Assembly (NCBI RefSeq): GCF_000763055.1
Contig: NZ_KN214135.1
Span: 106,127 to 170,126 of the forward strand
From: Collinsella sp. 4_8_47FAA
GTDB taxonomy: Bacteria; Actinomycetota; Coriobacteriia; Coriobacteriales; Coriobacteriaceae
DNA: 64,000 bases
Direction of reading: 5' to 3'
Shown here: positions 1-64,000 of the stretch, piece after piece
Position numbering within the stretch: position 1 is the stretch's first letter
Layout of the letters: each line of letters starts with the position of its first letter
The notes under the pieces: generated by a model
The model's input: only the letters and a program-made list of their open reading frames with translations
What the model was told of the DNA's origin: nothing
The model's database searches: none
Position numbers and translations under genes: made by a program

Positions 1-329
1 ACCGAGGTGTCGACGCGCGACCATCGCGCGAGCATGCCCTCGGGGTAGTAGGTGCCGTGCCTGAGCTTGGGTATCTCGAGCTCCACGTCGCCCACGGCGG
101 TCTTGAGCGACCTGGGGCGGTAGCCGTTGCGGCTGTTCTCCCTGCCGTCGCTGCGCTCGTTGCGGCCCGCGCCGCACATCTGCTGGGCCTCGGAGTCCAT
201 CAGCGCGTTCATCACGCCGCCCAGCACCCTGCACGCGAACTCGCGCGCGTCGCCGCACTCCTGCCAAAGCCTCGCCGCCTCGAGGGCCTCGTCGCGGCCG
301 AGGCGCAGTACACTCTCTTCTTGGGGCAT
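1..329 (-). CDS. IS256-family transposase, N-terminal part, cut by window edge
   Basis: The minus strand reads an open frame from ATG at 329 to the window start (about 109 residues, no stop). It begins MPQEESVLRLGRDE and contains CGAGRNERSDGR, NGYRPRSLKTAVGDVELEIP and PEGMLARWSRVDTS. The RxNGY.RR.L.T..G...L.IPK.R.G.Y.P region is the conserved N-terminal part of Mutator/IS256 transposases. The DDE catalytic domain would lie beyond the left edge, so it cannot be judged whether the element is intact. An SD-like GGAAAGG lies just upstream of the ATG. The right end of the element should fall between the start codon and the folD terminator at 407-432; I could not define a terminal inverted repeat without the left end. 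Confidence 0.88.
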   Translation of the reverse strand, partial: MPQEESVLRLGRDEALEAARLWQECGDAREFACRVLGGVMNALMDSEAQQMCGAGRNERSDGRENSRNGYRPRSLKTAVGDVELEIPKLRHGTYYPEGMLARWSRVDTS

Positions 330-406
330 CGCCTTTCCTTCCATTCGTCACCTTCATTACTCCAACGACGAATTCTAGGCGGTGTCCCCTCCCTTTCAAG
401 AAAGGG

Positions 407-432
407 AAGAGGCGGGGTATGCCCCGCCTCTT
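407..432 (-). terminator. Hairpin at the 3' end of folD
   Basis: A perfect 11-bp stem (407-417 with 422-432) with a TATG loop overlaps the folD stop codon. No strong T-run follows on the minus strand, so termination is plausible but not certain. It also separates folD from the IS element. Confidence 0.55.
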
Positions 433-1297
433 ACACCACATCTCTGCGCGCTACCCGCTCCGCCGCCTCGATCACGTGTTTGGCGAGAATCGCGGTGGTC
501 ACAGCCCCCACGCCGCCCGGCACCGGAGTAATTGCGCCAACGATCGGTTCCGTAGCATCAAAATCGACATCGCCGACCAGCTTGCCAGCGGCCTCGTCCC
601 AATTAATGCCAACATCGATGATCGTCTGGCCCCCACGAACCGCATCCGCGCCAATCGTGCGCGCGCGTCCAACGGCCGCAACCACAATATCAGCTACACG
701 GCACTCGGCAGCCAAGTCGCGCGTATGCGTATGGCACGTCGTCACCGTGGCATTGCGAGCCATAAGCATGGCGGCAACGGGACGACCAATTACCAGCGAC
801 CGACCAACAACCGCGACCTTGGCCCCATCCAGTTCAACGCCGTAATGGTCCAGCAACGCCAACACGGCCTCGGCCGTGCAAGGAGCAAAGCCCTCGCCAC
901 GACCCGAAAGCGTGGTGAGCAGCGAGGCCGGTGTCATGGAGTCAACATCCTTGGCGGGATCGAGTGCCGCGGCAACTGTATCCTCGTCAAGGCCGGCGGG
1001 CAACGGACGAAACATCAGGCAGCCGTGAACAGCGGGGTCAGCATTGATGTCCTTAATAGCCGCCAGCAGCTCGTCCTGCGAAACATCGGCGGAAAGCAAG
1101 ACGCGGCGAGCCTCAATGCCAACCTTTTCGCAGCGCTTGAGGGCGCCGCGCTCGTAGGACAGGTCGTCCTCGCGCTCGCCCACGCGAACGATGGCCAGCG
1201 TCGGCACAACGCCGCGCTCGCACAAAGCCGTGCAGCGAGCGGCGAGCTCCTCGGTCAAAGCACGGGCAACGGGAGCACCCTTGAGCAGCTCGGCCAT
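431..1297 (-). CDS. folD: FolD-type methylenetetrahydrofolate dehydrogenase (cyclohydrolase residues replaced)
   Basis: 288 residues, the normal FolD length. FolD oxidises 5,10-methylene-THF with NAD(P)+ and usually also hydrolyses methenyl-THF to 10-formyl-THF in the cytosol. Visible family features are VGRSLVIGRP (nucleotide binding), KDVDS near 120, and TPVPGGVGAVT near the C-terminus. Aligned by eye to E. coli FolD without gaps in this region, Tyr50 is kept as Tyr48, but the catalytic Lys54 of YxxxK is Ala52 and Gln98 is Phe96. In the human homologue the equivalent Lys56 is needed for cyclohydrolase but not for dehydrogenase activity, so this protein is probably dehydrogenase-only. fchA ends 2 bp upstream, which fits a division of labour. 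Start ATG at 1297 follows fchA directly. Confidence 0.93.
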   Translation of the reverse strand: MAELLKGAPVARALTEELAARCTALCERGVVPTLAIVRVGEREDDLSYERGALKRCEKVGIEARRVLLSADVSQDELLAAIKDINADPAVHGCLMFRPLPAGLDEDTVAAALDPAKDVDSMTPASLLTTLSGRGEGFAPCTAEAVLALLDHYGVELDGAKVAVVGRSLVIGRPVAAMLMARNATVTTCHTHTRDLAAECRVADIVVAAVGRARTIGADAVRGGQTIIDVGINWDEAAGKLVGDVDFDATEPIVGAITPVPGGVGAVTTAILAKHVIEAAERVARRDVV

Positions 1298-1299
1298 GG

Positions 1300-1932
1300 C
1301 TATCCCCTCTTCCTTGCGGCGTCAGCAGCACGGCGCGCCAGTGCATCGGCGCGCGGCAGCCACGTATCCAGCAGCTCATCGCACGCCGCCTCGAGCTCCT
1401 CGGCGCGCGCCCGGTCTTTCATAGATGTGGTGTTGGCAAAGAGCGTCAGGCTTGCGCCCTGCATGGCGGCGCGGCAGAACACGGCGCCGCACGCCACGTC
1501 GGACAGCAGTTGGCGCGAGCCTTTGTCGGCCATGTCCTCGAGCAGCGCCAGCGCGCGCCCACAGGCGTCCATGATCCGATACGGCGGCATGGCCGCCACG
1601 CGCAACGCGTCCTGAATCGCCGCGGGTCGAGCCGGATCCTCGCGCGGAATACCATACGACGCGGACACCTGGCCGTATGCACGAACATCCTCGGCAACCA
1701 GACCCACTAGTTCCTGCGCCAACTCGTCTGCCTGGGCAAATGCACGCGTCAGATCGTCCGCCCGATCGCTAAGCGCGGGATTGGTTGCCCCGTAGCGAGC
1801 GACCATCCCGCAAAGCGAGGCGCCCAGCGCGCCCACAAAGGCGCTCGCGCTACCGCCGCCGGGAACCGGCTCGCGCGCGGCCAGCGCCTCGGCAAACCCA
1901 CGGCAGGTCTTGTCCATCATCTCTTGGCTCAT
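1300..1932 (-). CDS. fchA: Cyclodeaminase/cyclohydrolase FchA family protein
   Basis: 210 residues. The family converts 5-formimino-THF to 5,10-methenyl-THF with release of ammonia, and clostridial FchA can also hydrolyse methenyl-THF. The glycine-rich motif PVPGGGSASAFVGALGASL (residues about 22-40) is the family hallmark, and the all-helical ending (AMQGASLTLFANTTSMKD, then ARAEELEAACDELL) fits. It is the first gene of a two-gene unit: folD starts 2 bp after its stop. GAAGGTG lies about 9 nt before the ATG at 1932. A 9-bp bulged hairpin (1961-1982) sits in the leader. With folD and fhs (11.8 kb) it makes up the one-carbon folate set. Confidence 0.92.
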   Translation of the reverse strand: MSQEMMDKTCRGFAEALAAREPVPGGGSASAFVGALGASLCGMVARYGATNPALSDRADDLTRAFAQADELAQELVGLVAEDVRAYGQVSASYGIPREDPARPAAIQDALRVAAMPPYRIMDACGRALALLEDMADKGSRQLLSDVACGAVFCRAAMQGASLTLFANTTSMKDRARAEELEAACDELLDTWLPRADALARRAADAARKRG

Positions 1933-2309
1933 ACGTATGCACCTTCAAGTCATATAGATCGGTCGGGCGGCAACCGCCGACCAACCGCATCAAACACGTA
2001 ATGATGCTAAGTCTAGCCCATAAGCACATGAGCGTCAGCACACCTGGCCATCGCGGATTTCTATGACGAACGATAGGCGTCGGCGCCGCAAACATGGGAC
2101 ACATGGCCCATCTTTCGAGACTCCCGAATGGCACAAACTGGGGCATATCTATAAGTAAGGAACCCGTTGGGGCACGGCCGCGCAACGGCCACAAGCGATG
2201 AACGGAGGCATAAGCCGCACAGTGCACAGAGACATCCGCCGCCAGTGCAATCAGTACCCCAACAGCATGCGGCGCCGTGATGTCACCGGCAGACAAGGAG
2301 GACGCCACC
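1933..2309. other. Intergenic region between fchA and the first lipoprotein gene
   Basis: No convincing gene. Contains a hairpin at 1961-1982 (6 bp, one bulged base, 3 bp, CAA loop) in the fchA leader. At 2094-2110 lies ATGGGACACATGGCCCA, which recurs exactly at 3051-3067 upstream of the paralogous lipoprotein gene, so the upstream region was probably duplicated with the gene. AAGGAGG before 2310 is the lipoprotein ribosome binding site. Confidence 0.6.
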
Positions 2310-2912
2310 ATGAAGAAAAAGACCCTATCGATCCTTTCCCTTTGCATCGCCCTCTTTGCCGCATTTGCCCTTGTCGGCTGCGGCGGGAGCGCATCGGGCG
2401 GGGGCGGCAGCGCCGCTAAGAGCGAGAGCAAAGAAAAGGCCCCCGTTGCCAAGAAGACTGACTTTATCTGGTTTAAGGTCGAGATGCCCGAGGGCGTTGG
2501 CGTAAGCGACTCCGCTGGCAAGAATGCCGACAGGGTCCAGCTCACTTTCCCCGAAGACGAGAACGGTTCGGTCGATCGCTTTATCCCCGTTTGGAAAAAG
2601 GCGCTGACAGCAGAGGAATCCCACGCCGACCAGGCAGAAAAGAAAGGCGATACGTTCCAGTGGAAGGATGGCGGGTCCGTCGAGTATAACGGCAGGACGT
2701 GGCTCATCGGAACGTACGAGGACAACAGCGGCGTCTCAACCCTCCTCTTTACCGACGTTGAACCGGGAAGTGTCTACGTCCTTATCTCGAACTTCGATCT
2801 GCATAAGAAAGAAGCCGAGGCACTCCTCAACTCCATCGAGTTTCCCGATGACATGACGGAAGCGGTTTCCGAGGCACGCGAAGTCGAGATTTCGAGCATC
2901 GAGATCAAGTAG
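2310..2912 (+). CDS. Putative lipoprotein, first of a tandem pair
   Basis: 200 residues starting MKKKTLSILS, with a lipoprotein signal ending LVGC (lipid-accepting Cys24), then a low-complexity Gly/Ser/Lys linker to about residue 45. The mature domain begins KKTDFIWFKVEMPEGV and ends EVEISSIEIK. It is clearly paralogous to the next gene: the shared blocks are TDFIWFKVE.PEGV, DRFIPV, the NGRTW/NGKTW position, GSVYV and a final IEIK. No catalytic motif is visible, so the function is unknown; it should sit on the outer face of the membrane. I chose 2310 rather than the upstream ATG because AAGGAGG is correctly spaced and the signal peptide starts there. A terminator at 2970-3004 makes it a separate unit. 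Confidence 0.85.
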   Translation: MKKKTLSILSLCIALFAAFALVGCGGSASGGGGSAAKSESKEKAPVAKKTDFIWFKVEMPEGVGVSDSAGKNADRVQLTFPEDENGSVDRFIPVWKKALTAEESHADQAEKKGDTFQWKDGGSVEYNGRTWLIGTYEDNSGVSTLLFTDVEPGSVYVLISNFDLHKKEAEALLNSIEFPDDMTEAVSEAREVEISSIEIK

Positions 2913-2969
2913 CAAGGGTTCGCGCACGCCCGCACGAACGCCCCATTAAATGAACGGGCACCCAACCCC

Positions 2970-3004
2970 GGGGAGAGCCGGCAGCACCGGCCCTCCCCTC
3001 TTTT
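2970..3004 (+). terminator. Intrinsic terminator of the first lipoprotein gene
   Basis: GGGGAG-A-GCCGG pairs with CCGGC-C-CTCCCC (one mismatch, CAGCA loop), followed by TCTTTT. Confidence 0.85.
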
Positions 3005-3141
3005 GCGCCCGGACATATTGCCACTTGTCGGCGCAAATCCGGCACCCAGAATGGGACACATGGCCCACCCGAACGAGCCGCCCACGCGTACAGTAAAGGC
3101 AGGTAATCCATGGGCGGTTACAGATCGAGGAGGACACGACC

Positions 3142-3732
3142 ATGAAAAAGAAGGCCTTTGCGATTCTCACCCTCTGCATCAGTCTCTTTGCCGCGGTTGC
3201 CCTGGTGGGCTGCGGTGGCAGCGGCGGCGCTACCGGAAGTGGCGGCGGCGGAGCAGAAAAGCCCGCCGTGGATATGAGGACCGACTTCATTTGGTTTAAG
3301 GTCGAGGTTCCCGAGGGCGTCGAGATCACCGACGTTGCCGGCGACACCGCCGACAGGGCCCAGTTTAAGTTCACCGAGAGCGAGCACGCCAGCGATCGCT
3401 TCATCCCTGTCTTCGACTCTGACAAGAACGCCGACGAGCTGTTCGACTACGAGGCAAAGTGGAAGGCCAACTCCGGATGGACCGAGAGCGATCCCGTTAA
3501 GTACAACGGCAAGACCTGGCGCAGCGCCTACTTTACGCACTCGGGCGGCGTGACGACCGAGTACTTCACCGACGTTGACGGTGGCAGCGTGTATGTGCGC
3601 ATCGACAACGTCGAGGAGCACAAGGACGCCGTCGAGACCATGATGAAGTCTCTGGAGTTTGCCGATGATATCGCCAAGGCCAAGACCGAGGCCATGGACG
3701 TTAAGCTCGAAGATATCGAGATCAAGCGCTAA
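3142..3732 (+). CDS. Putative lipoprotein, second of a tandem pair
   Basis: 196 residues starting MKKKAFAILT, with a signal ending LVGC (Cys24), a Gly/Ser-rich linker and a mature domain beginning RTDFIWFKVEVPEGV. It aligns along its length with the upstream lipoprotein, including DRFIPV, NGKTW, TEYFTDVDGGSVYV and the C-terminal IEIK. GGAGG lies before the ATG. The upstream region repeats a 17-bp sequence found before the first copy, supporting tandem duplication of gene plus leader. A strong terminator follows at 3768-3808. No enzymatic motif is recognisable; a cell-surface role is all that can be inferred. Confidence 0.87.
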   Translation: MKKKAFAILTLCISLFAAVALVGCGGSGGATGSGGGGAEKPAVDMRTDFIWFKVEVPEGVEITDVAGDTADRAQFKFTESEHASDRFIPVFDSDKNADELFDYEAKWKANSGWTESDPVKYNGKTWRSAYFTHSGGVTTEYFTDVDGGSVYVRIDNVEEHKDAVETMMKSLEFADDIAKAKTEAMDVKLEDIEIKR

Positions 3733-3767
3733 AGCTCCAACGGCATGCAGCGGCGCCGTTTTAGCTC

Positions 3768-3808
3768 AACCGGGATGCAAGGTGCGACTCCTTGCATCCC
3801 GGTTTTTT
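3768..3808 (+). terminator. Strong intrinsic terminator of the second lipoprotein gene
   Basis: A perfect 15-bp stem (3768-3782 with 3790-3804) with a 7-nt loop, running into TTTTTT. Confidence 0.93.
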
Positions 3809-3826
3809 GTGTTCGAAAGCGCCCGG

Positions 3827-4096
3827 TCACATCACCATATTGAGCACGTTGACGAATTCCTGGGCCTGGGAGCGGCTGCTCAGGCTAAAGACACAGGCAG
3901 TCAACAGCCTGTTGCGCAGAAAAACATTGCGGCCCTTGATCCTGTTAACGCCCGTGATGTCCTTAAGGTAGACAATCTCGGTATGCTTGCCACCAAAAGT
4001 GCCTTTCTTGAGTACCTCGATACGGTTGGGGTAGATCTTGACGTCTTTAAAGCTGCCCGAACCTTTGTCCTGGAACAGCAAGGTGCTGTTGTCCAT
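3827..4096 (-). CDS. Small PH-like domain protein
   Basis: 89 residues from ATG at 4096 (MDNSTLLFQDKGSG), chosen because GGGAG is about 9 nt upstream; the frame stays open to a possible ATG at 4111. The pattern FKDVKIYPNRIEVLKKG, then TEIVYLKDITGVN, then RNRLLTACVF resembles short bacterial PH-like domains (strand, rK.G.....TI.l.dI..V). There is no membrane segment or signal peptide. It is convergent with the lipoprotein genes and separated by their terminator. The molecular role is unknown. Confidence 0.7.
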   Translation of the reverse strand: MDNSTLLFQDKGSGSFKDVKIYPNRIEVLKKGTFGGKHTEIVYLKDITGVNRIKGRNVFLRNRLLTACVFSLSSRSQAQEFVNVLNMVM

Positions 4097-4267
4097 GCGT
4101 GTCACTCCCATGGGGCTCGTTAAAACTGTCTTAAGGTCACATTTTAGCCACCGCAAACCCTTTTCGCGGTCGCGCACGGAGCACCAAATCGTGTCCACAC
4201 GAGCAAATAAACTAATACCGCAAGGAATATAAGCCGTTATCCAAGGATGGCGAAGTAAAACAAGGGA

Positions 4268-4319
4268 TTAGCAATGGCTAAGATTTAAGTCTAAAAAAAC
4301 CCTTAGGAAGTGCTAATAT
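4268..4319. promoter_or_regulatory. Candidate HicB operator and promoter region
   Basis: TTAGC-AATG-GCTAA (4268-4281) is an inverted repeat. A related copy, TTAG-GAAGT-GCTAA, lies just downstream, and TAATAT (4314-4319) is a possible -10 box before hicA. Paired palindromes at a toxin-antitoxin promoter fit autoregulation; this is inference. Confidence 0.45.
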
Positions 4320-4341
4320 ATAGTTATTGAAAGAGGCTGAG

Positions 4342-4512
4342 ATGCAGAGACGCGAACTGATCCGTATCCTCGAAGAAGCCGGCTTCATCTCGAAAGGAGG
4401 CACTAATCACGAGAAGTTCGTCAAAGGAGATAAACTCGTGCTCGTGAAACGCCACCGAGAGATTGAGGATCAAATTGCCAAAAGAATCCTAAGGCAGGCA
4501 GGACTTCGATAG
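4342..4512 (+). CDS. hicA: HicA-type mRNA interferase toxin
   Basis: 56 residues, MQRRELIRILEEAGF then SKGGTNHEKFVKGDK and VLVKRHREIEDQIAKRILRQA. HicA toxins are small double-stranded-RNA-binding-fold RNases; the G-G-(T/S)-x-H segment with the catalytic His and the trailing PRHxE..-like segment (here KRHREI) fit. I chose the ATG at 4342 over an in-frame TTG at 4327 because GAGG is properly spaced before it. The hicB-like gene starts 45 bp downstream behind its own strong SD, the usual toxin-antitoxin order for hicAB. Confidence 0.85.
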   Translation: MQRRELIRILEEAGFISKGGTNHEKFVKGDKLVLVKRHREIEDQIAKRILRQAGLR

Positions 4513-4557
4513 CTCATCCTCATCACATTTCGCATCGCTTTTTAAAGGAGGTCTTAT

Positions 4558-5010
4558 ATGGTTTACGTATGGGAATTCGAGTTCTTTGATTCGGACGGCG
4601 TCGTCGACGCTGTGCCATGTGGCTCGCTGGGCGGAGGAGGAACGTTTGGCTCCGATCTAAACGACGCTGTCGAAAGCGCCGCCGATTTTCTCGCATGTAT
4701 GGTCGACGATCACCTTATGGGCGGCGTCGATCTTCCCGCGCCGGACTTTGGACACCAGCCACAACACGGCGGCAAGATTATCGCCGTGGCCGTCAGCCGC
4801 GAGCTCGGCGACATCCCCGCCGTCACCGCAGCGGATGCCGCACGCATGCTCGGTGTTAGCTCAGCACGGGTATCGCAACTGATAAATGCAGGAATGTTGG
4901 ATTCATGGAAGGACGGCACCAAGCGCATGGTGTCCAAAGCTTCCATCGAGGCACGACTCGCCGACGCACCAAAGGCAGGGCGCCCAAAAGAGGTCCCTAT
5001 TGCTGTATAA
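4558..5010 (+). CDS. hicB: HicB-like antitoxin with C-terminal helix-turn-helix
   Basis: 150 residues with a strong SD (AAAGGAGG) before ATG at 4558. The N-terminal part (MVYVWEFEFFDSDGVV, then GTFGSDLNDAVESAADFL) matches the partial RNase H-like fold of HicB. The C-terminal part, ITAADAARMLGVS-like here as VTAADAARMLGVSSARVSQL then GMLDSWKDGTKRMVS, is a MerR/excisionase-style winged helix that would bind the operator at 4268-4319. It should neutralise HicA by direct binding. Most HicB proteins use RHH or Xre DNA-binding domains; the excisionase type is a recognised variant. Confidence 0.8.
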   Translation: MVYVWEFEFFDSDGVVDAVPCGSLGGGGTFGSDLNDAVESAADFLACMVDDHLMGGVDLPAPDFGHQPQHGGKIIAVAVSRELGDIPAVTAADAARMLGVSSARVSQLINAGMLDSWKDGTKRMVSKASIEARLADAPKAGRPKEVPIAV

Positions 5011-5033
5011 AGCAATAGCGTTGCGGGTTTTTT
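4997..5033 (+). terminator. Terminator at the hicB 3' end
   Basis: CTATTGCT / AGCAATAG (4997-5004, 5011-5018) spans the hicB stop codon. CGTTGCGGG then TTTTTT follows about 10 nt later, so the structure is slightly atypical. Confidence 0.6.
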
Positions 5034-5153
5034 CATTTGTCAGATTAGCTGACAAGCTCTCCCAATTCGGAACTCACTGCGTTCCGAATTGGGCTGGACA
5101 CATTGCCGCAGGTAGCTGCGCATCCTCAATCCAAAGTACGAGAGGTGTTTCCC

Positions 5154-5942
5154 ATGGCAGACAGACCGAAACCAACACTGCGCGACTGCGTCTACGGGCT
5201 TGCCGTCGGCGACGCTCTGGGCGTTCCTTACGAGTTCAGGCCCCGCGGCACGTTCGAATGTACCGACATGATCGGCTACGGCACGCATGGGCAGCCCGCC
5301 GGCACCTGGAGCGACGACACATCTATGACGCTTGCTACCTGAGACTCGATTAGGGAGCTCGGGCATATCGACACCGCAGACATGCGCGACAAGTTCGTAA
5401 GCTGGATTGCCCGTGGCGAGTATACGATCGACGGCGTTTTCGATTACGGCGGCACGACTGCTCGCGCCCTGCACACCGGCAAAGGTGGCTCCGGCGAACG
5501 CGACAACGGCAACGGCTCGCTCATGCGCATCGCGCCCCTGGCGTTCACCGATGCGACAGACGAAGAGATCAGCGGGGTCTCTGCGATAACGCACGCCCAC
5601 AGAACGTCAACCGATGCATGCGTCATATTTGTCGAGCTGATGAGGGATGTGATGAACGGCGCGCTCCCCTCGTGGGCGCTGCAGCTGAAAAGCGCGCCCG
5701 AGCACGAAATCAGGTCCAGCGGCTTCGTGCGCGACACGCTTAAGGCCGCCAGCTGGTGCTTTATCAACACCAACAGCTACGAAGATTGCGTGCTTGCCGC
5801 CGTCAACTTGGGCGACGATACCGACACCACCGCAGCCGCCGCAGGCGCCCTCGCCGGCACGGCATACGGTCTCAAAGCCATCCCACGAGAGTGGATCGAC
5901 ACTCTGCGCGGCAAGGAGCTGATTGAGCAGTGCCTGTTTTAG
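5154..5942 (+). pseudogene. ADP-ribosylglycohydrolase interrupted by one in-frame TGA
   Basis: Reading from ATG at 5154 (SD GAGAGG) gives MADRPKPTLRDCVYGLAVGD, then SMTLAT, then TGA at 5340-5342, then in the same frame DSIRELGHIDTADMRDKF to a stop at 5942, 263 codons in all. Ignoring the TGA, the family motifs are all present: GDALGVPYEF, WSDDTSM, RDNGNGSLMRIAPL and NLGDDTDTTAAAAGALAG with the metal-binding aspartates. These enzymes remove ADP-ribose from proteins or small molecules. One base change (for example TGC or TGG to TGA) would account for the break, so it looks recently inactivated, unless the stop is read through or is a sequencing error. An ATG at 5382 could give a C-terminal fragment lacking the first metal site. 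Confidence 0.85.
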
Positions 5943-6000
5943 GGAGCAACTACAGCCCAGGCGGCATCAGCCAACATGGGGGCATGAGAGGACCGAACAA

Positions 6001-6228
6001 ATGACGATTGCAGAATGCACCGACATGGGGCCGTTTGCCACAGAACGGGGCACCGTTGGCCCATACACCGTCCTGGTCTTTGAAGCCCCGTTGCCGTTAA
6101 AGAAATGGCGCGCCATCGTGGTAGACGGAATACGCTACGAAACAATACCGGTCATGGACGCCGGCAACGATATCCTCGCTATAGCCGGCGAGCACGATCT
6201 GGCAGGCAAAAACGCGACGTTCGTCTGA
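6001..6228 (+). CDS. Hypothetical protein, 75 residues
   Basis: Starts MTIAECTDMGPFATERGTVG with GAGAGGA before the ATG, 58 bp after the ADP-ribosylglycohydrolase frame and on the same strand, and ends before a terminator at 6253-6280. It is beta-rich by appearance (VGPYTVLVFEA, WRAIVVDGIRYETIPV, NDILAIAGEHDL), with no cysteines after residue 6, no signal peptide and no membrane segment. I do not recognise the family; co-transcription with the glycohydrolase is likely. Confidence 0.6.
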   Translation: MTIAECTDMGPFATERGTVGPYTVLVFEAPLPLKKWRAIVVDGIRYETIPVMDAGNDILAIAGEHDLAGKNATFV

Positions 6229-6252
6229 TGCAGGCCCATTGGCTGCCACAGA

Positions 6253-6280
6253 AAAGGGCCGGTTGCAGCCGGCCCTTTAT
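6253..6280 (+). terminator. Intrinsic terminator after the 75-residue ORF
   Basis: AAAGGGCCGG pairs with CCGGCCCTTT (6253-6262, 6269-6278) around a 6-nt loop. The U-run is short. Confidence 0.65.
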
Positions 6281-6585
6281 GACGATACCGCCTGCGTTGC
6301 CCGCGCTTCCGAAGTGTGACTAGCTGAGGAGCGGGTTCCGCGGCACAACATGATTTTACCCAGCAAGGCGGCTCTTTTGCAGCCGCCCCACCGTTTATTT
6401 ACATCTGCCGCCACGAGCAGATGTCGCACGGACGAGAGCAGAGAAGCGATGCCGGCGCGGCCAACAGAGCAGACAACCCGCACGACCAGAGAAATGACAA
6501 AAGCGTTCGCTGCTTCGATTCCTTATCCGAATCCAGGCGCTTGTCCTAGCGTCGTCCAACCATACCCGCCATCTCCAATCCACAT
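6281..6585. other. Non-coding stretch with possible remnant of the tRNA-like element
   Basis: No ORF here has a convincing start or composition. A GGCGGCT/AGCCGCC hairpin lies near 6366-6388. Around 6531-6560 the sequence AATCCAGGCGCTTGTCC, then TAGCGTCGTCC, resembles the 3' end of the tRNA-like element at 6942-6967 (AATCCGGGCGCTTGCC, then CGTCC), suggesting a third, decayed copy. Confidence 0.4.
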
Positions 6586-6681
6586 AAAAAGCCATCCCGA
6601 AGGACGGCTTGCGCGTCGGTAGGATTTGCACCTACGTCTCCTCAATCAAGGGCACTCCTCGTACTGTGCTACTTTCCGCGC
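6586..6681 (-). ncRNA. tRNA-like small RNA gene, copy B, with its own terminator
   Basis: Read on the minus strand from 6681: a 5' GCGCG pairs with CGCGC (6615-6611); a D-arm-like GCAC-10 nt-GTGC (6669-6652) follows; then CCCTTGATTGAGGAGAC; then a T-arm-like GTAGG-TGCAAAT-CCTAC (6635-6619); then an intrinsic terminator AGCCGTCC-TTCG-GGATGGCT (6609-6590) running into TTTTT. It is homologous to copy A at 6889-6985, with compensatory changes in the T-arm and the closing stem. The segment between D- and T-arms is about 7 nt too short for a normal anticodon arm, so this is not a canonical tRNA. A short ORF (6632-6757) overlaps it on the same strand. Confidence 0.6.
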
Positions 6682-6757
6682 TTTTATTATCCAATTTGTC
6701 TACGACCTTATCAACCACAGCCAACTCATCCGGCGCCAGCCTTGCCGCACCCTTCAT
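6632..6757 (-). CDS. Possible 41-residue ORF overlapping tRNA-like copy B
   Basis: ATG at 6757 with GAGGA 7 nt upstream opens a frame MKGAARLAPDELAVVDKVVD, ending SSTVRGVPLIEET with TAG at 6634-6632 inside the T-arm-like segment. The first 27 residues have normal protein composition (charged, helix-forming), and the frame stays open well upstream of the ATG, so it could be the 3' end of a decayed gene. The last part is simply the RNA element read in one frame: copy A has a 2-nt length difference there and does not keep this frame, which argues against selection on the peptide. Confidence 0.25.
   Translation of the reverse strand: MKGAARLAPDELAVVDKVVDKLDNKSAESSTVRGVPLIEET
6686..6714 (-). promoter_or_regulatory. 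Promoter for tRNA-like copy B
   Basis: On the minus strand, TTGATA (6714-6709), a 17-bp spacer and GATAAT (6691-6686), followed 5 nt later by the GCGCGG 5' end of the element. The spacing is ideal for a housekeeping sigma factor. Confidence 0.6.
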
Positions 6758-6851
6758 TGAGTCGTCCTCATTGTAGTCGCAGCCGTGGCGCACATGAAAA
6801 CGATGGCAGGCACCAAGCCGGTGTGCCCGTTGGCTGGCGAGCGATAAATGA

Positions 6852-6880
6852 TTGACAGGGTCTATCTGACTGTGAAAAAT
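6852..6880 (+). promoter_or_regulatory. Promoter for tRNA-like copy A
   Basis: A perfect -35 TTGACA (6852-6857), then after about 17-19 bp an A/T-rich -10 (AAAAAT/AAATAT), and the element starts at 6889. The -10 match is weak. Confidence 0.5.
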
Positions 6881-6888
6881 ATAGACAA

Positions 6889-6985
6889 GGCAAGTAGTAG
6901 CACAGCCTGGAGTGCCCTTGATGGAGGAGACCCCGGTTCAAATCCGGGCGCTTGCCGACAGCCGTCCCCCGGGACGGCTTTTTAT
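6889..6985 (+). ncRNA. tRNA-like small RNA gene, copy A, with its own terminator
   Basis: GGCAAGT (6889-6895) pairs with GCTTGCC (6950-6956) like an acceptor stem. GCAC-AGCCTGGA-GTGC (6900-6915) is a textbook D-arm with a GG-containing loop. CCCGG-TTCAAAT-CCGGG (6932-6948) is a textbook T-arm. Between the arms are only 16 nt (CCTTGATGGAGGAGAC) instead of about 23, leaving at best a 3-bp CCT/AGG hairpin where the anticodon arm should be. AGCCGTCC / GGACGGCT then TTTTT (6960-6985) terminates the transcript. It may be a new small RNA or a tRNA pseudogene; shared core sequence and covariation with copy B favour a maintained structure. Confidence 0.6.
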
Positions 6986-7027
6986 TGCCGATTTGAGGCA
7001 ATCACAAGCCCTTAACAAAGCCCCCTC

Positions 7028-7300
7028 TTGGCATCGAATTGGACGCTTTTGAGTCCACTAAATAGGACGAGCCGACGTCGACGCATCGGGCACCTTCCCG
7101 GCATCGCTGACAATCGATGCAAAAACGGAACGTCGTGCCCCAGTTATAGCTGGGACGACGACTTTATCGCGCTCAAGGCGTTTGTCAGGCTCTTCAGCGC
7201 TGGCTTAACCAGCCCGGAATCCGCTGATCAGCTAAGGCGTTATTTCATAAAATCGGATAAATTATTCAATGAGATACTTGGAAAGTCGAGAAGGGGCTAA
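7028..7300 (+). CDS. Low-confidence hypothetical ORF upstream of a 60-residue ORF
   Basis: The frame opens with TTG at 7028 and ends at 7300. Only the second half (WDDDFIALKAFVRLFSAGL, then RRYFIKSDKLFNEILGKSRR) looks protein-like; the first 40 residues are Arg-rich with no SD at the start, so the real start is unknown or the gene is a 3' remnant. Its stop lies just before the GTG of the next ORF, whose SD lies inside this frame, suggesting translational coupling. Confidence 0.35.
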   Translation: MASNWTLLSPLNRTSRRRRIGHLPGIADNRCKNGTSCPSYSWDDDFIALKAFVRLFSAGLTSPESADQLRRYFIKSDKLFNEILGKSRRG

Positions 7301-7301
7301 C

Positions 7302-7484
7302 GTGTACATCTACCTCAACAAGGACGACAGCGCAAAGCTGGATCGCCTTATGCGTGAGTACGAACGGGTCTTTCACGAGAGGTGCTACGCCTACTGCATG
7401 AGTGACCCCATTGCCGAGATAGAGAAGTGTCTGAAGACCGGCAAGCCGTCAAAAATCAAGCCTGAACCTGAGGCACTCTATTAG
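7302..7484 (+). CDS. Hypothetical protein, 60 residues
   Basis: GTG at 7302 preceded by GAGAAGGGG (good SD) gives MYIYLNKDDSAKLDRLMREY, then ERVFHERCYAYCMSDPIAEI and EKCLKTGKPSKIKPEPEALY. Mostly helical, three cysteines (CYAYC and one more), no membrane segment. An upstream in-frame ATG at 7269 has no clear SD. Function unknown; it lies beside the tRNA-like pair in an accessory stretch. Confidence 0.5.
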   Translation: MYIYLNKDDSAKLDRLMREYERVFHERCYAYCMSDPIAEIEKCLKTGKPSKIKPEPEALY

Positions 7485-7561
7485 AGCAGTTTAAGACCTC
7501 GCCTCGGCTGGGCTTTTCCGCCACAGCTTTAATCACGGACAGCATCTGCGCGGCGCTCAGC

Positions 7562-7595
7562 ACGGGGCAGTCCGCACTCCTGCGAGCTGCCCCGT
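7562..7595. terminator. GC-rich hairpin between convergent genes
   Basis: ACGGGGCAG pairs with CTGCCCCGT (9 bp, 16-nt loop). No real T-run on either strand, so only a weak candidate for ending the flanking convergent genes. Confidence 0.35.
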
Positions 7596-7637
7596 TCCTC
7601 TAGCTATCGGATCGCAGCGCCGACCGGCACTACTCCC

Positions 7638-8975
7638 CTACTTCCCAAAGATCGCGGCGAACAAGCCTTTTCGTTTGGGCTTTTCCTCTCGGTAGGAACC
7701 CTCGGCCACCGCTGCCACCTCACGCGGTTGCTCGCCGCCTCCACGGCGCACGATCTGATACAGGAACAGCGATTTAACGTATTTGACCTCGATGGGCGTG
7801 GCATGCACGGTACTTTCGTTCGATAGATGCAGGCTCGGGTTGAGCGGCGCCACCACATGCGTCTCACGCTTGTCGCTAAACACCACCGCGGCCGCGCGGC
7901 CCGTCTGACCGTTTACGGCAATGCGCACCTGCTCGCCATCGCGGCTGTCCGTCGCTGGGCGATCGACAAAGTAGACCGGTACCATCACCAGGCCGTCCTT
8001 ATGCTTGCGGGCCTTGCGCGCCCAGGCGCGGATGCTCTTTTTATTGAGCCCCAGCACCGCCTCGGCATCGTTGCCGGCAATGTCGAGCGCCAGCTTATCA
8101 ATGACCACCTGGTCCTTGGTAGACGCATCGACGGAGACAACGCGGAAGTCGCCTTCCTGCATGGCCGGGTCAAACGGCCCAACCTTGGCAAAGTCCCACG
8201 GCTCCAAAATGCCCATAAGGCGAACGTCCAGGTAGTTTGCCCGCGGATACGCCCAGTCGAGCACCTCGTAGTACACCAGGGTCTCCTTGCTCAGCCCCTT
8301 GCCCGGGAAGGACGCCATCATGCGCAAATCCGCGAGCGCCATGGGGAAGTAGAAGAGCATCATGTCATTTTGAATCGCGTCTTCCACGTCGTGCCCGGCA
8401 AAGGCATCGGGATACTGGCGCACCAGCTGCAGCGCGTTGGCACGTGCCTGCTGCGGCGTTATCTCGCAAGGAATACCCTGCTCAGGCACGTACTCGGCAC
8501 CAACGCCCATGGTCAGACGCTTGCTAAAGGTACCGGGCTTGAGTAGGTCGGCAACGCCGATCTTATTACCGCAGGACGGGCACTCAAACACGCGCTGGGT
8601 CGATGACCCCTCAAAGGACGCACCGCAGAAGGGGCAGGGAATGCTCACGTGCGCTGCCTCTTGAAACTCCTGCGCCGTGCCGCGGTCCTCCCACAGCAGA
8701 TGCTCCAGAACCGACTGGTTGCGCCAGTGTGAATTAAAGAAATACCAGTCGGGGTCCACCGGACGCTCGAGCTGCGACACATGGGTGAGCTTAAGCAGTC
8801 CATCGACAACCGTCAGCGGCGTATGGCGAATGCCCAGGGCGCTCTTGGGCTCCCCCGCATCGGCCTGCCACGGGATGACCGTGCCGCAATAGGCGCACTC
8901 AAAGCTGCGTTTAGCCTGGTGTGAGTACATAGGACCGCCGCAGTTTTGGCATTTAATGGCAAACATCTCGTCCAT
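7638..8975 (-). CDS. Zinc-ribbon protein of unknown function, 445 residues
   Basis: Starts MDEMFAIKCQNCGGPMYSHQ after AAAGGAGG. Two zinc ribbons are visible: CxxC...CxxC at residues about 9-30 (CQNC, CAYC) and at about 114-134 (CPFC, CPSC). The rest is a mixed alpha/beta domain with no recognised catalytic motif and no membrane helix, ending in a basic tail, KPKRKGLFAAIFGK. The paired N-terminal ribbons resemble those of large bacterial proteins often annotated only as zinc-ribbon or TFIIB-like. A nucleic-acid or protein-scaffold role is possible but not shown. Confidence 0.75.
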   Translation of the reverse strand: MDEMFAIKCQNCGGPMYSHQAKRSFECAYCGTVIPWQADAGEPKSALGIRHTPLTVVDGLLKLTHVSQLERPVDPDWYFFNSHWRNQSVLEHLLWEDRGTAQEFQEAAHVSIPCPFCGASFEGSSTQRVFECPSCGNKIGVADLLKPGTFSKRLTMGVGAEYVPEQGIPCEITPQQARANALQLVRQYPDAFAGHDVEDAIQNDMMLFYFPMALADLRMMASFPGKGLSKETLVYYEVLDWAYPRANYLDVRLMGILEPWDFAKVGPFDPAMQEGDFRVVSVDASTKDQVVIDKLALDIAGNDAEAVLGLNKKSIRAWARKARKHKDGLVMVPVYFVDRPATDSRDGEQVRIAVNGQTGRAAAVVFSDKRETHVVAPLNPSLHLSNESTVHATPIEVKYVKSLFLYQIVRRGGGEQPREVAAVAEGSYREEKPKRKGLFAAIFGK

Positions 8976-9193
8976 AGAAACGTCCTCCTTTGCACAGGGG
9001 CTGTCAACATTAAGTATGTCGGGCAGGCAGGCACATGCCCATACCCATGTGGCCCAAAATGGAGCACCCGGTCGGACAAGAAGGGCCGCTCGTTAGCTCG
9101 AGCAGACCATTGCTGCATTTTCTAAGCATCGGCGCACGGTGCGCTCATGCGAGCTACACTATCCCCTTAAACAAGGATGCGAGGAGATACGCC

Positions 9194-10375
9194 ATGCTAT
9201 TTGTAAATCGGCTGGTACATACGCTTGTTCCCGGCGACAAGGGCGAGCCGTTCGATACAACTTGTCGCACCAACGCGGGCTTTGCCGCAAGCCTCATCTG
9301 CATTGGCCTCAACATTACCCTGTGCCTAGCCAAGGGCATCGCGGGTCTGCTCGCCGGCTCTGTCTCGCTTATCGCCGACGCCTTCAACAACCTCTCCGAC
9401 GCCTCGAGCAACATCGTGAGCCTGCTCGGGTTCCGCCTTGCCAGCCGCCCGGCCGACGAAGGTCACCCCTATGGCCACGGCCGCTACGAATACCTCGCCG
9501 GTCTGTTTGTCGCCGTCCTCGTTTGTGCCGTCGGCATCAACCTGGTGCTCGAGTCCATTACCAAGATCATCAAGCCCTCCCCCACCGCTTACACGCTCGT
9601 TTCCCTTGCGGCACTGGCTACATCCATGCTCGTTAAGCTCTGGATGGCCGCATTCAACCGCACGTTGGGCGATCGCATCGACTCGGAGACGCTCATCGCC
9701 ACGGCGCAGGACTCCAAAAACGATGTCATCGCCTCGGGTTCGGTCTTGGCGGCGGCGCTTATTTCGCAGACGACAGGCTTTGATCTCGACGGCTGGGCAG
9801 GTCTGGGCGTGGGCATCTTCATTTGCATCAGCGGCATGGGCCTGGTGCGCGACGCCATCAGCCCGCTGCTGGGACAAGCGCCCGACCCCAAGCTCGTCCA
9901 GGAAATCCGCGACAGGATTATGTCGTACCCCCAGGTCCTGGGCACGCACGACCTTATGGTGCACGACTACGGCCCCGGCCGTCAGTTTGCCAGTGCACAC
10001 GTGGAAATGCCCGGCGAGGGCGATGCCTTTGAGCACCACGAGATTCTGGACACCATCGAACACGACATCAAACGTCAGATGGGCATCGCCATCACGCTGC
10101 ACTGCGACCCCATTGCAACAACCGGTGACGATCTACGCGGCTGGGTCAAGCGCGGCGTAGCGCAGATCGACCCCGCGCTTTCCATCCACGACTTGCACGA
10201 ACACGATGACCTTGTGTCATTTGACCTGGTGCGTCCCGACGACTTTCACATCTCCGACGACGAGCTGTTGGAACGCGTGACGCATATCGTGCACGAGCGC
10301 AGGCCCGATGCATCATGCGTCGTCACGTTTGACTCCGGCTTTAGCTCGCCCGAGCGTCCGGCCGAACAGTTGTAG
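9194..10375 (+). CDS. Cation diffusion facilitator family transporter
   Basis: 393 residues from ATG 9194 with GAGGAG upstream. CDF proteins export divalent metals (Zn, Mn, Fe or Co) in exchange for protons at the cytoplasmic membrane. The metal-site motifs are SLIADAFNNLSDASSN (Asp62 and Asp69 in the second helix) and DSKNDVIASG (fifth helix); HPYGHGRYEYLAGL is the conserved loop between them. The cytoplasmic C-terminal domain (VHDYGPGRQFASAHVEMPGE) is present and followed by about 90 extra residues, longer than minimal CDF proteins. The Asp-Asp type first site is often seen in Mn/Fe exporters, but the substrate is not decided by this alone. Confidence 0.92.
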   Translation: MLFVNRLVHTLVPGDKGEPFDTTCRTNAGFAASLICIGLNITLCLAKGIAGLLAGSVSLIADAFNNLSDASSNIVSLLGFRLASRPADEGHPYGHGRYEYLAGLFVAVLVCAVGINLVLESITKIIKPSPTAYTLVSLAALATSMLVKLWMAAFNRTLGDRIDSETLIATAQDSKNDVIASGSVLAAALISQTTGFDLDGWAGLGVGIFICISGMGLVRDAISPLLGQAPDPKLVQEIRDRIMSYPQVLGTHDLMVHDYGPGRQFASAHVEMPGEGDAFEHHEILDTIEHDIKRQMGIAITLHCDPIATTGDDLRGWVKRGVAQIDPALSIHDLHEHDDLVSFDLVRPDDFHISDDELLERVTHIVHERRPDASCVVTFDSGFSSPERPAEQL

Positions 10376-10388
10376 CCCCACTCAGCCG

Positions 10389-11351
10389 CTAGTTTTCCTG
10401 TGCGCCCGAAATACCGTTTTGCAGCGCGTCCCAGGCATTGGTAGCCATATCGCCCAGATTCTGAGCAGTATCGCCGAGGTTTTGCGCCGTATCGCCCAGC
10501 TCTTGCGCCTTGTCTCCCAACTCCTGTGCCTTGTTGCTCAGGTCCTCCAGCGTGTTGGAGCTCGAATCGTCGGTGCCGCTTTGGCCGTCGGACGAGTTGC
10601 CCGAGCCGTTCTTGTGCGTGAGTTGAATTTCGAGGTTACCGTTGTCGTTATAGTAGGCAGAAGTAACAACCCAGTTGGCATCGACGACGGGCGTCGAGCC
10701 GTCGTCAGTCAGAATCACAGCATTCGAAAGATCAGCCCCGCGTGACTTGAGGAGCTTTTTGGCATTAGACCAGTACTGCCCCGGGATATCGCCCAGATCG
10801 ACGGTGCTAGACGGGGCAGACTCGGTTTGCTCGGCAGTGGTATCGGCCGTTGAACTCCCTCGCTTGTTGAGCATGCCCGAAACGATGGCAAACACAACCG
10901 ACAGCGCAAAAAAGATCGCCAGCACAATGAGGATCTTCTTGATAACGCTCGACGAACGCGACGGAGCCTCTTCCTCGTCCTCACCATACTGCGGAATCGA
11001 CTTGGGATACTCGCGATAGGGCTGGCGCGCATACGGATCGCGCGATTCATAACGAGGCTGGGCCTGCGCCGTGCGCGGCATATACGTCGTCTGCTGAGGC
11101 TGCGGAATGGGATTTTGCGGCAGGTTGTTATAGGCATCTGCCACCGCATTGCCATACGGGTCCTGCGGTGCATAATCAAACGGATCCCGTGGTGTATCGC
11201 CATAGCCCATAACCCGTGTGGGTTCGGCAGACGCCTGCGTCGCATCGGGAGCAGCATTGCCGGGGTTCGACACGATGCGGGTCGCATCGGCGCTGCCGCC
11301 AGCCTGTGCGGAGCCATATCCGCCCATCACGGTCGTCTTGTCCTGGTCCAT
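10389..11351 (-). CDS. Membrane-anchored protein with C-terminal heptad repeats
   Basis: 320 residues. The N-terminal 130 are low-complexity (Gln/Pro/Tyr/Asp rich, MDQDKTTVMGGYGSAQAGGS), followed by an acidic patch, one membrane helix (about 137-162, KKILIVLAIFFALSVVFAIV), an external domain (about 185-255, IPGQYWSNAKKLLKSRGADL, then NWVVTSAYYNDNGNLEIQL) and a C-terminal run of 7-residue repeats (AQELGDK, AQELGDT, AQNLGDT, AQNLGDM) that would form an amphipathic helix. The topology (disordered cytoplasmic side, single helix, small external domain) recalls actinobacterial cell-envelope proteins. It is convergent with the cation transporter. Function unknown. Confidence 0.75.
   Translation of the reverse strand: MDQDKTTVMGGYGSAQAGGSADATRIVSNPGNAAPDATQASAEPTRVMGYGDTPRDPFDYAPQDPYGNAVADAYNNLPQNPIPQPQQTTYMPRTAQAQPRYESRDPYARQPYREYPKSIPQYGEDEEEAPSRSSSVIKKILIVLAIFFALSVVFAIVSGMLNKRGSSTADTTAEQTESAPSSTVDLGDIPGQYWSNAKKLLKSRGADLSNAVILTDDGSTPVVDANWVVTSAYYNDNGNLEIQLTHKNGSGNSSDGQSGTDDSSSNTLEDLSNKAQELGDKAQELGDTAQNLGDTAQNLGDMATNAWDALQNGISGAQEN
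10446..10541 (-). repeat. 21-bp tandem repeat encoding heptads
   Basis: About four and a half imperfect copies with a 21-bp period (unit like TATCGCCCAGCTCTTGCGC) encode the AQELGD-type heptads of the membrane protein. In-frame length change by slippage is likely. Confidence 0.75.
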
Positions 11352-11488
11352 GCAACGTTTCCTTTCCGTCGCCTGTAAGCATCAAGTTATCCATGCATTC
11401 TACCCGCGCAAAAGCCTATGATGGGCAAAGGCCGTCGGTATCTACAAGACATGCGCGGCCGACGGTTACAAGCGAATCGAGAAACGTC

Positions 11489-11725
11489 ATGGCAAAAAGC
11501 AAGCTCATCAAAGACACAACGCGCGCCGAACGTGAAGAAATCATCAAGCTGGCACTCGCGGGCTGCGGCAACGGCAGCTGCGATAACTGCGGCAGCTGCA
11601 GCTTGGGGGCAGGCGACCCGTACGGTACCTACCAGCCCTACATTGACGGCGAGATGGAAATCGCCGATATCAACATGATGGTCGCCGAGCGCAACGCCAA
11701 ACTCTTCGGCCTTCAGCGCGGATAG
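11489..11725 (+). CDS. Small cysteine-rich protein, 78 residues
   Basis: MAKSKLIKDTTRAEREEIIK, then a cluster GCGNGSCDNCGSC with five cysteines in 14 residues, then GAGDPYGTYQPYIDGEMEIA and ADINMMVAERNAKLFGLQRG. Charged and helical outside the cluster, with no signal peptide. The CxxxxCxxCxxC spacing could bind zinc or an iron-sulfur cluster. Only a weak SD is visible (GAG before ATG 11489). It is divergent from the membrane protein gene and convergent with fhs. I do not recognise the family. Confidence 0.7.
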   Translation: MAKSKLIKDTTRAEREEIIKLALAGCGNGSCDNCGSCSLGAGDPYGTYQPYIDGEMEIADINMMVAERNAKLFGLQRG

Positions 11726-11726
11726 A

Positions 11727-11764
11727 AAACAAAAGCCCCGCCGGGCCATGGGGCACGGCGGGGC
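11727..11764 (-). terminator. Intrinsic terminator of fhs
   Basis: GCCCCGCCG / CGGCGGGGC (11735-11743, 11756-11764); read on the minus strand it runs into CTTTTGTTTTC. Confidence 0.88.
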
Positions 11765-11789
11765 AATCAAGCGGCTATGCGCGGCAGGC

Positions 11790-13457
11790 TTAGAACAGAC
11801 CGGTGATGTTGCCGTCGTTGTCGACGTCGATGTTCTCGGCCGCGGGAACCTTGGGCAGGCCCGGCATGGTCAGAACGCTGCCGGTCAGCGCGACCACAAA
11901 GTGGGCACCGGCGGAAACCTTGAGCTCGCGCACGGTGATGCGGAAGCCCTCGGGAGCGCCCAGCGCCTTAGCGTTGTCGCTAAAGCTGTACTGCGTCTTG
12001 GCCACGCATACCGGCAGGTTGCCAAAGCCGTTCTCGCGCAGCTCGGCGAGCTGGCGCTTGGCAGCCGGCGTAAAGTCGACGCCGTCGGCGCGGTAGACCT
12101 TGGTGGCAACAGCCTCGAGGGCGTCGGCCACATCGGCACCGTCCTCGTAGGCAAACTTGAGCTCGCTCGGCTGCTCGATCAAGCGCATGACCTCATCGGC
12201 CAGGTCGAGCGCGCCCTCGCCGCCCTTGGCCCAGACCTCGGAAAGCTTAACGTTGACACCCAGCTTCTGGCACTCTGACTCGATGAGGGTGAGCTCGGCC
12301 TCGGTGTCCGTCGGGAAGCGGTTGATGGCGACCACGCAGGGCAGACCGTAGACGTTCTGGATATTGTCGACGTGGCGCAGCAGGTTGGGCATACCGGCCT
12401 TAAGGGCCTCGAGGTTTTCCTCGTTAAGATCGGCCTTGGCAACACCGCCGTTGTACTTAAGGGCGCGAGCGGTCGCGACGACCACGACGGCGTTGGGACG
12501 AACGCCCGTCATGCGGCACTTGATGTCGAGGAATTTCTCGGCACCCAAGTCGGCACCGAAACCGGCCTCGGTAATGGCGACATCGCCAAAACGCATAGCC
12601 ATACGCGTGGCCATGATGGAGTTGCAGCCGTGGGCGATATTGGCGAAGGGACCGCCGTGGACAAACGCGGGTGTACCCTCGAGCGTCTGCACCAGATTGG
12701 GCTTGAGCGCATCCTTGAGCAGTGCGGCCATAGCTCCCTGGGCCTTAAGGTCGCGTGCACGGACGGGCTCGCCGGCATAGCTGTAGCCGACAACGATCTC
12801 GCCCAAGCGCTCCTTAAGATCGTTGATGCTCGTGGACAGGCACAGGATCGCCATGACCTCGGAGGCAACGGTGATATCGAAGCCGTCCTCGCGCGGCACG
12901 CCCTGGGCCTTGCCGCCGATGCCGTCAATCACATGGCGCAGCTGGCGGTCGTTCATATCGACGACGCGCTTCCAGGTGATGCGCTTAACATCGATACCGA
13001 GCTGGTTGCCCTGCTGAATATGGTTGTCGAGCATGGCAGCCAGCAGGTTGTTGGCGGCACCGATAGCATGGAAGTCACCGGTAAAGTGCAGGTTGATGTC
13101 CTCCATGGGGATGACCTGGGCCCAGCCGCCACCGGCGGCACCGCCCTTGACACCAAAGACAGGGCCGAGCGAAGGCTCACGCAGGGCCACAGCGCTCTTG
13201 ACGCCGCGACGGCGCAGGCCATCGGCCAGGCCGATGGTCGTGGTGGTCTTGCCCTCGCCGGCGGGCGTGGGATTGATAGCGGTCACGAGGACAAGCTTGG
13301 CCTGGTGATCAGTTGGCTCGTTGAGCAGAGAGTAGTCGACCTTAGCCTTGTCGAAGCCGTACGGAATCAGGTGCTTTACGTCGACGCCGGCGTTCTTGGC
13401 AACCTCGGTAATGGGCAGCGGCGTGACGGAACGTGCGATTTCGATGTCAGTAGGCAT
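11790..13457 (-). CDS. fhs: Formate-tetrahydrofolate ligase
   Basis: 555 residues, the usual Fhs length. It makes 10-formyl-THF from formate, THF and ATP in the cytosol, feeding purine synthesis or one-carbon reduction. The P-loop [18 protein letters not shown] near residue 65 and [20 protein letters not shown] near 120 are diagnostic. I chose ATG at 13457 ([19 protein letters not shown]) because AAAGGA precedes it; an upstream in-frame ATG lacks an SD and adds unrelated residues. It is a single-gene unit ended by the terminator at 11727-11764, and works with FolD and FchA encoded at 0.4-1.9 kb. Confidence 0.97.
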
Positions 13458-13588
13458 GGGCGGTCCTTTCGTTACCGGATGAGAAAAAGACCAATTCAGC
13501 ATAGCACGGGCGCGCAATAGTAAAGTACCCGCAACCGACAAACGGCGATATGTTTATCCAATGCTCAGCGATAGCCTACAAACCCGTC

Positions 13589-14659
13589 CTAAACGGTCGG
13601 CTCAATTCCTAAGTGTTCAAAGGTGCGAAGCGTTGCCTGGCGGCCCTGGGGCGTGCGAATCATCAAACCGCACTGCAGCAGATAGGGCTCGTAGACATCC
13701 TCGAGCGTTCCCGGGTCCTCGCCAACCGCGCTGGCAAGCGTCGTCAGGCCCACGGCACGGCCGGAGAACGTCTTGGCAAGCGTCTCCAAGATGCGAATAT
13801 CCATCCAGTCCAGGCCGAGCTCGTCAATCTCGAAGAACTCGAGCGCCTGACGGCAGATATCGAGCTCGATAGGACCGTTGCCGCGCACCTGCGCATAGTC
13901 GCGCACGCGTTTGAGCAGACGGTTAGCCAAGCGCGGCGTGCCACGCGAGCGCGAGCCGATCTCGAGCGCGCTGGGATGGTCGATTGTCACGCCCAAAATG
14001 GTCGCCGAGCGCGTCACAATCTGGGCGAGTTCCTCGACGGTGTAGTAATCCAGACGATACGAGATGCCAAAGCGATCGCGCAGTGGACCCGTGAGCATGC
14101 CCGAACGGGTCGTGGCCGCCACCAGCGTAAACTTGGGAATATCCAGGCGAATCGAGCGCGCCGCCGGGCCCTTACCGATCACGATATCGAGCGCAAAGTC
14201 CTCCATCGCGGGATACAGAACTTCCTCGACCGAACGGTTCAGACGGTGGATCTCGTCGATAAACAGCACATCACCCGGCTGCAAGTTAGTAAGGATGGCC
14301 GCCAGGTCGCCCGTGCGCGCGATGGCGGGGCCACTCGTGGTCTTAATCTGAGCGCCCAGCTCGTTGGCGATAACGGTGGCCAGCGTGGTCTTGCCCAGGC
14401 CCGGAGGACCCGAGAAAATCACGTGGTCGAGCGTCTCGCCACGGTTCTGCGCCGCTTCGATCAACACGCGCAGGCTCTGCTTGATGTGCTCCTGGCCGCA
14501 GTAGTCGTCCAGGCGCTGGGGGCGCAAAGTGCGGTCGACATCGAGGTCCTCGGCCGTCAGCTCCGAGCCCACCATGCGCTCGCCGTGCGCCATGGATGCC
14601 GCCGGCGAGTTACCGGGCGTCGCCCACAGGTCCTGAGAGTCATCGGCTTCCCACATCAC
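13589..14659 (-). CDS. ruvB: Holliday junction branch migration ATPase RuvB
   Basis: 356 residues. RuvB is the hexameric AAA+ motor that drives branch migration with RuvA. Visible: Walker [10 protein letters not shown] (about 85), Walker [21 protein letters not shown], sensor [17 protein letters not shown] with the arginine finger region, and the winged-helix end ([20 protein letters not shown]). Last gene of ruvCAB: its ATG overlaps the ruvA stop (ATGA), so translation is coupled. Confidence 0.98.
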
Positions 14660-15276
14660 GCATCCATTCCGAGTCGCTTAAGCGCCGCGCCGAGCAGATC
14701 CTCGACACGCATATTCTGCCCATCATACCCGCTCAGGGCAACATCGGTCTCCTGCGGGCTAAAGCCCATGGAAAGGAGCGCCGCACGGGCATCATCGATG
14801 GCCGAGGGAGCAGCAGCGGGCACGGGCATCGCAACCTGGCCGGGAATCACGTCGACCGGCACAAAGCCCTTATCCTTGGCAAAGGTGCTCTTGAGTTCCA
14901 GGATCAGGCGCTGAGCTGTCTTTTTGCCCACACCGGGAACCTTGGCCATACCCTTGTCGTCCTCGGCCATTACCAGGGAATACAGCTGTCCCACGGTATA
15001 GGTAGAGAGCACGGCGAGCGCCAGGCGCGGGCCAACGCCCGACACGGACACGAGCCGATCGAACATCGTGCGCTCGTCCTTGGAGGCAAAACCAAAGAGC
15101 GTCATGGCATCCTCGCGCACCTGCATACGGGTATAGAGGCGCACCTCGCCGCCGGGTGCAGGCAGCGTGGCGGCAGTGCTGCCCGAGATGCCGAGCTCAA
15201 AGCCCACGCCCGATACATCGACAACGGCCGAGCTCATCGTGGCCTCGATAAGCGTTCCATGGAGCTGGGAGATCAT
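14656..15276 (-). CDS. ruvA: Holliday junction-binding protein RuvA
   Basis: 206 residues. It binds the four-way junction as a tetramer and recruits RuvB. The N-terminal OB fold ([20 protein letters not shown]), two helix-hairpin-helix motifs ([17 protein letters not shown] and [20 protein letters not shown]) and the C-terminal RuvB-contacting domain ([20 protein letters not shown]) are all present. Start overlaps the ruvC stop by one base (TGATG). Confidence 0.98.
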
Positions 15277-15797
15277 CAGTATCCGGTTCCTCTCTGTTGA
15301 TAGAACTCGCCACCGGTAAGCGCCCGGGTGCGGCTGAGGTTAACGTGACAGATGGCGCAGGCCAGAGCATCGGCGGCATGGTCGGGATGCGGGTCGTGAT
15401 CGAGCTGCGTGAGCGTACGAACCATATACGCGACCTGCCGTTTGTCCGCGGCGCCGGTGCCCACAACGGCCTGCTTAATCTGCATAGGCGTGTACTCGCC
15501 AATCTCGAGCGCGCACTCCGAAAGAGCCACGAGTGCAGCACCGCGGGCATGCGCCGTGGGGATGGCCGAGCGAACGTTGGCGCCAAAGTAAATGCTCTCG
15601 ATAGCAGCGGTATCTGGTCGATAACGCTCCACAACACCCTTGAGGTCGCGGGCGATATGCGACAGGCGCACCGCGAGCGGACTGCCCGCGCTGGTCTCGA
15701 TACAACCGTAGGCACGGCAGCGAACCTCGCCGCGCCGCTCCTCGATAATCCCCCAACCCGTATGGGCCAAACCGGGGTCGATACCCAAAATGACCAA
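15276..15797 (-). CDS. ruvC: Holliday junction resolvase RuvC
   Basis: 173 residues. The dimeric endonuclease cleaves Holliday junctions. Catalytic acidic residues are in ILGIDPGLAHTGWG (first Asp), IESIYFG (Glu) and HPDHAADALACAICH (C-terminal His/Asp pair). I chose a TTG start at 15797 (reading VILGIDPG after the initiator) because AGGGGAGG lies 5 nt before it; the frame extends to another TTG at 15818 without an SD. First gene of ruvCAB, overlapping ruvA by one base. Confidence 0.96.
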   Translation of the reverse strand: MVILGIDPGLAHTGWGIIEERRGEVRCRAYGCIETSAGSPLAVRLSHIARDLKGVVERYRPDTAAIESIYFGANVRSAIPTAHARGAALVALSECALEIGEYTPMQIKQAVVGTGAADKRQVAYMVRTLTQLDHDPHPDHAADALACAICHVNLSRTRALTGGEFYQQRGTGY

Positions 15798-15934
15798 GCC
15801 AACCTCCCCTCGCCACAAGCACGGCGCAAGGCAAGGCCCCGCGCATCATTCACGAACGTCTGTTCTAGAATAACACAACAGGGCCGAGGTGCTTAGTTGA
15901 AGTATCGGGGTTGGGAGCGAATCCCATCCCATAG

Positions 15935-17920
15935 TTAGTTTTGGCTAAAGAATGGGAACTGCCTCGGATCAACCGGCGGTTGCGGCATCGGCGTGCCCTG
16001 GGGCCCACCTTGCGGGCCGCCCTGACCGCCCATCATCTTATCGATGGCGTCCTGAACCTCGCCCTCGAACTTTTTCATTCCCTCGTGCAAACGACGCTGA
16101 CCGTCCTCGGAGCGCAGCTCCTCCATTTGCTCGGGCGAAATACCCAGCAGCTCGCCCAGCACGCCCATCATCTCGTTTCGCACGCGCTCGCTCGTATCCT
16201 CGTCAGCAAAACGGCGCACCTCGGCGCGCGCCAGCGAATCGACCGTCATGCGCTCCTTGCCGCTGAGTCCCAGATCGGACCACGCAAGCATGTAGGGCCA
16301 GGAGCGCTCAACAAACGAACGTGCCGAGACGATCGGAGCCGTCGGCAGCATGCGGCGAGCAGCCTCGCCCTGGCGCACGAGCATCAGCAGCAGCGAGCAG
16401 GCCTCAGTCTTGCCAGCGGCCATCGGGATGTCGTCGAAAGATCGATTGCGGTCCACGTGCGCCTCGAGCGCGCCATCGACCTCACCCGGCTCAAGCCCGC
16501 CGAGCAGCTGTGCCGCGCGGTCGAGCATATCGACCGGACCGTCGAGCGTCGAGAGCGCTTGCGCCAGCACGCGCTCCATACAATCTTCCACCGCGTTGAG
16601 CGTCACGAGCTCTTGGGGCACCACGGCAGACGTGCGGTTGCGCACGCGCGCCACAAACTCAAGCGTCGACAGGTACACATCGCCAAAGGGCGCGTAATCG
16701 CCCTGGTAGCCGCCGCAAAGCGCCGGCGCCGCCAGCGCGTACTCGGTTTTGGACAGCGGGCTCAGCGCCATCGCACCCAGCTCGAGCGCCGTGTCCTCCA
16801 GCATGAGGCCCAACGTGCGCGAGCGCAGACGCTCGGCATCGCCCGCCGACACGTCGCGATCGAGCACACGCGTCGCATCCGGTGCATCGCGCTCGACAGT
16901 GCGAATGTGTAAACGCTCGGCGATGGCGCGGACGGCGGCACAGCGGGCAGCCTCGGCCTCTTCCTGCGCCGGAGTAAAGATACGGTTGCGCCCCAGCACC
17001 AGGCCAATCACATTGCGCGGGCCCAGAGCGTCGACGGCCAGCGCCGCCAGCAAAGACGACGGCAAGTCGCCCTCGAGCGCCACCACGGCGCGCGACGCAC
17101 CGCGGGCGCGGGCGTTATCGCGAACGGCAAGCACCAGCGCCTGCCACAGCCATTCCTCGGAGCGAAACTCGGGCAGCTCGTGGTCTTCCAGGGCATCGAG
17201 CATCACACCGCGCTGGATCTCCTGAACCAGTAGGCTCTCCTCAAAACACGGCGCTTGGGCCACCACGCGGCCGCAGTCGTCGAGCACAAACGAACCGCCG
17301 GTATACACCGACTCGTCATAGGCACCGACCGGCGCTATGCAGGCAAACCACACGCTGCGCTTGGATGCGATCTTGCGGTAGGCGCCGCTGCGAACGGCGG
17401 CAATGGCAGCAGTCTCGCGGTCGGTCATGTCAAACGCGTTGAATTGGAAATACGCAATGAGGTCAACACCGGTCGGCAACATCTCGAGTTCGCGGTCCAA
17501 GTCAAAAATCACGGCGATGCGCACGCCGTCCACGTCGAACACCGGCGGCGCCCAACGCGTGTCGCTGTTCTCGCCACGCTGCAGGGCAATGCTCGAACGC
17601 GCCGGCACCACATGACCGTCCTTGAGCATCATGTAGTCGAGCAGCGGCTGGCCCTCAAACGAAACCGCCGCGGGCACGATGCAGATCATGTCAAGCTCCT
17701 GGATACGCTCGGCGACACCAGTCAAGCCGGCAAGCATGTCGTGCTCAAAGTCGGCAGCGCCCACCAGGCCACCGGGCATGGCGCCCATAAAGAGCGGAGC
17801 CGGAACGCACAGCACGCGCGCCCCGCGCTCGTGGGCCAGACGAGCCTGGTCCTCGATGCGGCCGCAAATGCCCTCAATATCACCCAGGCGCATATCGATC
17901 TGTGCAAGCGCGAGCTTCAT
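15935..17920 (-). CDS. NadE-like nitrilase plus synthetase fusion lacking catalytic residues
   Basis: 661 residues. The layout follows glutamine-dependent NAD+ synthetase: an N-terminal nitrilase-like glutaminase domain (MKLALAQIDMRLGDIEGICG to about 260) and a synthetase domain (RDNARARGASRAVVALEGD to about 470), including VDALGPRNVIGLVLG and GDYAPFGDVYLSTLEFVARV. The key residues are gone: the glutaminase Glu (fPELxxxGY) reads VPAPLFMGAMP, the Lys position reads PARSSIAL, the Cys motif (ICED) reads IFDLDRE, and the synthetase P-loop SGGxDS reads EGDLPS. A further 190-residue C-terminal region ends in a Gly/Gln/Pro-rich tail. It is therefore probably a pseudoenzyme with a binding or regulatory role. 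No frame disruption is visible. Confidence 0.8.
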   Translation of the reverse strand: MKLALAQIDMRLGDIEGICGRIEDQARLAHERGARVLCVPAPLFMGAMPGGLVGAADFEHDMLAGLTGVAERIQELDMICIVPAAVSFEGQPLLDYMMLKDGHVVPARSSIALQRGENSDTRWAPPVFDVDGVRIAVIFDLDRELEMLPTGVDLIAYFQFNAFDMTDRETAAIAAVRSGAYRKIASKRSVWFACIAPVGAYDESVYTGGSFVLDDCGRVVAQAPCFEESLLVQEIQRGVMLDALEDHELPEFRSEEWLWQALVLAVRDNARARGASRAVVALEGDLPSSLLAALAVDALGPRNVIGLVLGRNRIFTPAQEEAEAARCAAVRAIAERLHIRTVERDAPDATRVLDRDVSAGDAERLRSRTLGLMLEDTALELGAMALSPLSKTEYALAAPALCGGYQGDYAPFGDVYLSTLEFVARVRNRTSAVVPQELVTLNAVEDCMERVLAQALSTLDGPVDMLDRAAQLLGGLEPGEVDGALEAHVDRNRSFDDIPMAAGKTEACSLLLMLVRQGEAARRMLPTAPIVSARSFVERSWPYMLAWSDLGLSGKERMTVDSLARAEVRRFADEDTSERVRNEMMGVLGELLGISPEQMEELRSEDGQRRLHEGMKKFEGEVQDAIDKMMGGQGGPQGGPQGTPMPQPPVDPRQFPFFSQN

Positions 17921-18037
17921 GGCTCAGCCCTTTCCGTCGTAAACCATCGAAATCGTAGTAAAAGCGCCGGCCGCATAATGCAGTCGGCGCTTGCATGTGC
18001 ATATGCTAGCTATGATACCCCGAGCGGGGGCGCGCTC

Positions 18038-18400
18038 CTAGAATGTCGCGGACCACAGCCCGTGCAGGTTGCAGTAGGCATAGACGGTACCGGTCTTGGA
18101 GCCGCCCGCGAAAAACGTCGCGGGTTTCATGCCGGGCTCAAGGTAATGGACCTCTAAGCGGCCCTCGGCCTCAAGGGCGATCCACTCAATGTAGTGCTCG
18201 GGCAGGCTGGGGTGCTCGACCGAGCCAACGCGTGCGCGAATCACGTGACCGTCACGCTCGGTCTCGACAACAGGCACGTGCTTCTCGTGCGCCGCGTCCT
18301 CAGTGTTTGCAGTCAGCTCCGTGCAACCGGCAGGGGTCGCAACGCCGTCGCCAAGGGCAGCGATGAGCTTGCCGTCGGGGTCCTTAAAGAATTTCGCCAT
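18038..18400 (-). CDS. Desulfoferrodoxin-like superoxide reductase
   Basis: 120 residues. The enzyme reduces superoxide to hydrogen peroxide at a His4-Cys iron site in the cytoplasm of anaerobes. The ligand motifs are visible: EKHVPVVE (His), HPSLPEHYIEWIAL (two His) and YCNLHGLW (Cys and His). The N-terminal desulforedoxin Cys4 site of class I enzymes is missing; only a shortened MAKFFKDPDGKLIAALGDG leader remains, so it is of the neelaredoxin/class II kind. Start ATG 18400 is chosen because AAAGGAG precedes it. It forms a single-gene unit. Confidence 0.9.
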   Translation of the reverse strand: MAKFFKDPDGKLIAALGDGVATPAGCTELTANTEDAAHEKHVPVVETERDGHVIRARVGSVEHPSLPEHYIEWIALEAEGRLEVHYLEPGMKPATFFAGGSKTGTVYAYCNLHGLWSATF

Positions 18401-18565
18401 GATGTTCTCCTTTGCTGATGTGCCAATGTTCTCGATGGTTCTTATGCCCAAAGGCAGACAAACCATCCACGGCATTGCAAATGAACACATAACGGATCAG
18501 GCAAGCGGTCGGGCCAAAATGCGTCGACCGTCCTGCCCACTCCAGCAGTCCCACCCCGCGCGCGG

Positions 18566-21500
18566 CTAGCGCCCGTCGCCGCCCAGCAGCGCCAGAACAT
18601 CTTCGCGGGTAAACAACGCCGACGAGATGCCGTCGCCGCCGAGCACGCTGTTGACCAGGTCGCGCTTGGACTCCTGCATCTGCATAATGCGCTCCTCGAT
18701 CGTGTCCTTGGCGATGAGCTTGTACACGGTCACGGTATGCTGCTGACCAATACGATGCGCGCGGTCGGTCGCCTGGTCCTGCGCGGCCACGTTCCACCAC
18801 GGGTCGTAGTGAATGACCACATCGGCCGCCGTCAGGTTAAGGCCCACGCCGCCCGCCTTGAGCGAAATCAAAAAGACCGGAACCTCGCCCGCTTGGAACT
18901 GCGCGACCATCTTGGCGCGGCTCTCCTTAGACGAAGCGCCCGTGAGCTTAAGGAAGGCGATGTCCTCCTTGGCCAAGCGCTTACCGATAATATCGAGCAT
19001 ACCCGTAAACTGGCTGAACAATAGGATGCGATGTCCGCCGTCGAGTGCGCCGTGCACGAGCTCCATGCACGTATCGAGCTTGGCGCTCCCCGCCTTGTAA
19101 TCCTCGTAGTGTAGACGCGGGTCGCAGCAGATCTGGCGCAGCTTGGTGAGCTCGGCGAGCACCTTGAGCTTGTCTTTCTTAAACTCGGATGACTCGCGGT
19201 GCTGCACCTGTTGGGCGATACGGTCCTGGTTGGCCAGGTAGAGCTTGCGCTGCTCGCCGGTGAGCTGCGCCATGACCGTATCCTCGATCTTCTCGGGCAG
19301 GTCGGCCACCACGTCTTCCTTGACACGGCGCAGCACAAACGGCGACACGAGCGCTTGCAGGCGAGCGGCACTGTCGCCCTCGGCATGCTCGACCGGGCTT
19401 TCGAAGCGCTTGGCAAACGACTCGCGCGTGCCAAGTAGGCCCGGCATCAAAAAGTCGAAGATGCTCCAGAGCTCGGATAGGCGGTTTTCGATGGGCGTGC
19501 CCGTCAGGGCAAAGCGCACGCCGGCCGGCAGGCGCTTGGTGGCACGCGCCACCTGGGTGAGCGGGTTTTTAATGTACTGGGCCTCATCGAGTACCACGCG
19601 GGCAAAGTCCTGCTCGACGTACTCGTCGATATCGCGCCGCATAAGGTCATACGACGTCACGACCACGTTATGCTCGGCCACGCCGGCGATTTGCACGCGA
19701 CGCTGGGCCTTGGCGCCCACGATGGCGCACACATCGAGCGACGGGGCGAAGCGCTCCAGCTCGGCAGTCCAGTTGTACACGAGCGACGCAGGGCACACCA
19801 CAAGCGTGGGCTTAATGTCCCCCGCTTCCACGCGCGCCAGGATATGCGCGATCATCTGCAGCGTTTTGCCCAGGCCCATGTCGTCGGCCAAGATGCCGCC
19901 AAGGCCCAGGTGTTCGAGCGAGCCGAGCCACTGGTATCCGTCGACCTGGTAGCCGCGCATCGTTGCCTTGAGCGATGCCGGCACCGTAAAGTCCATCTTG
20001 CCGAGCGTGTCCAGACGCTCGACGGTACGGCGGAACGCAGCGTCGCGATCGGCCTCGAGCGCGGGCGTGCGCGCGAGCATGCTATCGACGAACAGGGTGC
20101 TCGACGCGGGAAGCGACACGCCGTCGAGCAGGTCAACAGCATCGACCCCCAGATCCTCGGCAAGGCCAAACGCGGCTCGGGCACCCTCGTCCAAACGAAT
20201 GATGTCGCCGGACGTAAGGCGCGCAAACGTCTGGTGACGCTTGTAGGAGTCGAGGTAGATGGCAAGGTCTGACGCCGAAAGGCCGCTCGCGCCCAGTTCG
20301 ACGTCGAGCAGATTGCTCTTGACGGTCGCACGAACCGAGAGCTTGGGCGCGGGTCGCACCGAAATCTGGCGCAGACGGTCGCTGAGCATGACCTCACCCA
20401 GCTCGGACAGGGCGGACAGGCCCTCGGTCAGCAGGCAGAACAAGCTCTCGTCATCGCGCTCCTCAAACGCCAGACCGCCCTCGTAGAAATCGAAGTACAG
20501 GGCCGCCGTGTCCATAACACGAAACTCTGCCACCTCGTCGCGGGGCGGCACGCCGGGGCGTTGCTCTTCGAAGGGGCTGCCCGGAGCGCCCAGGCTAAAG
20601 AGATCTGCCGACCAGTCGCCGTAGGCAACCGTAATTTTGCAGGTCACAAGCCCATCGTCGACGCCGATCGCCATAGCAAAGCTCGGCTCGGGCGCCACGG
20701 TATCGAGCGCGGCGGGCGCGGTAAGGTCGGTATAGTCGCGCAAAATGGGCAGCGCCATACGACAGAACTCCCCCACCTGGTCGACAGCGATATGGATCGG
20801 CGTGCGACAGGGCAGTAAGCGCGATAGGAACGGCGCCGCATGCTGGGCAAACGCTACATCGGCGCGGCGCGCACGGCGGGTGTCGACCAGATAGGCAACG
20901 TCGCCCGAAGCAAAGCAGTATGCATCGGCCGGCAGGCGTAGATCGTAGCTGCCACCAGCCGCCGGCGCGATTTTGGCGGCAAGGAGCGGCGGGCGCTTAG
21001 CCGGGACTTCGCCCTCCCCCTGCGGCGACGGCTCGACCGCCACCTCGTAGGAGCGATGCGTCGTCGTCCCCCGCGACCAAGCAGGCTCAAAGGACATGGT
21101 CCTGCCGCGCAGCAGGTCCAGCACGGACACGATGGAATACTCGGATACCGGCAACTGACGCTCGGCAACAAAGCCGCTGCGTGCAAAATCGTACGACGCC
21201 GAACGCGAACTTGTGATGTCGCTCAGATACACAACCGTTGCCACAACAAGGTCGAGTAGGCGCACCGAAACCTCGTCGAAGGCCTCGGGCGCATGGAGGA
21301 ATGTAAGCTTTTTGCCGTACGAGAACGTGCCGCCACGCACATAGGCATCGGCCATGCCGTCGATATCCTTAACCACGTAGGACACCGAACCGCAGCGAAT
21401 GCGAAACTCGAGCGCCCAGTTAAAGCGATCGGCAAACAGCGGATTGTAGTACGGCACCAGCGAGGGCTCCAGCACCGCTTTGGGCGCATCGGGGTCAATG

Positions 21501-22039
21501 GTGCCGGCGAGCTTGCGACGCATGGCCGCGAGCTCGTCCATGCGCGCGTCCGAAAGATCGGAAAGCGCCGCCACAAGGCTCGGGCTCGTGGGGACGGGCG
21601 CAGGGAAGGGAAAGTTGGGGTTGACCGAAGATGCGCTAGGCGCGGGGCGTGCGGACTGTTTGGATTGTGCGGGCGGTGCCGTAAACGTGCGGACCGGCGT
21701 ACGCAGGCCCTCGACAGGCTCGGCGCCACTGGCATCCAGATACGCCAACGCCGTGGCGATGGCGTGCTTGCACATGCCGGAATAGCGGAAGGCAGCGGGG
21801 CAATCGCAGTCGTAGTCAATAACCTCGTGCTCGTCCATATCGAGCGCCACGTGCGTCTTGTACAGGTCGCCGCGCGAGCCACGCACCGTGCCCTCGATGT
21901 TCACGTTTTTGGAGAAGCGCGAGCCGGAGTCCTCAAACGACAGCACGGCACCGTTGAGCATGAGCGAGCGCCCCTTCATAAAGGTGCTGCTAAGCGCCGC
22001 CTCCTTACGAAGCGCCTGCACAAACGTCCCCTGCGCCAT
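18566..22039 (-). CDS. SNF2-family helicase with N-terminal SWIM zinc finger
   Basis: 1157 residues. N-terminal SWIM finger CDCPAAFRYSGMCKHAIA (CxC...CxH, about residue 78-96), a long middle region typical of bacterial SNF2-associated proteins, then the Swi2/Snf2 ATPase: motif I DDMGLGKTLQMIAHILA (about 720), motif II DEAQYIKN, motif III LTGTPIENRLSELWSIFDFL, and the C-terminal RecA lobe with SLKAGGVGLNLTAADVVIHY and DRAHRIGQ. Such proteins use ATP to remodel protein-DNA complexes; no nuclease domain is seen. I chose ATG 22039 because GGAGGA is 5 nt upstream, though a GTG lies 18 nt earlier. Its promoter region holds the inverted repeat 22060-22188. Confidence 0.95.
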   Translation of the reverse strand: MAQGTFVQALRKEAALSSTFMKGRSLMLNGAVLSFEDSGSRFSKNVNIEGTVRGSRGDLYKTHVALDMDEHEVIDYDCDCPAAFRYSGMCKHAIATALAYLDASGAEPVEGLRTPVRTFTAPPAQSKQSARPAPSASSVNPNFPFPAPVPTSPSLVAALSDLSDARMDELAAMRRKLAGTIDPDAPKAVLEPSLVPYYNPLFADRFNWALEFRIRCGSVSYVVKDIDGMADAYVRGGTFSYGKKLTFLHAPEAFDEVSVRLLDLVVATVVYLSDITSSRSASYDFARSGFVAERQLPVSEYSIVSVLDLLRGRTMSFEPAWSRGTTTHRSYEVAVEPSPQGEGEVPAKRPPLLAAKIAPAAGGSYDLRLPADAYCFASGDVAYLVDTRRARRADVAFAQHAAPFLSRLLPCRTPIHIAVDQVGEFCRMALPILRDYTDLTAPAALDTVAPEPSFAMAIGVDDGLVTCKITVAYGDWSADLFSLGAPGSPFEEQRPGVPPRDEVAEFRVMDTAALYFDFYEGGLAFEERDDESLFCLLTEGLSALSELGEVMLSDRLRQISVRPAPKLSVRATVKSNLLDVELGASGLSASDLAIYLDSYKRHQTFARLTSGDIIRLDEGARAAFGLAEDLGVDAVDLLDGVSLPASSTLFVDSMLARTPALEADRDAAFRRTVERLDTLGKMDFTVPASLKATMRGYQVDGYQWLGSLEHLGLGGILADDMGLGKTLQMIAHILARVEAGDIKPTLVVCPASLVYNWTAELERFAPSLDVCAIVGAKAQRRVQIAGVAEHNVVVTSYDLMRRDIDEYVEQDFARVVLDEAQYIKNPLTQVARATKRLPAGVRFALTGTPIENRLSELWSIFDFLMPGLLGTRESFAKRFESPVEHAEGDSAARLQALVSPFVLRRVKEDVVADLPEKIEDTVMAQLTGEQRKLYLANQDRIAQQVQHRESSEFKKDKLKVLAELTKLRQICCDPRLHYEDYKAGSAKLDTCMELVHGALDGGHRILLFSQFTGMLDIIGKRLAKEDIAFLKLTGASSKESRAKMVAQFQAGEVPVFLISLKAGGVGLNLTAADVVIHYDPWWNVAAQDQATDRAHRIGQQHTVTVYKLIAKDTIEERIMQMQESKRDLVNSVLGGDGISSALFTREDVLALLGGDGR

Positions 22040-22059
22040 CACTTCCTCCAATCTCACCC

Positions 22060-22188
22060 GGGGTAGCTAATTTGGGACGGGGCTATTTTAGCTACCCCCA
22101 TATGTCGGTTGAGATGCATTCCGACCCCGACTCATTCGCCGTCAGTCAAAGGGTAGCTAAAATAGCCCCGTCCCAAATTAGCTACCCC
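22060..22188. repeat. Two head-to-head hairpin units forming a perfect 38-bp inverted repeat
   Basis: Arms 22060-22097 and 22151-22188 are exact reverse complements separated by 53 nt. Each arm is itself a hairpin: GGGGTAGCTAA (22060-22070) pairs with TTAGCTACCCC (22088-22098) around the core TTTGGGACGGGGCTATT. This is the clearest example of the dispersed GGGAC-core family (others at 26107, 34199, 37149, 41149, 48469, 48867 and 60017). It lies between the SNF2 helicase and dnaE genes. Confidence 0.9.
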
Positions 22189-22201
22189 GCCAACGCCGTC
22201 C

Positions 22202-25200
22202 TTAAATTACCGTCACTCTGCCTTGGTTACCCACAATCGCCTTTGCCTCTGCCAGCAGCGGAATCGAGCGTGCGTTGACCTTGGCCGGCACCTCGGCACG
22301 CAGTACGCGCCCGTCCACCTGCTCGATAAAGATCTCCACGCGGTCGCCGCCCGGGTTTGCGGTAAGCACCGTGGCAAGACGCGCCATATTGCCCTGGCTA
22401 AAGCGGCTGTTGGGCACCATGACCTCAAACACCTTGGGCTTGTTGTTCTCCTCGTTAAGCTCAAGCGGCACGATCTCCTGCGCGATGATCTGGTCGCCGC
22501 GGTCCGAACGCTCGAGCTTGCCCTTAATGCGAACAAACGCATCAGACAGCTGCGCACCGGTCTCGGGATCGACCTCGCCGTACAGGTATCCCTCGGCCTC
22601 TTTGTAGGTCTTGGGGAACACCACGACCGTGGCCTCGCCTTCCATGTCCTCGAGCTGCACAATACCCATGGGGTCGCCGTTTTTGGTCACGCGCTTGGAC
22701 ACGCTCGAGACCATGCCGGCCCACCACAGCGCCTTGCCCTCGGGAATCTCCTGGTTGATGGTACCGCCCGTGGGGTTTTGCACCTCGTAGCCGGTATCGA
22801 TCTGCGAGAACGAGAAGTCGCGTGCCTTGGCTAGTGCATACTCAAACGGGCGCAGCGGGTGGTCCGAGACATAGATGCCCAGAACCTCCTTCTCCTGGCT
22901 CAACTTAAGGTGGCGGTCCCACTCCTGGCCATCCGGATCGGGCACGCTCACCTCAAAGCCCGAGCCCTCAACGTCGCCAAACATATCGAAGAACGACGTC
23001 TGGCCGCTCGCGCGATCTTTCTGGCGCTTTACCGCTGCATCGATGATGTTCTCGGGGTTGTTCTTGTCCACGAAGTGCATCATCTGGCGACGCGGATACC
23101 CCGTGGAGTCGAAAGCGCCTGCCTTGATGAGCGATTCGATCACGCGACGGTTGGCCTGGCTCGAGTCCACGCGCTCGACAAAGTCGTGCAGCGTCTTAAA
23201 CGGACCGCCCGCCTCGCGCTCGGCGATAATCGCCTGCGCCACGCCGGTGCCCACGCCGCGGATGCCGGCCAGGCCAAAGCGCACGCCTTCCTTGGTAGCC
23301 GTGAACTCGGTGCCGGACTCGTTGACATCTGGCGAAAGCACGGGGATGCCGTCGTAACGGCATGCCGAGACGTAGTGAACGATCTTGTCGGTCTTGCCCG
23401 TGTAGGACGTCAGAACGGCCGCCATGTACTCGTGCGGATAGTGCGCCTTAAGCCATGCCGTCTGCATAACCAGAATGGCGTAGCCGGCGGAGTGCGACTT
23501 GTTGAAGGCGTAGGACGCGAACTCGAGAACATCGTCCCAAATCTTCTGGGCGACCTCGCGCGTGTAGTTGTTCTTGATGGCGCCGTTCATCCAGTGGTCG
23601 TAGGTGGTCTCGTCCGAGCCATCCTCCCAGTGGAGCACCGTCGACGTGAGCAGCTTGATCTTTTTCTTAGCCACGGGCTTACGGATACGCGAGTCCGATT
23701 CGCCCTTGGAGAAGCCGCACATCTCAACGGAGATGAGCATAACCTGCTCCTGGTAGACCATGGTGCCGTAGGTTTCGCCCAGGATGTCGTCCAGGCGGTC
23801 GTCGTAGGAGACGGCCGGCTCCTTGCCGTTCATACGGTTGATGTAGGACGAAACCATGCCGGCACCCAGCGGGCCCGGGCGGTATAGAGCGATCAATGCC
23901 ACAACGTGCTTGTACTCGGTGGGCTTCATATTCTTGATCGTGGCCGTCATGCCGGCGGACTCGACCTGGAAGACGCCGGCGGTGTGACCGGAGCCCATGA
24001 GCTTAAAGATCTCGGGGTCGTCAAAGGGAATCTCTTCCTCTTTGATGTCGATGCCGAAATTCTTTTTGATGTTTGCCTTAGCCTTGGAGATAACCGTCAG
24101 CGTGCGCAGGCCCAGGAAGTCCATCTTGAGCAGGCCCATGTCGGCAACGGTATGGCCCTCGTACTGGGTAATCTCGACGCCGCCCTTGGTATCGAGCTTG
24201 GTGGGCACATGCTCGTTGACGGGATCGCGGCAGATCAGGACGGCGCACGCGTGCACACCCTCGCCACGGGTGAGGCCCTCGATCGAGAGCGCCGTGTCGA
24301 TGATACGGCGGGCGTCGTCATCCTTTTTATAGGCCTCGGCAAAGTCGGGGTTAAACAGATCCTCTTTGCCGGGCTGCTTGTCGAGCACCTGCTTGAGCTT
24401 GACCTTGGGATCGCTCGAGACCATCTTGGACAGGCGCTGGCCCATGTAGACCGGGTAGTCCAGGACGCGCGCGGCGTCGTTGATGGCCTGCTTGGCCTTG
24501 ATGGTCGAGTAGGTGATGACGTGGGTGACCTTCTCGGGACCGTAGAGCTGGCGAACGTGTTCCACGACCTCGAGGCGCCGCTCATCGTCGAAGTCCATAT
24601 CGATATCGGGCATCTCGGTACGCTGCGGGGACAGGAACCTCTCGAACATCAGGCCGTTCTCGAGCGGGTCGAACGCGGTGATGTTCATGGCGTAGGCGAC
24701 GATAGCGCCGGCGGCCGAGCCACGGCCAGGGCCGACGCCGATGCCGTTGTCCTTGGCCCATTGCACGTACTCGGCAACGATCAAAAAGTAGGCGGCAAAG
24801 CCCTTGTCGCAGATGACCTTGTATTCGTACTCAAAGCGCTCTTTGATGTTGACGCCACCGATCTCGCGCGTGGCCCAGTCGTCGCCATAGTGCTGGCGCA
24901 GGCCCTTCTCGCACTCACGGCGGAACTGGCTCTCGTGCGTCTCGCCGGGATCGAGCAACGGAAAGCGCGGCAGGATGATAGAGTCCCAGTCCAGCTCAAC
25001 GTAGCACTTGTCGGCGATCTCGAGCGTGTTGTCGCAGGCCTCGGGGCAATACGGGAACATCGCCCGCATCTCCTCCTCGGTCTTCATGTAAAACTCCGAG
25101 CCGGTCATGCGCATGCGGTTGGGGTCATCGACCTTGGCGTTCATGCCAATACACATGATGACGTCCTGCACGGGCGCATCCTCGCGGCGCAGGTAGTGGA

Positions 25201-26005
25201 AGTCGTTGGTGGCGATGACCTTGACGCCCACCTGCTTGGCGATATCGATGAGCGTGCGGTCCATCTGCTCGTCAGTCAGGCCGTTGTCGGTGGTGATGCC
25301 GTGTTCCTGGATCTCGATGTAGAAGTCACCGGGCTCGAAGGTATCACGGAAGGTCTCGGCCCACTTGATGGCGCCTTCCATGTCGCCGCGGTCGATGTAT
25401 TTGGGGATGATGCCCGCGATACAGGCGCTCGTGCAGATCATGCCCTTGGCATGGCGGCGCAGGTTGTCGAGCGTCACGCGCGGCTTGTAGTAAAAGCCCT
25501 GCACGGCGGCCTCGGAGACCGTCTGCATTAGGTTGACGTAGCCCTCCTGATCCTTGGCCAGAAGGATCATGTGGTAGAGCTCGGGCTTGTGGTCGCGGGC
25601 AAGGGTCTCGTCCGGCGTAAAGTAGACCTCGCAGCCAAAGATGGGCTTGATGACCAGGGGCGGTTTGAGCTCGTCGATGTTGCCCTTCTCGTCCCACATG
25701 GCCATGTCTTTGACGTACTGGGCATGCTCGCGCGGGTTTGCCTCGGGGTCGGGCTCCACCAGCTCGTCGCGGCGGTCCTTTTCCAAGAAGGCCTTGTCGT
25801 GGCTCCAGGTTTTGTACTCGGGCGTGTTGTGATTGACGGCGTCGCAGGCCAGCGCCAGGTCGGGCACGCCATACATGTAGCCGTGGTCGGTAATGGCCAC
25901 GGCGGGCATGCCAAGTTCAACGGCACGATTGACCATATCCTGGATACGGGTTGCGCCGTCGAGCATGGAGAAAACAGTGTGATTGTGCAGATGGACGAAT
26001 GCCAT
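22202..26005 (-). CDS. dnaE: DNA polymerase III alpha subunit DnaE
   Basis: 1267 residues, slightly longer than typical DnaE1. Replicative polymerase. The N-terminal PHP domain begins MAFVHLHNHTVFSMLDGATR. The polymerase core has GPGRGSAAGAIVAYAM (about 420) and the catalytic aspartates in MPDIDMDFDDERR (about 464). The tandem helix-hairpin-helix region (about 910-960, with ANRRVIESLIKAGAFD) and the OB fold (about 1100) follow, then a C-terminal domain ending VGNQGRVTVI. An insertion between residues 60 and 115 (EYKTWSHDKAFLEKDRRDEL) enlarges the PHP domain. GGAG precedes the ATG. Confidence 0.98.
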   Translation of the reverse strand: MAFVHLHNHTVFSMLDGATRIQDMVNRAVELGMPAVAITDHGYMYGVPDLALACDAVNHNTPEYKTWSHDKAFLEKDRRDELVEPDPEANPREHAQYVKDMAMWDEKGNIDELKPPLVIKPIFGCEVYFTPDETLARDHKPELYHMILLAKDQEGYVNLMQTVSEAAVQGFYYKPRVTLDNLRRHAKGMICTSACIAGIIPKYIDRGDMEGAIKWAETFRDTFEPGDFYIEIQEHGITTDNGLTDEQMDRTLIDIAKQVGVKVIATNDFHYLRREDAPVQDVIMCIGMNAKVDDPNRMRMTGSEFYMKTEEEMRAMFPYCPEACDNTLEIADKCYVELDWDSIILPRFPLLDPGETHESQFRRECEKGLRQHYGDDWATREIGGVNIKERFEYEYKVICDKGFAAYFLIVAEYVQWAKDNGIGVGPGRGSAAGAIVAYAMNITAFDPLENGLMFERFLSPQRTEMPDIDMDFDDERRLEVVEHVRQLYGPEKVTHVITYSTIKAKQAINDAARVLDYPVYMGQRLSKMVSSDPKVKLKQVLDKQPGKEDLFNPDFAEAYKKDDDARRIIDTALSIEGLTRGEGVHACAVLICRDPVNEHVPTKLDTKGGVEITQYEGHTVADMGLLKMDFLGLRTLTVISKAKANIKKNFGIDIKEEEIPFDDPEIFKLMGSGHTAGVFQVESAGMTATIKNMKPTEYKHVVALIALYRPGPLGAGMVSSYINRMNGKEPAVSYDDRLDDILGETYGTMVYQEQVMLISVEMCGFSKGESDSRIRKPVAKKKIKLLTSTVLHWEDGSDETTYDHWMNGAIKNNYTREVAQKIWDDVLEFASYAFNKSHSAGYAILVMQTAWLKAHYPHEYMAAVLTSYTGKTDKIVHYVSACRYDGIPVLSPDVNESGTEFTATKEGVRFGLAGIRGVGTGVAQAIIAEREAGGPFKTLHDFVERVDSSQANRRVIESLIKAGAFDSTGYPRRQMMHFVDKNNPENIIDAAVKRQKDRASGQTSFFDMFGDVEGSGFEVSVPDPDGQEWDRHLKLSQEKEVLGIYVSDHPLRPFEYALAKARDFSFSQIDTGYEVQNPTGGTINQEIPEGKALWWAGMVSSVSKRVTKNGDPMGIVQLEDMEGEATVVVFPKTYKEAEGYLYGEVDPETGAQLSDAFVRIKGKLERSDRGDQIIAQEIVPLELNEENNKPKVFEVMVPNSRFSQGNMARLATVLTANPGGDRVEIFIEQVDGRVLRAEVPAKVNARSIPLLAEAKAIVGNQGRVTVI

Positions 26006-26106
26006 GTGATGAGCTCCGATGCGGGTTCGTGTTCTGACTGAACGATTTTACCGCACGGCACGGACAGCACCCGAACCTAGCCAAACCAACACGGCTCCTC
26101 TTGCAG

Positions 26107-26169
26107 TTGCGGTGAAATGCGGACTGTTTGGCGGCTTTTTTGGCCAAAACAGCCCGTATTCCACCGCAA
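26107..26169. repeat. Imperfect inverted repeat, GGGAC-type hairpin family
   Basis: TTGCGGTGAAATGCGG then CTGTTT (26107-26129) pairs with AAACAGCCCGTATT then CCACCGCAA (to 26169), with a few mismatches, around a T-rich loop. It is a diverged relative of the repeat at 37149-37217. It lies between dnaE and addA. Confidence 0.75.
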
Positions 26170-26181
26170 GTTATCTGAGGG

Positions 26182-29100
26182 CTAGAGATTGTAGGTGACT
26201 ACTTGAGGTTCGGCGGGTTCGACGAAGATGGCTGGATTCGCCTGCTCCACGCGAACGAACTTGACCGTCACCGCCTCAACGCCCGCCTTGTGCAACACGT
26301 CGGCGTAGACGCGCGCCTGCAAGGCGTGCTTCTCGAGCAGCTGGTCCGGCGTCTCATCCGGCGTGCCACCCGTCTTGTAATCGATGACCAGTGCGCGTAA
26401 CGGATCGGCCGGGTCGGTCGCCAAAGCGTCGATGGCGCCTTCGGCATATGCACCGTAGCGAGCGATGTCCTCGTCCTCGCAGCCCAGTGAAAAGAACGGC
26501 ACCTCGGCGCGAATGCACGGCCACGCGAGCAGGTCGGCACGAACAGCCGACTTGAGCCAGCGGTTCAGGGCAACGTCGAAGCGTTCGCGCTGCTCCGGCG
26601 TCAGGCGCCACAGACGCGCCAGCGCATCGGCGCGCGCAGCGGGCAACGCGTCGGCACCCATCTCGATGAGCCACTGGCAGGCGGCGTGGAACGCCGAGCC
26701 CAGCGCCATGGGGTTGCCGGCGGGCTCAACGACGGCCACGTCCGCATCGGCCATCTCCGAGCCATCCGACTCTGCATCATCGCCAGCCTCGTCCATGGGC
26801 ACGTGCGCCTCGGCGGCACGGTCCTCGGACTCGGCATGCAGCGCCGCGGCAATTGACGAGTAGCTGTACGAATCGCGCTCCGGATACGGGCAGGTGCCCA
26901 TGCGCACGCCCACCGCCTGGGGATACACAAGCTCAAACGCATCGGGCTCGGGGTCGGCAGGACCGGGGACGATTGTACTGGCCGAATCGTCGGCAGCATC
27001 TGCATCGGCATCGCCACGAACAAGCCTGCCCTCGGCATCCAGCGAAGCGTTGGCCTCAAACGCCTGCTCGCCAAACGTAAAGTCCGCCAGCGAGATGAGC
27101 TCGTAGTCGCCCGGCTTAGAGTTGTCGAACACCAGGCGGTCGGCATCGAGCTGCGGCATGTCCAGAGCGTCGGTCGGCAAAATACGGCGCAGCACATCGT
27201 AGGTCAGATCGGTCTCGACGTCGAAGGTCGGCGCCGTCACCTTGCCACGGCTCACGCCGGCATCCATCGCCAAGATCACCAGCTCGCGCGCACGCGTCAT
27301 GGCAACATAGAGCAAGCGGGCCCGCTCCTCGAGCGAAAGCTGCAGGTCGTCGTTGCGCAGGCGAGCAAATACCTCGGCGGGAGAACCCGTCGCGCATACG
27401 TCCTCCATAAGCTCTGGCGGCAACCACAGCGACGTGCCCTTGCCCTTAAACGCGTGCTCAAACTGCTTTTTGACGTCGTCGCCCTTCACAAAGGTACCGT
27501 CGGCAAGCTTAACGCCGTCGAAGCGTGCCGGCAGTGCCACGACCTGCGCTCCGCCCTCGACGCGACCCATCTGTGCCGCACCCGAGGACTTACGCACGCC
27601 AAAGCACTCGGCGACCGCCACGACCGGATATTCCAGACCCTTGGAGGCGTGTACCGTCATGATGCGCACCGCGCCGTCGCCCTCCTCGTTGAGGGCACCC
27701 GGGGCCTCCTTGCCCGCCAAGAAACGGTCGAAGGCCAGCGCGATGGAACGCGGCGAATTGCCGAACTCGGCCTCCGCCTCGGCCACGGCATCGAGCGCCT
27801 TGAGCACGTTGGCGGCAATGGCCTTGCCCTCGGGACCACGCTGCGCCAGACGCACAAACCAGCCCGAAGCGTTGACCACGTCGCGCGCGATGGCGGCGAA
27901 CGAATCGCGGCCCACACGACGAAGCGCATAACGCAGCACCTCGCGGGCGCGCGTCACGAGCGGCAGGTCCTGCAGGCCCGGCGCATCGGAATCGCTCATG
28001 ATGCCCGCATCGATGTTGCGGCGCGAGGTCTCCCCCGTCTCGCTATCGAGCTTGGTCGCCAGCGCCAGGAACTCCTGGACGCCGAGCGCAAACATCGGCG
28101 AGGCCAGCAACGGCATGAGGCCCTGCGCCGTATCGGCCGGATTGGCGAGCGCGCAGACCAGGGCGCGCACCGTCTGCACCTCGGCGGCTTGGGAAAAGAC
28201 CGAGCCGCCCGCGATGACGCAGTCGAGCCCCTGGTCGCGGAAGGCCTGGGCGTAGACGTCGGCATTGGTCATGCGGCCCAGCAGCAGCACCATGCCGCCC
28301 TGGGGCTGGCCGGCATCGGCAAGCGCGCGGAATCGCTCGGCGATCGCACGGGCCTTGGCCTGTGTGCGCTCCTGCGTGCTGCCGCCGGCAACAAAGAGGG
28401 CCTGGCGACGCGAGGCGTCTGCCACCAGCGTGTCCTTGCGTCCGTCACTCGCCTCAAGGTCCAAAAAGCCCTGCATCAGGCCGCCGTCATCGCCGTCGAA
28501 GACGCGTGCCACATAACGCAGTACCTCGTCATGGCTGCGGAAGTTGCGCACGAGCTTGACGAGCTCGCCGGCGGGGGTGTCGGTCACGGCAGTCGCCTCG
28601 GGCGCGGCAGACGAGCCCACCTTGCGCTCCTGGCGACGGAATACCTCGACCTCGGCGCCGCGGAAGCGATAGATCGACTGCTGTGCATCGCCCACGGTAC
28701 ACAGCGCGCGCTCCCCCGCGCCCGTCAGATAGCGAATCAAATCGACCTGCATCTGGTCGGTGTCTTGGAACTCGTCGATCATGACCATCTTAAAGCGGCC
28801 CTCGTACGCAGCACGGATGGCAGGGTAATCGCGCAGGGCCTCGTAGGCCATACGCAGCAGGTCGTTATTATCGAGGGCGGACTGGGCAGCCTTCAATGCG
28901 CGATACTCGGCCTCGACGGAACGGGCCAGGCCCACCAGCGCATCGAGCGCGGGACCACCGCAGGCAAGCACGATATTGATAAACGCATCGGCGGCCTCGG
29001 CCTTGAGCAGCTCGACCTGCTCCTTGGGGAACGCCTTGCTCGCGCGCGGCATGGCGCACGACATCATGAGTCGCGCCGCATCGACCATGGTTTTGCCGCT

Positions 29101-29814
29101 CGCCTCAAACGCGTCGATGGCATCGAGCGCCACCTGCGCCTTCTCGGTCGCGGCCTTGCTTGCGCCCAGCGCCGCGCGATAGGCATCGGCGAGTGCCGAG
29201 GTATCGGCCTGGCCGCGCGCCACGCACACGTCGTCCATACCGCCCGGCAACTGGCTCGACAGCTCCAGCAGGTCGCGCACCAGGCCCTTGATGGTCGTGC
29301 CGGTGCCAAAGGAACCGCCCTCGCCCGCCATGGGATACCAGGCATAGAGGGCCTTGAGCGATGCCGCGAGCTCGGGCGCGGCATCGGGCGCTGTCGCGCG
29401 GCCCAGCACATGCTCGACAGCCTGATCCATGAGCTCGTCGGTATCGGTGAGCACCGTGAACTCGGGGTCAATGCCCAGCTCCAGCGCATGCGCGCGCAGG
29501 ATACGCGAGCACATGCCGTGAATAGTCGAGATCCACGCGTCGTCGACGGTCAGTGCTTCCTCGTCCATGCCCTCGTCGATAAGCGCACGGCGCACGCGGT
29601 CACGGATCTCGGCCGCGGCATCTTTGGTAAAGGTAATGGCGAGCACCTGGTCAAGATGTTCAACGAACGGACCTGATTCGGGCGAGAGCGCGTAGACGAT
29701 GCGGCGCGTGAGGGTAAAGGTCTTGCCCGAACCGGCGCCCGCCGAGACAAACAGCGGACGGTCGAGCGTTTTGACAATCTGCAGCTGTTGCGGCATCAAA
29801 GTCGAAAGATCCAT
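26182..29814 (-). CDS. addA: AddA-type helicase-nuclease, recombination repair
   Basis: 1210 residues. With AddB it processes double-strand breaks to a 3' overhang for RecA. UvrD-like motif I SAGAGSGKTFTLTRRIVYAL (residues about 24-43), motif II MVMIDEFQDTDQMQVDLIRY, motif III GDAQQSIYRFRGAEVEVFRR, motif V VRIMTVHASKGLEYPVVAVA and motif VI LLYVAMTRARELVILAMD are present. The C-terminal RecB-like nuclease has LVIDYKTGG (about 1145). A 130-residue acidic, low-complexity stretch (about 930-1060) separates helicase and nuclease. It starts 3 bp after addB ends, so the two are co-transcribed. Confidence 0.94.
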   Translation of the reverse strand: MDLSTLMPQQLQIVKTLDRPLFVSAGAGSGKTFTLTRRIVYALSPESGPFVEHLDQVLAITFTKDAAAEIRDRVRRALIDEGMDEEALTVDDAWISTIHGMCSRILRAHALELGIDPEFTVLTDTDELMDQAVEHVLGRATAPDAAPELAASLKALYAWYPMAGEGGSFGTGTTIKGLVRDLLELSSQLPGGMDDVCVARGQADTSALADAYRAALGASKAATEKAQVALDAIDAFEASGKTMVDAARLMMSCAMPRASKAFPKEQVELLKAEAADAFINIVLACGGPALDALVGLARSVEAEYRALKAAQSALDNNDLLRMAYEALRDYPAIRAAYEGRFKMVMIDEFQDTDQMQVDLIRYLTGAGERALCTVGDAQQSIYRFRGAEVEVFRRQERKVGSSAAPEATAVTDTPAGELVKLVRNFRSHDEVLRYVARVFDGDDGGLMQGFLDLEASDGRKDTLVADASRRQALFVAGGSTQERTQAKARAIAERFRALADAGQPQGGMVLLLGRMTNADVYAQAFRDQGLDCVIAGGSVFSQAAEVQTVRALVCALANPADTAQGLMPLLASPMFALGVQEFLALATKLDSETGETSRRNIDAGIMSDSDAPGLQDLPLVTRAREVLRYALRRVGRDSFAAIARDVVNASGWFVRLAQRGPEGKAIAANVLKALDAVAEAEAEFGNSPRSIALAFDRFLAGKEAPGALNEEGDGAVRIMTVHASKGLEYPVVAVAECFGVRKSSGAAQMGRVEGGAQVVALPARFDGVKLADGTFVKGDDVKKQFEHAFKGKGTSLWLPPELMEDVCATGSPAEVFARLRNDDLQLSLEERARLLYVAMTRARELVILAMDAGVSRGKVTAPTFDVETDLTYDVLRRILPTDALDMPQLDADRLVFDNSKPGDYELISLADFTFGEQAFEANASLDAEGRLVRGDADADAADDSASTIVPGPADPEPDAFELVYPQAVGVRMGTCPYPERDSYSYSSIAAALHAESEDRAAEAHVPMDEAGDDAESDGSEMADADVAVVEPAGNPMALGSAFHAACQWLIEMGADALPAARADALARLWRLTPEQRERFDVALNRWLKSAVRADLLAWPCIRAEVPFFSLGCEDEDIARYGAYAEGAIDALATDPADPLRALVIDYKTGGTPDETPDQLLEKHALQARVYADVLHKAGVEAVTVKFVRVEQANPAIFVEPAEPQVVTYNL

Positions 29815-29817
29815 GGT

Positions 29818-32800
29818 CTACACGTCCCTCCTTACAAACGTTCCTTCGTGGTTATACGAGCAGCGCGCATGCGCGGCCTGAGCCGACGTCGGGTCGACGG
29901 CGGCAACGTTGCCTGCCTCGAGCTCGCGCAGGCGCTCGGCGATGCCGGCCTCAACGCGATCGAGCAGGGCGTCGAAGTCCATGCTGCCGCCCTCGCCGGG
30001 GAAACCTTTCTTAAGGCCCGGGATGCGACCGTCGCTGCGCTCTTCCTCGAGCAGCTCGGCGCTCGCGGCACCGCGCAACGCCGGCTTGCCGCCCTTGGTC
30101 GAAAAGTAGAGCGCCGCGCGGGTGTCCAAATCCAGCGCCCGGCGCATGGCCTGGGCGTAGATGAGCGTTTGGGTATGTGGTGGCAACCAGCGCGGATCGT
30201 CGATGGGCGCCGTGCCCGATTCCTCGTCGCGCACCGTAGGGTCGGCGAGCTTAAACTCCTCAACGCCCGTGCGATGCTTGTAGTCGATCACCACGGCACG
30301 ATTCTCGGCGTCCACGTCCACGCGGTCGATGCGCCCGCCAAGCGGCCAACCGGCATACTCGACCTTGAGCTCGTTGAAGGCGAACTCCAGGTAGTGCGGG
30401 GCAAAGGGGGCAAGTGCCTCGGACTCGTAGGCAAGCACACCCTCCAGCTGCGGCAAGATCTCGGCCACCTGGCGCTCCTCCACCGCAGAGAGCGGCACCA
30501 GCGGGCCCTCCGTGCCGCGCTTGCCGGCGTGCTCGGCCAAGGTCTCGTCAAAGACCTCGTGCAGCAGTCCCTGTGCACGCGGCAGATTCTCGGGCGTCAC
30601 GCGCTTCATGCCCTCCTGGGGCAGACGGGCATGCAGATGCTCCAGCACGTCGTGGACAAAGTTGCCCTTCTCCATGTTGCCAAAGCCCGCGTCGATCGAC
30701 TGGGGCTTGACGCGATACGACACGAACCAGCACAGCGGGCACGTCGAGTACGCCTCAATCTGCGAGGCGGACGTCAGACGCGGCACGAGCGGCGCGTTCT
30801 CGCCCTCGCCATCGCGGCGACGCAGGACCAAATACGGCACGGCCTCGGCACTCAGATGCTGAGGGGCTTCACAGGTCACGCGCTCGCGCTTGAGACCTTC
30901 GCCTGCCGCGGGATCGAAGTCGGCGATGATATCGCCCTCGCCTACGCACGTGGGCTTGGCAGCGCCAGCGGCCTCGGCATGTGCCCGCAGCTCGGTCCAT
31001 ACGGCTGCCGGGTAGCACTCGCGCGCCTGGCGATCGTGTGTCACGCGGGCGAGCGCGACCGGACCGCTCGCCGCCTGCATTGCACGGCCAAAGCGCACAC
31101 GCAACAGGGCAGCGGGCTCCAAAGACACGCCGTCGCGGCGCAGCTCGGCCGTCAACGTGGCAAGCGGGCCCTCTTCGTGCGAAAGCGGATAGCTGTCCAG
31201 GTCGACATCGGCAAACAGCACGGCATCGTAGCCGCCAGGACGCAAAACCGACGCATCGGCAAGCGACACGAAGCGCACTTGCGCCCGTGGCGTGCGATCG
31301 ACCTCGTAGGTCTCGTAATCGTATGCGGTACTGCGCTTGTCCACCTTAGTTCGAACGCCGTCGAGAACCGGCACGGTCGCGGCCTGCGACACGTCGAGCG
31401 CGTGAGCATCGTTCATAAGGATGTCGATGGCATGGCGCAGCAAGGCCGTCTCTGCCTGGCGACGGGCCTGGCCGTCAAGGCCACCTAGAGCGCGATCGGG
31501 CAGCGCCTCGGCAACGGCGAGCATGGCCTTGAGCGCCGTCACGGGTTTGTCGCGCCACAGCGCCTGAAACACGTCCGAGACCACGCACGGCACGTTCTTA
31601 AACCAGTTATCTTCGCTGGCAGCCTTGCGGGCGCCCCTCACCTGGCCCTGCACGCTCTGCAGCAGGCTCTTGACGCCCGCAGTGGTCTTGCTGCGCGACA
31701 GGCGCATGTTCTTGTCGAAGCCGCGGGCGCTCGCGGCGTCGGCACCCGAAAGCGGGCTATAAATCCAGTCGGTAAGCTCTGGAGCGGGCCACCACTCGGT
31801 CTTGGAAGCGGTGCCCTCGTCGGCGGCTTTCATACGCTCGATCAGGTTGGCGAGCGCCGTAAACTGCCTACCCGCGATGGACTGGGAAAACGCCGTGAAC
31901 TCAGCCGTCTCGGCCGCAATGTGACGCGCCGCCAGACGGGCAGCGAGTTCGCCGAACAGCTGGGGCGCCCGGGCGGAAACAACGAGCACGCGCACGGGGT
32001 CGGCGGGCGTTGCAGTAGCTTTATCGGCCTTGAACTCCTTGTGCGCTTTCACCAACTTATCGATGGCGTCCACATAGACATGAGCACGGGCATGGGGGCC
32101 GGCGACTTCCACAAAGGCAGGACGTGCGACGGACTTTGGAGCAGTCGCGGGGGCGCCAGCATCCTCGTCCAGCGGTGCAACCTCAAACAGCACACCGCGG
32201 GCATCAAGGGCCGTGGCCAGTTCCTCACGCATCGCCGCTTGCTCGCGGGCGAGCAGCACGACAATCTCTCCCCCGTTGTTTGCCACGGCGGACAGCAGCT
32301 CGAGCAGGCCGTGCGTAAACGACGTGACACCGCGCACGCATACGGCGTGGGCGCACGCCGGCAGGCTATCGGCCAGGGCACCGGCCATAATGTCGGCTGC
32401 CTCGCAGGGCTCGACCATATCTCGACGGTCCAAACCGCCCGCGTAGGCACGCAAAAGCTCAAACACACGAGCCTCGGCATCGCTTTTTGGCTCAGGCTGG
32501 CAATTGTTGCCACCGCATCGTTCGGCACCCGTCCCCGCCACACCCGGCAGCACATCGCGGGCCATGCGCGCAAACATGCGCACCGTGCCCTGGCTGCGCG
32601 AAAGCGGCTGCAGGTCGGCATCGTCGAGACGCGTGACCATGTCCGAGAACAACATCTGGCGCTGCAGGTTGTCGACGAAACCGCGCCCGTCGCCCAAAAG
32701 CTCCCAAAGCGAGCGAAGCCACGATGCGGGTGTCTTGTAGTCGATACCCAGCGAAATGCCGGCTTCCGCCGCACCATGACGGCACAGATCGAGCTCGGCA

Positions 32801-32916
32801 AACGTAGACGCCAGCAAAACGGCACGTCCATGGCGGGCAATAAGGTCGGCAAGCAGCGCCGCCTCGGCATCGCTCAAATCCGTGCCGGCATTGGTGGTAT
32901 AGATTCGAACAGGCAT
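29818..32916 (-). CDS. addB: AddB-like subunit of the double-strand break repair nuclease
   Basis: 1032 residues, GGAGG before ATG 32916. The N-terminal two-thirds is a degenerate helicase-like region (MPVRIYTTNAGTDLSDAEAA). The C-terminal RecB-like nuclease has GRIDRVDVDAENRAVVIDYK (about 875). AddB proteins usually hold a 4Fe-4S cluster through one upstream Cys and a C-terminal Cys triplet; here I see only STCPLC (about 725) and a single Cys in ARCSYNHEG near the end, so the cluster may be incomplete or absent. First gene of addB-addA. Confidence 0.88.
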   Translation of the reverse strand: MPVRIYTTNAGTDLSDAEAALLADLIARHGRAVLLASTFAELDLCRHGAAEAGISLGIDYKTPASWLRSLWELLGDGRGFVDNLQRQMLFSDMVTRLDDADLQPLSRSQGTVRMFARMARDVLPGVAGTGAERCGGNNCQPEPKSDAEARVFELLRAYAGGLDRRDMVEPCEAADIMAGALADSLPACAHAVCVRGVTSFTHGLLELLSAVANNGGEIVVLLAREQAAMREELATALDARGVLFEVAPLDEDAGAPATAPKSVARPAFVEVAGPHARAHVYVDAIDKLVKAHKEFKADKATATPADPVRVLVVSARAPQLFGELAARLAARHIAAETAEFTAFSQSIAGRQFTALANLIERMKAADEGTASKTEWWPAPELTDWIYSPLSGADAASARGFDKNMRLSRSKTTAGVKSLLQSVQGQVRGARKAASEDNWFKNVPCVVSDVFQALWRDKPVTALKAMLAVAEALPDRALGGLDGQARRQAETALLRHAIDILMNDAHALDVSQAATVPVLDGVRTKVDKRSTAYDYETYEVDRTPRAQVRFVSLADASVLRPGGYDAVLFADVDLDSYPLSHEEGPLATLTAELRRDGVSLEPAALLRVRFGRAMQAASGPVALARVTHDRQARECYPAAVWTELRAHAEAAGAAKPTCVGEGDIIADFDPAAGEGLKRERVTCEAPQHLSAEAVPYLVLRRRDGEGENAPLVPRLTSASQIEAYSTCPLCWFVSYRVKPQSIDAGFGNMEKGNFVHDVLEHLHARLPQEGMKRVTPENLPRAQGLLHEVFDETLAEHAGKRGTEGPLVPLSAVEERQVAEILPQLEGVLAYESEALAPFAPHYLEFAFNELKVEYAGWPLGGRIDRVDVDAENRAVVIDYKHRTGVEEFKLADPTVRDEESGTAPIDDPRWLPPHTQTLIYAQAMRRALDLDTRAALYFSTKGGKPALRGAASAELLEEERSDGRIPGLKKGFPGEGGSMDFDALLDRVEAGIAERLRELEAGNVAAVDPTSAQAAHARCSYNHEGTFVRRDV

Positions 32917-33049
32917 GGTCCTCCGCTCAAACCGTTCGCAATAATCAATGCATCCATCCTACCCGCCCAAGCGGACACATTGCCACCGCAGTTCCATCTT
33001 TTGGCACAAAGCAACCTGAACCCAACGCACCAGCCGATTGCAGGCATAT

Positions 33050-33076
33050 AAAAACCGCCCCCGGAGGGACGGTTCT
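33050..33076 (-). terminator. Terminator of the YerC/TrpR-like gene
   Basis: On the minus strand AACCGTCC pairs with the GGGCGGTT side (one G-U) and runs into TTTTTAT. Confidence 0.8.
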
Positions 33077-33100
33077 TCGTAATTCAATGTTGTCGCTGGC

Positions 33101-33400
33101 TTACTCGCCATCCTCCAACTTAATGAGGATCTTGCGGTAGCCACCGTACTCGCCGTTGAGCGCCTTGGACACACGGCTCACCGTGGTGGACGAAGCGCCG
33201 GTACGGGCCTGAACCTCAACATAAGGCTCGCCCTCGTCCAAATAGCGCGCAACCTGCAAACGCTGAGAAAGGTCGCAAATCTCGCGCGGCGTGCAGATAT
33301 CGGTCAAAAACGCTTGGATATCCTTCTCGTCGTCCAAAAGGCTAAATGCGTGAACCAGCTGCTTGACATCAGGCTTGTCAAACATGTTCTCGATATTCAT
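33101..33400 (-). CDS. YerC/YecD family TrpR-like DNA-binding protein
   Basis: 99 residues, MNIENMFDKPDVKQLVHAFS. The helical Trp-repressor-like fold is recognisable by TDICTPREICDLSQRLQVAR, then YVEVQARTGASSTTVSRVSK as helix-turn-helix, followed by ALNGEYGGYRKIL. YerC-family proteins regulate amino-acid or purine-related genes in Firmicutes, but the target here is unknown. Monocistronic, with a terminator 25 bp downstream. Confidence 0.92.
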   Translation of the reverse strand: MNIENMFDKPDVKQLVHAFSLLDDEKDIQAFLTDICTPREICDLSQRLQVARYLDEGEPYVEVQARTGASSTTVSRVSKALNGEYGGYRKILIKLEDGE

Positions 33401-33724
33401 CGATCACCGCCAAACCCGCCAAAAGGCATCGAAGTTGATACTGACATCGGGCATCGTTCACCCGTAATATGCAATAGGGCAACGCCTGTGGCTTTTGCCC
33501 GTAGCAGTGTAGCACACCACCAAACTAAAGCGACAAGACTCTCTGCCAGCGGCGCGTTTTTCAGGACGAACGCCGTTTAGAAACCGTATGCGCACGTAAG
33601 CTCCACGAATATTTGAGACAATGGGCGCCCAAACACCGCGGCGCGCCCGCGCAACCATCCAGGTCGCCGCCGTAAGCCGCTTCACGCGACGTCAGCAATC
33701 CCGGCGCAAGAAAGGATTCACGCC
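33401..33724. other. Divergent intergenic region
   Basis: Separates the YerC-like gene from the small membrane protein gene. No ORF looks real. GAAAGGA before 33725 is the downstream SD. I see no clear promoter boxes or repeats. Confidence 0.5.
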
Positions 33725-34090
33725 ATGCGCTTTATGCTTAACTGGCTCTTCACCTCGATCGCCATCGCGATCGCCACGTTCCTCGTCCCCGGTATCCAAC
33801 CCTTCGGCTTTGCCGAGACCTGGGTCTGCTTTGCCTTTGTGGGACTGTTCCTGAACATTGTCGATTCGTTCGTCAAACCGTTCCTCACGGTCATCTCGCT
33901 GCCGCTCACGATCATTACGCTGGGCATTTTCCAGCTTGTCGTCAACAGCTTTATGCTTGAGCTCGCGAGTTACCTGTCGGTCAACCTGCTGGGCGTCGGC
34001 ATCTCCATCGCCAGCTTTGGATCGGCCTTTATGGGCAGCATCCTGGTGTCCATCACGCGCAGCATCCTCGACAGCATCGCCGAGGACTAA
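33725..34090 (+). CDS. Phage-holin-family small membrane protein (4 TM)
   Basis: 121 residues, MRFMLNWLFTSIAIAIATFL, then PFGFAETWVCFAFVGLFLNI, SFVKPFLTVISLPLTIITLG and LLGVGISIASFGSAFMGSIL: four hydrophobic segments. The KPFLxxxSLPLTxxTLGxFxxxxN pattern is typical of the membrane family annotated as mycobacterial-type phage holin superfamily IV, also known as YvlD-like. Despite the name these are ordinary chromosomal membrane proteins of unknown function. GAAAGGA precedes the ATG and a strong terminator follows. Confidence 0.9.
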   Translation: MRFMLNWLFTSIAIAIATFLVPGIQPFGFAETWVCFAFVGLFLNIVDSFVKPFLTVISLPLTIITLGIFQLVVNSFMLELASYLSVNLLGVGISIASFGSAFMGSILVSITRSILDSIAED

Positions 34091-34131
34091 AACGGCCATT
34101 CCGGCCGTGTCCGTCTCAACAGCCCAAAACG

Positions 34132-34172
34132 AAGGCCGCCCATCGCAAAAATGGGCGGCCTTCTTATTTTTC
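34132..34172 (+). terminator. Strong terminator of the holin-family gene
   Basis: AAGGCCGCCCAT / ATGGGCGGCCTT (12 bp, 7-nt loop), then CTTATTTTT. Confidence 0.93.
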
Positions 34173-34198
34173 AAGTCTCAAAGGGCGAGAGAATCTAC

Positions 34199-34221
34199 CA
34201 TTTCCACCCCGTCCCCAAATG
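34199..34221 (-). repeat. Hairpin unit of the GGGAC-core family
   Basis: On the minus strand CATTT-GGGGACGGGGTGG-AAATG: short 5-bp arms with the constant core. Located at the 3' end of the Rrf2 gene. Confidence 0.6.
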
Positions 34222-34231
34222 CAGGTGTGGG

Positions 34232-34660
34232 TTAGATGACGTAGTCGTAGCCATGGTTGGGAGCGACAAGTTGATCGAGCGTCACACCGTCGAGGTAGTC
34301 GTTGATGAGCTTGTCAAGGTTCTTCCACACGTCAAGCGTGGGGCACTCATCCGAACGCGAGCAGCCTTTGCAGTCGCCATCCAGGCAGGCGACCGGCGCC
34401 AGACTACCCTCGGTCAGGCGCAGGATCTCGCCCACCGTGTACTGCTCGGGCGGGCGCGTGAGCACGTAGCCACCGCCCTTGCCGCGCATGCCCGAGAGCA
34501 TATTGGCGCGCACGAGCGTAGCCAAGATGTTCTCCAGATATTTCTCGGAAATCCCCTGTCGCGCTGCGATCTCTTTGAGCGGGATGCGACCGGCCGCCTG
34601 GTGCTCGGCCAGATCGACCATAACGCGCAGGGCATATCTGCCCTTAGTAGAAACCAACAT
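34232..34660 (-). CDS. Rrf2 family transcriptional regulator
   Basis: 142 residues, MLVSTKGRYALRVMVDLAEH, HTH IPLKEIAARQGISEKYLENI, wing MRGKGGGYVLTRPPEQYTVG. Three clustered cysteines in CLDGDCKGCSRSDEC (four with the first) could bind a 2Fe-2S cluster as in IscR; CymR-type Rrf2 proteins lack them. It is divergent from cysK, so it may control cysteine synthesis or iron-sulfur supply. Whether it senses iron-sulfur status or cysteine cannot be told from sequence. Confidence 0.92.
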   Translation of the reverse strand: MLVSTKGRYALRVMVDLAEHQAAGRIPLKEIAARQGISEKYLENILATLVRANMLSGMRGKGGGYVLTRPPEQYTVGEILRLTEGSLAPVACLDGDCKGCSRSDECPTLDVWKNLDKLINDYLDGVTLDQLVAPNHGYDYVI

Positions 34661-34777
34661 GTATAGTGCTGCCTTTCGGTCATTTAGTCCGTAGAAATTC
34701 TAGACGAAATATTGGTTTTGAAAATACCCGTTCCGGTCAAGATGATTAATCGACTCGTAATAATCTTCTATTTCCTA

Positions 34778-34806
34778 TTGCGTTACTAGGCTTTACTGTC
34801 TACTAT
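34778..34806 (+). promoter_or_regulatory. cysK promoter
   Basis: TTGCGT (34778-34783), 17-bp spacer, TACTAT (34801-34806). The transcript would start near 34813, just before the leader hairpin. Confidence 0.6.
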
Positions 34807-34815
34807 GCTTGCCAA

Positions 34816-34855
34816 CAGCAAAACGAACAACCCATAAGGTTTGTGGGTTTTGCTG
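34816..34855 (+). promoter_or_regulatory. 5' leader hairpin of cysK
   Basis: CAGCAAAAC (34816-34824) pairs with GTTTTGCTG (34847-34855), with an alternative inner AACCCA/TGGGTT pairing. Located at the very 5' end of the predicted cysK mRNA; may stabilise or regulate it. Confidence 0.5.
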
Positions 34856-34913
34856 CTACACACACCGTAAAACCACACGGTATCCAGTCATTTGAACACT
34901 TTGGAGGTTCACC

Positions 34914-35852
34914 ATGAGCAGTGTTTACACGTCCATCGATCAGCTTATCGGCCACACTCCGCTTCTGGAGCTCACTCACTTTGAGGCCGATGAGGACCTC
35001 AAGGCCCGCGTGCTCGTCAAGCTGGAATACTTCAACCCCGCCGGCTCCGTCAAAGACCGCGTCGCCAAGAACATGATCGACGAGGCCGAGAAGGCCGGCA
35101 AGCTCGTGCGCGGCGGCGACTACACCATCATCGAGCCCACGAGTGGCAACACCGGCGTCGGCATCGCCTCGGTGGCGGCGGCTCGCGGCTACAAGGTGAT
35201 CATCACCATGCCCGAGACTATGTCCGTCGAACGCCGCAAGCTTATGCAGGCATATGGCGCACAGCTCGTGCTCACCGACGGTTCCAAGGGCATGAAGGGC
35301 GCCATCGCCAAGGCCGAGGAACTGCAGAAGGAGACGCCAAACAGCATCATCGCCGGCCAGTTTGTGAACCCCGCCAACCCCGCCATCCACAAGGCCACGA
35401 CCGGCCCCGAGATCTGGGATGACACCGACGGCGAGGTCGACATCTTCGTCGCCGGCGTTGGAACCGGCGGCACCGTGACCGGCGTGGGTGAGTTCCTTAA
35501 GGAGCAGAACCCCGAAATCAAGGTCGTCGCCGTCGAGCCCGCCACCTCGCCGGTGCTTTCTAAGGGCCAGGCCGGTCCGCACAAGATCCAGGGCATCGGT
35601 GCCGGCTTTGTGCCCGACGTCCTCGACACCCAGGTCTATGACGAGATCATCCCCGTCGAGAACGACGACGCCTTTGCGACCGGCCGCGCCGTGGGCCACA
35701 AGGAGGGCGTGCTCGTGGGCATTTCGTCCGGCGCCGCCGTGTGGGCCGCGCTGCAGCTGGCCAAGCGCCCCGAGAACGAGGGCAAGACCATCGTGGCCCT
35801 GCTTGCCGACACCGGCGAGCGCTACCTGTCCACGGCGCTCTTCCAGGACTAG
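34914..35852 (+). CDS. cysK: Cysteine synthase (O-acetylserine sulfhydrylase)
   Basis: 312 residues. The PLP enzyme makes cysteine from O-acetylserine and sulfide. NPAGSVKDR carries the PLP lysine (Lys47), EPTSGNTG binds substrate, [10 protein letters not shown] holds the phosphate of PLP, and [10 protein letters not shown] and SGAAVWAAL are conserved. GGAGG precedes the ATG. It has a good promoter at 34778-34806 and a divergent Rrf2 regulator. Confidence 0.97.
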
Positions 35853-35954
35853 GGCCTGTCGCCCATAGGTTGAGCCCACGGACGAGCCGGTCTCCTCTCT
35901 CCCGGCAGTCTGAGCCCATCCAATCAGGGTGTCCCACGAGACGCCCGAACTTGC

Positions 35955-36003
35955 TACAATGTCTGCGGCGCGGAACCAGCCTCCCGCGCCGCTTTTCTTT
36001 TTT
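35955..36003 (+). terminator. -10 box followed at once by an intrinsic terminator, upstream of mnmA
   Basis: TACAAT (35955-35960) resembles a -10 box. GCGGCGCGG / CCGCGCCGC (35965-35973, 35984-35992), then TTTTCTTTTTT, is a strong terminator ending 30 nt before the mnmA ATG. Either it ends the cysK transcript or it attenuates mnmA. Confidence 0.85.
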
Positions 36004-36032
36004 GGCCACATGCCACCAAGGAGAACCTCCCC

Positions 36033-37133
36033 ATGCACAACAAGCGCGTGCTCGTCGCCATGAGCGGCGGCGTCGATTCCAGCGTGACCGCGTACCTGCT
36101 CAAAAGCCATGGCTACGAATGCGTCGGCGCCACCATGCGCCTCACCTGCCCCGCGCCCGATCCCGCCACGGGCATGAGTAAGGTCGACCGCGACATCGCC
36201 GATGCGAAGGCCGTCGCCGAGCGTCTGGGGATACCCCACCATGTGCTCGACTTGCAGCAGACCTTCGACCACAGCGTTATCGAGCGCTTTGTGAACGCCT
36301 ACCAGGAGGGGCTGACGCCCAACCCGTGCATCATCTGCAACCGCCACATAAAGTTTGGCGCGTTGCTCGGTGCGGCGCTGGACATGGGCTGCGACTACAT
36401 CGCAACGGGTCATTACGCCAAAACAAGCCAGACAGTAGACGGCACCTGGCAGCTGCATCGCGGCGAAGATCCCAAAAAGGACCAGAGCTACTTTTTATAT
36501 TCGCTTACGCAGGAGCGCCTGGCGCACACGATCTTTCCGCTGGCAGGCCTAGACAAAGAGCGCGACGTGCGCCGCATAGCCGCCGAACAGGGCTTTGCCA
36601 ACGCCAAAAAGGCCGAGAGCGAGGATATCTGCTTTATTCCAGACGGTGACTACGCGGGCTATATCGAGCGCCGCTGCGGACATCCCGCTGCACCGGGCGA
36701 CATTGTGTGGCGCGACGGCAGCGTGGTCGGACGCCATAACGGCGCGTTGCGCTATACCATCGGCCAGCGCAAGGGCTTGGGCGTCGCGATGGCGCATCCC
36801 GTGTATGTGACGGGCGTCGATGCCGCCAACAACACCGTGCATCTGGGCGAGGCCGAGGACCTAACGGCCACAGCACTCACGGCCGACGACTGGATCTGGA
36901 GCGCCCCTGCCGACCGCATGGAGGCAGAACTCAATGCCGGCGGCATTCGCGTGGGCGCCAAGTACCGTTACCGTCAGAAAGACCAAGCAGCGACCCTTAC
37001 GCGCGGCGAAGACGGGCAAATGCTGCTGACTTTTGACGAGCCGCAGCGAGCCATCGCCCCCGGCCAGGCCGTTGTAGTCTACCACGGCGACATCGTCCTC
37101 GGCGGCGGCACCGTTACGGCAGCTATCAAGTAG
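36033..37133 (+). CDS. mnmA: tRNA-specific 2-thiouridylase
   Basis: 366 residues. It thiolates U34 of Lys, Glu and Gln tRNAs using sulfur relayed from a cysteine desulfurase. PP-loop VAMSGGVDSSVTAYLL, catalytic Cys in NPCIICNRHIKFG (about 100) and persulfide Cys in SEDICFIPDGDY (about 200), followed by RYTIGQRKGLG and the C-terminal barrel. AAGGAG precedes the ATG. It sits directly behind a terminator, next to cysK, which fits a sulfur-metabolism neighbourhood. Confidence 0.97.
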   Translation: MHNKRVLVAMSGGVDSSVTAYLLKSHGYECVGATMRLTCPAPDPATGMSKVDRDIADAKAVAERLGIPHHVLDLQQTFDHSVIERFVNAYQEGLTPNPCIICNRHIKFGALLGAALDMGCDYIATGHYAKTSQTVDGTWQLHRGEDPKKDQSYFLYSLTQERLAHTIFPLAGLDKERDVRRIAAEQGFANAKKAESEDICFIPDGDYAGYIERRCGHPAAPGDIVWRDGSVVGRHNGALRYTIGQRKGLGVAMAHPVYVTGVDAANNTVHLGEAEDLTATALTADDWIWSAPADRMEAELNAGGIRVGAKYRYRQKDQAATLTRGEDGQMLLTFDEPQRAIAPGQAVVVYHGDIVLGGGTVTAAIK

Positions 37134-37148
37134 TCCCATCCCCTTCAT

Positions 37149-37217
37149 AAGTTGCGGTGAAATAGGGACTGTTTAAGCGTTTAAAACCGCCAAACAGTCC
37201 CTATTTCACCGCAACTT
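37149..37217. repeat. Perfect 26-bp inverted repeat, GGGAC-type family
   Basis: Arms 37149-37174 and 37192-37217 are exact reverse complements with a 17-nt loop. Within it, GCGGT ... ACCGC also pair around a core with GGGACTG. It shares most of its arm sequence with 26107-26169. Located between mnmA and the convergent M42 peptidase gene. Confidence 0.9.
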
Positions 37218-37269
37218 AGAGAGGACGGCCTCGGTCGGTACTGCCGTATCAGCCGAGGCCGCTGCATCG

Positions 37270-38313
37270 CTAGCGCTGTACGTAGGCGCGGACGAGCTCG
37301 AAGGTGTTGCGCACGCCGTCCATGTGGCTACGCTCGTAGTTGTGGCTCGCATACACGCCGGGGCCGATCAGACCATGGCGAATGTCGTAGCCGGCAGAGA
37401 GCGTGGCTTCGACGTCCGAACCGTAATGCGGATACACGTCGATAGCGTAATCGAGCTCAAGCTCGCGCGCGATATTGGACAGCGCCGTCACCAGGTCGTA
37501 GTTGTACGGACCGCCCGAATCCTTGGCGCAGATCGACACCATGTGCTCGGTGCAGCCTAGGTCGTCGCCCACGCAGCCCATGTCAACGCTGATCATCTCG
37601 CGCGTGTCGGCCGGCACGAAGGCGCCGCCGTGGCCCACCTCCTCGTACACGGTAAAGAGCAGCGAAACCTTACGCGAAAGCGTCACCTCGCCAGCGGCGA
37701 CGGCACGCGCCAAGCCCAACAAAATGGCGGCCGATAGCTTGTCATCCAGGAAGCGGCTCTTAATGTAGCCGCTCTCCGTCACCGTCGTGCGAGGATCCAT
37801 AGCGATGATGTCGCCGGTCTGAATACCCAGCTCGAGCACATCGTCCTTGCTGTCGACGTTCTCGTCGAGCAAGATCTCCATGTTCTTCTCGATGGTCTTG
37901 ACCGGCTCGTCGGCCACGTGCGCCGAAGGCTCGGTGTTAAGAACCACGCCCGTGTAGACATTGCCGTCGCGCGTGTAGACGGTGCAGTTCTCGCCATCGG
38001 CCGTAGACCACTGATGCCCACCGAGCGTCGTGGGGCGCAGGCGGCCATTGTCCTTAATGGAACGCACCATGGCGCCTAGGGTATCGACATGGCTCGCCAG
38101 TACGAGCGGCTCGCCCTCGCCGCCAAGCTCAACGAGCACGTTACCCTTATTAGAACGCTCAGGCCCAAACCCCATATCGCGCAGGGTCTCCATCAGATAA
38201 TCAGTCGCCGCACGGGTATAGCCGGTAGGCGAAGCAATAGAAGTCAGCGTCTTAAGCTGTCCTGCGATATAGGAGAGCGTCTCCTCTAGAGAAGCATCAA
38301 TATTAGAAGTCAT
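37270..38313 (-). CDS. M42 family metallopeptidase
   Basis: 347 residues. M42 enzymes are dodecameric dinuclear-metal aminopeptidases. VLASHVDTLGAMVRSI (first metal His/Asp), ESGYIKSRFLDDKLSAAILL (bridging Asp), VYEEVGHGGAFVPADTREMI (catalytic Glu pair) and AGYDIRHGLIGPGVYASHNYER (C-terminal His) are visible. I chose ATG 38313 because GGAAGG is 6 nt upstream, whereas the ATG at 38319 touches the SD. Single-gene unit. Confidence 0.92.
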   Translation of the reverse strand: MTSNIDASLEETLSYIAGQLKTLTSIASPTGYTRAATDYLMETLRDMGFGPERSNKGNVLVELGGEGEPLVLASHVDTLGAMVRSIKDNGRLRPTTLGGHQWSTADGENCTVYTRDGNVYTGVVLNTEPSAHVADEPVKTIEKNMEILLDENVDSKDDVLELGIQTGDIIAMDPRTTVTESGYIKSRFLDDKLSAAILLGLARAVAAGEVTLSRKVSLLFTVYEEVGHGGAFVPADTREMISVDMGCVGDDLGCTEHMVSICAKDSGGPYNYDLVTALSNIARELELDYAIDVYPHYGSDVEATLSAGYDIRHGLIGPGVYASHNYERSHMDGVRNTFELVRAYVQR

Positions 38314-38523
38314 ATGCATCCTTCCAAGTAAAACTAAGACCGAGTCCCGATTTTAACCGTTCTGCACGTGCAATGCCCCAGGAGCCGAGCCGCCTCCAGA
38401 CGTCCCCGCACCGGTTTTGTGCACGTGCACGGTTTACAATCTCAATCTTGCATAAATCCTATTGGTATTTGCATAGAAATGAGGCATCTTTTTGCTTCGT
38501 CTCAGGGTGCCCCACCTTGGACC

Positions 38524-38757
38524 GTGCAAAAAACGGAGTATTCAGCACCGTGGGCCCCAACGGCCCCATCACGAACGACAAAACGACGCGGTTACAGCAG
38601 TGTTGCAGGTCGTCGCAAAGCAGAAACTCAGTAACAACCCCCTCCACCCATCGATAGCCCGCCCACAATGGCTGTCGATGGGCGCCTGCGGATCACTACC
38701 GCCCATTCACAACGTTATGCATTTTTAAGAGCTTGTTGAATACTCCCAAAAATGCAC
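38524..38757. repeat. Element bounded by inverted 20-bp termini, copy 1
   Basis: Left end GTGCAAAAAACGGAGTATTC (38524-38543), right end GAATACTCCCAAAAATGCAC (38738-38757). Both ends match GTGCA-A/T tract-GGAGTATTC in opposite orientation. The same pair occurs at 61066-61298 with nearly identical length (234 against 233 bp), while the interiors look unrelated. Confidence 0.75.
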
Positions 38758-38832
38758 GCAGGGAAGTGCACCACCTATCCGCAGCGGGCAGTACGCCTTG
38801 GTTTTGTCCGTCTCAGGGCATCGACGCAGCAC

Positions 38833-38864
38833 AAAAAGCCCCGCCGTGCGTAGCACGGCGGGGC
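38833..38864 (-). terminator. Intrinsic terminator of fucO
   Basis: GCCCCGCCGTGC / GCACGGCGGGGC (12 bp, 3-nt loop), then CTTTTTG on the minus strand. Confidence 0.93.
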
Positions 38865-38917
38865 CAGCGGCACGTCAAAAGACCATACACCTACGGGCGA
38901 AGGACCACCAAACTGGG

Positions 38918-40084
38918 CTAGGCAGCCGGGCAGATCTTCTTGAAGAGCTCAATGACGTCGTCGAGCGTCGCCTCGCGCGGGTTACCCGGGAAGCAAGCGT
39001 CGGCCATGGCGTCCTTGGCCAGGACCTCGATCTCGTCAGCCTTCATGGCCTCGCAGACGTGCGGGATATTCACGTCGGCGGAAAGCTGCTTGACGGCGGC
39101 GATAGCGGCATCGGCGGCCTCGGCGGTGCTCATGCCCGTGGTGTCAACACCCATGGCAACGGCAACCTTGGCCAGGCGCTCAGCGCAAACCGGCTTGTTG
39201 AACTCCATGGCGATCGGCAGCAGCATGGCGCAAGCGACGCCGTGCGGGGTATCGTAGTGAGCGGACAGGGTGTGAGCCATGGCGTGGTCGATGCCCAGGC
39301 CAACATTGGAGAAGCCCATGCCGGCGACATACTGACCAAGAGCCATGCCCTCACGGCCGGAGCCGGGCTGGCCGGACTTGGCCTCGGCGACGGAGTCGCG
39401 CAGGTTCTCGCTGATCAGCTTAATGGCCTCAAAGTGGAACATGTCGGAGAGCTCCCAAGCGCCCTTGGTGGTGTAGCCCTCGATGGCGTGGGTCAGAGCG
39501 TCCATGCCGGTGGAAGCAGTCAGGCCGGCGGGCATGGAAGCCATCATGTCGGGGTCGACGACGGCGACCTCGGGGGCGTCGTTGGTGTCGACGCACACGA
39601 ACTTGCGGACCTTCTCGGGGTCGGTGATGACGTAGTTGATGGTCACCTCGGCGGCGGTACCGGCGGTCGTCGGCACGGCGATGGTGAACACGGCGTGGTT
39701 CTTAGTGGGAGCAACGCCCTCGAGGCTGCGGACATCGGCGAACTCGGGGTTGTTGATGATGATGCCGATGGCCTTAGCGGTGTCCATGGAGGAGCCGCCG
39801 CCGATGGTCACGATAGCGTCAGCCTCGGCGGCCTTGAAGGCCTCGACGCCGTCCTTGACGTTCTGGATGGTGGGGTTGGGCTTGATCTCGGAGTAGAGGC
39901 TCCAAGCGATGCCGGCGGCGTCGAGCTCGTCGGTCACCTTGGCGGTAACGCCAAACTTGACCAGATCGGGATCGGAGCAGACGAAAATCTTCTTGTAGCC
40001 GCGACGCTGGAGCTCGCCGGGGATCTCCTTGATGGCGCCGGAACCATGATAAGAGATGGTATTGAGAACGAAACGATTAGCCAT
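38918..40084 (-). CDS. fucO: FucO-type iron-containing alcohol dehydrogenase (lactaldehyde reductase)
   Basis: 388 residues from ATG 40084 (MANRFVLNTISYHGSGAIKE), with GGGAGG upstream. It reduces lactaldehyde to 1,2-propanediol with NADH. Very close to E. coli FucO: GGGSSMDTAKAIG (NAD), NNPEFADVRSLEG, PTTAGTAAEVTINYVITD, FVCVDTNDAPEVAVVDPDMM, DALTHAIEGYTTKGAW, GQYVAGMGFSNVGLGIDHAM and DTPHGVACAMLLP with iron-ligand histidines. No fucose pathway genes are adjacent, so a general propanediol/ethanol role is possible. A LacI-type operator lies upstream. Confidence 0.93.
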   Translation of the reverse strand: MANRFVLNTISYHGSGAIKEIPGELQRRGYKKIFVCSDPDLVKFGVTAKVTDELDAAGIAWSLYSEIKPNPTIQNVKDGVEAFKAAEADAIVTIGGGSSMDTAKAIGIIINNPEFADVRSLEGVAPTKNHAVFTIAVPTTAGTAAEVTINYVITDPEKVRKFVCVDTNDAPEVAVVDPDMMASMPAGLTASTGMDALTHAIEGYTTKGAWELSDMFHFEAIKLISENLRDSVAEAKSGQPGSGREGMALGQYVAGMGFSNVGLGIDHAMAHTLSAHYDTPHGVACAMLLPIAMEFNKPVCAERLAKVAVAMGVDTTGMSTAEAADAAIAAVKQLSADVNIPHVCEAMKADEIEVLAKDAMADACFPGNPREATLDDVIELFKKICPAA

Positions 40085-40181
40085 TGATAGCCTCCCATCG
40101 TGTGCGGGGCATCCATTACGCCCCACGCTATGAGTCCCATCCTAACGATTTTGAAACGAAAAACGCGTGAGAACGTCAAAA

Positions 40182-40200
40182 TTGTTAAAGCGTTTCAACA
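40182..40200 (-). promoter_or_regulatory. LacI/CcpA-like operator upstream of fucO
   Basis: TGTTGAAACGCTTTAACAA on the minus strand is a 7-of-9 palindrome of the LacI-family type (TGNAANCG pattern), about 100 bp before the fucO ATG. It suggests catabolite-type control. Confidence 0.5.
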
Positions 40201-40249
40201 GATGATGAAAAATATTGCGGCAAAGGGACAGCCCCTTTGCCGCATTCGG

Positions 40250-40966
40250 TTACTTTCGGCAGCCCTCTTTCCAAGCCTCGGCCGCAACCTTCCAGCGTAA
40301 GCGCAAGTCGCGCTCGCGGTCGATGAACATGATGGCAAACGCGACAAACAGCAGCAAGCTCGCCACGACGATGGCATGCAGGCCCATGCGCTCAATACAC
40401 CAGTTGCCCAACACGGCGCCAAACACAAAGATAAAGATCACGCCAAAGTACAGCAGGCCGTTTTCCAAAAAGCCGCGCCTGTGGGTGATGATGTAATCGT
40501 CCACGTTTTGCAGCGCGTTGCGCAAGTTGCCGATGCACATGGTCGTAGCGATACCGTGACCGTGAATCTTGCGGAAGCTCTCGACCTGCATACCGCAGGC
40601 AAACGAAGTGAGGCAGTTGGCGAGCAGGTTGTAACCGCCACCGGGGATAAAGCTCACGCCCAGCAAGATGACGGCTTCAAAAAACACCGTCACCTGGCGC
40701 CAGTGAATCACGCTGCCGAACCGCTCGTGAACCAGGTCGGCAAGCATAATGCCCACGGCAAACGACACCACGGGGAAGAAATAGCGTCCCGCCAGCTGCC
40801 AGTTGCCCTCCGAGATGCTTACACCCACGAGCAGGATGTTGCCCGTCTGCGCGTTGGCGAAAACATGGTCGCGCCCAATGTACGAATACACGTCCATAAA
40901 GCCACCGGCGAGCGCCAAGATGATGCCCAGCTCAATAGACTCCGATATCTGTTTGGCACGCTGCAT
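40250..40966 (-). CDS. YoaK/DUF1275 family membrane protein
   Basis: 238 residues. MQRAKQISESIELGIILALA, GGFMDVYSYIGRDHVFANAQTG, then five more hydrophobic segments. The GG.(I/M)D..s......fa..qTGN pattern defines the DUF1275 (YoaK) family of integral membrane proteins of unknown function; NLLANCLTSFACGMQVESFR and ATTMCIGNLRNALQ match its conserved second half. AAGGAGG lies about 10 nt before ATG 40966. Confidence 0.9.
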   Translation of the reverse strand: MQRAKQISESIELGIILALAGGFMDVYSYIGRDHVFANAQTGNILLVGVSISEGNWQLAGRYFFPVVSFAVGIMLADLVHERFGSVIHWRQVTVFFEAVILLGVSFIPGGGYNLLANCLTSFACGMQVESFRKIHGHGIATTMCIGNLRNALQNVDDYIITHRRGFLENGLLYFGVIFIFVFGAVLGNWCIERMGLHAIVVASLLLFVAFAIMFIDRERDLRLRWKVAAEAWKEGCRK

Positions 40967-41148
40967 CGTCGTGCATCCTCCTTGTTGACGACTCTCTCGT
41001 GCGTTGGCGGAAACATAACCGCCGTTCATACTGTAACCCATTGACAACATGGCGTGCGCGCGAGACGGGTTCTCCAACGCGCAGATACACAGTCTGGAAA
41101 CAAACGATCCCCGTATCGACGCGCCGATCCCCCAGCTCATGTACTCCC

Positions 41149-41181
41149 CCAGTCTTTTTAGCCCCGTCCCAAAAAGACTGG
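41149..41181 (-). repeat. Hairpin unit of the GGGAC-core family
   Basis: CCAGTCTTTTT (41149-41159) pairs with AAAAAGACTGG (41171-41181). The loop read on the minus strand is GGGACGGGGCT, identical to the core at 22074-22084, but the arms are different. It lies just before the ygiQ-like gene's promoter. Confidence 0.8.
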
Positions 41182-41219
41182 TTACAATTACGTGCAGCAT
41201 ACAGACACCGGGAGGGATC

Positions 41220-43361
41220 GTGGCAAAAAAGCCTCAGCATGCTCAGAACAACCAGCGCAACCAGCAGGGCAAACAGGGCCAGCAGCAAAAGCGCGGCGGC
41301 AAGGCGCAGGGTGGGCACACCACGCATGCCCCAGCAGCGCCCACACGCCCCTGGCGTCCGGGCCGCGACAAGTTCCTCCCCGTCAGCCGCGCCGATATGG
41401 ACGCGCGCGGCTGGGACCAGTGCGACTTTGTCTACATCTGCGGCGACGCCTACGTGGACCACCCCAGCTTTGGCATGGCCATCGTCAGCCGCGTACTCGA
41501 CGCGCACGGCTACAAAGTGGGCATCATCTGCCAGCCCGACTGGACCGACCCCGCCAGCATCACCGTGCTCGGCGAGCCGCGCCTGGGCTTTTTGGTCAGT
41601 GCTGGCAACATGGACTCCATGGTCAACCACTATTCGGTGACCAAGCACCGCCGCCACACCGACGCCTATACCCCCGGTGGCGAGGAGGGGCGCCGTCCCA
41701 ACCGAGCCGTCACGGTCTACGGAAATCTCATCCGCCAGACGTTCAAGGATGCTCCCATCATCATCGGCGGCATCGAGGCGAGCCTGCGCCGCCTGGCCCA
41801 CTACGACTACTGGCAGGACAAACTCAAGCGCTCGGTGCTGCTCGACTCGGGCGCCGACATCCTCATCTACGGCATGGGCGAGCACGCAATCGTCGAGATC
41901 GCCGACGCGCTCGACGCGGGACTGCCCATCGATCAGATCACCTATATCAACGGCACCGTTTACCGCACGGGCTCGCTCGACGAGGTCTACGACTACGACC
42001 TGCTGCCCAGTTGGGACGACCTTGCCGCCGATAAGCTCAACTACGCGCGCAGCTTTAACGTGCAGCAGCAGAATATGGACCCCATCACCGGACATCGTCT
42101 GGTAGAGCCCTATCCCAACAGCGTCTATGTGGTGCAGAACCCACCGTCGGCGACGCTCACCACCGACGAGATGGACGAGGTGGCCGAACTCCCCTACGCA
42201 CGTGACTGGCATCCCGACTACGATGCGGCAGGCGGCGTGCCGGCCTTTGCCGAGATCAAGTTTTCGATTAGCTCCAACCGCGGCTGTTTTGGCGAGTGCT
42301 CGTTTTGCGCCCTCACCTTCCACCAGGGTCGCGTGTTGCAGATGCGCAGCCACGATTCGATCATGCGCGAGGCCGAGCTGCTCACGCACGACCCCGAGTT
42401 TAAGGGCTATATCAACGACGTGGGCGGGCCGACGGCCAACTTTAGCCGCCCGGCCTGCGACAAGCAGCTCAAGCACGGCGTGTGCAAGAACAAGCGCTGC
42501 CTGTGGCCGAGCGTGTGCAAGAACATGGTGGTCGACGAGAGCGGCTACACGCAGCTGCTGCGCGACCTGCGCCAGCTGCCGGGCGTCAAAAAGGTCTTTG
42601 TCCGCAGCGGCATCCGCTTTGACTACACCATGGCCGATGCCTCGGACGAGTTTTTGCGCGAGTTGCTGGAGCACCATGTCTCGGGCCAGCTACGCGTGGC
42701 ACCCGAGCACGTAAGCGACGCGGTGCTCTCCGTAATGGGCAAGCCGAGCCGCGCCGTCTACGACGCGTTCTGTCGCAAATTTGAGCGCTTGAACCGTGAA
42801 TACGGCCTTAAGCAGTACGTGGTGCCGTATCTGATCTCGAGCCACCCCGGATCGACGATGAAGGAGGCCGTGGACCTCGCCGAGGCCGTGCGCGACATGG
42901 GCTATATGCCCGAGCAGGTGCAGGACTTCTACCCCACGCCGTCCACCATGTCGACCTGCATGTACTACACCGGCGTAGACCCGCGCACCATGGAGCCGAT
43001 CTATGTGGCGCGCGACCCGCACGAAAAGGCCATGCAGCGCGCGCTCATCCAGTATCGCAAGCCCGAGAACTACAAGCTTGTGCGCGAGGCATTGGAAAAG
43101 GCCGGGCGTCGTGACCTGATCGGCTACACCAAGCATTGCCTGATCCGTCCCGTACCGCCGCGCCCGGGCGAGACGTCTGCTGGCGGTGGGCATGGCACCG
43201 GCAAGAAGGGCGGCAAGGCACACGGCGGTGCTAGCGGTGCTGGCAAGGGGCCTAAGGGCAGCAAGGGCCACGGCGGCATGTCGCGTGCGCAGAACACCGC
43301 AGGCCGCAACCGCGCGGCCCAGGGACGACAGGGCGCCAACGGAGGCGGCAGACGCAACTAG
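41220..43361 (+). CDS. YgiQ family radical SAM protein
   Basis: 713 residues from GTG 41220 (GGGAGGG SD). UPF0313/YgiQ proteins are large radical SAM enzymes of unknown reaction. The N-terminal part after a Gln/Gly-rich leader has DFVYICGDAYVDHPSFGMAI; the radical SAM cluster is SSNRGCFGECSFCAL (CxxxCxxC); PGSTMKEAVDLAEA and QVQDFYPTPSTMSTCMYYTG are family-specific. The C-terminal 70 residues are Gly/Lys-rich (KGGKAHGGASGAGKGPKGSK) and probably disordered. TACAAT (41183-41188) may be its -10 box. Confidence 0.92.
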   Translation: MAKKPQHAQNNQRNQQGKQGQQQKRGGKAQGGHTTHAPAAPTRPWRPGRDKFLPVSRADMDARGWDQCDFVYICGDAYVDHPSFGMAIVSRVLDAHGYKVGIICQPDWTDPASITVLGEPRLGFLVSAGNMDSMVNHYSVTKHRRHTDAYTPGGEEGRRPNRAVTVYGNLIRQTFKDAPIIIGGIEASLRRLAHYDYWQDKLKRSVLLDSGADILIYGMGEHAIVEIADALDAGLPIDQITYINGTVYRTGSLDEVYDYDLLPSWDDLAADKLNYARSFNVQQQNMDPITGHRLVEPYPNSVYVVQNPPSATLTTDEMDEVAELPYARDWHPDYDAAGGVPAFAEIKFSISSNRGCFGECSFCALTFHQGRVLQMRSHDSIMREAELLTHDPEFKGYINDVGGPTANFSRPACDKQLKHGVCKNKRCLWPSVCKNMVVDESGYTQLLRDLRQLPGVKKVFVRSGIRFDYTMADASDEFLRELLEHHVSGQLRVAPEHVSDAVLSVMGKPSRAVYDAFCRKFERLNREYGLKQYVVPYLISSHPGSTMKEAVDLAEAVRDMGYMPEQVQDFYPTPSTMSTCMYYTGVDPRTMEPIYVARDPHEKAMQRALIQYRKPENYKLVREALEKAGRRDLIGYTKHCLIRPVPPRPGETSAGGGHGTGKKGGKAHGGASGAGKGPKGSKGHGGMSRAQNTAGRNRAAQGRQGANGGGRRN

Positions 43362-43414
43362 CGCGGCGAGGCGGCATGCCGCCGTTGGCGACACGACACG
43401 CCCCACCAATAAAA

Positions 43415-43457
43415 TGCCGCTCGCCGGGGCGTCGCAGAACGATTCCCCGGCGAACGG
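43415..43457 (-). terminator. Hairpin between ygiQ-like gene and PTS gene
   Basis: TCGCCGGGG / CCCCGGCGA extended by GCCG/CGGC; on the minus strand it runs into CATTTTATT, serving the PTS operon. It could also serve the plus strand. Confidence 0.75.
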
Positions 43458-43487
43458 CCGATTAATATTGTCTATCTCAAAACGTCG

Positions 43488-44858
43488 TTACTTTTTGTCA
43501 AAACGACCATAGAGCGCAAACGAGAGCGTCGCGGAAATAACCCAAGTCAAAGCGATGCAGACGACAATCATGATCAGGTTCATGGGATTGCCGCTTGGAT
43601 CGGCATAAACGGGCAACGAGGTAATGCCGGGCATAACAAAGCCGAAGCACTTTGCGCCGAGAACAACGGTAAGCGCACCGCCAATGCCATCCGCGATCAT
43701 CGCAGCGATAAGCGGAGTCCTGTTAGGAACCTGAACGGTAAACAAGGCGGGCTCGGAAATTCCCATAAATGCTGAGAAGGCGCACGTCATTGCAGCGGAC
43801 TTGAGCTTTTCGTCGGTCATGCGCAGGGCTGCACCAAAAGACGCACCGCTTTCGGCGAGGTTATGGCAGAAAGAGATCGGGAGCAGATAGTCATACCCAA
43901 GCGTTGCGATATTGGAAATCTGGATAGGGCTCGTTGACTGATGCATGCCGAAGAGCACGATAAGCGGCATAAAGAAGCCCAGCAGAAAACCGGCAACGGG
44001 GCCTAACGTCGAGAATAGCCAAACGATACCGTTGGCAAGACCAAGACCGCACCAGGCACCAATCGGAGCGAGCACAAACAGGTTGACGGGAATCACGATA
44101 GCAAGGGAGAGCGCCGGAACGACAACGAGCTTAAAAAGATCCGGCACGACTTTGTCGATTGCACGATATACAAAAGACAAGCCAATGACGCCAAAGATAA
44201 CCGGGAACACGGAATCGGCGTAGCTAAAAATCGGCACCGCAAAACCGAACAGCGCAAGGGGCGTCTCGCCCGTACCGACAGCGTTGACAATGGTCGGGTA
44301 CATCAGCGATCCGGCAACACAAAGCGCAAGCGAACGGTTGACCCGGAACTTATCAGCTGTAGACATTGCCAGCAAAAACGGCAAGAAGTAGAACGGGATA
44401 TCCGAAATCATATTGAATATCGCAAAGTCGCCGGCACCCGTGTCGATTCCAAAAGCCGCGATAGCAGCCAGGATGCCCTTTACGATGCCTCCCGCCACCA
44501 GTGCGGGAATGATAGCGGAAAAGATGCCGGTGATGATATCGAATACGCGAGCCGAACCTTTTTGGAGCTCAGGCTGCTCGGCGTCGGCGGAGACCTCGCC
44601 ACCCATCCTGTCACCTAGCATGGGCTCCAATTCGTCATATACCGACCCCACGCTGGCGCCGATGATAACTTGCCACTGTCCGTCTTTAACCTGCGCGCCC
44701 AAGGCGCCGTCAAGCGTCTTAAGGGCCTCCAGGTCTGCCTTGCTATCGTCCTTCAGGTTGAATCTGAGCCTTGTAATGCAGTGCGTTGCCATAACAACGT
44801 TATCGGCGCCGCCCACGAGCTCGAGGACACAAGCGGCCAGTTCCTTCTTGTCTGCCAC
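43488..44858 (-). CDS. Beta-glucoside-type PTS permease, EIIBC
   Basis: 456 residues. The EIIB domain comes first, with the phosphorylated Cys27 in ATHCITRLRFNLKD, then an EIIC domain with about ten membrane segments (RVFDIITGIFSAIIPALVAG, LFGMHQSTSPIQISNIATLG, FMGISEPALFTVQVPNRTP). Imports and phosphorylates a beta-glucoside. The C-terminal EIIA domain of BglF/BglP is absent; the EIIA at 59.2 kb or another must supply phosphate. The start is GTG 44858, preceded by TAGGAG; a GTG at 44867 is possible. It lies directly downstream of the GH1 gene in one operon. Confidence 0.93.
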   Translation of the reverse strand: MADKKELAACVLELVGGADNVVMATHCITRLRFNLKDDSKADLEALKTLDGALGAQVKDGQWQVIIGASVGSVYDELEPMLGDRMGGEVSADAEQPELQKGSARVFDIITGIFSAIIPALVAGGIVKGILAAIAAFGIDTGAGDFAIFNMISDIPFYFLPFLLAMSTADKFRVNRSLALCVAGSLMYPTIVNAVGTGETPLALFGFAVPIFSYADSVFPVIFGVIGLSFVYRAIDKVVPDLFKLVVVPALSLAIVIPVNLFVLAPIGAWCGLGLANGIVWLFSTLGPVAGFLLGFFMPLIVLFGMHQSTSPIQISNIATLGYDYLLPISFCHNLAESGASFGAALRMTDEKLKSAAMTCAFSAFMGISEPALFTVQVPNRTPLIAAMIADGIGGALTVVLGAKCFGFVMPGITSLPVYADPSGNPMNLIMIVVCIALTWVISATLSFALYGRFDKK

Positions 44859-44869
44859 GACAATCACTC

Positions 44870-46501
<1,632 letters not shown>

Positions 46502-47494
46502 ATGGATTCGAATCTCAAACAGCTGCTCTATACGCATACCGAGACCGAAGAGTGGCATCGCACACATCCGGGAGAGCTCAGCCCGCGATATAACAGGGTG
46601 GAAACCACAACCATTAACGGCGAAGAGGTCTATCTGTTTGATTGGAAAGAAACTCTCGACGAAAACCCCGTGGGCCTTATCAAGGAGTCGCGCTTTACCG
46701 ATATTCCTCCTCATATCAATCGAGATATGGAGCTTAACTACGTGTACGACGGCGTCTGCACGTTTATCGTCAACGGACGGCGACTACCCCTTAAAAAGGG
46801 CGACGTGCTCATTTGCAACACCGGCGTAGTCAGAAGCGTTCCATACGTTAAGGGCGAACATGATATCGTCATTTCGATCGTCTTCAAAAAAGAAATGTTC
46901 GATTCGTTGTTCCTGAGCCAGCTACCCGGCGCGTCACCATTAACGAATCTTCTATTTGATTTTGTGTCCAAAAACCGCGAGGCCCGAAAATATCTCATTC
47001 TTCCAGAGGAATACGCCCGACATGCGCGACGCCTCATCGAGATGCTCTTTATCGAATATCACTTTAAAGATGCCTATTCCAATGAACTCATGAGGCACCT
47101 CGCCGTCAGCCTATTCCTTGTTCTCATTCGAGGACTGTACCGACGCTCCGCAACTGATAACCAGGCGATCATGTCGGACGAACGCATCGTGTCGATTCTG
47201 AATCATATTGAGCGAAGCTACGGCGACTGCACACTCGAAAGCATTGCGAGCGATACGGGTTATAGCACCAGCTATCTCAGCAGCTTGATCAAGCAAAAAA
47301 CCGGCAAAACGTTTTCGCAAATCAAGCTCAACCAGCAGCTCACAGAGGCGGCATATCTTCTCAATAACACCGAGCGCAGCGTGCAGTATGTAGCCCGAAA
47401 AGTCGGCATCTCCAACATGTCATTCTTTTACTCAAAATTCAAAGAAGCATTCGGCGAAACGCCAGGTGCGTTCAAGACGCATCGGTCTAATTAA
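46502..47494 (+). CDS. AraC family transcriptional regulator
   Basis: 330 residues. An N-terminal cupin-like sensor (DIPPHINRDMELNYVYDGVC, then FIVNGRRLPLKKGDVLICNT) is followed by a linker and two C-terminal helix-turn-helix motifs (SIASDTGYSTSYLSSLIKQK and YVARKVGISNMSFFYSKFKE, then FGETPGAFKTHR). Divergent from the GH1-PTS operon, so probably its activator, responding to a beta-glucoside or its phosphate. The gene is less GC-rich than its neighbours. Confidence 0.93.
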   Translation: MDSNLKQLLYTHTETEEWHRTHPGELSPRYNRVETTTINGEEVYLFDWKETLDENPVGLIKESRFTDIPPHINRDMELNYVYDGVCTFIVNGRRLPLKKGDVLICNTGVVRSVPYVKGEHDIVISIVFKKEMFDSLFLSQLPGASPLTNLLFDFVSKNREARKYLILPEEYARHARRLIEMLFIEYHFKDAYSNELMRHLAVSLFLVLIRGLYRRSATDNQAIMSDERIVSILNHIERSYGDCTLESIASDTGYSTSYLSSLIKQKTGKTFSQIKLNQQLTEAAYLLNNTERSVQYVARKVGISNMSFFYSKFKEAFGETPGAFKTHRSN

Positions 47495-47502
47495 AGGCGT
47501 TA

Positions 47503-48417
47503 TTACTCAGACCGATCAGCTTCGCGTGGCGCAGGAATGCACGACCGGAGCAGCGAGCGCATCGCCTCTACCAGCACAAAGCCGGCGATGGCAACCGTGA
47601 CCACCACGTCGAGCGGCGTGTTCACAAACCAGAGCAACGTCATGAGATACGACCCGGCATTAAAGGCAAAGTGCAGCAGGATCGTGTAGCGGAGCTTTCC
47701 GGTGGTCACGAGCACCCAGCCAAAGACCAGACCGGCGGCGCCCGCGTAGCAACCTTGCACCCAATTCATGTGCATAAAACCGAAGATTGCCGCCTGCAGC
47801 ACAATCGCCGCGGCGATACCCCACGTACTTGGGGCCGCCCAGGGCACCATGGCGCCGTCCTGCGCGCTCGCACGACGCCGGCGCTTCCAAAGTGGGCGGC
47901 ACTGCGGATTAAACGCTCGGAGCGAAAACTCAAAAATGATACCGCGCACCAGCAGTTCCTCGCAAAACGGAGCGCCGAGTACCGTGGTCAGGACGGCCAG
48001 ATAGCTCGTGTCGCCCATGCCCGTCTCCTCGACAAGTTCGCTGTAATCGGCCGCGGCATCGGGCAACAGCGACAGCACGGCGTCGGCCACGTAGCCAACG
48101 ACTACCTGCAGGGCCAGGCCAATCACGATAACGCAGGCGATGCGTTTCCACGCCCCACGCGCTCCCCCGCCGAGCGGACGCTCGCTTTGCCAGCGTGCCA
48201 TAAACGAACGCGGCCACAGATAACGCCACCACAGCAGTGCCATCAAAAACGACGCCGTCTGCGCGGCGGCTTGAAGCAATTGAATATCGAGGTCATCGAT
48301 CGAAAAACCCATGAACACCGATGCGACGCCAAGGGCGGAGAACAAAACGACGCTCAGGGCAATATCGGCAGCGACGACGCCAAAACAGGCAAGCGCCCAA
48401 ATCATCGCATTGAGCAT
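47503..48417 (-). CDS. CPBP family intramembrane metalloprotease
   Basis: 304 residues from ATG 48417 (GAGGAGG SD). Several membrane helices (IWALACFGVVAADIALSVVL and others). The CPBP/Abi motifs are CEELLVRGIIFEF (EExxxR, about 155), AIFGFMHMNWVQG (FxxxH) and LLHFAFNAGSYL (HxxxN). Bacterial members process or inactivate membrane peptides, and some give bacteriocin self-immunity. No bacteriocin gene is visible nearby. Confidence 0.9.
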   Translation of the reverse strand: MLNAMIWALACFGVVAADIALSVVLFSALGVASVFMGFSIDDLDIQLLQAAAQTASFLMALLWWRYLWPRSFMARWQSERPLGGGARGAWKRIACVIVIGLALQVVVGYVADAVLSLLPDAAADYSELVEETGMGDTSYLAVLTTVLGAPFCEELLVRGIIFEFSLRAFNPQCRPLWKRRRRASAQDGAMVPWAAPSTWGIAAAIVLQAAIFGFMHMNWVQGCYAGAAGLVFGWVLVTTGKLRYTILLHFAFNAGSYLMTLLWFVNTPLDVVVTVAIAGFVLVEAMRSLLRSCIPAPREADRSE

Positions 48418-48468
48418 GCCAACCTCCTCAAAACCGTTCCCTAGTTCTACCACAACTCGGCAGAGAGC

Positions 48469-48499
48469 TGATCCCATGGGGACGGAGGAAAACGGATCA
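48469..48499 (+). repeat. Hairpin unit of the GGGAC-core family
   Basis: TGATCC (48469-48474) and GGATCA (48494-48499) around CATGGGGACGGAGGAAAAC. It lies just 3' of the antitoxin gene. Confidence 0.7.
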
Positions 48500-48500
48500 C

Positions 48501-48701
48501 TTATTGATGAGAATCGGGCGCAGTGCCAAAGGCCCCGCTGGGCGAAATGTCGAACGGAAAGGTGCCGCAGCGATTGAACGCGGCGATAAACATGCGGATA
48601 GCGTTGGACGGCGTGGTGCCTACGAGCTGGGTTGCCGCCGCGAAGGCCGCCTTTTCCTCGGGCAAGACCTTCGCGACAACCGGGGTCATGTGTTCTGCCA
48701 T
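48501..48701 (-). CDS. RelB/DinJ-type antitoxin, apparently without toxin
   Basis: 66 residues from ATG 48701, with AAGGAAG upstream. MAEHMTPVVAKVLPEEKAAF and QLVGTTPSNAIRMFIAAFNR then CGTFPFDI match RelB/DinJ: a short beta strand for DNA binding, the GTTPSNAIRMF ribbon-helix-helix helix and a GxxPFD-like tail. No RelE/YafQ-type toxin ORF is next to it on either side, so it is an orphan or regulates elsewhere. A palindromic operator lies upstream, and GGGAC-family hairpins flank the locus on both sides. Confidence 0.8.
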   Translation of the reverse strand: MAEHMTPVVAKVLPEEKAAFAAATQLVGTTPSNAIRMFIAAFNRCGTFPFDISPSGAFGTAPDSHQ

Positions 48702-48815
48702 GGCGCTTCCTTTTTGAAACGACGGTGGTGCGGATAGATGCGGGCCACGCGGCTGGGCGACGGGCTGTGAAGGCAACCCGATTGGCCCGCATCTGGAGTT
48801 TGTTTCTACGGCGTT

Positions 48816-48844
48816 GGTATTACTTGGTATTCCTAAGTATTACC
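48816..48844. promoter_or_regulatory. Candidate operator of the RelB/DinJ-type gene
   Basis: GGTATTACTT (48816-48825) and AAGTATTACC (48835-48844) form a 9-of-10 palindrome with a 9-nt spacer that repeats GGTATT. Located 115-143 bp upstream of the ATG. Confidence 0.5.
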
Positions 48845-48866
48845 CCGCAGATAGAATACCATACCC

Positions 48867-48895
48867 GACCCCATGGGAACGGAGAAAAACGGATC
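48867..48895 (+). repeat. Hairpin unit of the GGGAC-core family (degenerate)
   Basis: GACCC and GGATC (4 of 5 pairs) around CATGGGAACGGAGAAAAAC; nearly the same core and right arm as the unit at 48469-48499. Confidence 0.55.
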
Positions 48896-48916
48896 ATTTT
48901 GTTGCTGAGTAAGTAT

Positions 48917-50296
48917 TTAGAGCGTAATGATGTCCGAGATATTGAGGGCCCGAGCGTCAGCGGCATCGTGTGTGGCAAGCAACAGCATGCGGCCGTCGAG
49001 CAAGTCGAGCACGACCTCGGCGCATGCGTCGCGCGCAGCGGTATCTAAGCCGGTAAAAGGCTCGTCCAGAATCACCGCGTCGCCCGGACACAGCAGGGCT
49101 CGGGCGATCTCGACGCGGCGGCGCTGCCCGCCCGAGAGCTCGGCCACACGAGCATGTACATCGACCCCCGGCACCAGCAGGCGCAGCAGGGCTGCGGCGC
49201 TCGAGGCGTCCACGCGCGCGTCGGCGCACACCAGCACGTTATCCAAAGCCGAGGCGCCCTCTACCAGGCGCACATCCTGAAACACCATGGAGCACGGCAC
49301 GCACTCCCCCGCCGCCAGCGCAAGCAACGTCGACTTGCCCACACCCGAGGCGCCCATCACGCAGGTGCGCCCACCGGCGGGCACGCGAAGCACCAGCCCG
49401 TCGAGCGCCGCCGCCCAGGGCGCACGATCGCCCACAGCAAGCGCAAGCTCCGCCGCAGCGCCGGCGCCAGCAGAGTCGCCCGAACGCCCGCGAGCGCCAC
49501 ACCCATGCGCCCGCACGGCAGCACGCCATCCCACGGGCCCCGAAGCCCGCAGCAACCACACCAGCACGCGCTCGCATGCCCACGAGGCGGCAACGACTAG
49601 CACGGTCCACGCCAGCAGATCAGCCGTCTCAATCAAAAGCTTTGCCTGATAGATGCGCTCACCCACGGTGCCCACCGCCATGCCGATCAGCTCGGCTGCC
49701 ACGCCGGCCTTCCAGCTCATGCCGATCACGGCGCGGGCGCACGAAAGCACAAACGGCAGCACCTCGCGCCAGGTATGGACGCAAAACAGGCGCCAGCCGC
49801 GCACGCCATGCAGACGGAACATCTGCTCCAGCGGTTTATCCACTTGTGCCAAGCCCTCGGCCAGCGAAAAATACACGCCCGGCAGCGCCATCAAAAAGAC
49901 CGCCGCGATGCTCACGCGCGCCGACCCCAGCCAAATGAGCAGCAGGACCACCACGCAGGCGACCGGCGTCGCCTTTACAAACGACAGTGCCGGAGCCACC
50001 AGGTGCGCAAACGCCCGCGAACGTGACGAAATCCCGGCAAGCACGCCACCACACGCCGCGGCAAGCGCCAGCCCGCCCAGTATTCGCGCGCCCGAGCCCG
50101 CCAAAATCGCCCAGGTACCGCCATCGCGCACCAGGCGCAGCAGCGCCAGGGCAACAACACCCGGCCCAGGCAAGATCAACGGCTGCGCCACCAGCGCCGC
50201 CACCAGCATCCACGCGGCAAGCCAAAAGGCGGCGACGGCACCTGCTGCCGCCACCGCCTTCATACGCTCCGTCATTTGTCGAGCAAACGCACGCAC
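48917..50296 (-). CDS. Fused ABC transporter permease and ATPase
   Basis: 459 residues. Residues about 1-250 are a nitrate/sulfonate/taurine-type permease (about six membrane segments; the EAA-like loop is LEQMFRLHGVRGWRLFCVHT). Residues about 270-459 are an ABC ATPase: Walker A GASGVGKSTLLALAAG, Q-loop MVFQDVRL, signature ELSGGQRRRVEIARALL, Walker B AVILDEPFTGLD, switch THDAA. The segment between Walker A and the Q-loop is only about 12 residues, shorter than usual. Fusion of permease and ATPase is uncommon in this importer class. Last gene of the hydrogenase operon, 3 bp after the binding-protein gene. Confidence 0.9.
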   Translation of the reverse strand: MRAFARQMTERMKAVAAAGAVAAFWLAAWMLVAALVAQPLILPGPGVVALALLRLVRDGGTWAILAGSGARILGGLALAAACGGVLAGISSRSRAFAHLVAPALSFVKATPVACVVVLLLIWLGSARVSIAAVFLMALPGVYFSLAEGLAQVDKPLEQMFRLHGVRGWRLFCVHTWREVLPFVLSCARAVIGMSWKAGVAAELIGMAVGTVGERIYQAKLLIETADLLAWTVLVVAASWACERVLVWLLRASGPVGWRAAVRAHGCGARGRSGDSAGAGAAAELALAVGDRAPWAAALDGLVLRVPAGGRTCVMGASGVGKSTLLALAAGECVPCSMVFQDVRLVEGASALDNVLVCADARVDASSAAALLRLLVPGVDVHARVAELSGGQRRRVEIARALLCPGDAVILDEPFTGLDTAARDACAEVVLDLLDGRMLLLATHDAADARALNISDIITL

Positions 50297-50299
50297 GGG

Positions 50300-51355
50300 C
50301 TACTCCATGTAGTAGAAATCGTCAGCCGGGAGCTTGCCACCCACGGCGCTCGCGTCCGCATCGGCCAGCACCTGCAGGTACCCACCGAGCGCCGCCTTCA
50401 TATCCTTCCCCGTCTGGCGCACGAGCATGCACCCGGGAATCGCCTTTTCGGCAATCGTGGCGTTATCCACGATGCCTGCATCGACCACGGCCTGCGCCCA
50501 GTCCGCCGGCGCCGCGTTCACGGCCTTCACGCTCGCCGCATGGCAGCTCAAGAATTCCGTCACGGCCTCGGGATGCTCCTCGGCAAAGGCACGACGCACC
50601 ACGGTCACGCCCGTCAGCAAACGGGAGCCCGTGTCACCCGCCAGTTCGTCCCACACATCAGTCAGGCTCACCGGTGCCGACAGCTTGCCCTCGCTCTTGG
50701 CGATGGCCGCCGTCTTGAACGGCTCGGGTAGCACGCCCACGGCAGTCGGGTCGGCAAGCAGAGCCGAGAGCACCTCGGTAGGCTCGCTCTTAAACTCGAG
50801 CGCCACCTGACCGGCCAAGCCCGCGCGCTCCAACAGGTAGTTCATGACGTACTCCGGCGTGGTGCCCTTGCCCGTCATATAGACAGTATGGCCCGCCAGA
50901 TCGCCAAACGAGGCCACACTCGCGTCGCCCGTCACAACGTTCAGCACGCCCAGCGTGTTGATGTCGATGACCTGCACCGCACCCTCAGTCTTGTTGTAGA
51001 GCACGCTCGCCACGTTGGCGGGCACCAGGGCGATATCGATATCGCCCTGAATGACCTTGGGCACAATCTCGTCGGCGGCAGTGTTGATCGCAAAGTCGAA
51101 CTCATTGTCCGTGGCACCGTCGGCCGCCTGGTCCATAAACTGCACCAGGCCAATCGACGTCGGCCCCTTGAGCGAGGCGACGTGTACCTCGACCGGCTCT
51201 GCGGCAGCACCGGCGCCGTCCGTGGCAGCCGAGCCCGCGGCGGACCCGACACCGGCAGCCCCGCCGCCACAGCCCGCGAGCGCAAGCGACAGGGTGCCCA
51301 TGGCGAGCGCCGAGGCAAACCCCCGGCGCGACATCTCAAAATCAAACGCGCGCAT
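50300..51355 (-). CDS. ABC transporter substrate-binding lipoprotein
   Basis: 351 residues. The signal MRAFDFEMSRRGFASALAMG, then LALAGC, has twin arginines and a lipobox (Cys29), so it may be a Tat-exported lipoprotein. The mature domain resembles NMT1/sulfonate-type binding proteins (HVASLKGPTSIGLVQFMDQA, IQGDIDIALVPANVASVLYN, GKGTTPEYVMNYLLERAGL). It supplies the fused permease-ATPase downstream. The substrate is unknown. Start ATG 51355 lies just after the hydrogenase stop; a GTG at 51364 is an alternative. Confidence 0.88.
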   Translation of the reverse strand: MRAFDFEMSRRGFASALAMGTLSLALAGCGGGAAGVGSAAGSAATDGAGAAAEPVEVHVASLKGPTSIGLVQFMDQAADGATDNEFDFAINTAADEIVPKVIQGDIDIALVPANVASVLYNKTEGAVQVIDINTLGVLNVVTGDASVASFGDLAGHTVYMTGKGTTPEYVMNYLLERAGLAGQVALEFKSEPTEVLSALLADPTAVGVLPEPFKTAAIAKSEGKLSAPVSLTDVWDELAGDTGSRLLTGVTVVRRAFAEEHPEAVTEFLSCHAASVKAVNAAPADWAQAVVDAGIVDNATIAEKAIPGCMLVRQTGKDMKAALGGYLQVLADADASAVGGKLPADDFYYME

Positions 51356-51357
51356 CG

Positions 51358-53169
51358 CTAGCACGTCCCCTCGTTAGGCATCGTCCATGCGTGATGATCG
51401 GTATGCAGCAATTCCTCGGCCAGCGGCGAGAGCGGCGCACCCAAGAACTCGCTATAGCACGCCTGGACATCGGGATTCTCATGCGAGAAGCGAATCTCGG
51501 CGTTCGCATCGAGGCCCCAGAGCACCTGGCCGCGCTCGGCCGCCAGCTCGCAGCCGTCGTGGATGGGCTGACCGCCGCCACCGACGCAGCCGCCCGGGCA
51601 TGCCATAACCTCAACGAAGTCATAGCTCACACGGCCGTCGCGAATCGCGTCGAGCAGGCGGGCAGCGTTGCCCAGCCCGTGCGCCACGGCAACACGCACC
51701 TTAGTGCCATCGATATCGGCGACGGCTTCCTTCCAGCCGTCGAGTCCACGCACGTCGGTAAAGAAATCCGCATCGGGGTTCTTGCCCGTCACCAGGTAGT
51801 AAGCCGAGCGCACAGCAGCCTCCATCACACCGCCCGTGGCGCCAAAGATCACACCCGCGCCCGTGCCAAAGCCCAGCGGCGTGTCGAGCGGCTCCTCGAC
51901 CAGCGTGTCCACGCCCACGTGGCTCGCGCGGATCATGCGCACCATCTCGCGCACCGTCAGCGCAACATCTACGTCGGGCGCGCCGCCCTCGCCCACCATG
52001 CTCGGCAGCGCGCACTCGGCCTTCTTGGCCGTGCACGGCATCACGGACACCGCGAACAGGCGCTCTGGCTCCACGCTCAGCGCCTTGGCGTAGTAGGTCT
52101 TGGCAATAGCGCCGAACATCTGCTGCGGCGACTTGGACGTGGACAGGCTGTCGACAAACTCGGGGTAACGTGCCTTCACAAAGCGCACCCAGCCCGGGCA
52201 GCAGCTCGTAAACATGGGCCAGCCGCGGCTGTCGCCCTCACCCTTAGCGGCGGCGCTCAGGCGCTCGAGCAGCTCGGAGCCCTCCTCCATAATGGTGAGG
52301 TCGGCCGAGAAATCGGTATCGAACACGTACTCAAAGCCCACGCGGCGCAGCGCGCAAGCCAGACGCTCGACGGTTGCCTCCTCGCGCGGAATGCCGAGTT
52401 CCTCGCCCCAGGCGCTGCGAACGGCAGGCGCGATCTGCACCAGCACGATCTTGTCGGGATTAGCGAGCGCGTCAAACACGGTCTCGGTGTCGTCGCGCTC
52501 GCGCAGCGCGCCCGTCGGGCAATGCGTGATGCACTGGCCGCACGCGACGCAATCGGTCTTGCCGATCGGCACGCGCCCGCGGGTGCCCACGGCGGTATGC
52601 GTGGCGCGGTTGGTCAGGTCCCAAATCCCTAGGCCCTGTACGCTCTCGCACACCTTGATGCAGCGCATGCATTTAATGCACTTGTCGTTTTCGCGGATGA
52701 TGGGGAAATCGAAATCCCAGCCCTCGCCCGCCAAATGCCTTTGAAACGGCAGATAGAAAATGCCCAGGTCGTTGGCAATGGTCTGCAGGTTGCAGTTACC
52801 GCTGCGCACACAGCTCGTGCAGCGTGAATCGTGCTGCGAAAGCAGCAGCTGCACGTTGGTGCGGCGCGCCTCGCGGGCCTTGGGGCTGTTGGTGTGGACC
52901 ACCATGCCATCGAGCACGTAGTTGTTGCAGGCGGCAACCAGCTGGTCGCAGCCCTCAACCTCGACCACGCACACGCGGCAGCCGCCGATCTCGTTTAGAT
53001 CGCGCAGGTAGCACAGGGTGGGAATCTGGATGCCGACGGACTTGGCCGCGTCCAGGATCGTGGTGTGCTCGGGTACCACGACTTCGCAGTTATCGATAAT
53101 GAGCCTGACCATGTTGTGCGCTCCGTTTTCGCTGTTATCGCCGACGGTGATTTTGTTGAGCTCTACCAT
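51358..53169 (-). CDS. hydA: Group A [FeFe]-hydrogenase catalytic subunit
   Basis: 603 residues from ATG 53169 (GGAGGAA SD). Reversible H2 formation in the cytosol. N-terminal 2Fe-2S domain (CYLRDLNEIGGCRVC), His-type cluster (HDSRCTSCVRSGNCNLQ), two 4Fe-4S clusters (CIKCMRCIKVCE and CVACGQCITHCPTGAL), then the H-cluster motifs: L1 TSCCPGWVRF (about 321), L2 MPCTAKKAE (about 376) and L3 EVMACPGGCVGGGGQP (about 521). It overlaps the upstream FAD protein gene by 7 bp, so the two are translated together. No HydE/F/G maturases are in the window. Confidence 0.97.
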   Translation of the reverse strand: MVELNKITVGDNSENGAHNMVRLIIDNCEVVVPEHTTILDAAKSVGIQIPTLCYLRDLNEIGGCRVCVVEVEGCDQLVAACNNYVLDGMVVHTNSPKAREARRTNVQLLLSQHDSRCTSCVRSGNCNLQTIANDLGIFYLPFQRHLAGEGWDFDFPIIRENDKCIKCMRCIKVCESVQGLGIWDLTNRATHTAVGTRGRVPIGKTDCVACGQCITHCPTGALRERDDTETVFDALANPDKIVLVQIAPAVRSAWGEELGIPREEATVERLACALRRVGFEYVFDTDFSADLTIMEEGSELLERLSAAAKGEGDSRGWPMFTSCCPGWVRFVKARYPEFVDSLSTSKSPQQMFGAIAKTYYAKALSVEPERLFAVSVMPCTAKKAECALPSMVGEGGAPDVDVALTVREMVRMIRASHVGVDTLVEEPLDTPLGFGTGAGVIFGATGGVMEAAVRSAYYLVTGKNPDADFFTDVRGLDGWKEAVADIDGTKVRVAVAHGLGNAARLLDAIRDGRVSYDFVEVMACPGGCVGGGGQPIHDGCELAAERGQVLWGLDANAEIRFSHENPDVQACYSEFLGAPLSPLAEELLHTDHHAWTMPNEGTC

Positions 53170-54995
53170 TCCAGGTTCCTCCCTCCGCGGAACGCACCAA
53201 AGCCAAAGTGGTCGCAGCGCAGGCAGCGGCTCGCCTCTTGGCGTGCCTCCTCCTCGGTAAGGCCCTGTTCGACCAGATTCCAATCGTGAATGCGCTCGCC
53301 GGCCTCGCGCTCGCCCAGCTCGCAGCGGCCGCACTCGTGCTTGCCCTTAAACTGAACGGTCGGCAGCTCAACCTCGAGCTTAATCTTGTGGTCGAAGCCC
53401 AGGTAGCGGTCGATATTTGCCGAAGCCACGCGACCGGCGTTGATGGCACGGATGACGGTGGCGGGGCCGGTCTGGCAGTCGCCGCCGCTAAAGAGGCCAT
53501 CGAAGTTGGGCACGGCACCGTCCGAGTCGGTAACCACGCAACCCCACTTGCAGGCGATGCCCATGTCCTCAAACGGCTTGGAATCGATGTCCTGGCCAAT
53601 GGCGACAAACACGCGCTCGCAGGGGATGACGCGCTCGGGCGTAGCGGCGGCACGCGGAGCCGGACGACCGCGGCGGGGCTCGCCGATAATCTGCGGTTGC
53701 ACGCGCAGGCCGCTCACGCGACCATCTTCGCCCGTCTCGATGGCGAGCGGCGCCGTGAGCTCCAGAACCTCGCAACCCTCGGCCTGGGCACCGGCAATCT
53801 CGGCGTCCTGGGCCGTCATATCGCAGATGCGACGGCGGTAGACGATGCTCACCTTTTCGGCACCGCAGCGCACGGCAGAGCGCGCCACGTCCATGGCCAC
53901 GTTGCCGCCGCCGATGACGCACACGCGCTGGCCGCTCAGGTCGGGCAGCTCGTCGTCTCCGATGGCGCGCAGCATCTTGACGGCCGACTCCACGCCGGGC
54001 GCCTCTTCACCCGGAAGGCCGAGCTTCTTGTCGCTATGGGCACCGATGGCCAGGTAGACGGCATCGAACTCGTCGCGCAGGCGAGCGAGCTCCTCGCCGT
54101 TCACGGAGTGATCGAGCTCAACGTCGATGCCGGCGCTCAAGATCCAGTCGATCTCGGCCTGCAGGCGCTCGCGCGGCAGACGATAGCTGGGGATGCCGTA
54201 GCGCAGCATGCCGCCCAAGTGGTGGCGCTGCTCAAAAATGGTCACCTTGTGGCCCATCACGGCCAGGTAGTAGGCACAGGAAAGGCCAGCCGGGCCGCCG
54301 CCGATCACGGAGACGCGCTTACCGGTGTTGTCCACTACATGCGGCTTGTGGTCGTTGAGGTCACTGTGCTCAACGGCAAAACGCTTGAGGGCGAGGATGT
54401 TCATGGGGTCGTCGACCATGCCACGGCGGCAATGCATCTCGCAGGGATGCTCGCACACCAGGCCGCAAACGAGCGGCAGCGGGTTATTCTTGCGGATGAC
54501 CTTGACGGCATCGGCATAGCGGCCGGCCTCGACGAGCGAAATGTAACCGGGAATGTCGACATGCGCCGGACAGCCCGAGACGCACGGGACGCGGGCCTCG
54601 CGGTCAAAGCCACAGGAGTGCTCGCGGATGTGGTGCTCAAAATCGTCACGGAAACCGCGGATAGCCGTAAGCGCCATGGCGCCGGCCTCGTAACCGATGG
54701 CGCAATCGCTCGAAAGATAGATGGTGCGGGCGGTGCGCTCGATCAGATTGAGCGTGGACTCGTCGGCGCGGCCCTCGAGCACATCGGCGAGCAGATCGCT
54801 CAGCGCGCTCAGGCCCACGCGGCAGGGCGTGCACTTGCCGCAGCTCTGGGTGGAGCACAGGTTGACGAGCGCTGCCGTAAACTCAACGGGACACGGGGCG
54901 AGCGAACTCACCGCCAGACGACGTCCGAGCGCATCGTGCAGGTCGTCCATGACGGCCTGAGCGTGGCTGCGTTCCATTACGTGCAGTCGAGCCAT
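53163..54995 (-). CDS. NuoF-C-terminal/GltD-like FAD oxidoreductase, hydrogenase partner
   Basis: 610 residues from ATG 54995. The first 120 residues match the C-terminal iron-sulfur part of NuoF (CSTQSCGKCTPCRVGLSALS) without the NADH/FMN domain. The rest is a glutamate-synthase-small-subunit-like flavoprotein: an N-terminal cluster domain (CVSGCPAHVDIPGYISLVEA, CGLVCEHPCEMHCRRG), the FAD Rossmann motif VIGGGPAGLSCAYYLA and the NAD(P)H Rossmann motif VIGGGNVAMDVARSA, ending with CGRCELG and CLRCDHFG. It probably passes electrons between NAD(P)H and the hydrogenase. First gene of the four-gene operon. Confidence 0.93.
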   Translation of the reverse strand: MARLHVMERSHAQAVMDDLHDALGRRLAVSSLAPCPVEFTAALVNLCSTQSCGKCTPCRVGLSALSDLLADVLEGRADESTLNLIERTARTIYLSSDCAIGYEAGAMALTAIRGFRDDFEHHIREHSCGFDREARVPCVSGCPAHVDIPGYISLVEAGRYADAVKVIRKNNPLPLVCGLVCEHPCEMHCRRGMVDDPMNILALKRFAVEHSDLNDHKPHVVDNTGKRVSVIGGGPAGLSCAYYLAVMGHKVTIFEQRHHLGGMLRYGIPSYRLPRERLQAEIDWILSAGIDVELDHSVNGEELARLRDEFDAVYLAIGAHSDKKLGLPGEEAPGVESAVKMLRAIGDDELPDLSGQRVCVIGGGNVAMDVARSAVRCGAEKVSIVYRRRICDMTAQDAEIAGAQAEGCEVLELTAPLAIETGEDGRVSGLRVQPQIIGEPRRGRPAPRAAATPERVIPCERVFVAIGQDIDSKPFEDMGIACKWGCVVTDSDGAVPNFDGLFSGGDCQTGPATVIRAINAGRVASANIDRYLGFDHKIKLEVELPTVQFKGKHECGRCELGEREAGERIHDWNLVEQGLTEEEARQEASRCLRCDHFGFGAFRGGRNLEW

Positions 54996-55059
54996 AAGAT
55001 CCCCTCTCACATGGCAGCCCGGAGGCGAGGCCGGGCGAAATTGCTACACGCACAACACT

Positions 55060-55080
55060 GACCTAAAAAGTTGTTAGGTC
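55060..55080. promoter_or_regulatory. Palindrome upstream of the hydrogenase operon
   Basis: GACCTAA-AAAGTTG-TTAGGTC, 7-bp perfect arms, 65 bp before the first start codon: candidate operator or leader hairpin. Confidence 0.5.
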
Positions 55081-55156
55081 TCCACGCAGTTCGGCAGGCG
55101 GCATGAAATGTCACCCTCAGCGGTGAAATAGAACATTACCGCAGATAAATGCCATA

Positions 55157-55178
55157 TTTGGTAAAACGCGTTACCAAA
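55157..55178. promoter_or_regulatory. Second palindrome upstream of the hydrogenase operon
   Basis: TTTGGTAA-AACGCG-TTACCAAA, 8-bp perfect arms. The arm-spacer-arm layout recalls LacI- or Rex-type operators but matches neither consensus exactly. Confidence 0.5.
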
Positions 55179-55181
55179 CGA

Positions 55182-55219
55182 CAATGCCCCGCCCACGCAA
55201 TCACGTGGACGGGGCATTG
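55182..55219 (-). terminator. Hairpin at the end of the GH4-PTS operon
   Basis: CAATGCCCCG...CCACG pairs with CGTGG...CGGGGCATTG (about 15 bp). The T-run is poor (TTGTCGTTTGG on the minus strand). Confidence 0.65.
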
Positions 55220-55251
55220 CTCTAGGTATGCGGTCAGCGACCCTGTTGCTT

Positions 55252-56634
55252 TTACTTAAGCTCGGGCCAGTAACCCTTGTTAGCCTCGATCATGTCGTCG
55301 AGAACCTCCTTGGCGACCTTCATCGACGGCACGGTCTTGTTCAGCGTAAAGGCCTTGAGCGCCTTCTCGTACGAACCCTCGATCGTAGCCTCGACCACGA
55401 GCTTCTCGGAGTTCAGCTGCTGCATCATGAGGCCCTGCTGGAACAGCGGAATGTTGTCGCGGCTGATGACCTCGGGGCCGTTCTTGCCAATGTAGGCAGG
55501 CAGCTCGACCATAGCGTCGTAGGGCATGTTGGGAATAGCGCCCTTGTTCTCGCAAATGACCAGGAAGCGCTGCTTGGTGTCGTTCTTCAGAGCGATAGCC
55601 AGGTCGGCAATCCAGTCGCCGTGGCTGCCCGCATAGAACGTGCTCTCGTCGATCTCGCCCGTCTTCTCGTAGTGGTCGATGCCGTCGAAGAGGTTCTTCT
55701 CGCGCGTCTCCTCAACCTCGTTAGCACGGGTGCGCTCGGGGTTGGAATGCTCGACGAACTCCTTCTGCTGCAGGTAGTAGTTCAGATACGTGTTGGGCAG
55801 GTACTCCGGGAAGCACTCCAGGATCTCGTACTCGCCCTTCCAGACGTAGTACCAGCTGCCCTTAGTGTGGCGGTTCTGCTCGGGGTGCTCGTCGGTGGCC
55901 TCCTCGGGCTTCTTTGCCATGAGCGAGCCCATGCCCTTGAGGTAAGAATCGGGCAGCAGAATCTCATGCTCCTTGATGTACTCGCGCAGCTGCGGGAGCA
56001 CCTCCTCGCCCTTGTGGCGGATCGAGGTGAACCAACCAAAGTGGTTGAGGCCAAAGTAATCGTACTCAACATCCTTCTTGTCGATATCGAGCGCGGCGCA
56101 AACCACGTCGATGATCGCGATCGGCATGTCGCAGATGTTGATGATGCGAGCGTTGGGACGCAGCACACGGCAGCCCTCGGAGACGATGGCGGCAGGGTTG
56201 GAGTAGTTGAGAATCCAGTAGTCCTTCTTGGCGTACTTCTCAACGTCATCGATCAGCTCGACCATGGGGAAGATGGTGCGCATGCCGTAGGCAAGGCCGC
56301 CGCAACCGCAAGTCTCCTGACCCACGCAGCCGTGACGCAGCGGAATCTTCTCGTCCTGTTCGCGCATGGCGTAGCCGCCCACGCGCATCTGGGCAAACAC
56401 GAAGCTCGCGTCGGTGAAAGCCGTCTTTTTGTCGGTAGTCACCGTGAGCTTGATGTCCAGGCCAAGGTCCTCGTGCAAAATCCAGTCCACGAGCACGCCG
56501 ATCTTGCGCTGGCGCTCCTCGTTGATGTCGTACAGACGAATCTCGTCAACGTCGAGCTCGTCCTTGCGCAGGGCGATGGACTTGACGATGCCGGGGGTAA
56601 AGGTGGATCCGCCACCACACAGAGTAATGATCAT
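55252..56634 (-). CDS. glvA: GH4 6-phospho-alpha-glucosidase (maltose-6'-phosphate type)
   Basis: 460 residues. GH4 enzymes use NAD+ and Mn2+ to cleave phospho-disaccharides. NAD-binding start MIITLCGGGSTFTPG; QMRVGGYAMREQDEKIPLRH; metal-site INICDMPIAIID and LNHFGWFTSI. In GH4 the signature after the Cys separates substrates: CDMP is seen in phospho-alpha-glucosidases, CN(V/I)P in phospho-beta-glucosidases. CDMP is present here, so alpha-glucosides such as maltose 6'-phosphate are the likely substrate. It starts 3 bp after the EIICB gene. The C-terminal part (TIEGSYEKALKAFTLNKTVP) is normal. Confidence 0.92.
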   Translation of the reverse strand: MIITLCGGGSTFTPGIVKSIALRKDELDVDEIRLYDINEERQRKIGVLVDWILHEDLGLDIKLTVTTDKKTAFTDASFVFAQMRVGGYAMREQDEKIPLRHGCVGQETCGCGGLAYGMRTIFPMVELIDDVEKYAKKDYWILNYSNPAAIVSEGCRVLRPNARIINICDMPIAIIDVVCAALDIDKKDVEYDYFGLNHFGWFTSIRHKGEEVLPQLREYIKEHEILLPDSYLKGMGSLMAKKPEEATDEHPEQNRHTKGSWYYVWKGEYEILECFPEYLPNTYLNYYLQQKEFVEHSNPERTRANEVEETREKNLFDGIDHYEKTGEIDESTFYAGSHGDWIADLAIALKNDTKQRFLVICENKGAIPNMPYDAMVELPAYIGKNGPEVISRDNIPLFQQGLMMQQLNSEKLVVEATIEGSYEKALKAFTLNKTVPSMKVAKEVLDDMIEANKGYWPELK

Positions 56635-56637
56635 TGT

Positions 56638-58254
56638 TTACTGCTCCTTCTCAATTGCGTTCTCGACTTTGTCGCGCATCTCGGCGACCTTCATGCCAAA
56701 GATGATCTGGATATTGTTACCGTTGCGGTTGATGCCGCTGTTGGGCACGTGGTTGATGAGGTTCTCATCGATGAGGTCCGGGTTCTTAACGTTCACGCGA
56801 AGACGCGTAAAGCAGTTCTCGAGCTCCTCGATGTTGTCCTTGCCGCCAAGACCTGCGACCAGGTCGGCAATACCTGCGTCGACGCCCTCTGCGGGAGCCG
56901 CGGCAACAGCGCCCTGCTTCACCGCGACAGACGCGGCGGCCTCGCCCTCGGCAACGGACTCGGCGAGCTCGGACTCCTCCTCGCGACCAGGCGTGTGAAG
57001 GTTGAGCTTCTTGATGAGGAAGGTGAAGAGGAAGAAGTACAGAGCGGCGTTGACGACTCCAAGCACCAGCATAACCGGCCAGTTGGTCTTATCGACACCG
57101 AGGACCAGGTTGGAAACCACGATGTTGATGATGCCGCCTGCAGTCGAAGCGGGCACGGAGAGGACCTTGAGCAGGACCAGGAAGATGCCGGAAAGAACCG
57201 AGTGAACGACAAAGAGCACGGGGGCGGCAAAGACAAAGAGGAAGTCCATGGGCTCGGTCACGCAGGAGAGCACGGCGGTGATGATCAGCGGGATGATAAC
57301 GGCCTTGGTCTTATCCTTGTTCCCCTTGTAAGCGGTGACGATAAAGGCGAGACCGATACCGATGTAGGGCCACAGGTTGTTGAAGGTATAGCTGTTGAAG
57401 TAGGTGCTATCGGAGAAGGGCTGGCCCGTCATTGCCATCTCGGCAACACGGATGGGGTAGGCACCGGCGATAACCTGATCGCCCAGCGTCAGGGTGCCAC
57501 CCACATCGGAGAACTGGAACGGGGTGTAAATGAGGTGGTGCAGACCGGTGGGAACGAGCAGCTTGTTGAGCATGCCGTAGATAAACAGACCGATGTTGCC
57601 CGACTCCTTAATGATGCCGGCAACGGAGGAGATGGCACCCTGAACCGGAGGCCAAATGATGCAGAAGCCAGCGCCCATGATCCAGGAAATGATGATCATG
57701 ATCAGGAACGGGAAGCGAACGCCCGAGAACATCGAAAGGGCAATGGGGAACTGCTTGTTCGAGTACTTGTTGAACACGGCACCGGTGATGCAACCAAGAA
57801 TGATGCCGCCAAACACGCCGGTATCGAGCACCTGGATGCCCATAACGGTGGCCTGGCCGGTTCCGGTAAGGCCGAGCATGCCGCTCGCATCGGCAAGAGA
57901 GCCGGTGGCGTTGAGCACGATGTTGTTAGCCTGCAGGAACAGGAAGAACGACATCAGGGCGATCAGCGAAGCATGACCCTTGTTCTTCTTTGCCATGGCG
58001 CCGGCGATGCCCACGCAGAACAGAATCGAGAGGTTGTTGATGATAAACATCAGCGACTGATAGACAACGGCGCCCACGAGCTGGAACGGACCGAAGCCCA
58101 GCACAGGGACCATGGCGCAGATGGTCTTGTTGGTCAGAATGATGCCCACGATGAGCAGAATGCCGGCAACCGAGAGATACATCATCGGCTGAACGATCGA
58201 CTTCGCGAACACCTCCAACGGCGCTTTGAAATTGAACTTCTTTTTTGCGGTCAT
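56638..58254 (-). CDS. glvC: Alpha-glucoside/maltose PTS permease, EIICB
   Basis: 538 residues. An EIIC domain with about ten membrane segments (VEVFAKSIVQPMMYLSVAGI-like start, NKLLVPTGLHHLIYTPFQFS, AVLSCVTEPMDFLFVFAAPV) is followed by an Ala/Glu-rich linker and an EIIB domain with the phosphorylated Cys in ELENCFTRLRVNVKN (about 465). Imports and phosphorylates the sugar cleaved by the next gene's product. Start ATG 58254 after GGGGAG; an upstream in-frame start at 58281 lacks spacing. Confidence 0.93.
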   Translation of the reverse strand: MTAKKKFNFKAPLEVFAKSIVQPMMYLSVAGILLIVGIILTNKTICAMVPVLGFGPFQLVGAVVYQSLMFIINNLSILFCVGIAGAMAKKNKGHASLIALMSFFLFLQANNIVLNATGSLADASGMLGLTGTGQATVMGIQVLDTGVFGGIILGCITGAVFNKYSNKQFPIALSMFSGVRFPFLIMIIISWIMGAGFCIIWPPVQGAISSVAGIIKESGNIGLFIYGMLNKLLVPTGLHHLIYTPFQFSDVGGTLTLGDQVIAGAYPIRVAEMAMTGQPFSDSTYFNSYTFNNLWPYIGIGLAFIVTAYKGNKDKTKAVIIPLIITAVLSCVTEPMDFLFVFAAPVLFVVHSVLSGIFLVLLKVLSVPASTAGGIINIVVSNLVLGVDKTNWPVMLVLGVVNAALYFFLFTFLIKKLNLHTPGREEESELAESVAEGEAAASVAVKQGAVAAAPAEGVDAGIADLVAGLGGKDNIEELENCFTRLRVNVKNPDLIDENLINHVPNSGINRNGNNIQIIFGMKVAEMRDKVENAIEKEQ

Positions 58255-58353
58255 AGCGGTACTCCCCTTCCTTTTCCGCAAATTAAGACAAATGTGCCCT
58301 AGACAAGACCGTGAGCCTTGCCTTATATCAATCGATGTGTGGGCACGTTATGC

Positions 58354-59208
58354 CTAGAGACCAGGTTCTCCAAGCAGGTTAACAATGTGATATGCGAGAT
58401 AACTCTTCTCGGCATCGGTAACGACAACGTTATAGGTAGACGACAAGTGGGCGGCTATGGCGTCCGCGCACGAGAATGCACACGGATACGCCGTTTCATC
58501 GATTCGGAACAGCGCATCTCCGTTGATTTGCCCGGCCGTAGGATCGAGCGCTCGCTGTGCGAAAAACTGCAGGTGACGAACGAAACGCTCATAGGGCAGC
58601 GAGGTGTCATCGAGGGTCGTAGCATAGCGCTCGGAAACAATCGCGAGCACGTCGCGAACAAGCTGGACCGAAACGATCAGACGATCGGAGCGTTGCGGCA
58701 TGGTGGCGTTGACGATATGCAGCGTAATGAAACCCTGCTCTTCTTCGCTCATCTGGATGCCCATATACTCCTTGATAATCTGCAGCGCACGGCCCGCAAG
58801 TGCATACTCCTTGCGATAGAACTGCTGGATCTCGAGCAGCAACGGATTCTCACAGGAGACGCCCTTGCGCTCGCGCTCCAAAGCAAGGCTGATATGGTCT
58901 GCGAGAGCAATGAGAATCTTGTCGTTGATATCAACATTGAGCTCTCGACGGAGCATCTGAACGATGTCCTCGGAAATCACGAGGTTGACGGTGGAGATGG
59001 ACTCCAAAAGATGTGCCAAGCGGTCAATCGTACGCGAGTCTTGAGAAGTTCCCTCCTGCAACGCGTAGGTCTTTTCGATCGACGCCTCGTCGATGGCATC
59101 GCCGGCATGACGGCCAAAGCAGAGGCCTCGACCGATGACGATGAGCTCGGAGCCATCGTCCGAAGTGACCATTGCGACGTTGTTGTTAAAAACTCGCTTG
59201 ATAACCAC
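58354..59208 (-). CDS. BglG/LicT-type transcriptional antiterminator
   Basis: About 284 residues. The N-terminal RNA-binding CAT domain (VIKRVFNNNVAMVTSDDGSE, IVIGRGLCFGRHAGDAID) and two PRD domains with regulatory histidines (ILIALADHISLALERE, GFITLHIVNA, RFVRHLQFFAQR, YLAYHIVNLLGEPG). When not phosphorylated by the PTS it binds an RNA hairpin and prevents termination. The family start (M.I.KV.NNN) supports GTG 59208; GTG 59220 is also possible. Between EIIA and EIICB genes; the candidate RAT is upstream at 59832-59867. Confidence 0.9.
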   Translation of the reverse strand: MVIKRVFNNNVAMVTSDDGSELIVIGRGLCFGRHAGDAIDEASIEKTYALQEGTSQDSRTIDRLAHLLESISTVNLVISEDIVQMLRRELNVDINDKILIALADHISLALERERKGVSCENPLLLEIQQFYRKEYALAGRALQIIKEYMGIQMSEEEQGFITLHIVNATMPQRSDRLIVSVQLVRDVLAIVSERYATTLDDTSLPYERFVRHLQFFAQRALDPTAGQINGDALFRIDETAYPCAFSCADAIAAHLSSTYNVVVTDAEKSYLAYHIVNLLGEPGL

Positions 59209-59226
59209 GGTACCCACCACAAGAAT

Positions 59227-59751
59227 TTACTCGGAAAGCCAGACGACAGGCTCTTTAACAGCAACAGGGCCGGAAGCATGCTCACGAAGAGTCGAGTTCT
59301 CCGAACGCTCGCACACGATAACGAAGACCGTGGGATCAAAGCCGGCAGCGCGAACCACGTCGAAATCGACCTCGACGAGGGGCTGGCCCGCGTCGACATG
59401 GTCACCCTGGGCAACAAGCGCATGGAAGCCCTTGCCCTCAAGTTTAACAGTGTCGATTCCGATATGCAGCATCACCTGAGCAGAGCTGTCGTCGGACATG
59501 ATGCCCAACGCGTGCTCAGTCGGAAACAGCGCGGCGACGGTGCCGGAAACAGGAGCGTACACCGTTCCCTCATTGGGAACCACGGCAACGCCGTCGCCCA
59601 CTGCACGGCTGCTAAAAGCGGGATCATTGGTATTTTCTAGATGAACAAGCTCGCCGGAAACGGGAGCGAGGATTTCGAACTCGGAAGCCGCAGTCGTCTG
59701 CTTTATCCGAGCCACCCATAAGGCGAGCATAAGGCGAGAAAAGAAACCCAT
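59227..59751 (-). CDS. PTS glucose-type EIIA
   Basis: 174 residues from ATG 59751 (GAAGGGAC upstream). The single-domain EIIA fold: ILAPVSGELVHLENTNDPAF, VYAPVSGTVAALFPTEHALG with support His80, and VMLHIGIDTVKLEGKGFHAL with phospho-accepting His96. Passes phosphate from HPr to EIIB, here probably for the EIICB downstream and possibly for the beta-glucoside EIIBC, which lacks an EIIA. First gene of the operon EIIA, antiterminator, EIICB, GH4. Confidence 0.95.
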   Translation of the reverse strand: MGFFSRLMLALWVARIKQTTAASEFEILAPVSGELVHLENTNDPAFSSRAVGDGVAVVPNEGTVYAPVSGTVAALFPTEHALGIMSDDSSAQVMLHIGIDTVKLEGKGFHALVAQGDHVDAGQPLVEVDFDVVRAAGFDPTVFVIVCERSENSTLREHASGPVAVKEPVVWLSE

Positions 59752-59831
59752 GGTGACATGTCCCTTCATAAATATAGCCCAACCAAAATCAATCGAATGC
59801 GCCCATTGAGACGCTCGCGATCAAAGACTTT

Positions 59832-59867
59832 GGTTAGGCCCACGTCCGAGGGACTCGGTAACCTTCC
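59832..59867 (-). promoter_or_regulatory. Candidate RAT (antiterminator RNA hairpin)
   Basis: On the minus strand GGAAGGTTACCGAG, TCC, CTCGG ... TAACC forms nested stems (CCGAG/CTCGG inside GGTTA/TAACC) and matches the start of the BglG/LicT RAT consensus GGATTGTTACTGC. It lies in the EIIA leader, where the downstream antiterminator would act. Confidence 0.5.
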
Positions 59868-59886
59868 GCATTTCTTTTACGGGGGT

Positions 59887-59914
59887 ATTGTAGACAAGCC
59901 CAAAGCCGGAACAA
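59887..59914 (-). promoter_or_regulatory. Promoter of the EIIA-GH4 operon
   Basis: TTGTTC (59914-59909), 16-bp spacer, TACAAT (59892-59887) on the minus strand, placed so that the RAT is transcribed. Confidence 0.5.
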
Positions 59915-59923
59915 TCATTATGA

Positions 59924-59958
59924 CCGGTGAACGGTATTATTTCTCCGATAAACGGTAT
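59924..59958 (-). promoter_or_regulatory. Two 14-bp direct repeats 21 bp apart upstream of the PTS promoter
   Basis: ATACCGTTCACCGG (59937-59924) and ATACCGTTTATCGG (59958-59945) on the minus strand, in phase by two helical turns and just upstream of the -35 box: a probable activator site. Confidence 0.55.
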
Positions 59959-60016
59959 TTAGGCGGCACTTAGGAACGTTCCTTTTCTGCCGGCACCCAG
60001 GGACACTCCTCACTCT

Positions 60017-60079
60017 GGTGCATTGGGGACAGGTTTGTTTGCACCAGGTCGGTGCAGATTAACCTGGCCCCAATGCACC
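60017..60079. repeat. Two head-to-head hairpin units, GGGAC-core family
   Basis: Unit 1: GGTGCA (60017-60022) with TGCACC (60040-60045) around TTGGGGACAGGTTTGTT. Unit 2 is its inverted near-copy (60051-60079). The outer arms 60016-60035 and 60061-60080 match at 19 of 20 positions. Same architecture as 22060-22188 with different arms. The rest of the 59752-60092 gap holds the PTS operon control region. Confidence 0.8.
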
Positions 60080-60092
60080 AATTTCGTATGCG

Positions 60093-60854
60093 CTAGATAA
60101 AGAGCTCGCATTCCTTCCGCACGACGCAAACCTTGCTCAGCATCTGAGAAACAGCGGATAGCTTGTTGGGATCAAGCTTACGAGCGCCTCGCGGACATAC
60201 GGCAATGCAGCGCATGCAGGAGATGCACGCCTCGCCAGCTGCTCGTTTGGGGTCACCCTTGTCGATAGCACAAACGGGGCACGCCGCGGCGCATGCACCG
60301 CAGGAGACACAATCCCCTGTTGCCTCGGGTGCCATGCGGTGACCTCCGGCTTGTTTATAAGGACGATTGCCGGGAATAGAGGGCTCGGATGTATCCTCAG
60401 CCAACAGCTTTTGCTGAATTTGCTGCGCAAACTCTGCGAGCTGCGCCGTATCCTGCGCATCCGGACGACCGGCAGCAAACTGTCGTGCAATGGAATGTTC
60501 TGCAATGGCTGCAACTGCCGCGATCACCCGGAATCCCGCATGCTTCGCAACGTCCTCCAGCTCTACGAGCGTGTCCTCAAACGCGCGGTTTCCGTATACG
60601 CAAACCAAAACAGCCCGAGCCCCGTTGCCGCGCACCATGCCCAACCGGTCAGCCACCACAGCCGGGATTCTACCGGCATACGCCGGCACAGAGATTACGG
60701 CCACGTCGTCCTCGGTCATCGAGACAGCGCTGAAATCTAGCCCGCTAACGGTCAGATCGACGGTAACGGTATTCTTGTCCAGTGCCCCGGCCACAAGGCC
60801 AGACACCTTCTGCGTTCCACCCGTCGGACTAAACACAATTTCGAATACGCTCAT
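60093..60854 (-). CDS. EFR1-type flavodoxin/ferredoxin fusion
   Basis: 253 residues from ATG 60854 (GGGGAGGG upstream). The N-terminal flavodoxin-like domain begins SVFEIVFSPTGGTQKVSGLV with the FMN phosphate loop. The C-terminal bacterial ferredoxin domain has two 4Fe-4S motifs, CVSCGACAAACPVCAID and CISCMRCIAVCPRGARK. EFR1-type proteins are soluble electron carriers common in gut anaerobes, partner usually unknown. Single-gene unit. Confidence 0.92.
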   Translation of the reverse strand: MSVFEIVFSPTGGTQKVSGLVAGALDKNTVTVDLTVSGLDFSAVSMTEDDVAVISVPAYAGRIPAVVADRLGMVRGNGARAVLVCVYGNRAFEDTLVELEDVAKHAGFRVIAAVAAIAEHSIARQFAAGRPDAQDTAQLAEFAQQIQQKLLAEDTSEPSIPGNRPYKQAGGHRMAPEATGDCVSCGACAAACPVCAIDKGDPKRAAGEACISCMRCIAVCPRGARKLDPNKLSAVSQMLSKVCVVRKECELFI

Positions 60855-61399
60855 CGAGGCACCCTCCCCTACGCCTGGCAACGCGTCAAGCCGCTTTCAC
60901 ATCCAGCCAGAGTATACGGCACGTGGGGTCCCCATTTTGATGCACCAAGCACCCCAATGCACCCACCCTACGCTGTCTGCTTCTTCGTTTTGTATAAATT
61001 ACGGTACAGATTGTATATATTTACGGGATACCGCCGCGTTCTCCTAAGGTACCCCATCCAAGCCCGTGCAAAAAACGGAGTATTCTGCAACGTAACCACG
61101 CCAGCACCGCCGCGGGTGGGCAAAACTGTAGGGCGCCGTATCATTCTAAGTCCCGATATGGCGAGAATGACGCGCCCCTGCTCCGGAAAACGGCGAAATC
61201 TGACTCAGAACGCTCGCCAGGGATATCCGAAGGCCACCGTTGGCGACGTCGGATCATATGCAGACAACTCGAACTGCAGAATACTCCAAAAAATGCACGG
61301 CGCACCCCATAGGACCCATTGCTGCATGGCGAAAAATAGGTCCTCGGCATCCCCCAGATGCATTCCCGAGAACATCACGTTTGAATTAGCGATGGACAC
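60855..61399. other. Intergenic region with the second inverted-terminus element
   Basis: No convincing gene. Near 60930-60965 GATGCACCAAGCACCCCAATG recalls the GGTGCATTGGGG units at 60 kb. The element at 61066-61298 occupies the middle. Confidence 0.6.
61066..61298. repeat. Element bounded by inverted 20-bp termini, copy 2
   Basis: Left end GTGCAAAAAACGGAGTATTC (61066-61085), identical to copy 1. Right end GAATACTCCAAAAAATGCAC (61279-61298), 19 of 20 with copy 1. The 20 nt before the left end are also related to copy 1 (GGTACCCCATCCAAGCC against GGTGCCCCACCTTGGACC). Confidence 0.75.
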
Positions 61400-61439
61400 G
61401 GCAAACAAAAGGGCCCGAGCGTTGTTTGCTCGGGCCCTT
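61400..61439 (-). terminator. Intrinsic terminator of the DEAD-box helicase gene
   Basis: AAGGGCCCGAGC / GCTCGGGCCCTT (12 bp, 7-nt loop), then TTGTTTG on the minus strand. Confidence 0.92.
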
Positions 61440-61471
61440 AGCTTGTCTCACGCTAGCGCGCGATGCGCATC

Positions 61472-63721
61472 TTATTTGCGCTTGCCGCCGCCGTCACCGG
61501 GACGACGGGAGCTGCCGCCACGCTTGCCACCACGACTATTGCCATAGCTGCCACGGTTATCGCGACCGCCGGCACGGCCGCCACGGGAGCCGGCCTGGTT
61601 GCCGCCACGCCCGCCACGATAGCCGCCACGACGCTCCTCGCGGGTATCGTCGTAGTTGCGCCAGTCATCGCGACGATCGCGGCTGGCACGCGGGTCACGA
61701 CGATCGCGCGACTCATTCGAACGACCAGCGCCGCCGCGGCCGCCATTGCCGCGAGCGCCCTCGCGACGCTCGCCGCCGCGGCTAACGCGCTCTTCAAAGC
61801 GCTTGCCGCCACGGGACTCACCGCCACGAGCACCTCGCTCACCGCGACCCTCGCCGCCGCGACGCTCGTCACGGCCACCGCGCTCGTCATCGCGGCCGGA
61901 ACGGCGGCGGTTGCCCGCGCCGCGTTTGCCGCCACGCGAGCCACGACCCTCGTCCTCGCGCTCGACACGGCGACGACCGCCGCGATCCTCGTCCTCGCGG
62001 CGACGGCGATGCGCCTCGCCCTGGAACTGCTTGGCACGGCGCTCGGCACGATTGCCGCGCGGGGCCTGCTCGACGGTACCAGCACCGTCGCGCTCCTCGG
62101 CAGCCACCTCGCGGGCTACGCTCTCCACGGCCTCGTCCACGCGAGCTTGAACGCCCTCGCGCACGCGGGTCTTGCCGCCACGCTTGGGACGGCTCGGACG
62201 CTCGCCGTCGCCGCGACGCTCGTCGCGACCGCGGTTGGAACGACCGGCCACATCGCCGTAGTCATCGCCATTGCGCTTGCCGTCGCGACGTGCCCGCTCA
62301 AGCTTCTTCTTGCTCTTGGACTTGCCGCGCTTGGTCTTCTTCTTCACCTTAAAGGCGGCAGGGTCGCGCTCGGGGTCGACCGCGGGCGGATTGGGCCCCA
62401 CATGCAGGTCGCCGGCCTCGTAGATGTCGGCGGTCTTGTCCATGAGCTTCTCGATCTCGTAGAACTCATCGACGTCCTGCTCAGTCACAAACGTGATAGC
62501 CCAGCCCAGCTCGCCGGCGCGGCCCGTACGGCCAATACGGTGGATGTAGTCGGTCGGCTCGGCCGGCACGTCAAAGTTCACAACGTAGCGCACGTCGCTA
62601 ATGTCGATGCCGCGGGCAAGCACATCGGTTGCCACTAACACGTCGACCGTGCCGTCGCGGAAGGCCGAAAGCGCGCGCTCGCGCTGGGCCTGGCTGCGGT
62701 TGCCGTGAATCGCGGCGGCCTTGATGCCCTTACGCTCCAGACGACGGCAGCAGCTGTCGGCGCGGTGCTTGGTGCGCATAAAGACGATGGTGCGCTCCGG
62801 GCCCTCCTTCTTGAGGAACTCGGGCAGCAGGTTGTTCTTGGCCTCGATGGACACCGGGAACACAAACTGGTCGACGGTGTCGGCGGTCGACGTGGCCGGT
62901 GCGATCTCCACGCGGGCCGGGTCACTCACCAGGTCGGTGATCTCGCCCACAGCCTCCTCGTCGAGGGTCGCCGAGAACAGCAGCGTCTGGCGCTCAGCCG
63001 GCGTCTCGCGCACAATGCGGCGGACGGCGGGCAAAAAGCCCATGTCGAGCATGCGATCGGCCTCATCGAGCACCAGGACCTTAACCTCGTCCAGGTGGCA
63101 GGCACCCTGCTCGATCAGATCAACCAGACGGCCCGGCGTGGCGACCAGGATGTCGCAGCCGTACTTGAGAGCAGCGGTCTGCGGCTTGTAGCTCACGCCG
63201 CCCACGACGGTCACGGCGACATGGCCGGTGACGTCGGCGATCTTGCTCGCAACCTCGTCGATCTGCTGAGCAAGCTCGCGCGTAGGGGTGATGACGAGCA
63301 TCGCGGGGCCACGGCCGTTGCCCTCGGGCTTTTTAGCACCGCGACGACGGTTGCGGCCGCCGCGCTCGCGCACGGGTTTGGGCGGAGCGATGTGTTCCAG
63401 ATTGTTCATGGTCGGTAGCAAGAAGGCGGCCGTCTTGCCGGTGCCGGTCTGAGCGGCGGCAAGCAGGTCGCGACCCTCGAGTACCACGGGGATGGAGCCG
63501 GCCTGAACGGGCGTGGGCGCCGTGTAGCCCAGGTTCTCGATGGCACGAAGCATCTCGTCCGAAAGCCCCAGCTCGTTAAAGGCGGGCAGGCTCTCGGTAG
63601 CGGACTCGACGGCCTGGGCGGCATTTGCCTCATCGGCGGCATCGAAGGCGGCCTGGGTCATGGCCTCGCGGGTCTCGTCCAGAATCTCGGCGTCCGTGAC
63701 GTCGGATACAGAATTACGCAT
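61472..63721 (-). CDS. DEAD-box RNA helicase with long RG-rich C-terminal tail
   Basis: 749 residues from ATG 63721 (AAGGA upstream). Q-motif FNELGLSDEMLRAIENLGYT, motif I AAQTGTGKTAAFLLP (about 90), Ia TPTRELAQQI, II VLDEADRML, III FSATLDEEAVG, V ATDVLARGIDISDVRYVVNF, VI HRIGRTGRAG. From about residue 430 on, the protein is basic and low complexity: first Lys-rich (KVKKKTKRGKSKSKKKLERA), then about 250 residues of Arg/Gly/Asp/Glu (RGG, RRD, GGR repeats). Such tails bind RNA and promote condensates or ribosome association. The helicase probably acts in ribosome assembly or cold-type mRNA unwinding. Confidence 0.95.
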   Translation of the reverse strand: MRNSVSDVTDAEILDETREAMTQAAFDAADEANAAQAVESATESLPAFNELGLSDEMLRAIENLGYTAPTPVQAGSIPVVLEGRDLLAAAQTGTGKTAAFLLPTMNNLEHIAPPKPVRERGGRNRRRGAKKPEGNGRGPAMLVITPTRELAQQIDEVASKIADVTGHVAVTVVGGVSYKPQTAALKYGCDILVATPGRLVDLIEQGACHLDEVKVLVLDEADRMLDMGFLPAVRRIVRETPAERQTLLFSATLDEEAVGEITDLVSDPARVEIAPATSTADTVDQFVFPVSIEAKNNLLPEFLKKEGPERTIVFMRTKHRADSCCRRLERKGIKAAAIHGNRSQAQRERALSAFRDGTVDVLVATDVLARGIDISDVRYVVNFDVPAEPTDYIHRIGRTGRAGELGWAITFVTEQDVDEFYEIEKLMDKTADIYEAGDLHVGPNPPAVDPERDPAAFKVKKKTKRGKSKSKKKLERARRDGKRNGDDYGDVAGRSNRGRDERRGDGERPSRPKRGGKTRVREGVQARVDEAVESVAREVAAEERDGAGTVEQAPRGNRAERRAKQFQGEAHRRRREDEDRGGRRRVEREDEGRGSRGGKRGAGNRRRSGRDDERGGRDERRGGEGRGERGARGGESRGGKRFEERVSRGGERREGARGNGGRGGAGRSNESRDRRDPRASRDRRDDWRNYDDTREERRGGYRGGRGGNQAGSRGGRAGGRDNRGSYGNSRGGKRGGSSRRPGDGGGKRK

Positions 63722-64000
63722 ATGTTGTTGTTCCTTATCTGCACGCGCAATGGGCACGGCATGCGGCCGCGCGGGCGTGCTTGGTAGTGCGCTAATACAT
63801 ACAAAAACAGGTGCGCACAGAGAGGACGTTGCTCAGCACGCTGGCGATCGCTTTGGCAGCCCTATCACGCGCCGTCCAGACGCAGCAGCTCTAAGCGATG
63901 GAGCAGATTCGCCGCCGGTTAGTATACCCGCGCTTCGCATGCCCCCACGTAAACCACAGATGACGAGGCGGACGGGGTGGGCCTGGCCGATTGTCTCAAT
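63722..64000. other. Region upstream of the helicase gene to the window end
   Basis: No ORF with a convincing start. It is probably the helicase promoter and leader; I see no clear boxes or riboswitch. Confidence 0.4.

Follow-up and report, generated by a model that had tools for sequence, protein, structure and literature searches.

A family of tRNA-like RNAs carried by phages and satellites, with two putative relic copies in a Collinsella genome

Two tRNA-like RNA elements in the Collinsella window

The window, that is, the whole 64,000-nt stretch of Collinsella sp. 4_8_47FAA DNA that was analyzed, holds two RNA elements of ~72 nt on opposite strands, whose 5' ends face each other across 204 bp. 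This agrees well with the original prediction, made from the sequence alone, of two ~70-nt elements ~210 bp apart, each followed by an intrinsic terminator and preceded by promoter-like hexamers. The elements, their parts and the gene remnants next to them are as follows:

6887-6958 (+): tRNA-like RNA, plus copy; 53 bits with RF02435 and 74.7 bits with our model R1; its minimum free energy (MFE) fold is a cloverleaf
6889-6895/6950-6956, plus the pair 6897/6949 (+): acceptor stem of the plus copy
6900-6915 (+): D-arm of the plus copy
6916-6927 (+): mini-hairpin of the plus copy
6932-6948 (+): T-arm of the plus copy
6960-6983 (+): intrinsic terminator of the plus copy, seen in the sequence; hairpin of -14.6 kcal/mol, then a T run
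6852-6880 (+): putative promoter of the plus copy, read from the sequence; TTGACA-17-AAAAAT, with a weak -10 box
6610-6682 (-): tRNA-like RNA, minus copy; acceptor partly decayed, with 5 continuous bp; 42.1 bits with RF02435 (sub-gathering) and 52.7 bits with R1
6583-6609 (-): intrinsic terminator of the minus copy, seen in the sequence; -12.3 kcal/mol
6686-6714 (-): putative promoter of the minus copy, read from the sequence; TTGATA-17-GATAAT
6686-6796 (-): decayed C-terminal remnant of phrog_9479, upstream of the minus copy; the frame reads HGCDYNEDDSMKGAARLAPDELAVVDKVVDKLDNK; recognized by a tblastn match to the phage A25 protein (E 0.029; 37% across 38 aa) and by reading all six frames
6791-6894 (+): decayed C-terminal remnant of phrog_9479, upstream of the plus copy, with a stop and a frameshift; the DNA matches both the prophage of G001 and G022 at 84-86%; protein pieces at 37% and 73%, not significant alone

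Energy folding alone gives the acceptor, D-arm, mini-hairpin and T-arm of the plus copy, and the arms of the minus copy, whose MFE fold lacks the full set, were assigned by homology. The D-arm-like hairpin that had been foreseen is a 4-bp stem in both copies. The middle of the elements, said to be too short for an anticodon arm, is indeed short (12 nt versus 17 in tRNA), but that description was incomplete since this segment folds into a 4-bp/4-nt mini-hairpin, CCTT-GATN-GAGG. The closing stem of at least 5 bp holds for the minus copy and is exceeded in the plus copy, where 7 bp, a bulge and one further pair make the acceptor/T stack longer than in a usual tRNA.

As for their identity, cmscan with RF02435 (SpF41_sRNA) places the plus copy, at 53.0 bits, above the gathering threshold of 52 and the minus copy, at 42.1 bits, under it; the latter was accepted as a relative through the broader covariance model R1. 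When R1 is run over the whole genome, the window copies are the sole two members (74.7 bits, E 2e-22, for the plus copy and 52.7 bits, E 1.5e-14, for the minus copy), the next match reaching 24.5 bits. Both fall below the gathering threshold of 29 for the ordinary tRNA model RF00005, with 25.9 bits (plus) and 18.5 bits (minus). ARAGORN calls neither a tRNA nor a tmRNA in the window, and no tmRNA gene with a tag peptide. The canonical 7-nt anticodon loop on a 5-bp stem is absent, its place being taken by the 12-nt mini-hairpin, and the elements encode no CCA and have no conserved acceptor sequence.

The surroundings of the two copies point to mobile DNA. From 6814 to ~6998, the DNA around the plus copy is 84-86% identical to the prophage of genome G001 and to G022, and the G001 counterpart (L009) lies inside a prophage whose phrog_9479, DUF4417 and terminase genes are intact. 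An orphan structured RNA, Collinsella-1 (RF01700), occupies 6256-6456 on the minus strand (155 bits), ~130 bp from the minus copy, and this stretch occurs in nearly half of 45 genomes of the genus, nearly all of which lack the tRNA-like RNA. Because broken phrog_9479 remnants stand upstream of both copies, the plus copy matches prophage DNA and the Collinsella-1 neighbors mostly lack the RNA, we read the window copies as a pair of phage or satellite relics in which the RNA genes are intact or almost so. The original prediction contained neither this origin nor the RF02435 match nor the Collinsella-1 RNA. It did mention two accessory genes nearby. The ADP-ribosylglycohydrolase (PF03747; 5103-5942, plus strand) is present; since it is split across two frames, it is probably a pseudogene or frameshifted. 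Of the supposed HicAB pair, HicA was found, the adjoining ORF showing only an HTH_17 domain in Pfam.

Fold, covariation and spread of the family

We sought relatives by pattern scans, blastn of phage records and covariance searches with R1. The outcome bears out the prediction of a maintained, non-decoding family of tRNA mimics as largely right: far from the two copies standing alone, there are dozens of relatives with many compensatory changes, and the window RNAs almost certainly belong to a mobile-element family of tRNA-like RNAs. An alignment of 42 homologues (A6) displays a cloverleaf of acceptor, D- and T-arms with a mini-hairpin replacing the anticodon arm. In this alignment, 87% of cells are paired and double-sided changes are seen in 20 of 22 pairs; double-change cells number 121, where shuffles give 35.5 (0/500) and slid controls 15-24, although A6 was fitted to a covariance model and hence leans towards structure. 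The 4-bp D-arm with A14 is general in the family, a feature missing from the Rfam consensus structure. The mini-hairpin stem covaries (CCUU/GAGG, CGUU/GACG, CGGU/GCCG, CUCG/CGAG), and its pairing is kept while the loops differ (GAUN, GUUA, GGUU, UAAC, and GAAA in L160 and L161). The idea that its GGAGG mimics a Shine-Dalgarno sequence was dropped, this motif being lost when the hairpin changes.

The elbow contacts 18-55 and 19-56 covary as in tRNA. Among 35 distinct elements, D-loop position 19 and T-loop position 56 combine as GC (22), UG (8), UA (2), GU (1) and UC (2), so that 33/35 are standard (GC, UG, UA or GU) versus 22.3 expected on permutation within host groups (p ~1e-4). Positions 18 and 55 are perfectly associated, G or U with U and A with G (p 2e-4), and off-diagonal controls are not significant. 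For these counts, D-loop positions were set by hand from the D-stem, counting back from the end of the loop to take its third nucleotide as 19 and its fourth as 18, with L010 shifted by one. Five elements found later (L140, L141, L158, L160 and L161) follow the same rule by reading.

Some members depart from this plan. In L090, L105, L112, L117, L118, L120 and L122, a structured insert of 75-105 nt lies between the D- and T-arms and there is no mini-hairpin; the inserts of L090, L105, L120 and L122 are alike in sequence (alignment A7), and L138 and L139 probably also hold insert forms. Eleven large-insert or otherwise divergent loci matched no Rfam family, and pattern scans for large inserts returned only three viral contigs, all already known. 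The RNA occurs as a tandem of two in L080 and in Roseburia phage Jekyll (L133), while in Dorea phage DO134P1 it is followed by a genuine tRNA-Met.

The carriers include Streptococcus phages (A25, Javan258, Javan23 and phiNJ2) and Streptococcus satellites (Javan198, 421, 595, 624, 99 and 468). Further hosts are Gemella, Slackia and other Coriobacteriia, Acetatifactor, Oscillospiraceae and Negativicutes (Megasphaera), and close relatives from the window's own genus include two Collinsella records (L036, L044). Once ordinary tRNAs are removed, ~8 of 298 Coriobacteriia genomes carry the RNA, compared with 3/391 in the class of an Oscillospiraceae genome, 3/399 in that of Streptococcus and 4/300 in that of Megasphaera. 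Across Actinomycetota (n=346), true members were found in two genomes (G000 and G048), both from the order of the window, and the remaining two matches are tRNA-Val. This low and patchy frequency is a prophage-like pattern. Since ordinary tRNA-Val genes score 41-44 bits with R1 (L156, L157), and five Coriobacteriia matches at 34-38 bits turn out on reading to be ordinary tRNAs or nothing, matches below ~46 bits need context; L065, L066 and L093 were kept on that basis, and L045 (Legionella) was set aside as a chance match. In genome G1506, from the class of Megasphaera, two autonomous copies (L158 and L161) lie ~1.3 kb apart, which parallels the window pair; matches to phrog_9479, DUF4417 and A25-type terminase are all absent from their flanks.

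Gene context in phages and satellites

In phages, the RNA usually lies directly 3' of phrog_9479, a protein of ~130 aa with the N terminus MGGRG, and a DUF4417 gene (PF14386), often with a ParB-type N terminus, is found within ~1 kb on either side in most loci (e.g., L009 2354-3088 and L013 3951-4634). In Streptococcus phages, terS (PF03592) starts 100-190 bp downstream of the RNA. The phrog_9479 reading frame ends within the RNA, with its stop codon TAG at the entry of the D-arm, and its conserved C terminus (MVERV...WYN) encodes the -35 and -10 hexamers of the RNA with 17-bp spacing (e.g., L013 4940-5014), including an extended -10, TGGTATAAT, in AT-rich phages. A promoter-like site precedes 33 of 38 members versus 4 of 904 random positions, and a terminator follows 33 of 38 versus 24 of 904. 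Conversely, a cloverleaf is found 3' of phrog_9479 in 29/35 loci, versus 75/1400 shuffles and 11/183 random windows (controls at 5-6%); one of the 29, L132, scored on its tRNA-Met, although by reading the short RNA is also there. L115 and L137 have phrog_9479 and no cloverleaf, and L086 is cut by a contig end.

The structural models of the two proteins are of limited help. The phrog_9479 model (pLDDT 75) finds no significant fold match in the PDB, and the notion of a nuclease fold was dropped on that account. The DUF4417 model (pLDDT 92) is TIM-barrel-like, with matches short of significance, the top ones in VIA-align being tRNA-guanine transglycosylases (TGTs) (Z 8.0-8.4; rmsd 3.4 and 169 aligned at Z 8.4) against 7.3 for unrelated barrels. 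We abandoned the idea of a TGT-like enzyme modifying the mini-hairpin because profile comparison with 14 TGTs gives a probability of 0.2%, GAAA and UAAC loops lack the needed motif, and satellites have no DUF4417.

The satellites carry the RNA separately. In Javan198, Javan421 and similar contigs it has its own promoter-like site and terminator, and searches of the satellite contigs for A25-type TerS, TerL and portal, phrog_9479 and DUF4417 gave zero matches. In eight of them (L014, L016, L018, L019, L028, L032, L046 and L055), a 52-nt core is identical to that of phage type S1, while the acceptor stems vary with compensation. The core of L141, found by covariance search after a first pattern scan that favored S1, is that of phage type S2, which differs from S1 at 14 positions. 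Seven phages have the exact S1 core, although in phrog_9479 they range from 70 to 98% identity with the phiNJ2 protein. In Streptococcus phages (n=15; 13 for TerL), RNA core distance is correlated with that of phrog_9479 (r 0.61, p 2e-4) and not with that of DUF4417 (r 0.03) or TerL (r 0.02). The sharing of cores and this correlation could be explained by recombination, selection or helper matching. Downstream of the RNA in Javan198 (L014 8195-8846) there is a HigB-like (PF05973) and HTH pair, likely a toxin-antitoxin cargo.

A non-decoding tRNA mimic and its possible partners

The family has been met before in part. F41 is a 103-nt, northern-positive small RNA of S. pneumoniae TIGR4 encoded between SP1142 and SP1143, and an F41 mutant is attenuated in mice (PMC3395615). 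It was found in 4/385 pneumococcal strains (PMC12323649), which fits a mobile element. F41 used as bait pulled down Cbf1 and RNase Z (PMC7196914); since most csRNAs also pulled down RNase Z, that part is not specific to F41. F41 keeps its terminator hairpin, so that maturation to a tRNA-like 3' end is undocumented, and the limited collection of literature that was searched yielded no paper describing F41 as tRNA-like. The Rfam family RF02435 (S. pneumoniae F41/srn277) already has the acceptor, mini-hairpin, T-arm and terminator, and the window copies belong to the same family, but its structure has no D-arm and its name is silent on tRNA likeness; beyond it lie the members from Coriobacteriia, Clostridia and Negativicutes, the large inserts, the tandem copies and the link to phages and satellites.

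Other tRNA-like RNAs offer useful comparisons. The RNA shares with bacterial tRNA the acceptor, a D-arm with A14, a 7-nt T-loop and the elbow pairing, but it has neither an anticodon arm and loop nor an encoded CCA, its acceptor is extended, bulged and variable in sequence, and its RF00005 score is sub-gathering. The tRNA-like domain of tmRNA consists of an acceptor and T-arm with no normal anticodon arm and works without decoding; the RNA described here resembles it in these parts, but has a full D-stem and shows no reading frame, tag or alanine identity. Small RNAs of the mascRNA type and viral tRNA-like structures are also cloverleaf-like, with a reduced or replaced anticodon arm. These are cut out of long RNAs or make up 3' ends, whereas the RNA here has a promoter of its own and ends at an intrinsic terminator. 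Bacterial Y RNA, with its Ro60-binding stem, likewise joins a tRNA-like module to variable parts, but here the variable part takes the place of the anticodon arm.

Sequence comparison shows an autonomous cloverleaf RNA with elbow pairing and without an anticodon arm, carried by temperate phages and, separately, by satellites, and selection preserves the geometry of its elbow and acceptor. Decoding and specific aminoacylation are unlikely because there is no anticodon, the acceptor sequence is unconserved and the third arm is cap-like. The RNA would be made constitutively, lysogens included, and would probably act in trans. There it may serve as a ligand, that is, a decoy or mimic, of a protein that recognizes the tRNA elbow and acceptor helix, the mini-hairpin mainly capping the third arm and the mobile element benefiting from the engagement. 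Candidates for the bound protein are phrog_9479 from the phage itself and host factors that bind or damage tRNA. This ligand or decoy role for an elbow-reading protein is the most economical explanation, and we consider it about evenly poised between right and wrong. Against it, the computation gives no binding partner and the -10 box of the plus copy is weak. Of the four roles originally suggested, decoy and substrate may remain, while an integration site is unlikely, no integrase adjoining the RNA and its constant neighbors being phrog_9479, DUF4417 and packaging genes; the primer role found no support.

The constant linkage to phrog_9479 and DUF4417 suits a phage-encoded partner no less than a host one. 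The RNA might be dedicated to phrog_9479 (perhaps to DUF4417), either within a ribonucleoprotein or as the antidote to a tRNA-targeting protein in the manner of type III toxin-antitoxin systems, with the RNA of satellites engaging or resisting the protein of their helper. What makes phrog_9479 a serious candidate is that it is almost always linked to the RNA in Streptococcus, Coriobacteriia and Clostridia phages, that the RNA core tracks phrog_9479 rather than DUF4417 or TerL, and that satellite cores are exact phage core types. The correlation, however, could come from tight linkage alone, because phrog_9479 overlaps the RNA gene; many copies stand without the protein (those of satellites and the Negativicutes pair L158/L161), and its model has no significant structural match. 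We hold a dedicated phrog_9479 partnership to be a possible but minority explanation. A little more speculative still is a system of phage-satellite conflict or cooperation, with a type-specific RNA paired with a possibly tRNA-targeting phrog_9479 to which it is the antidote, satellites carrying the matching type, and large inserts defining further specificity classes.

That the element instead works in cis, as a leader in which fold and terminator serve to punctuate or attenuate the transcription running from the middle operon into the packaging genes, is improbable. The RNA is often 100-190 bp upstream of, and co-directional with, terS, and in L119 and L079 the next start codon is so close to the terminator that read-through seems needed, but cis action is not required of an RNA that has a promoter of its own, and satellites and autonomous copies keep promoter, RNA and terminator with no packaging genes downstream. 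More doubtful is a packaging element, RNA or DNA, that would be the pac site or packaging RNA of the terminase and let helpers package satellites: adjacency to terS in Streptococcus phages and the identity of the 52-nt core between phages and satellites speak for it, but L113 and L050 do not carry it immediately upstream of terminase, the core does not track TerL, and the kept promoter and terminator together with helix covariation point to an RNA product. Degenerate tRNA genes devoid of function, which tRNA likeness (18-26 bits with the Rfam tRNA model), the imperfect acceptor of the minus copy and the decayed phage genes adjoining both copies might suggest, are contradicted for the family by the compensatory changes that many lineages show in every helix and in the elbow and by the conserved promoter and terminator, and hence highly improbable, even if the window copies by themselves could be relics if untranscribed.

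The orphan Rfam family F41 thus gains an identity, as a tRNA mimic with a true elbow borne by phages and satellites, whose large-insert versions merit a description of their own. Autonomous tRNA-like RNAs that do not decode and whose third arm is exchangeable are maintained by phages from three or more Firmicutes classes and from Coriobacteriia, and the prediction that follows is that the mobile element targets a protein that reads the tRNA elbow.
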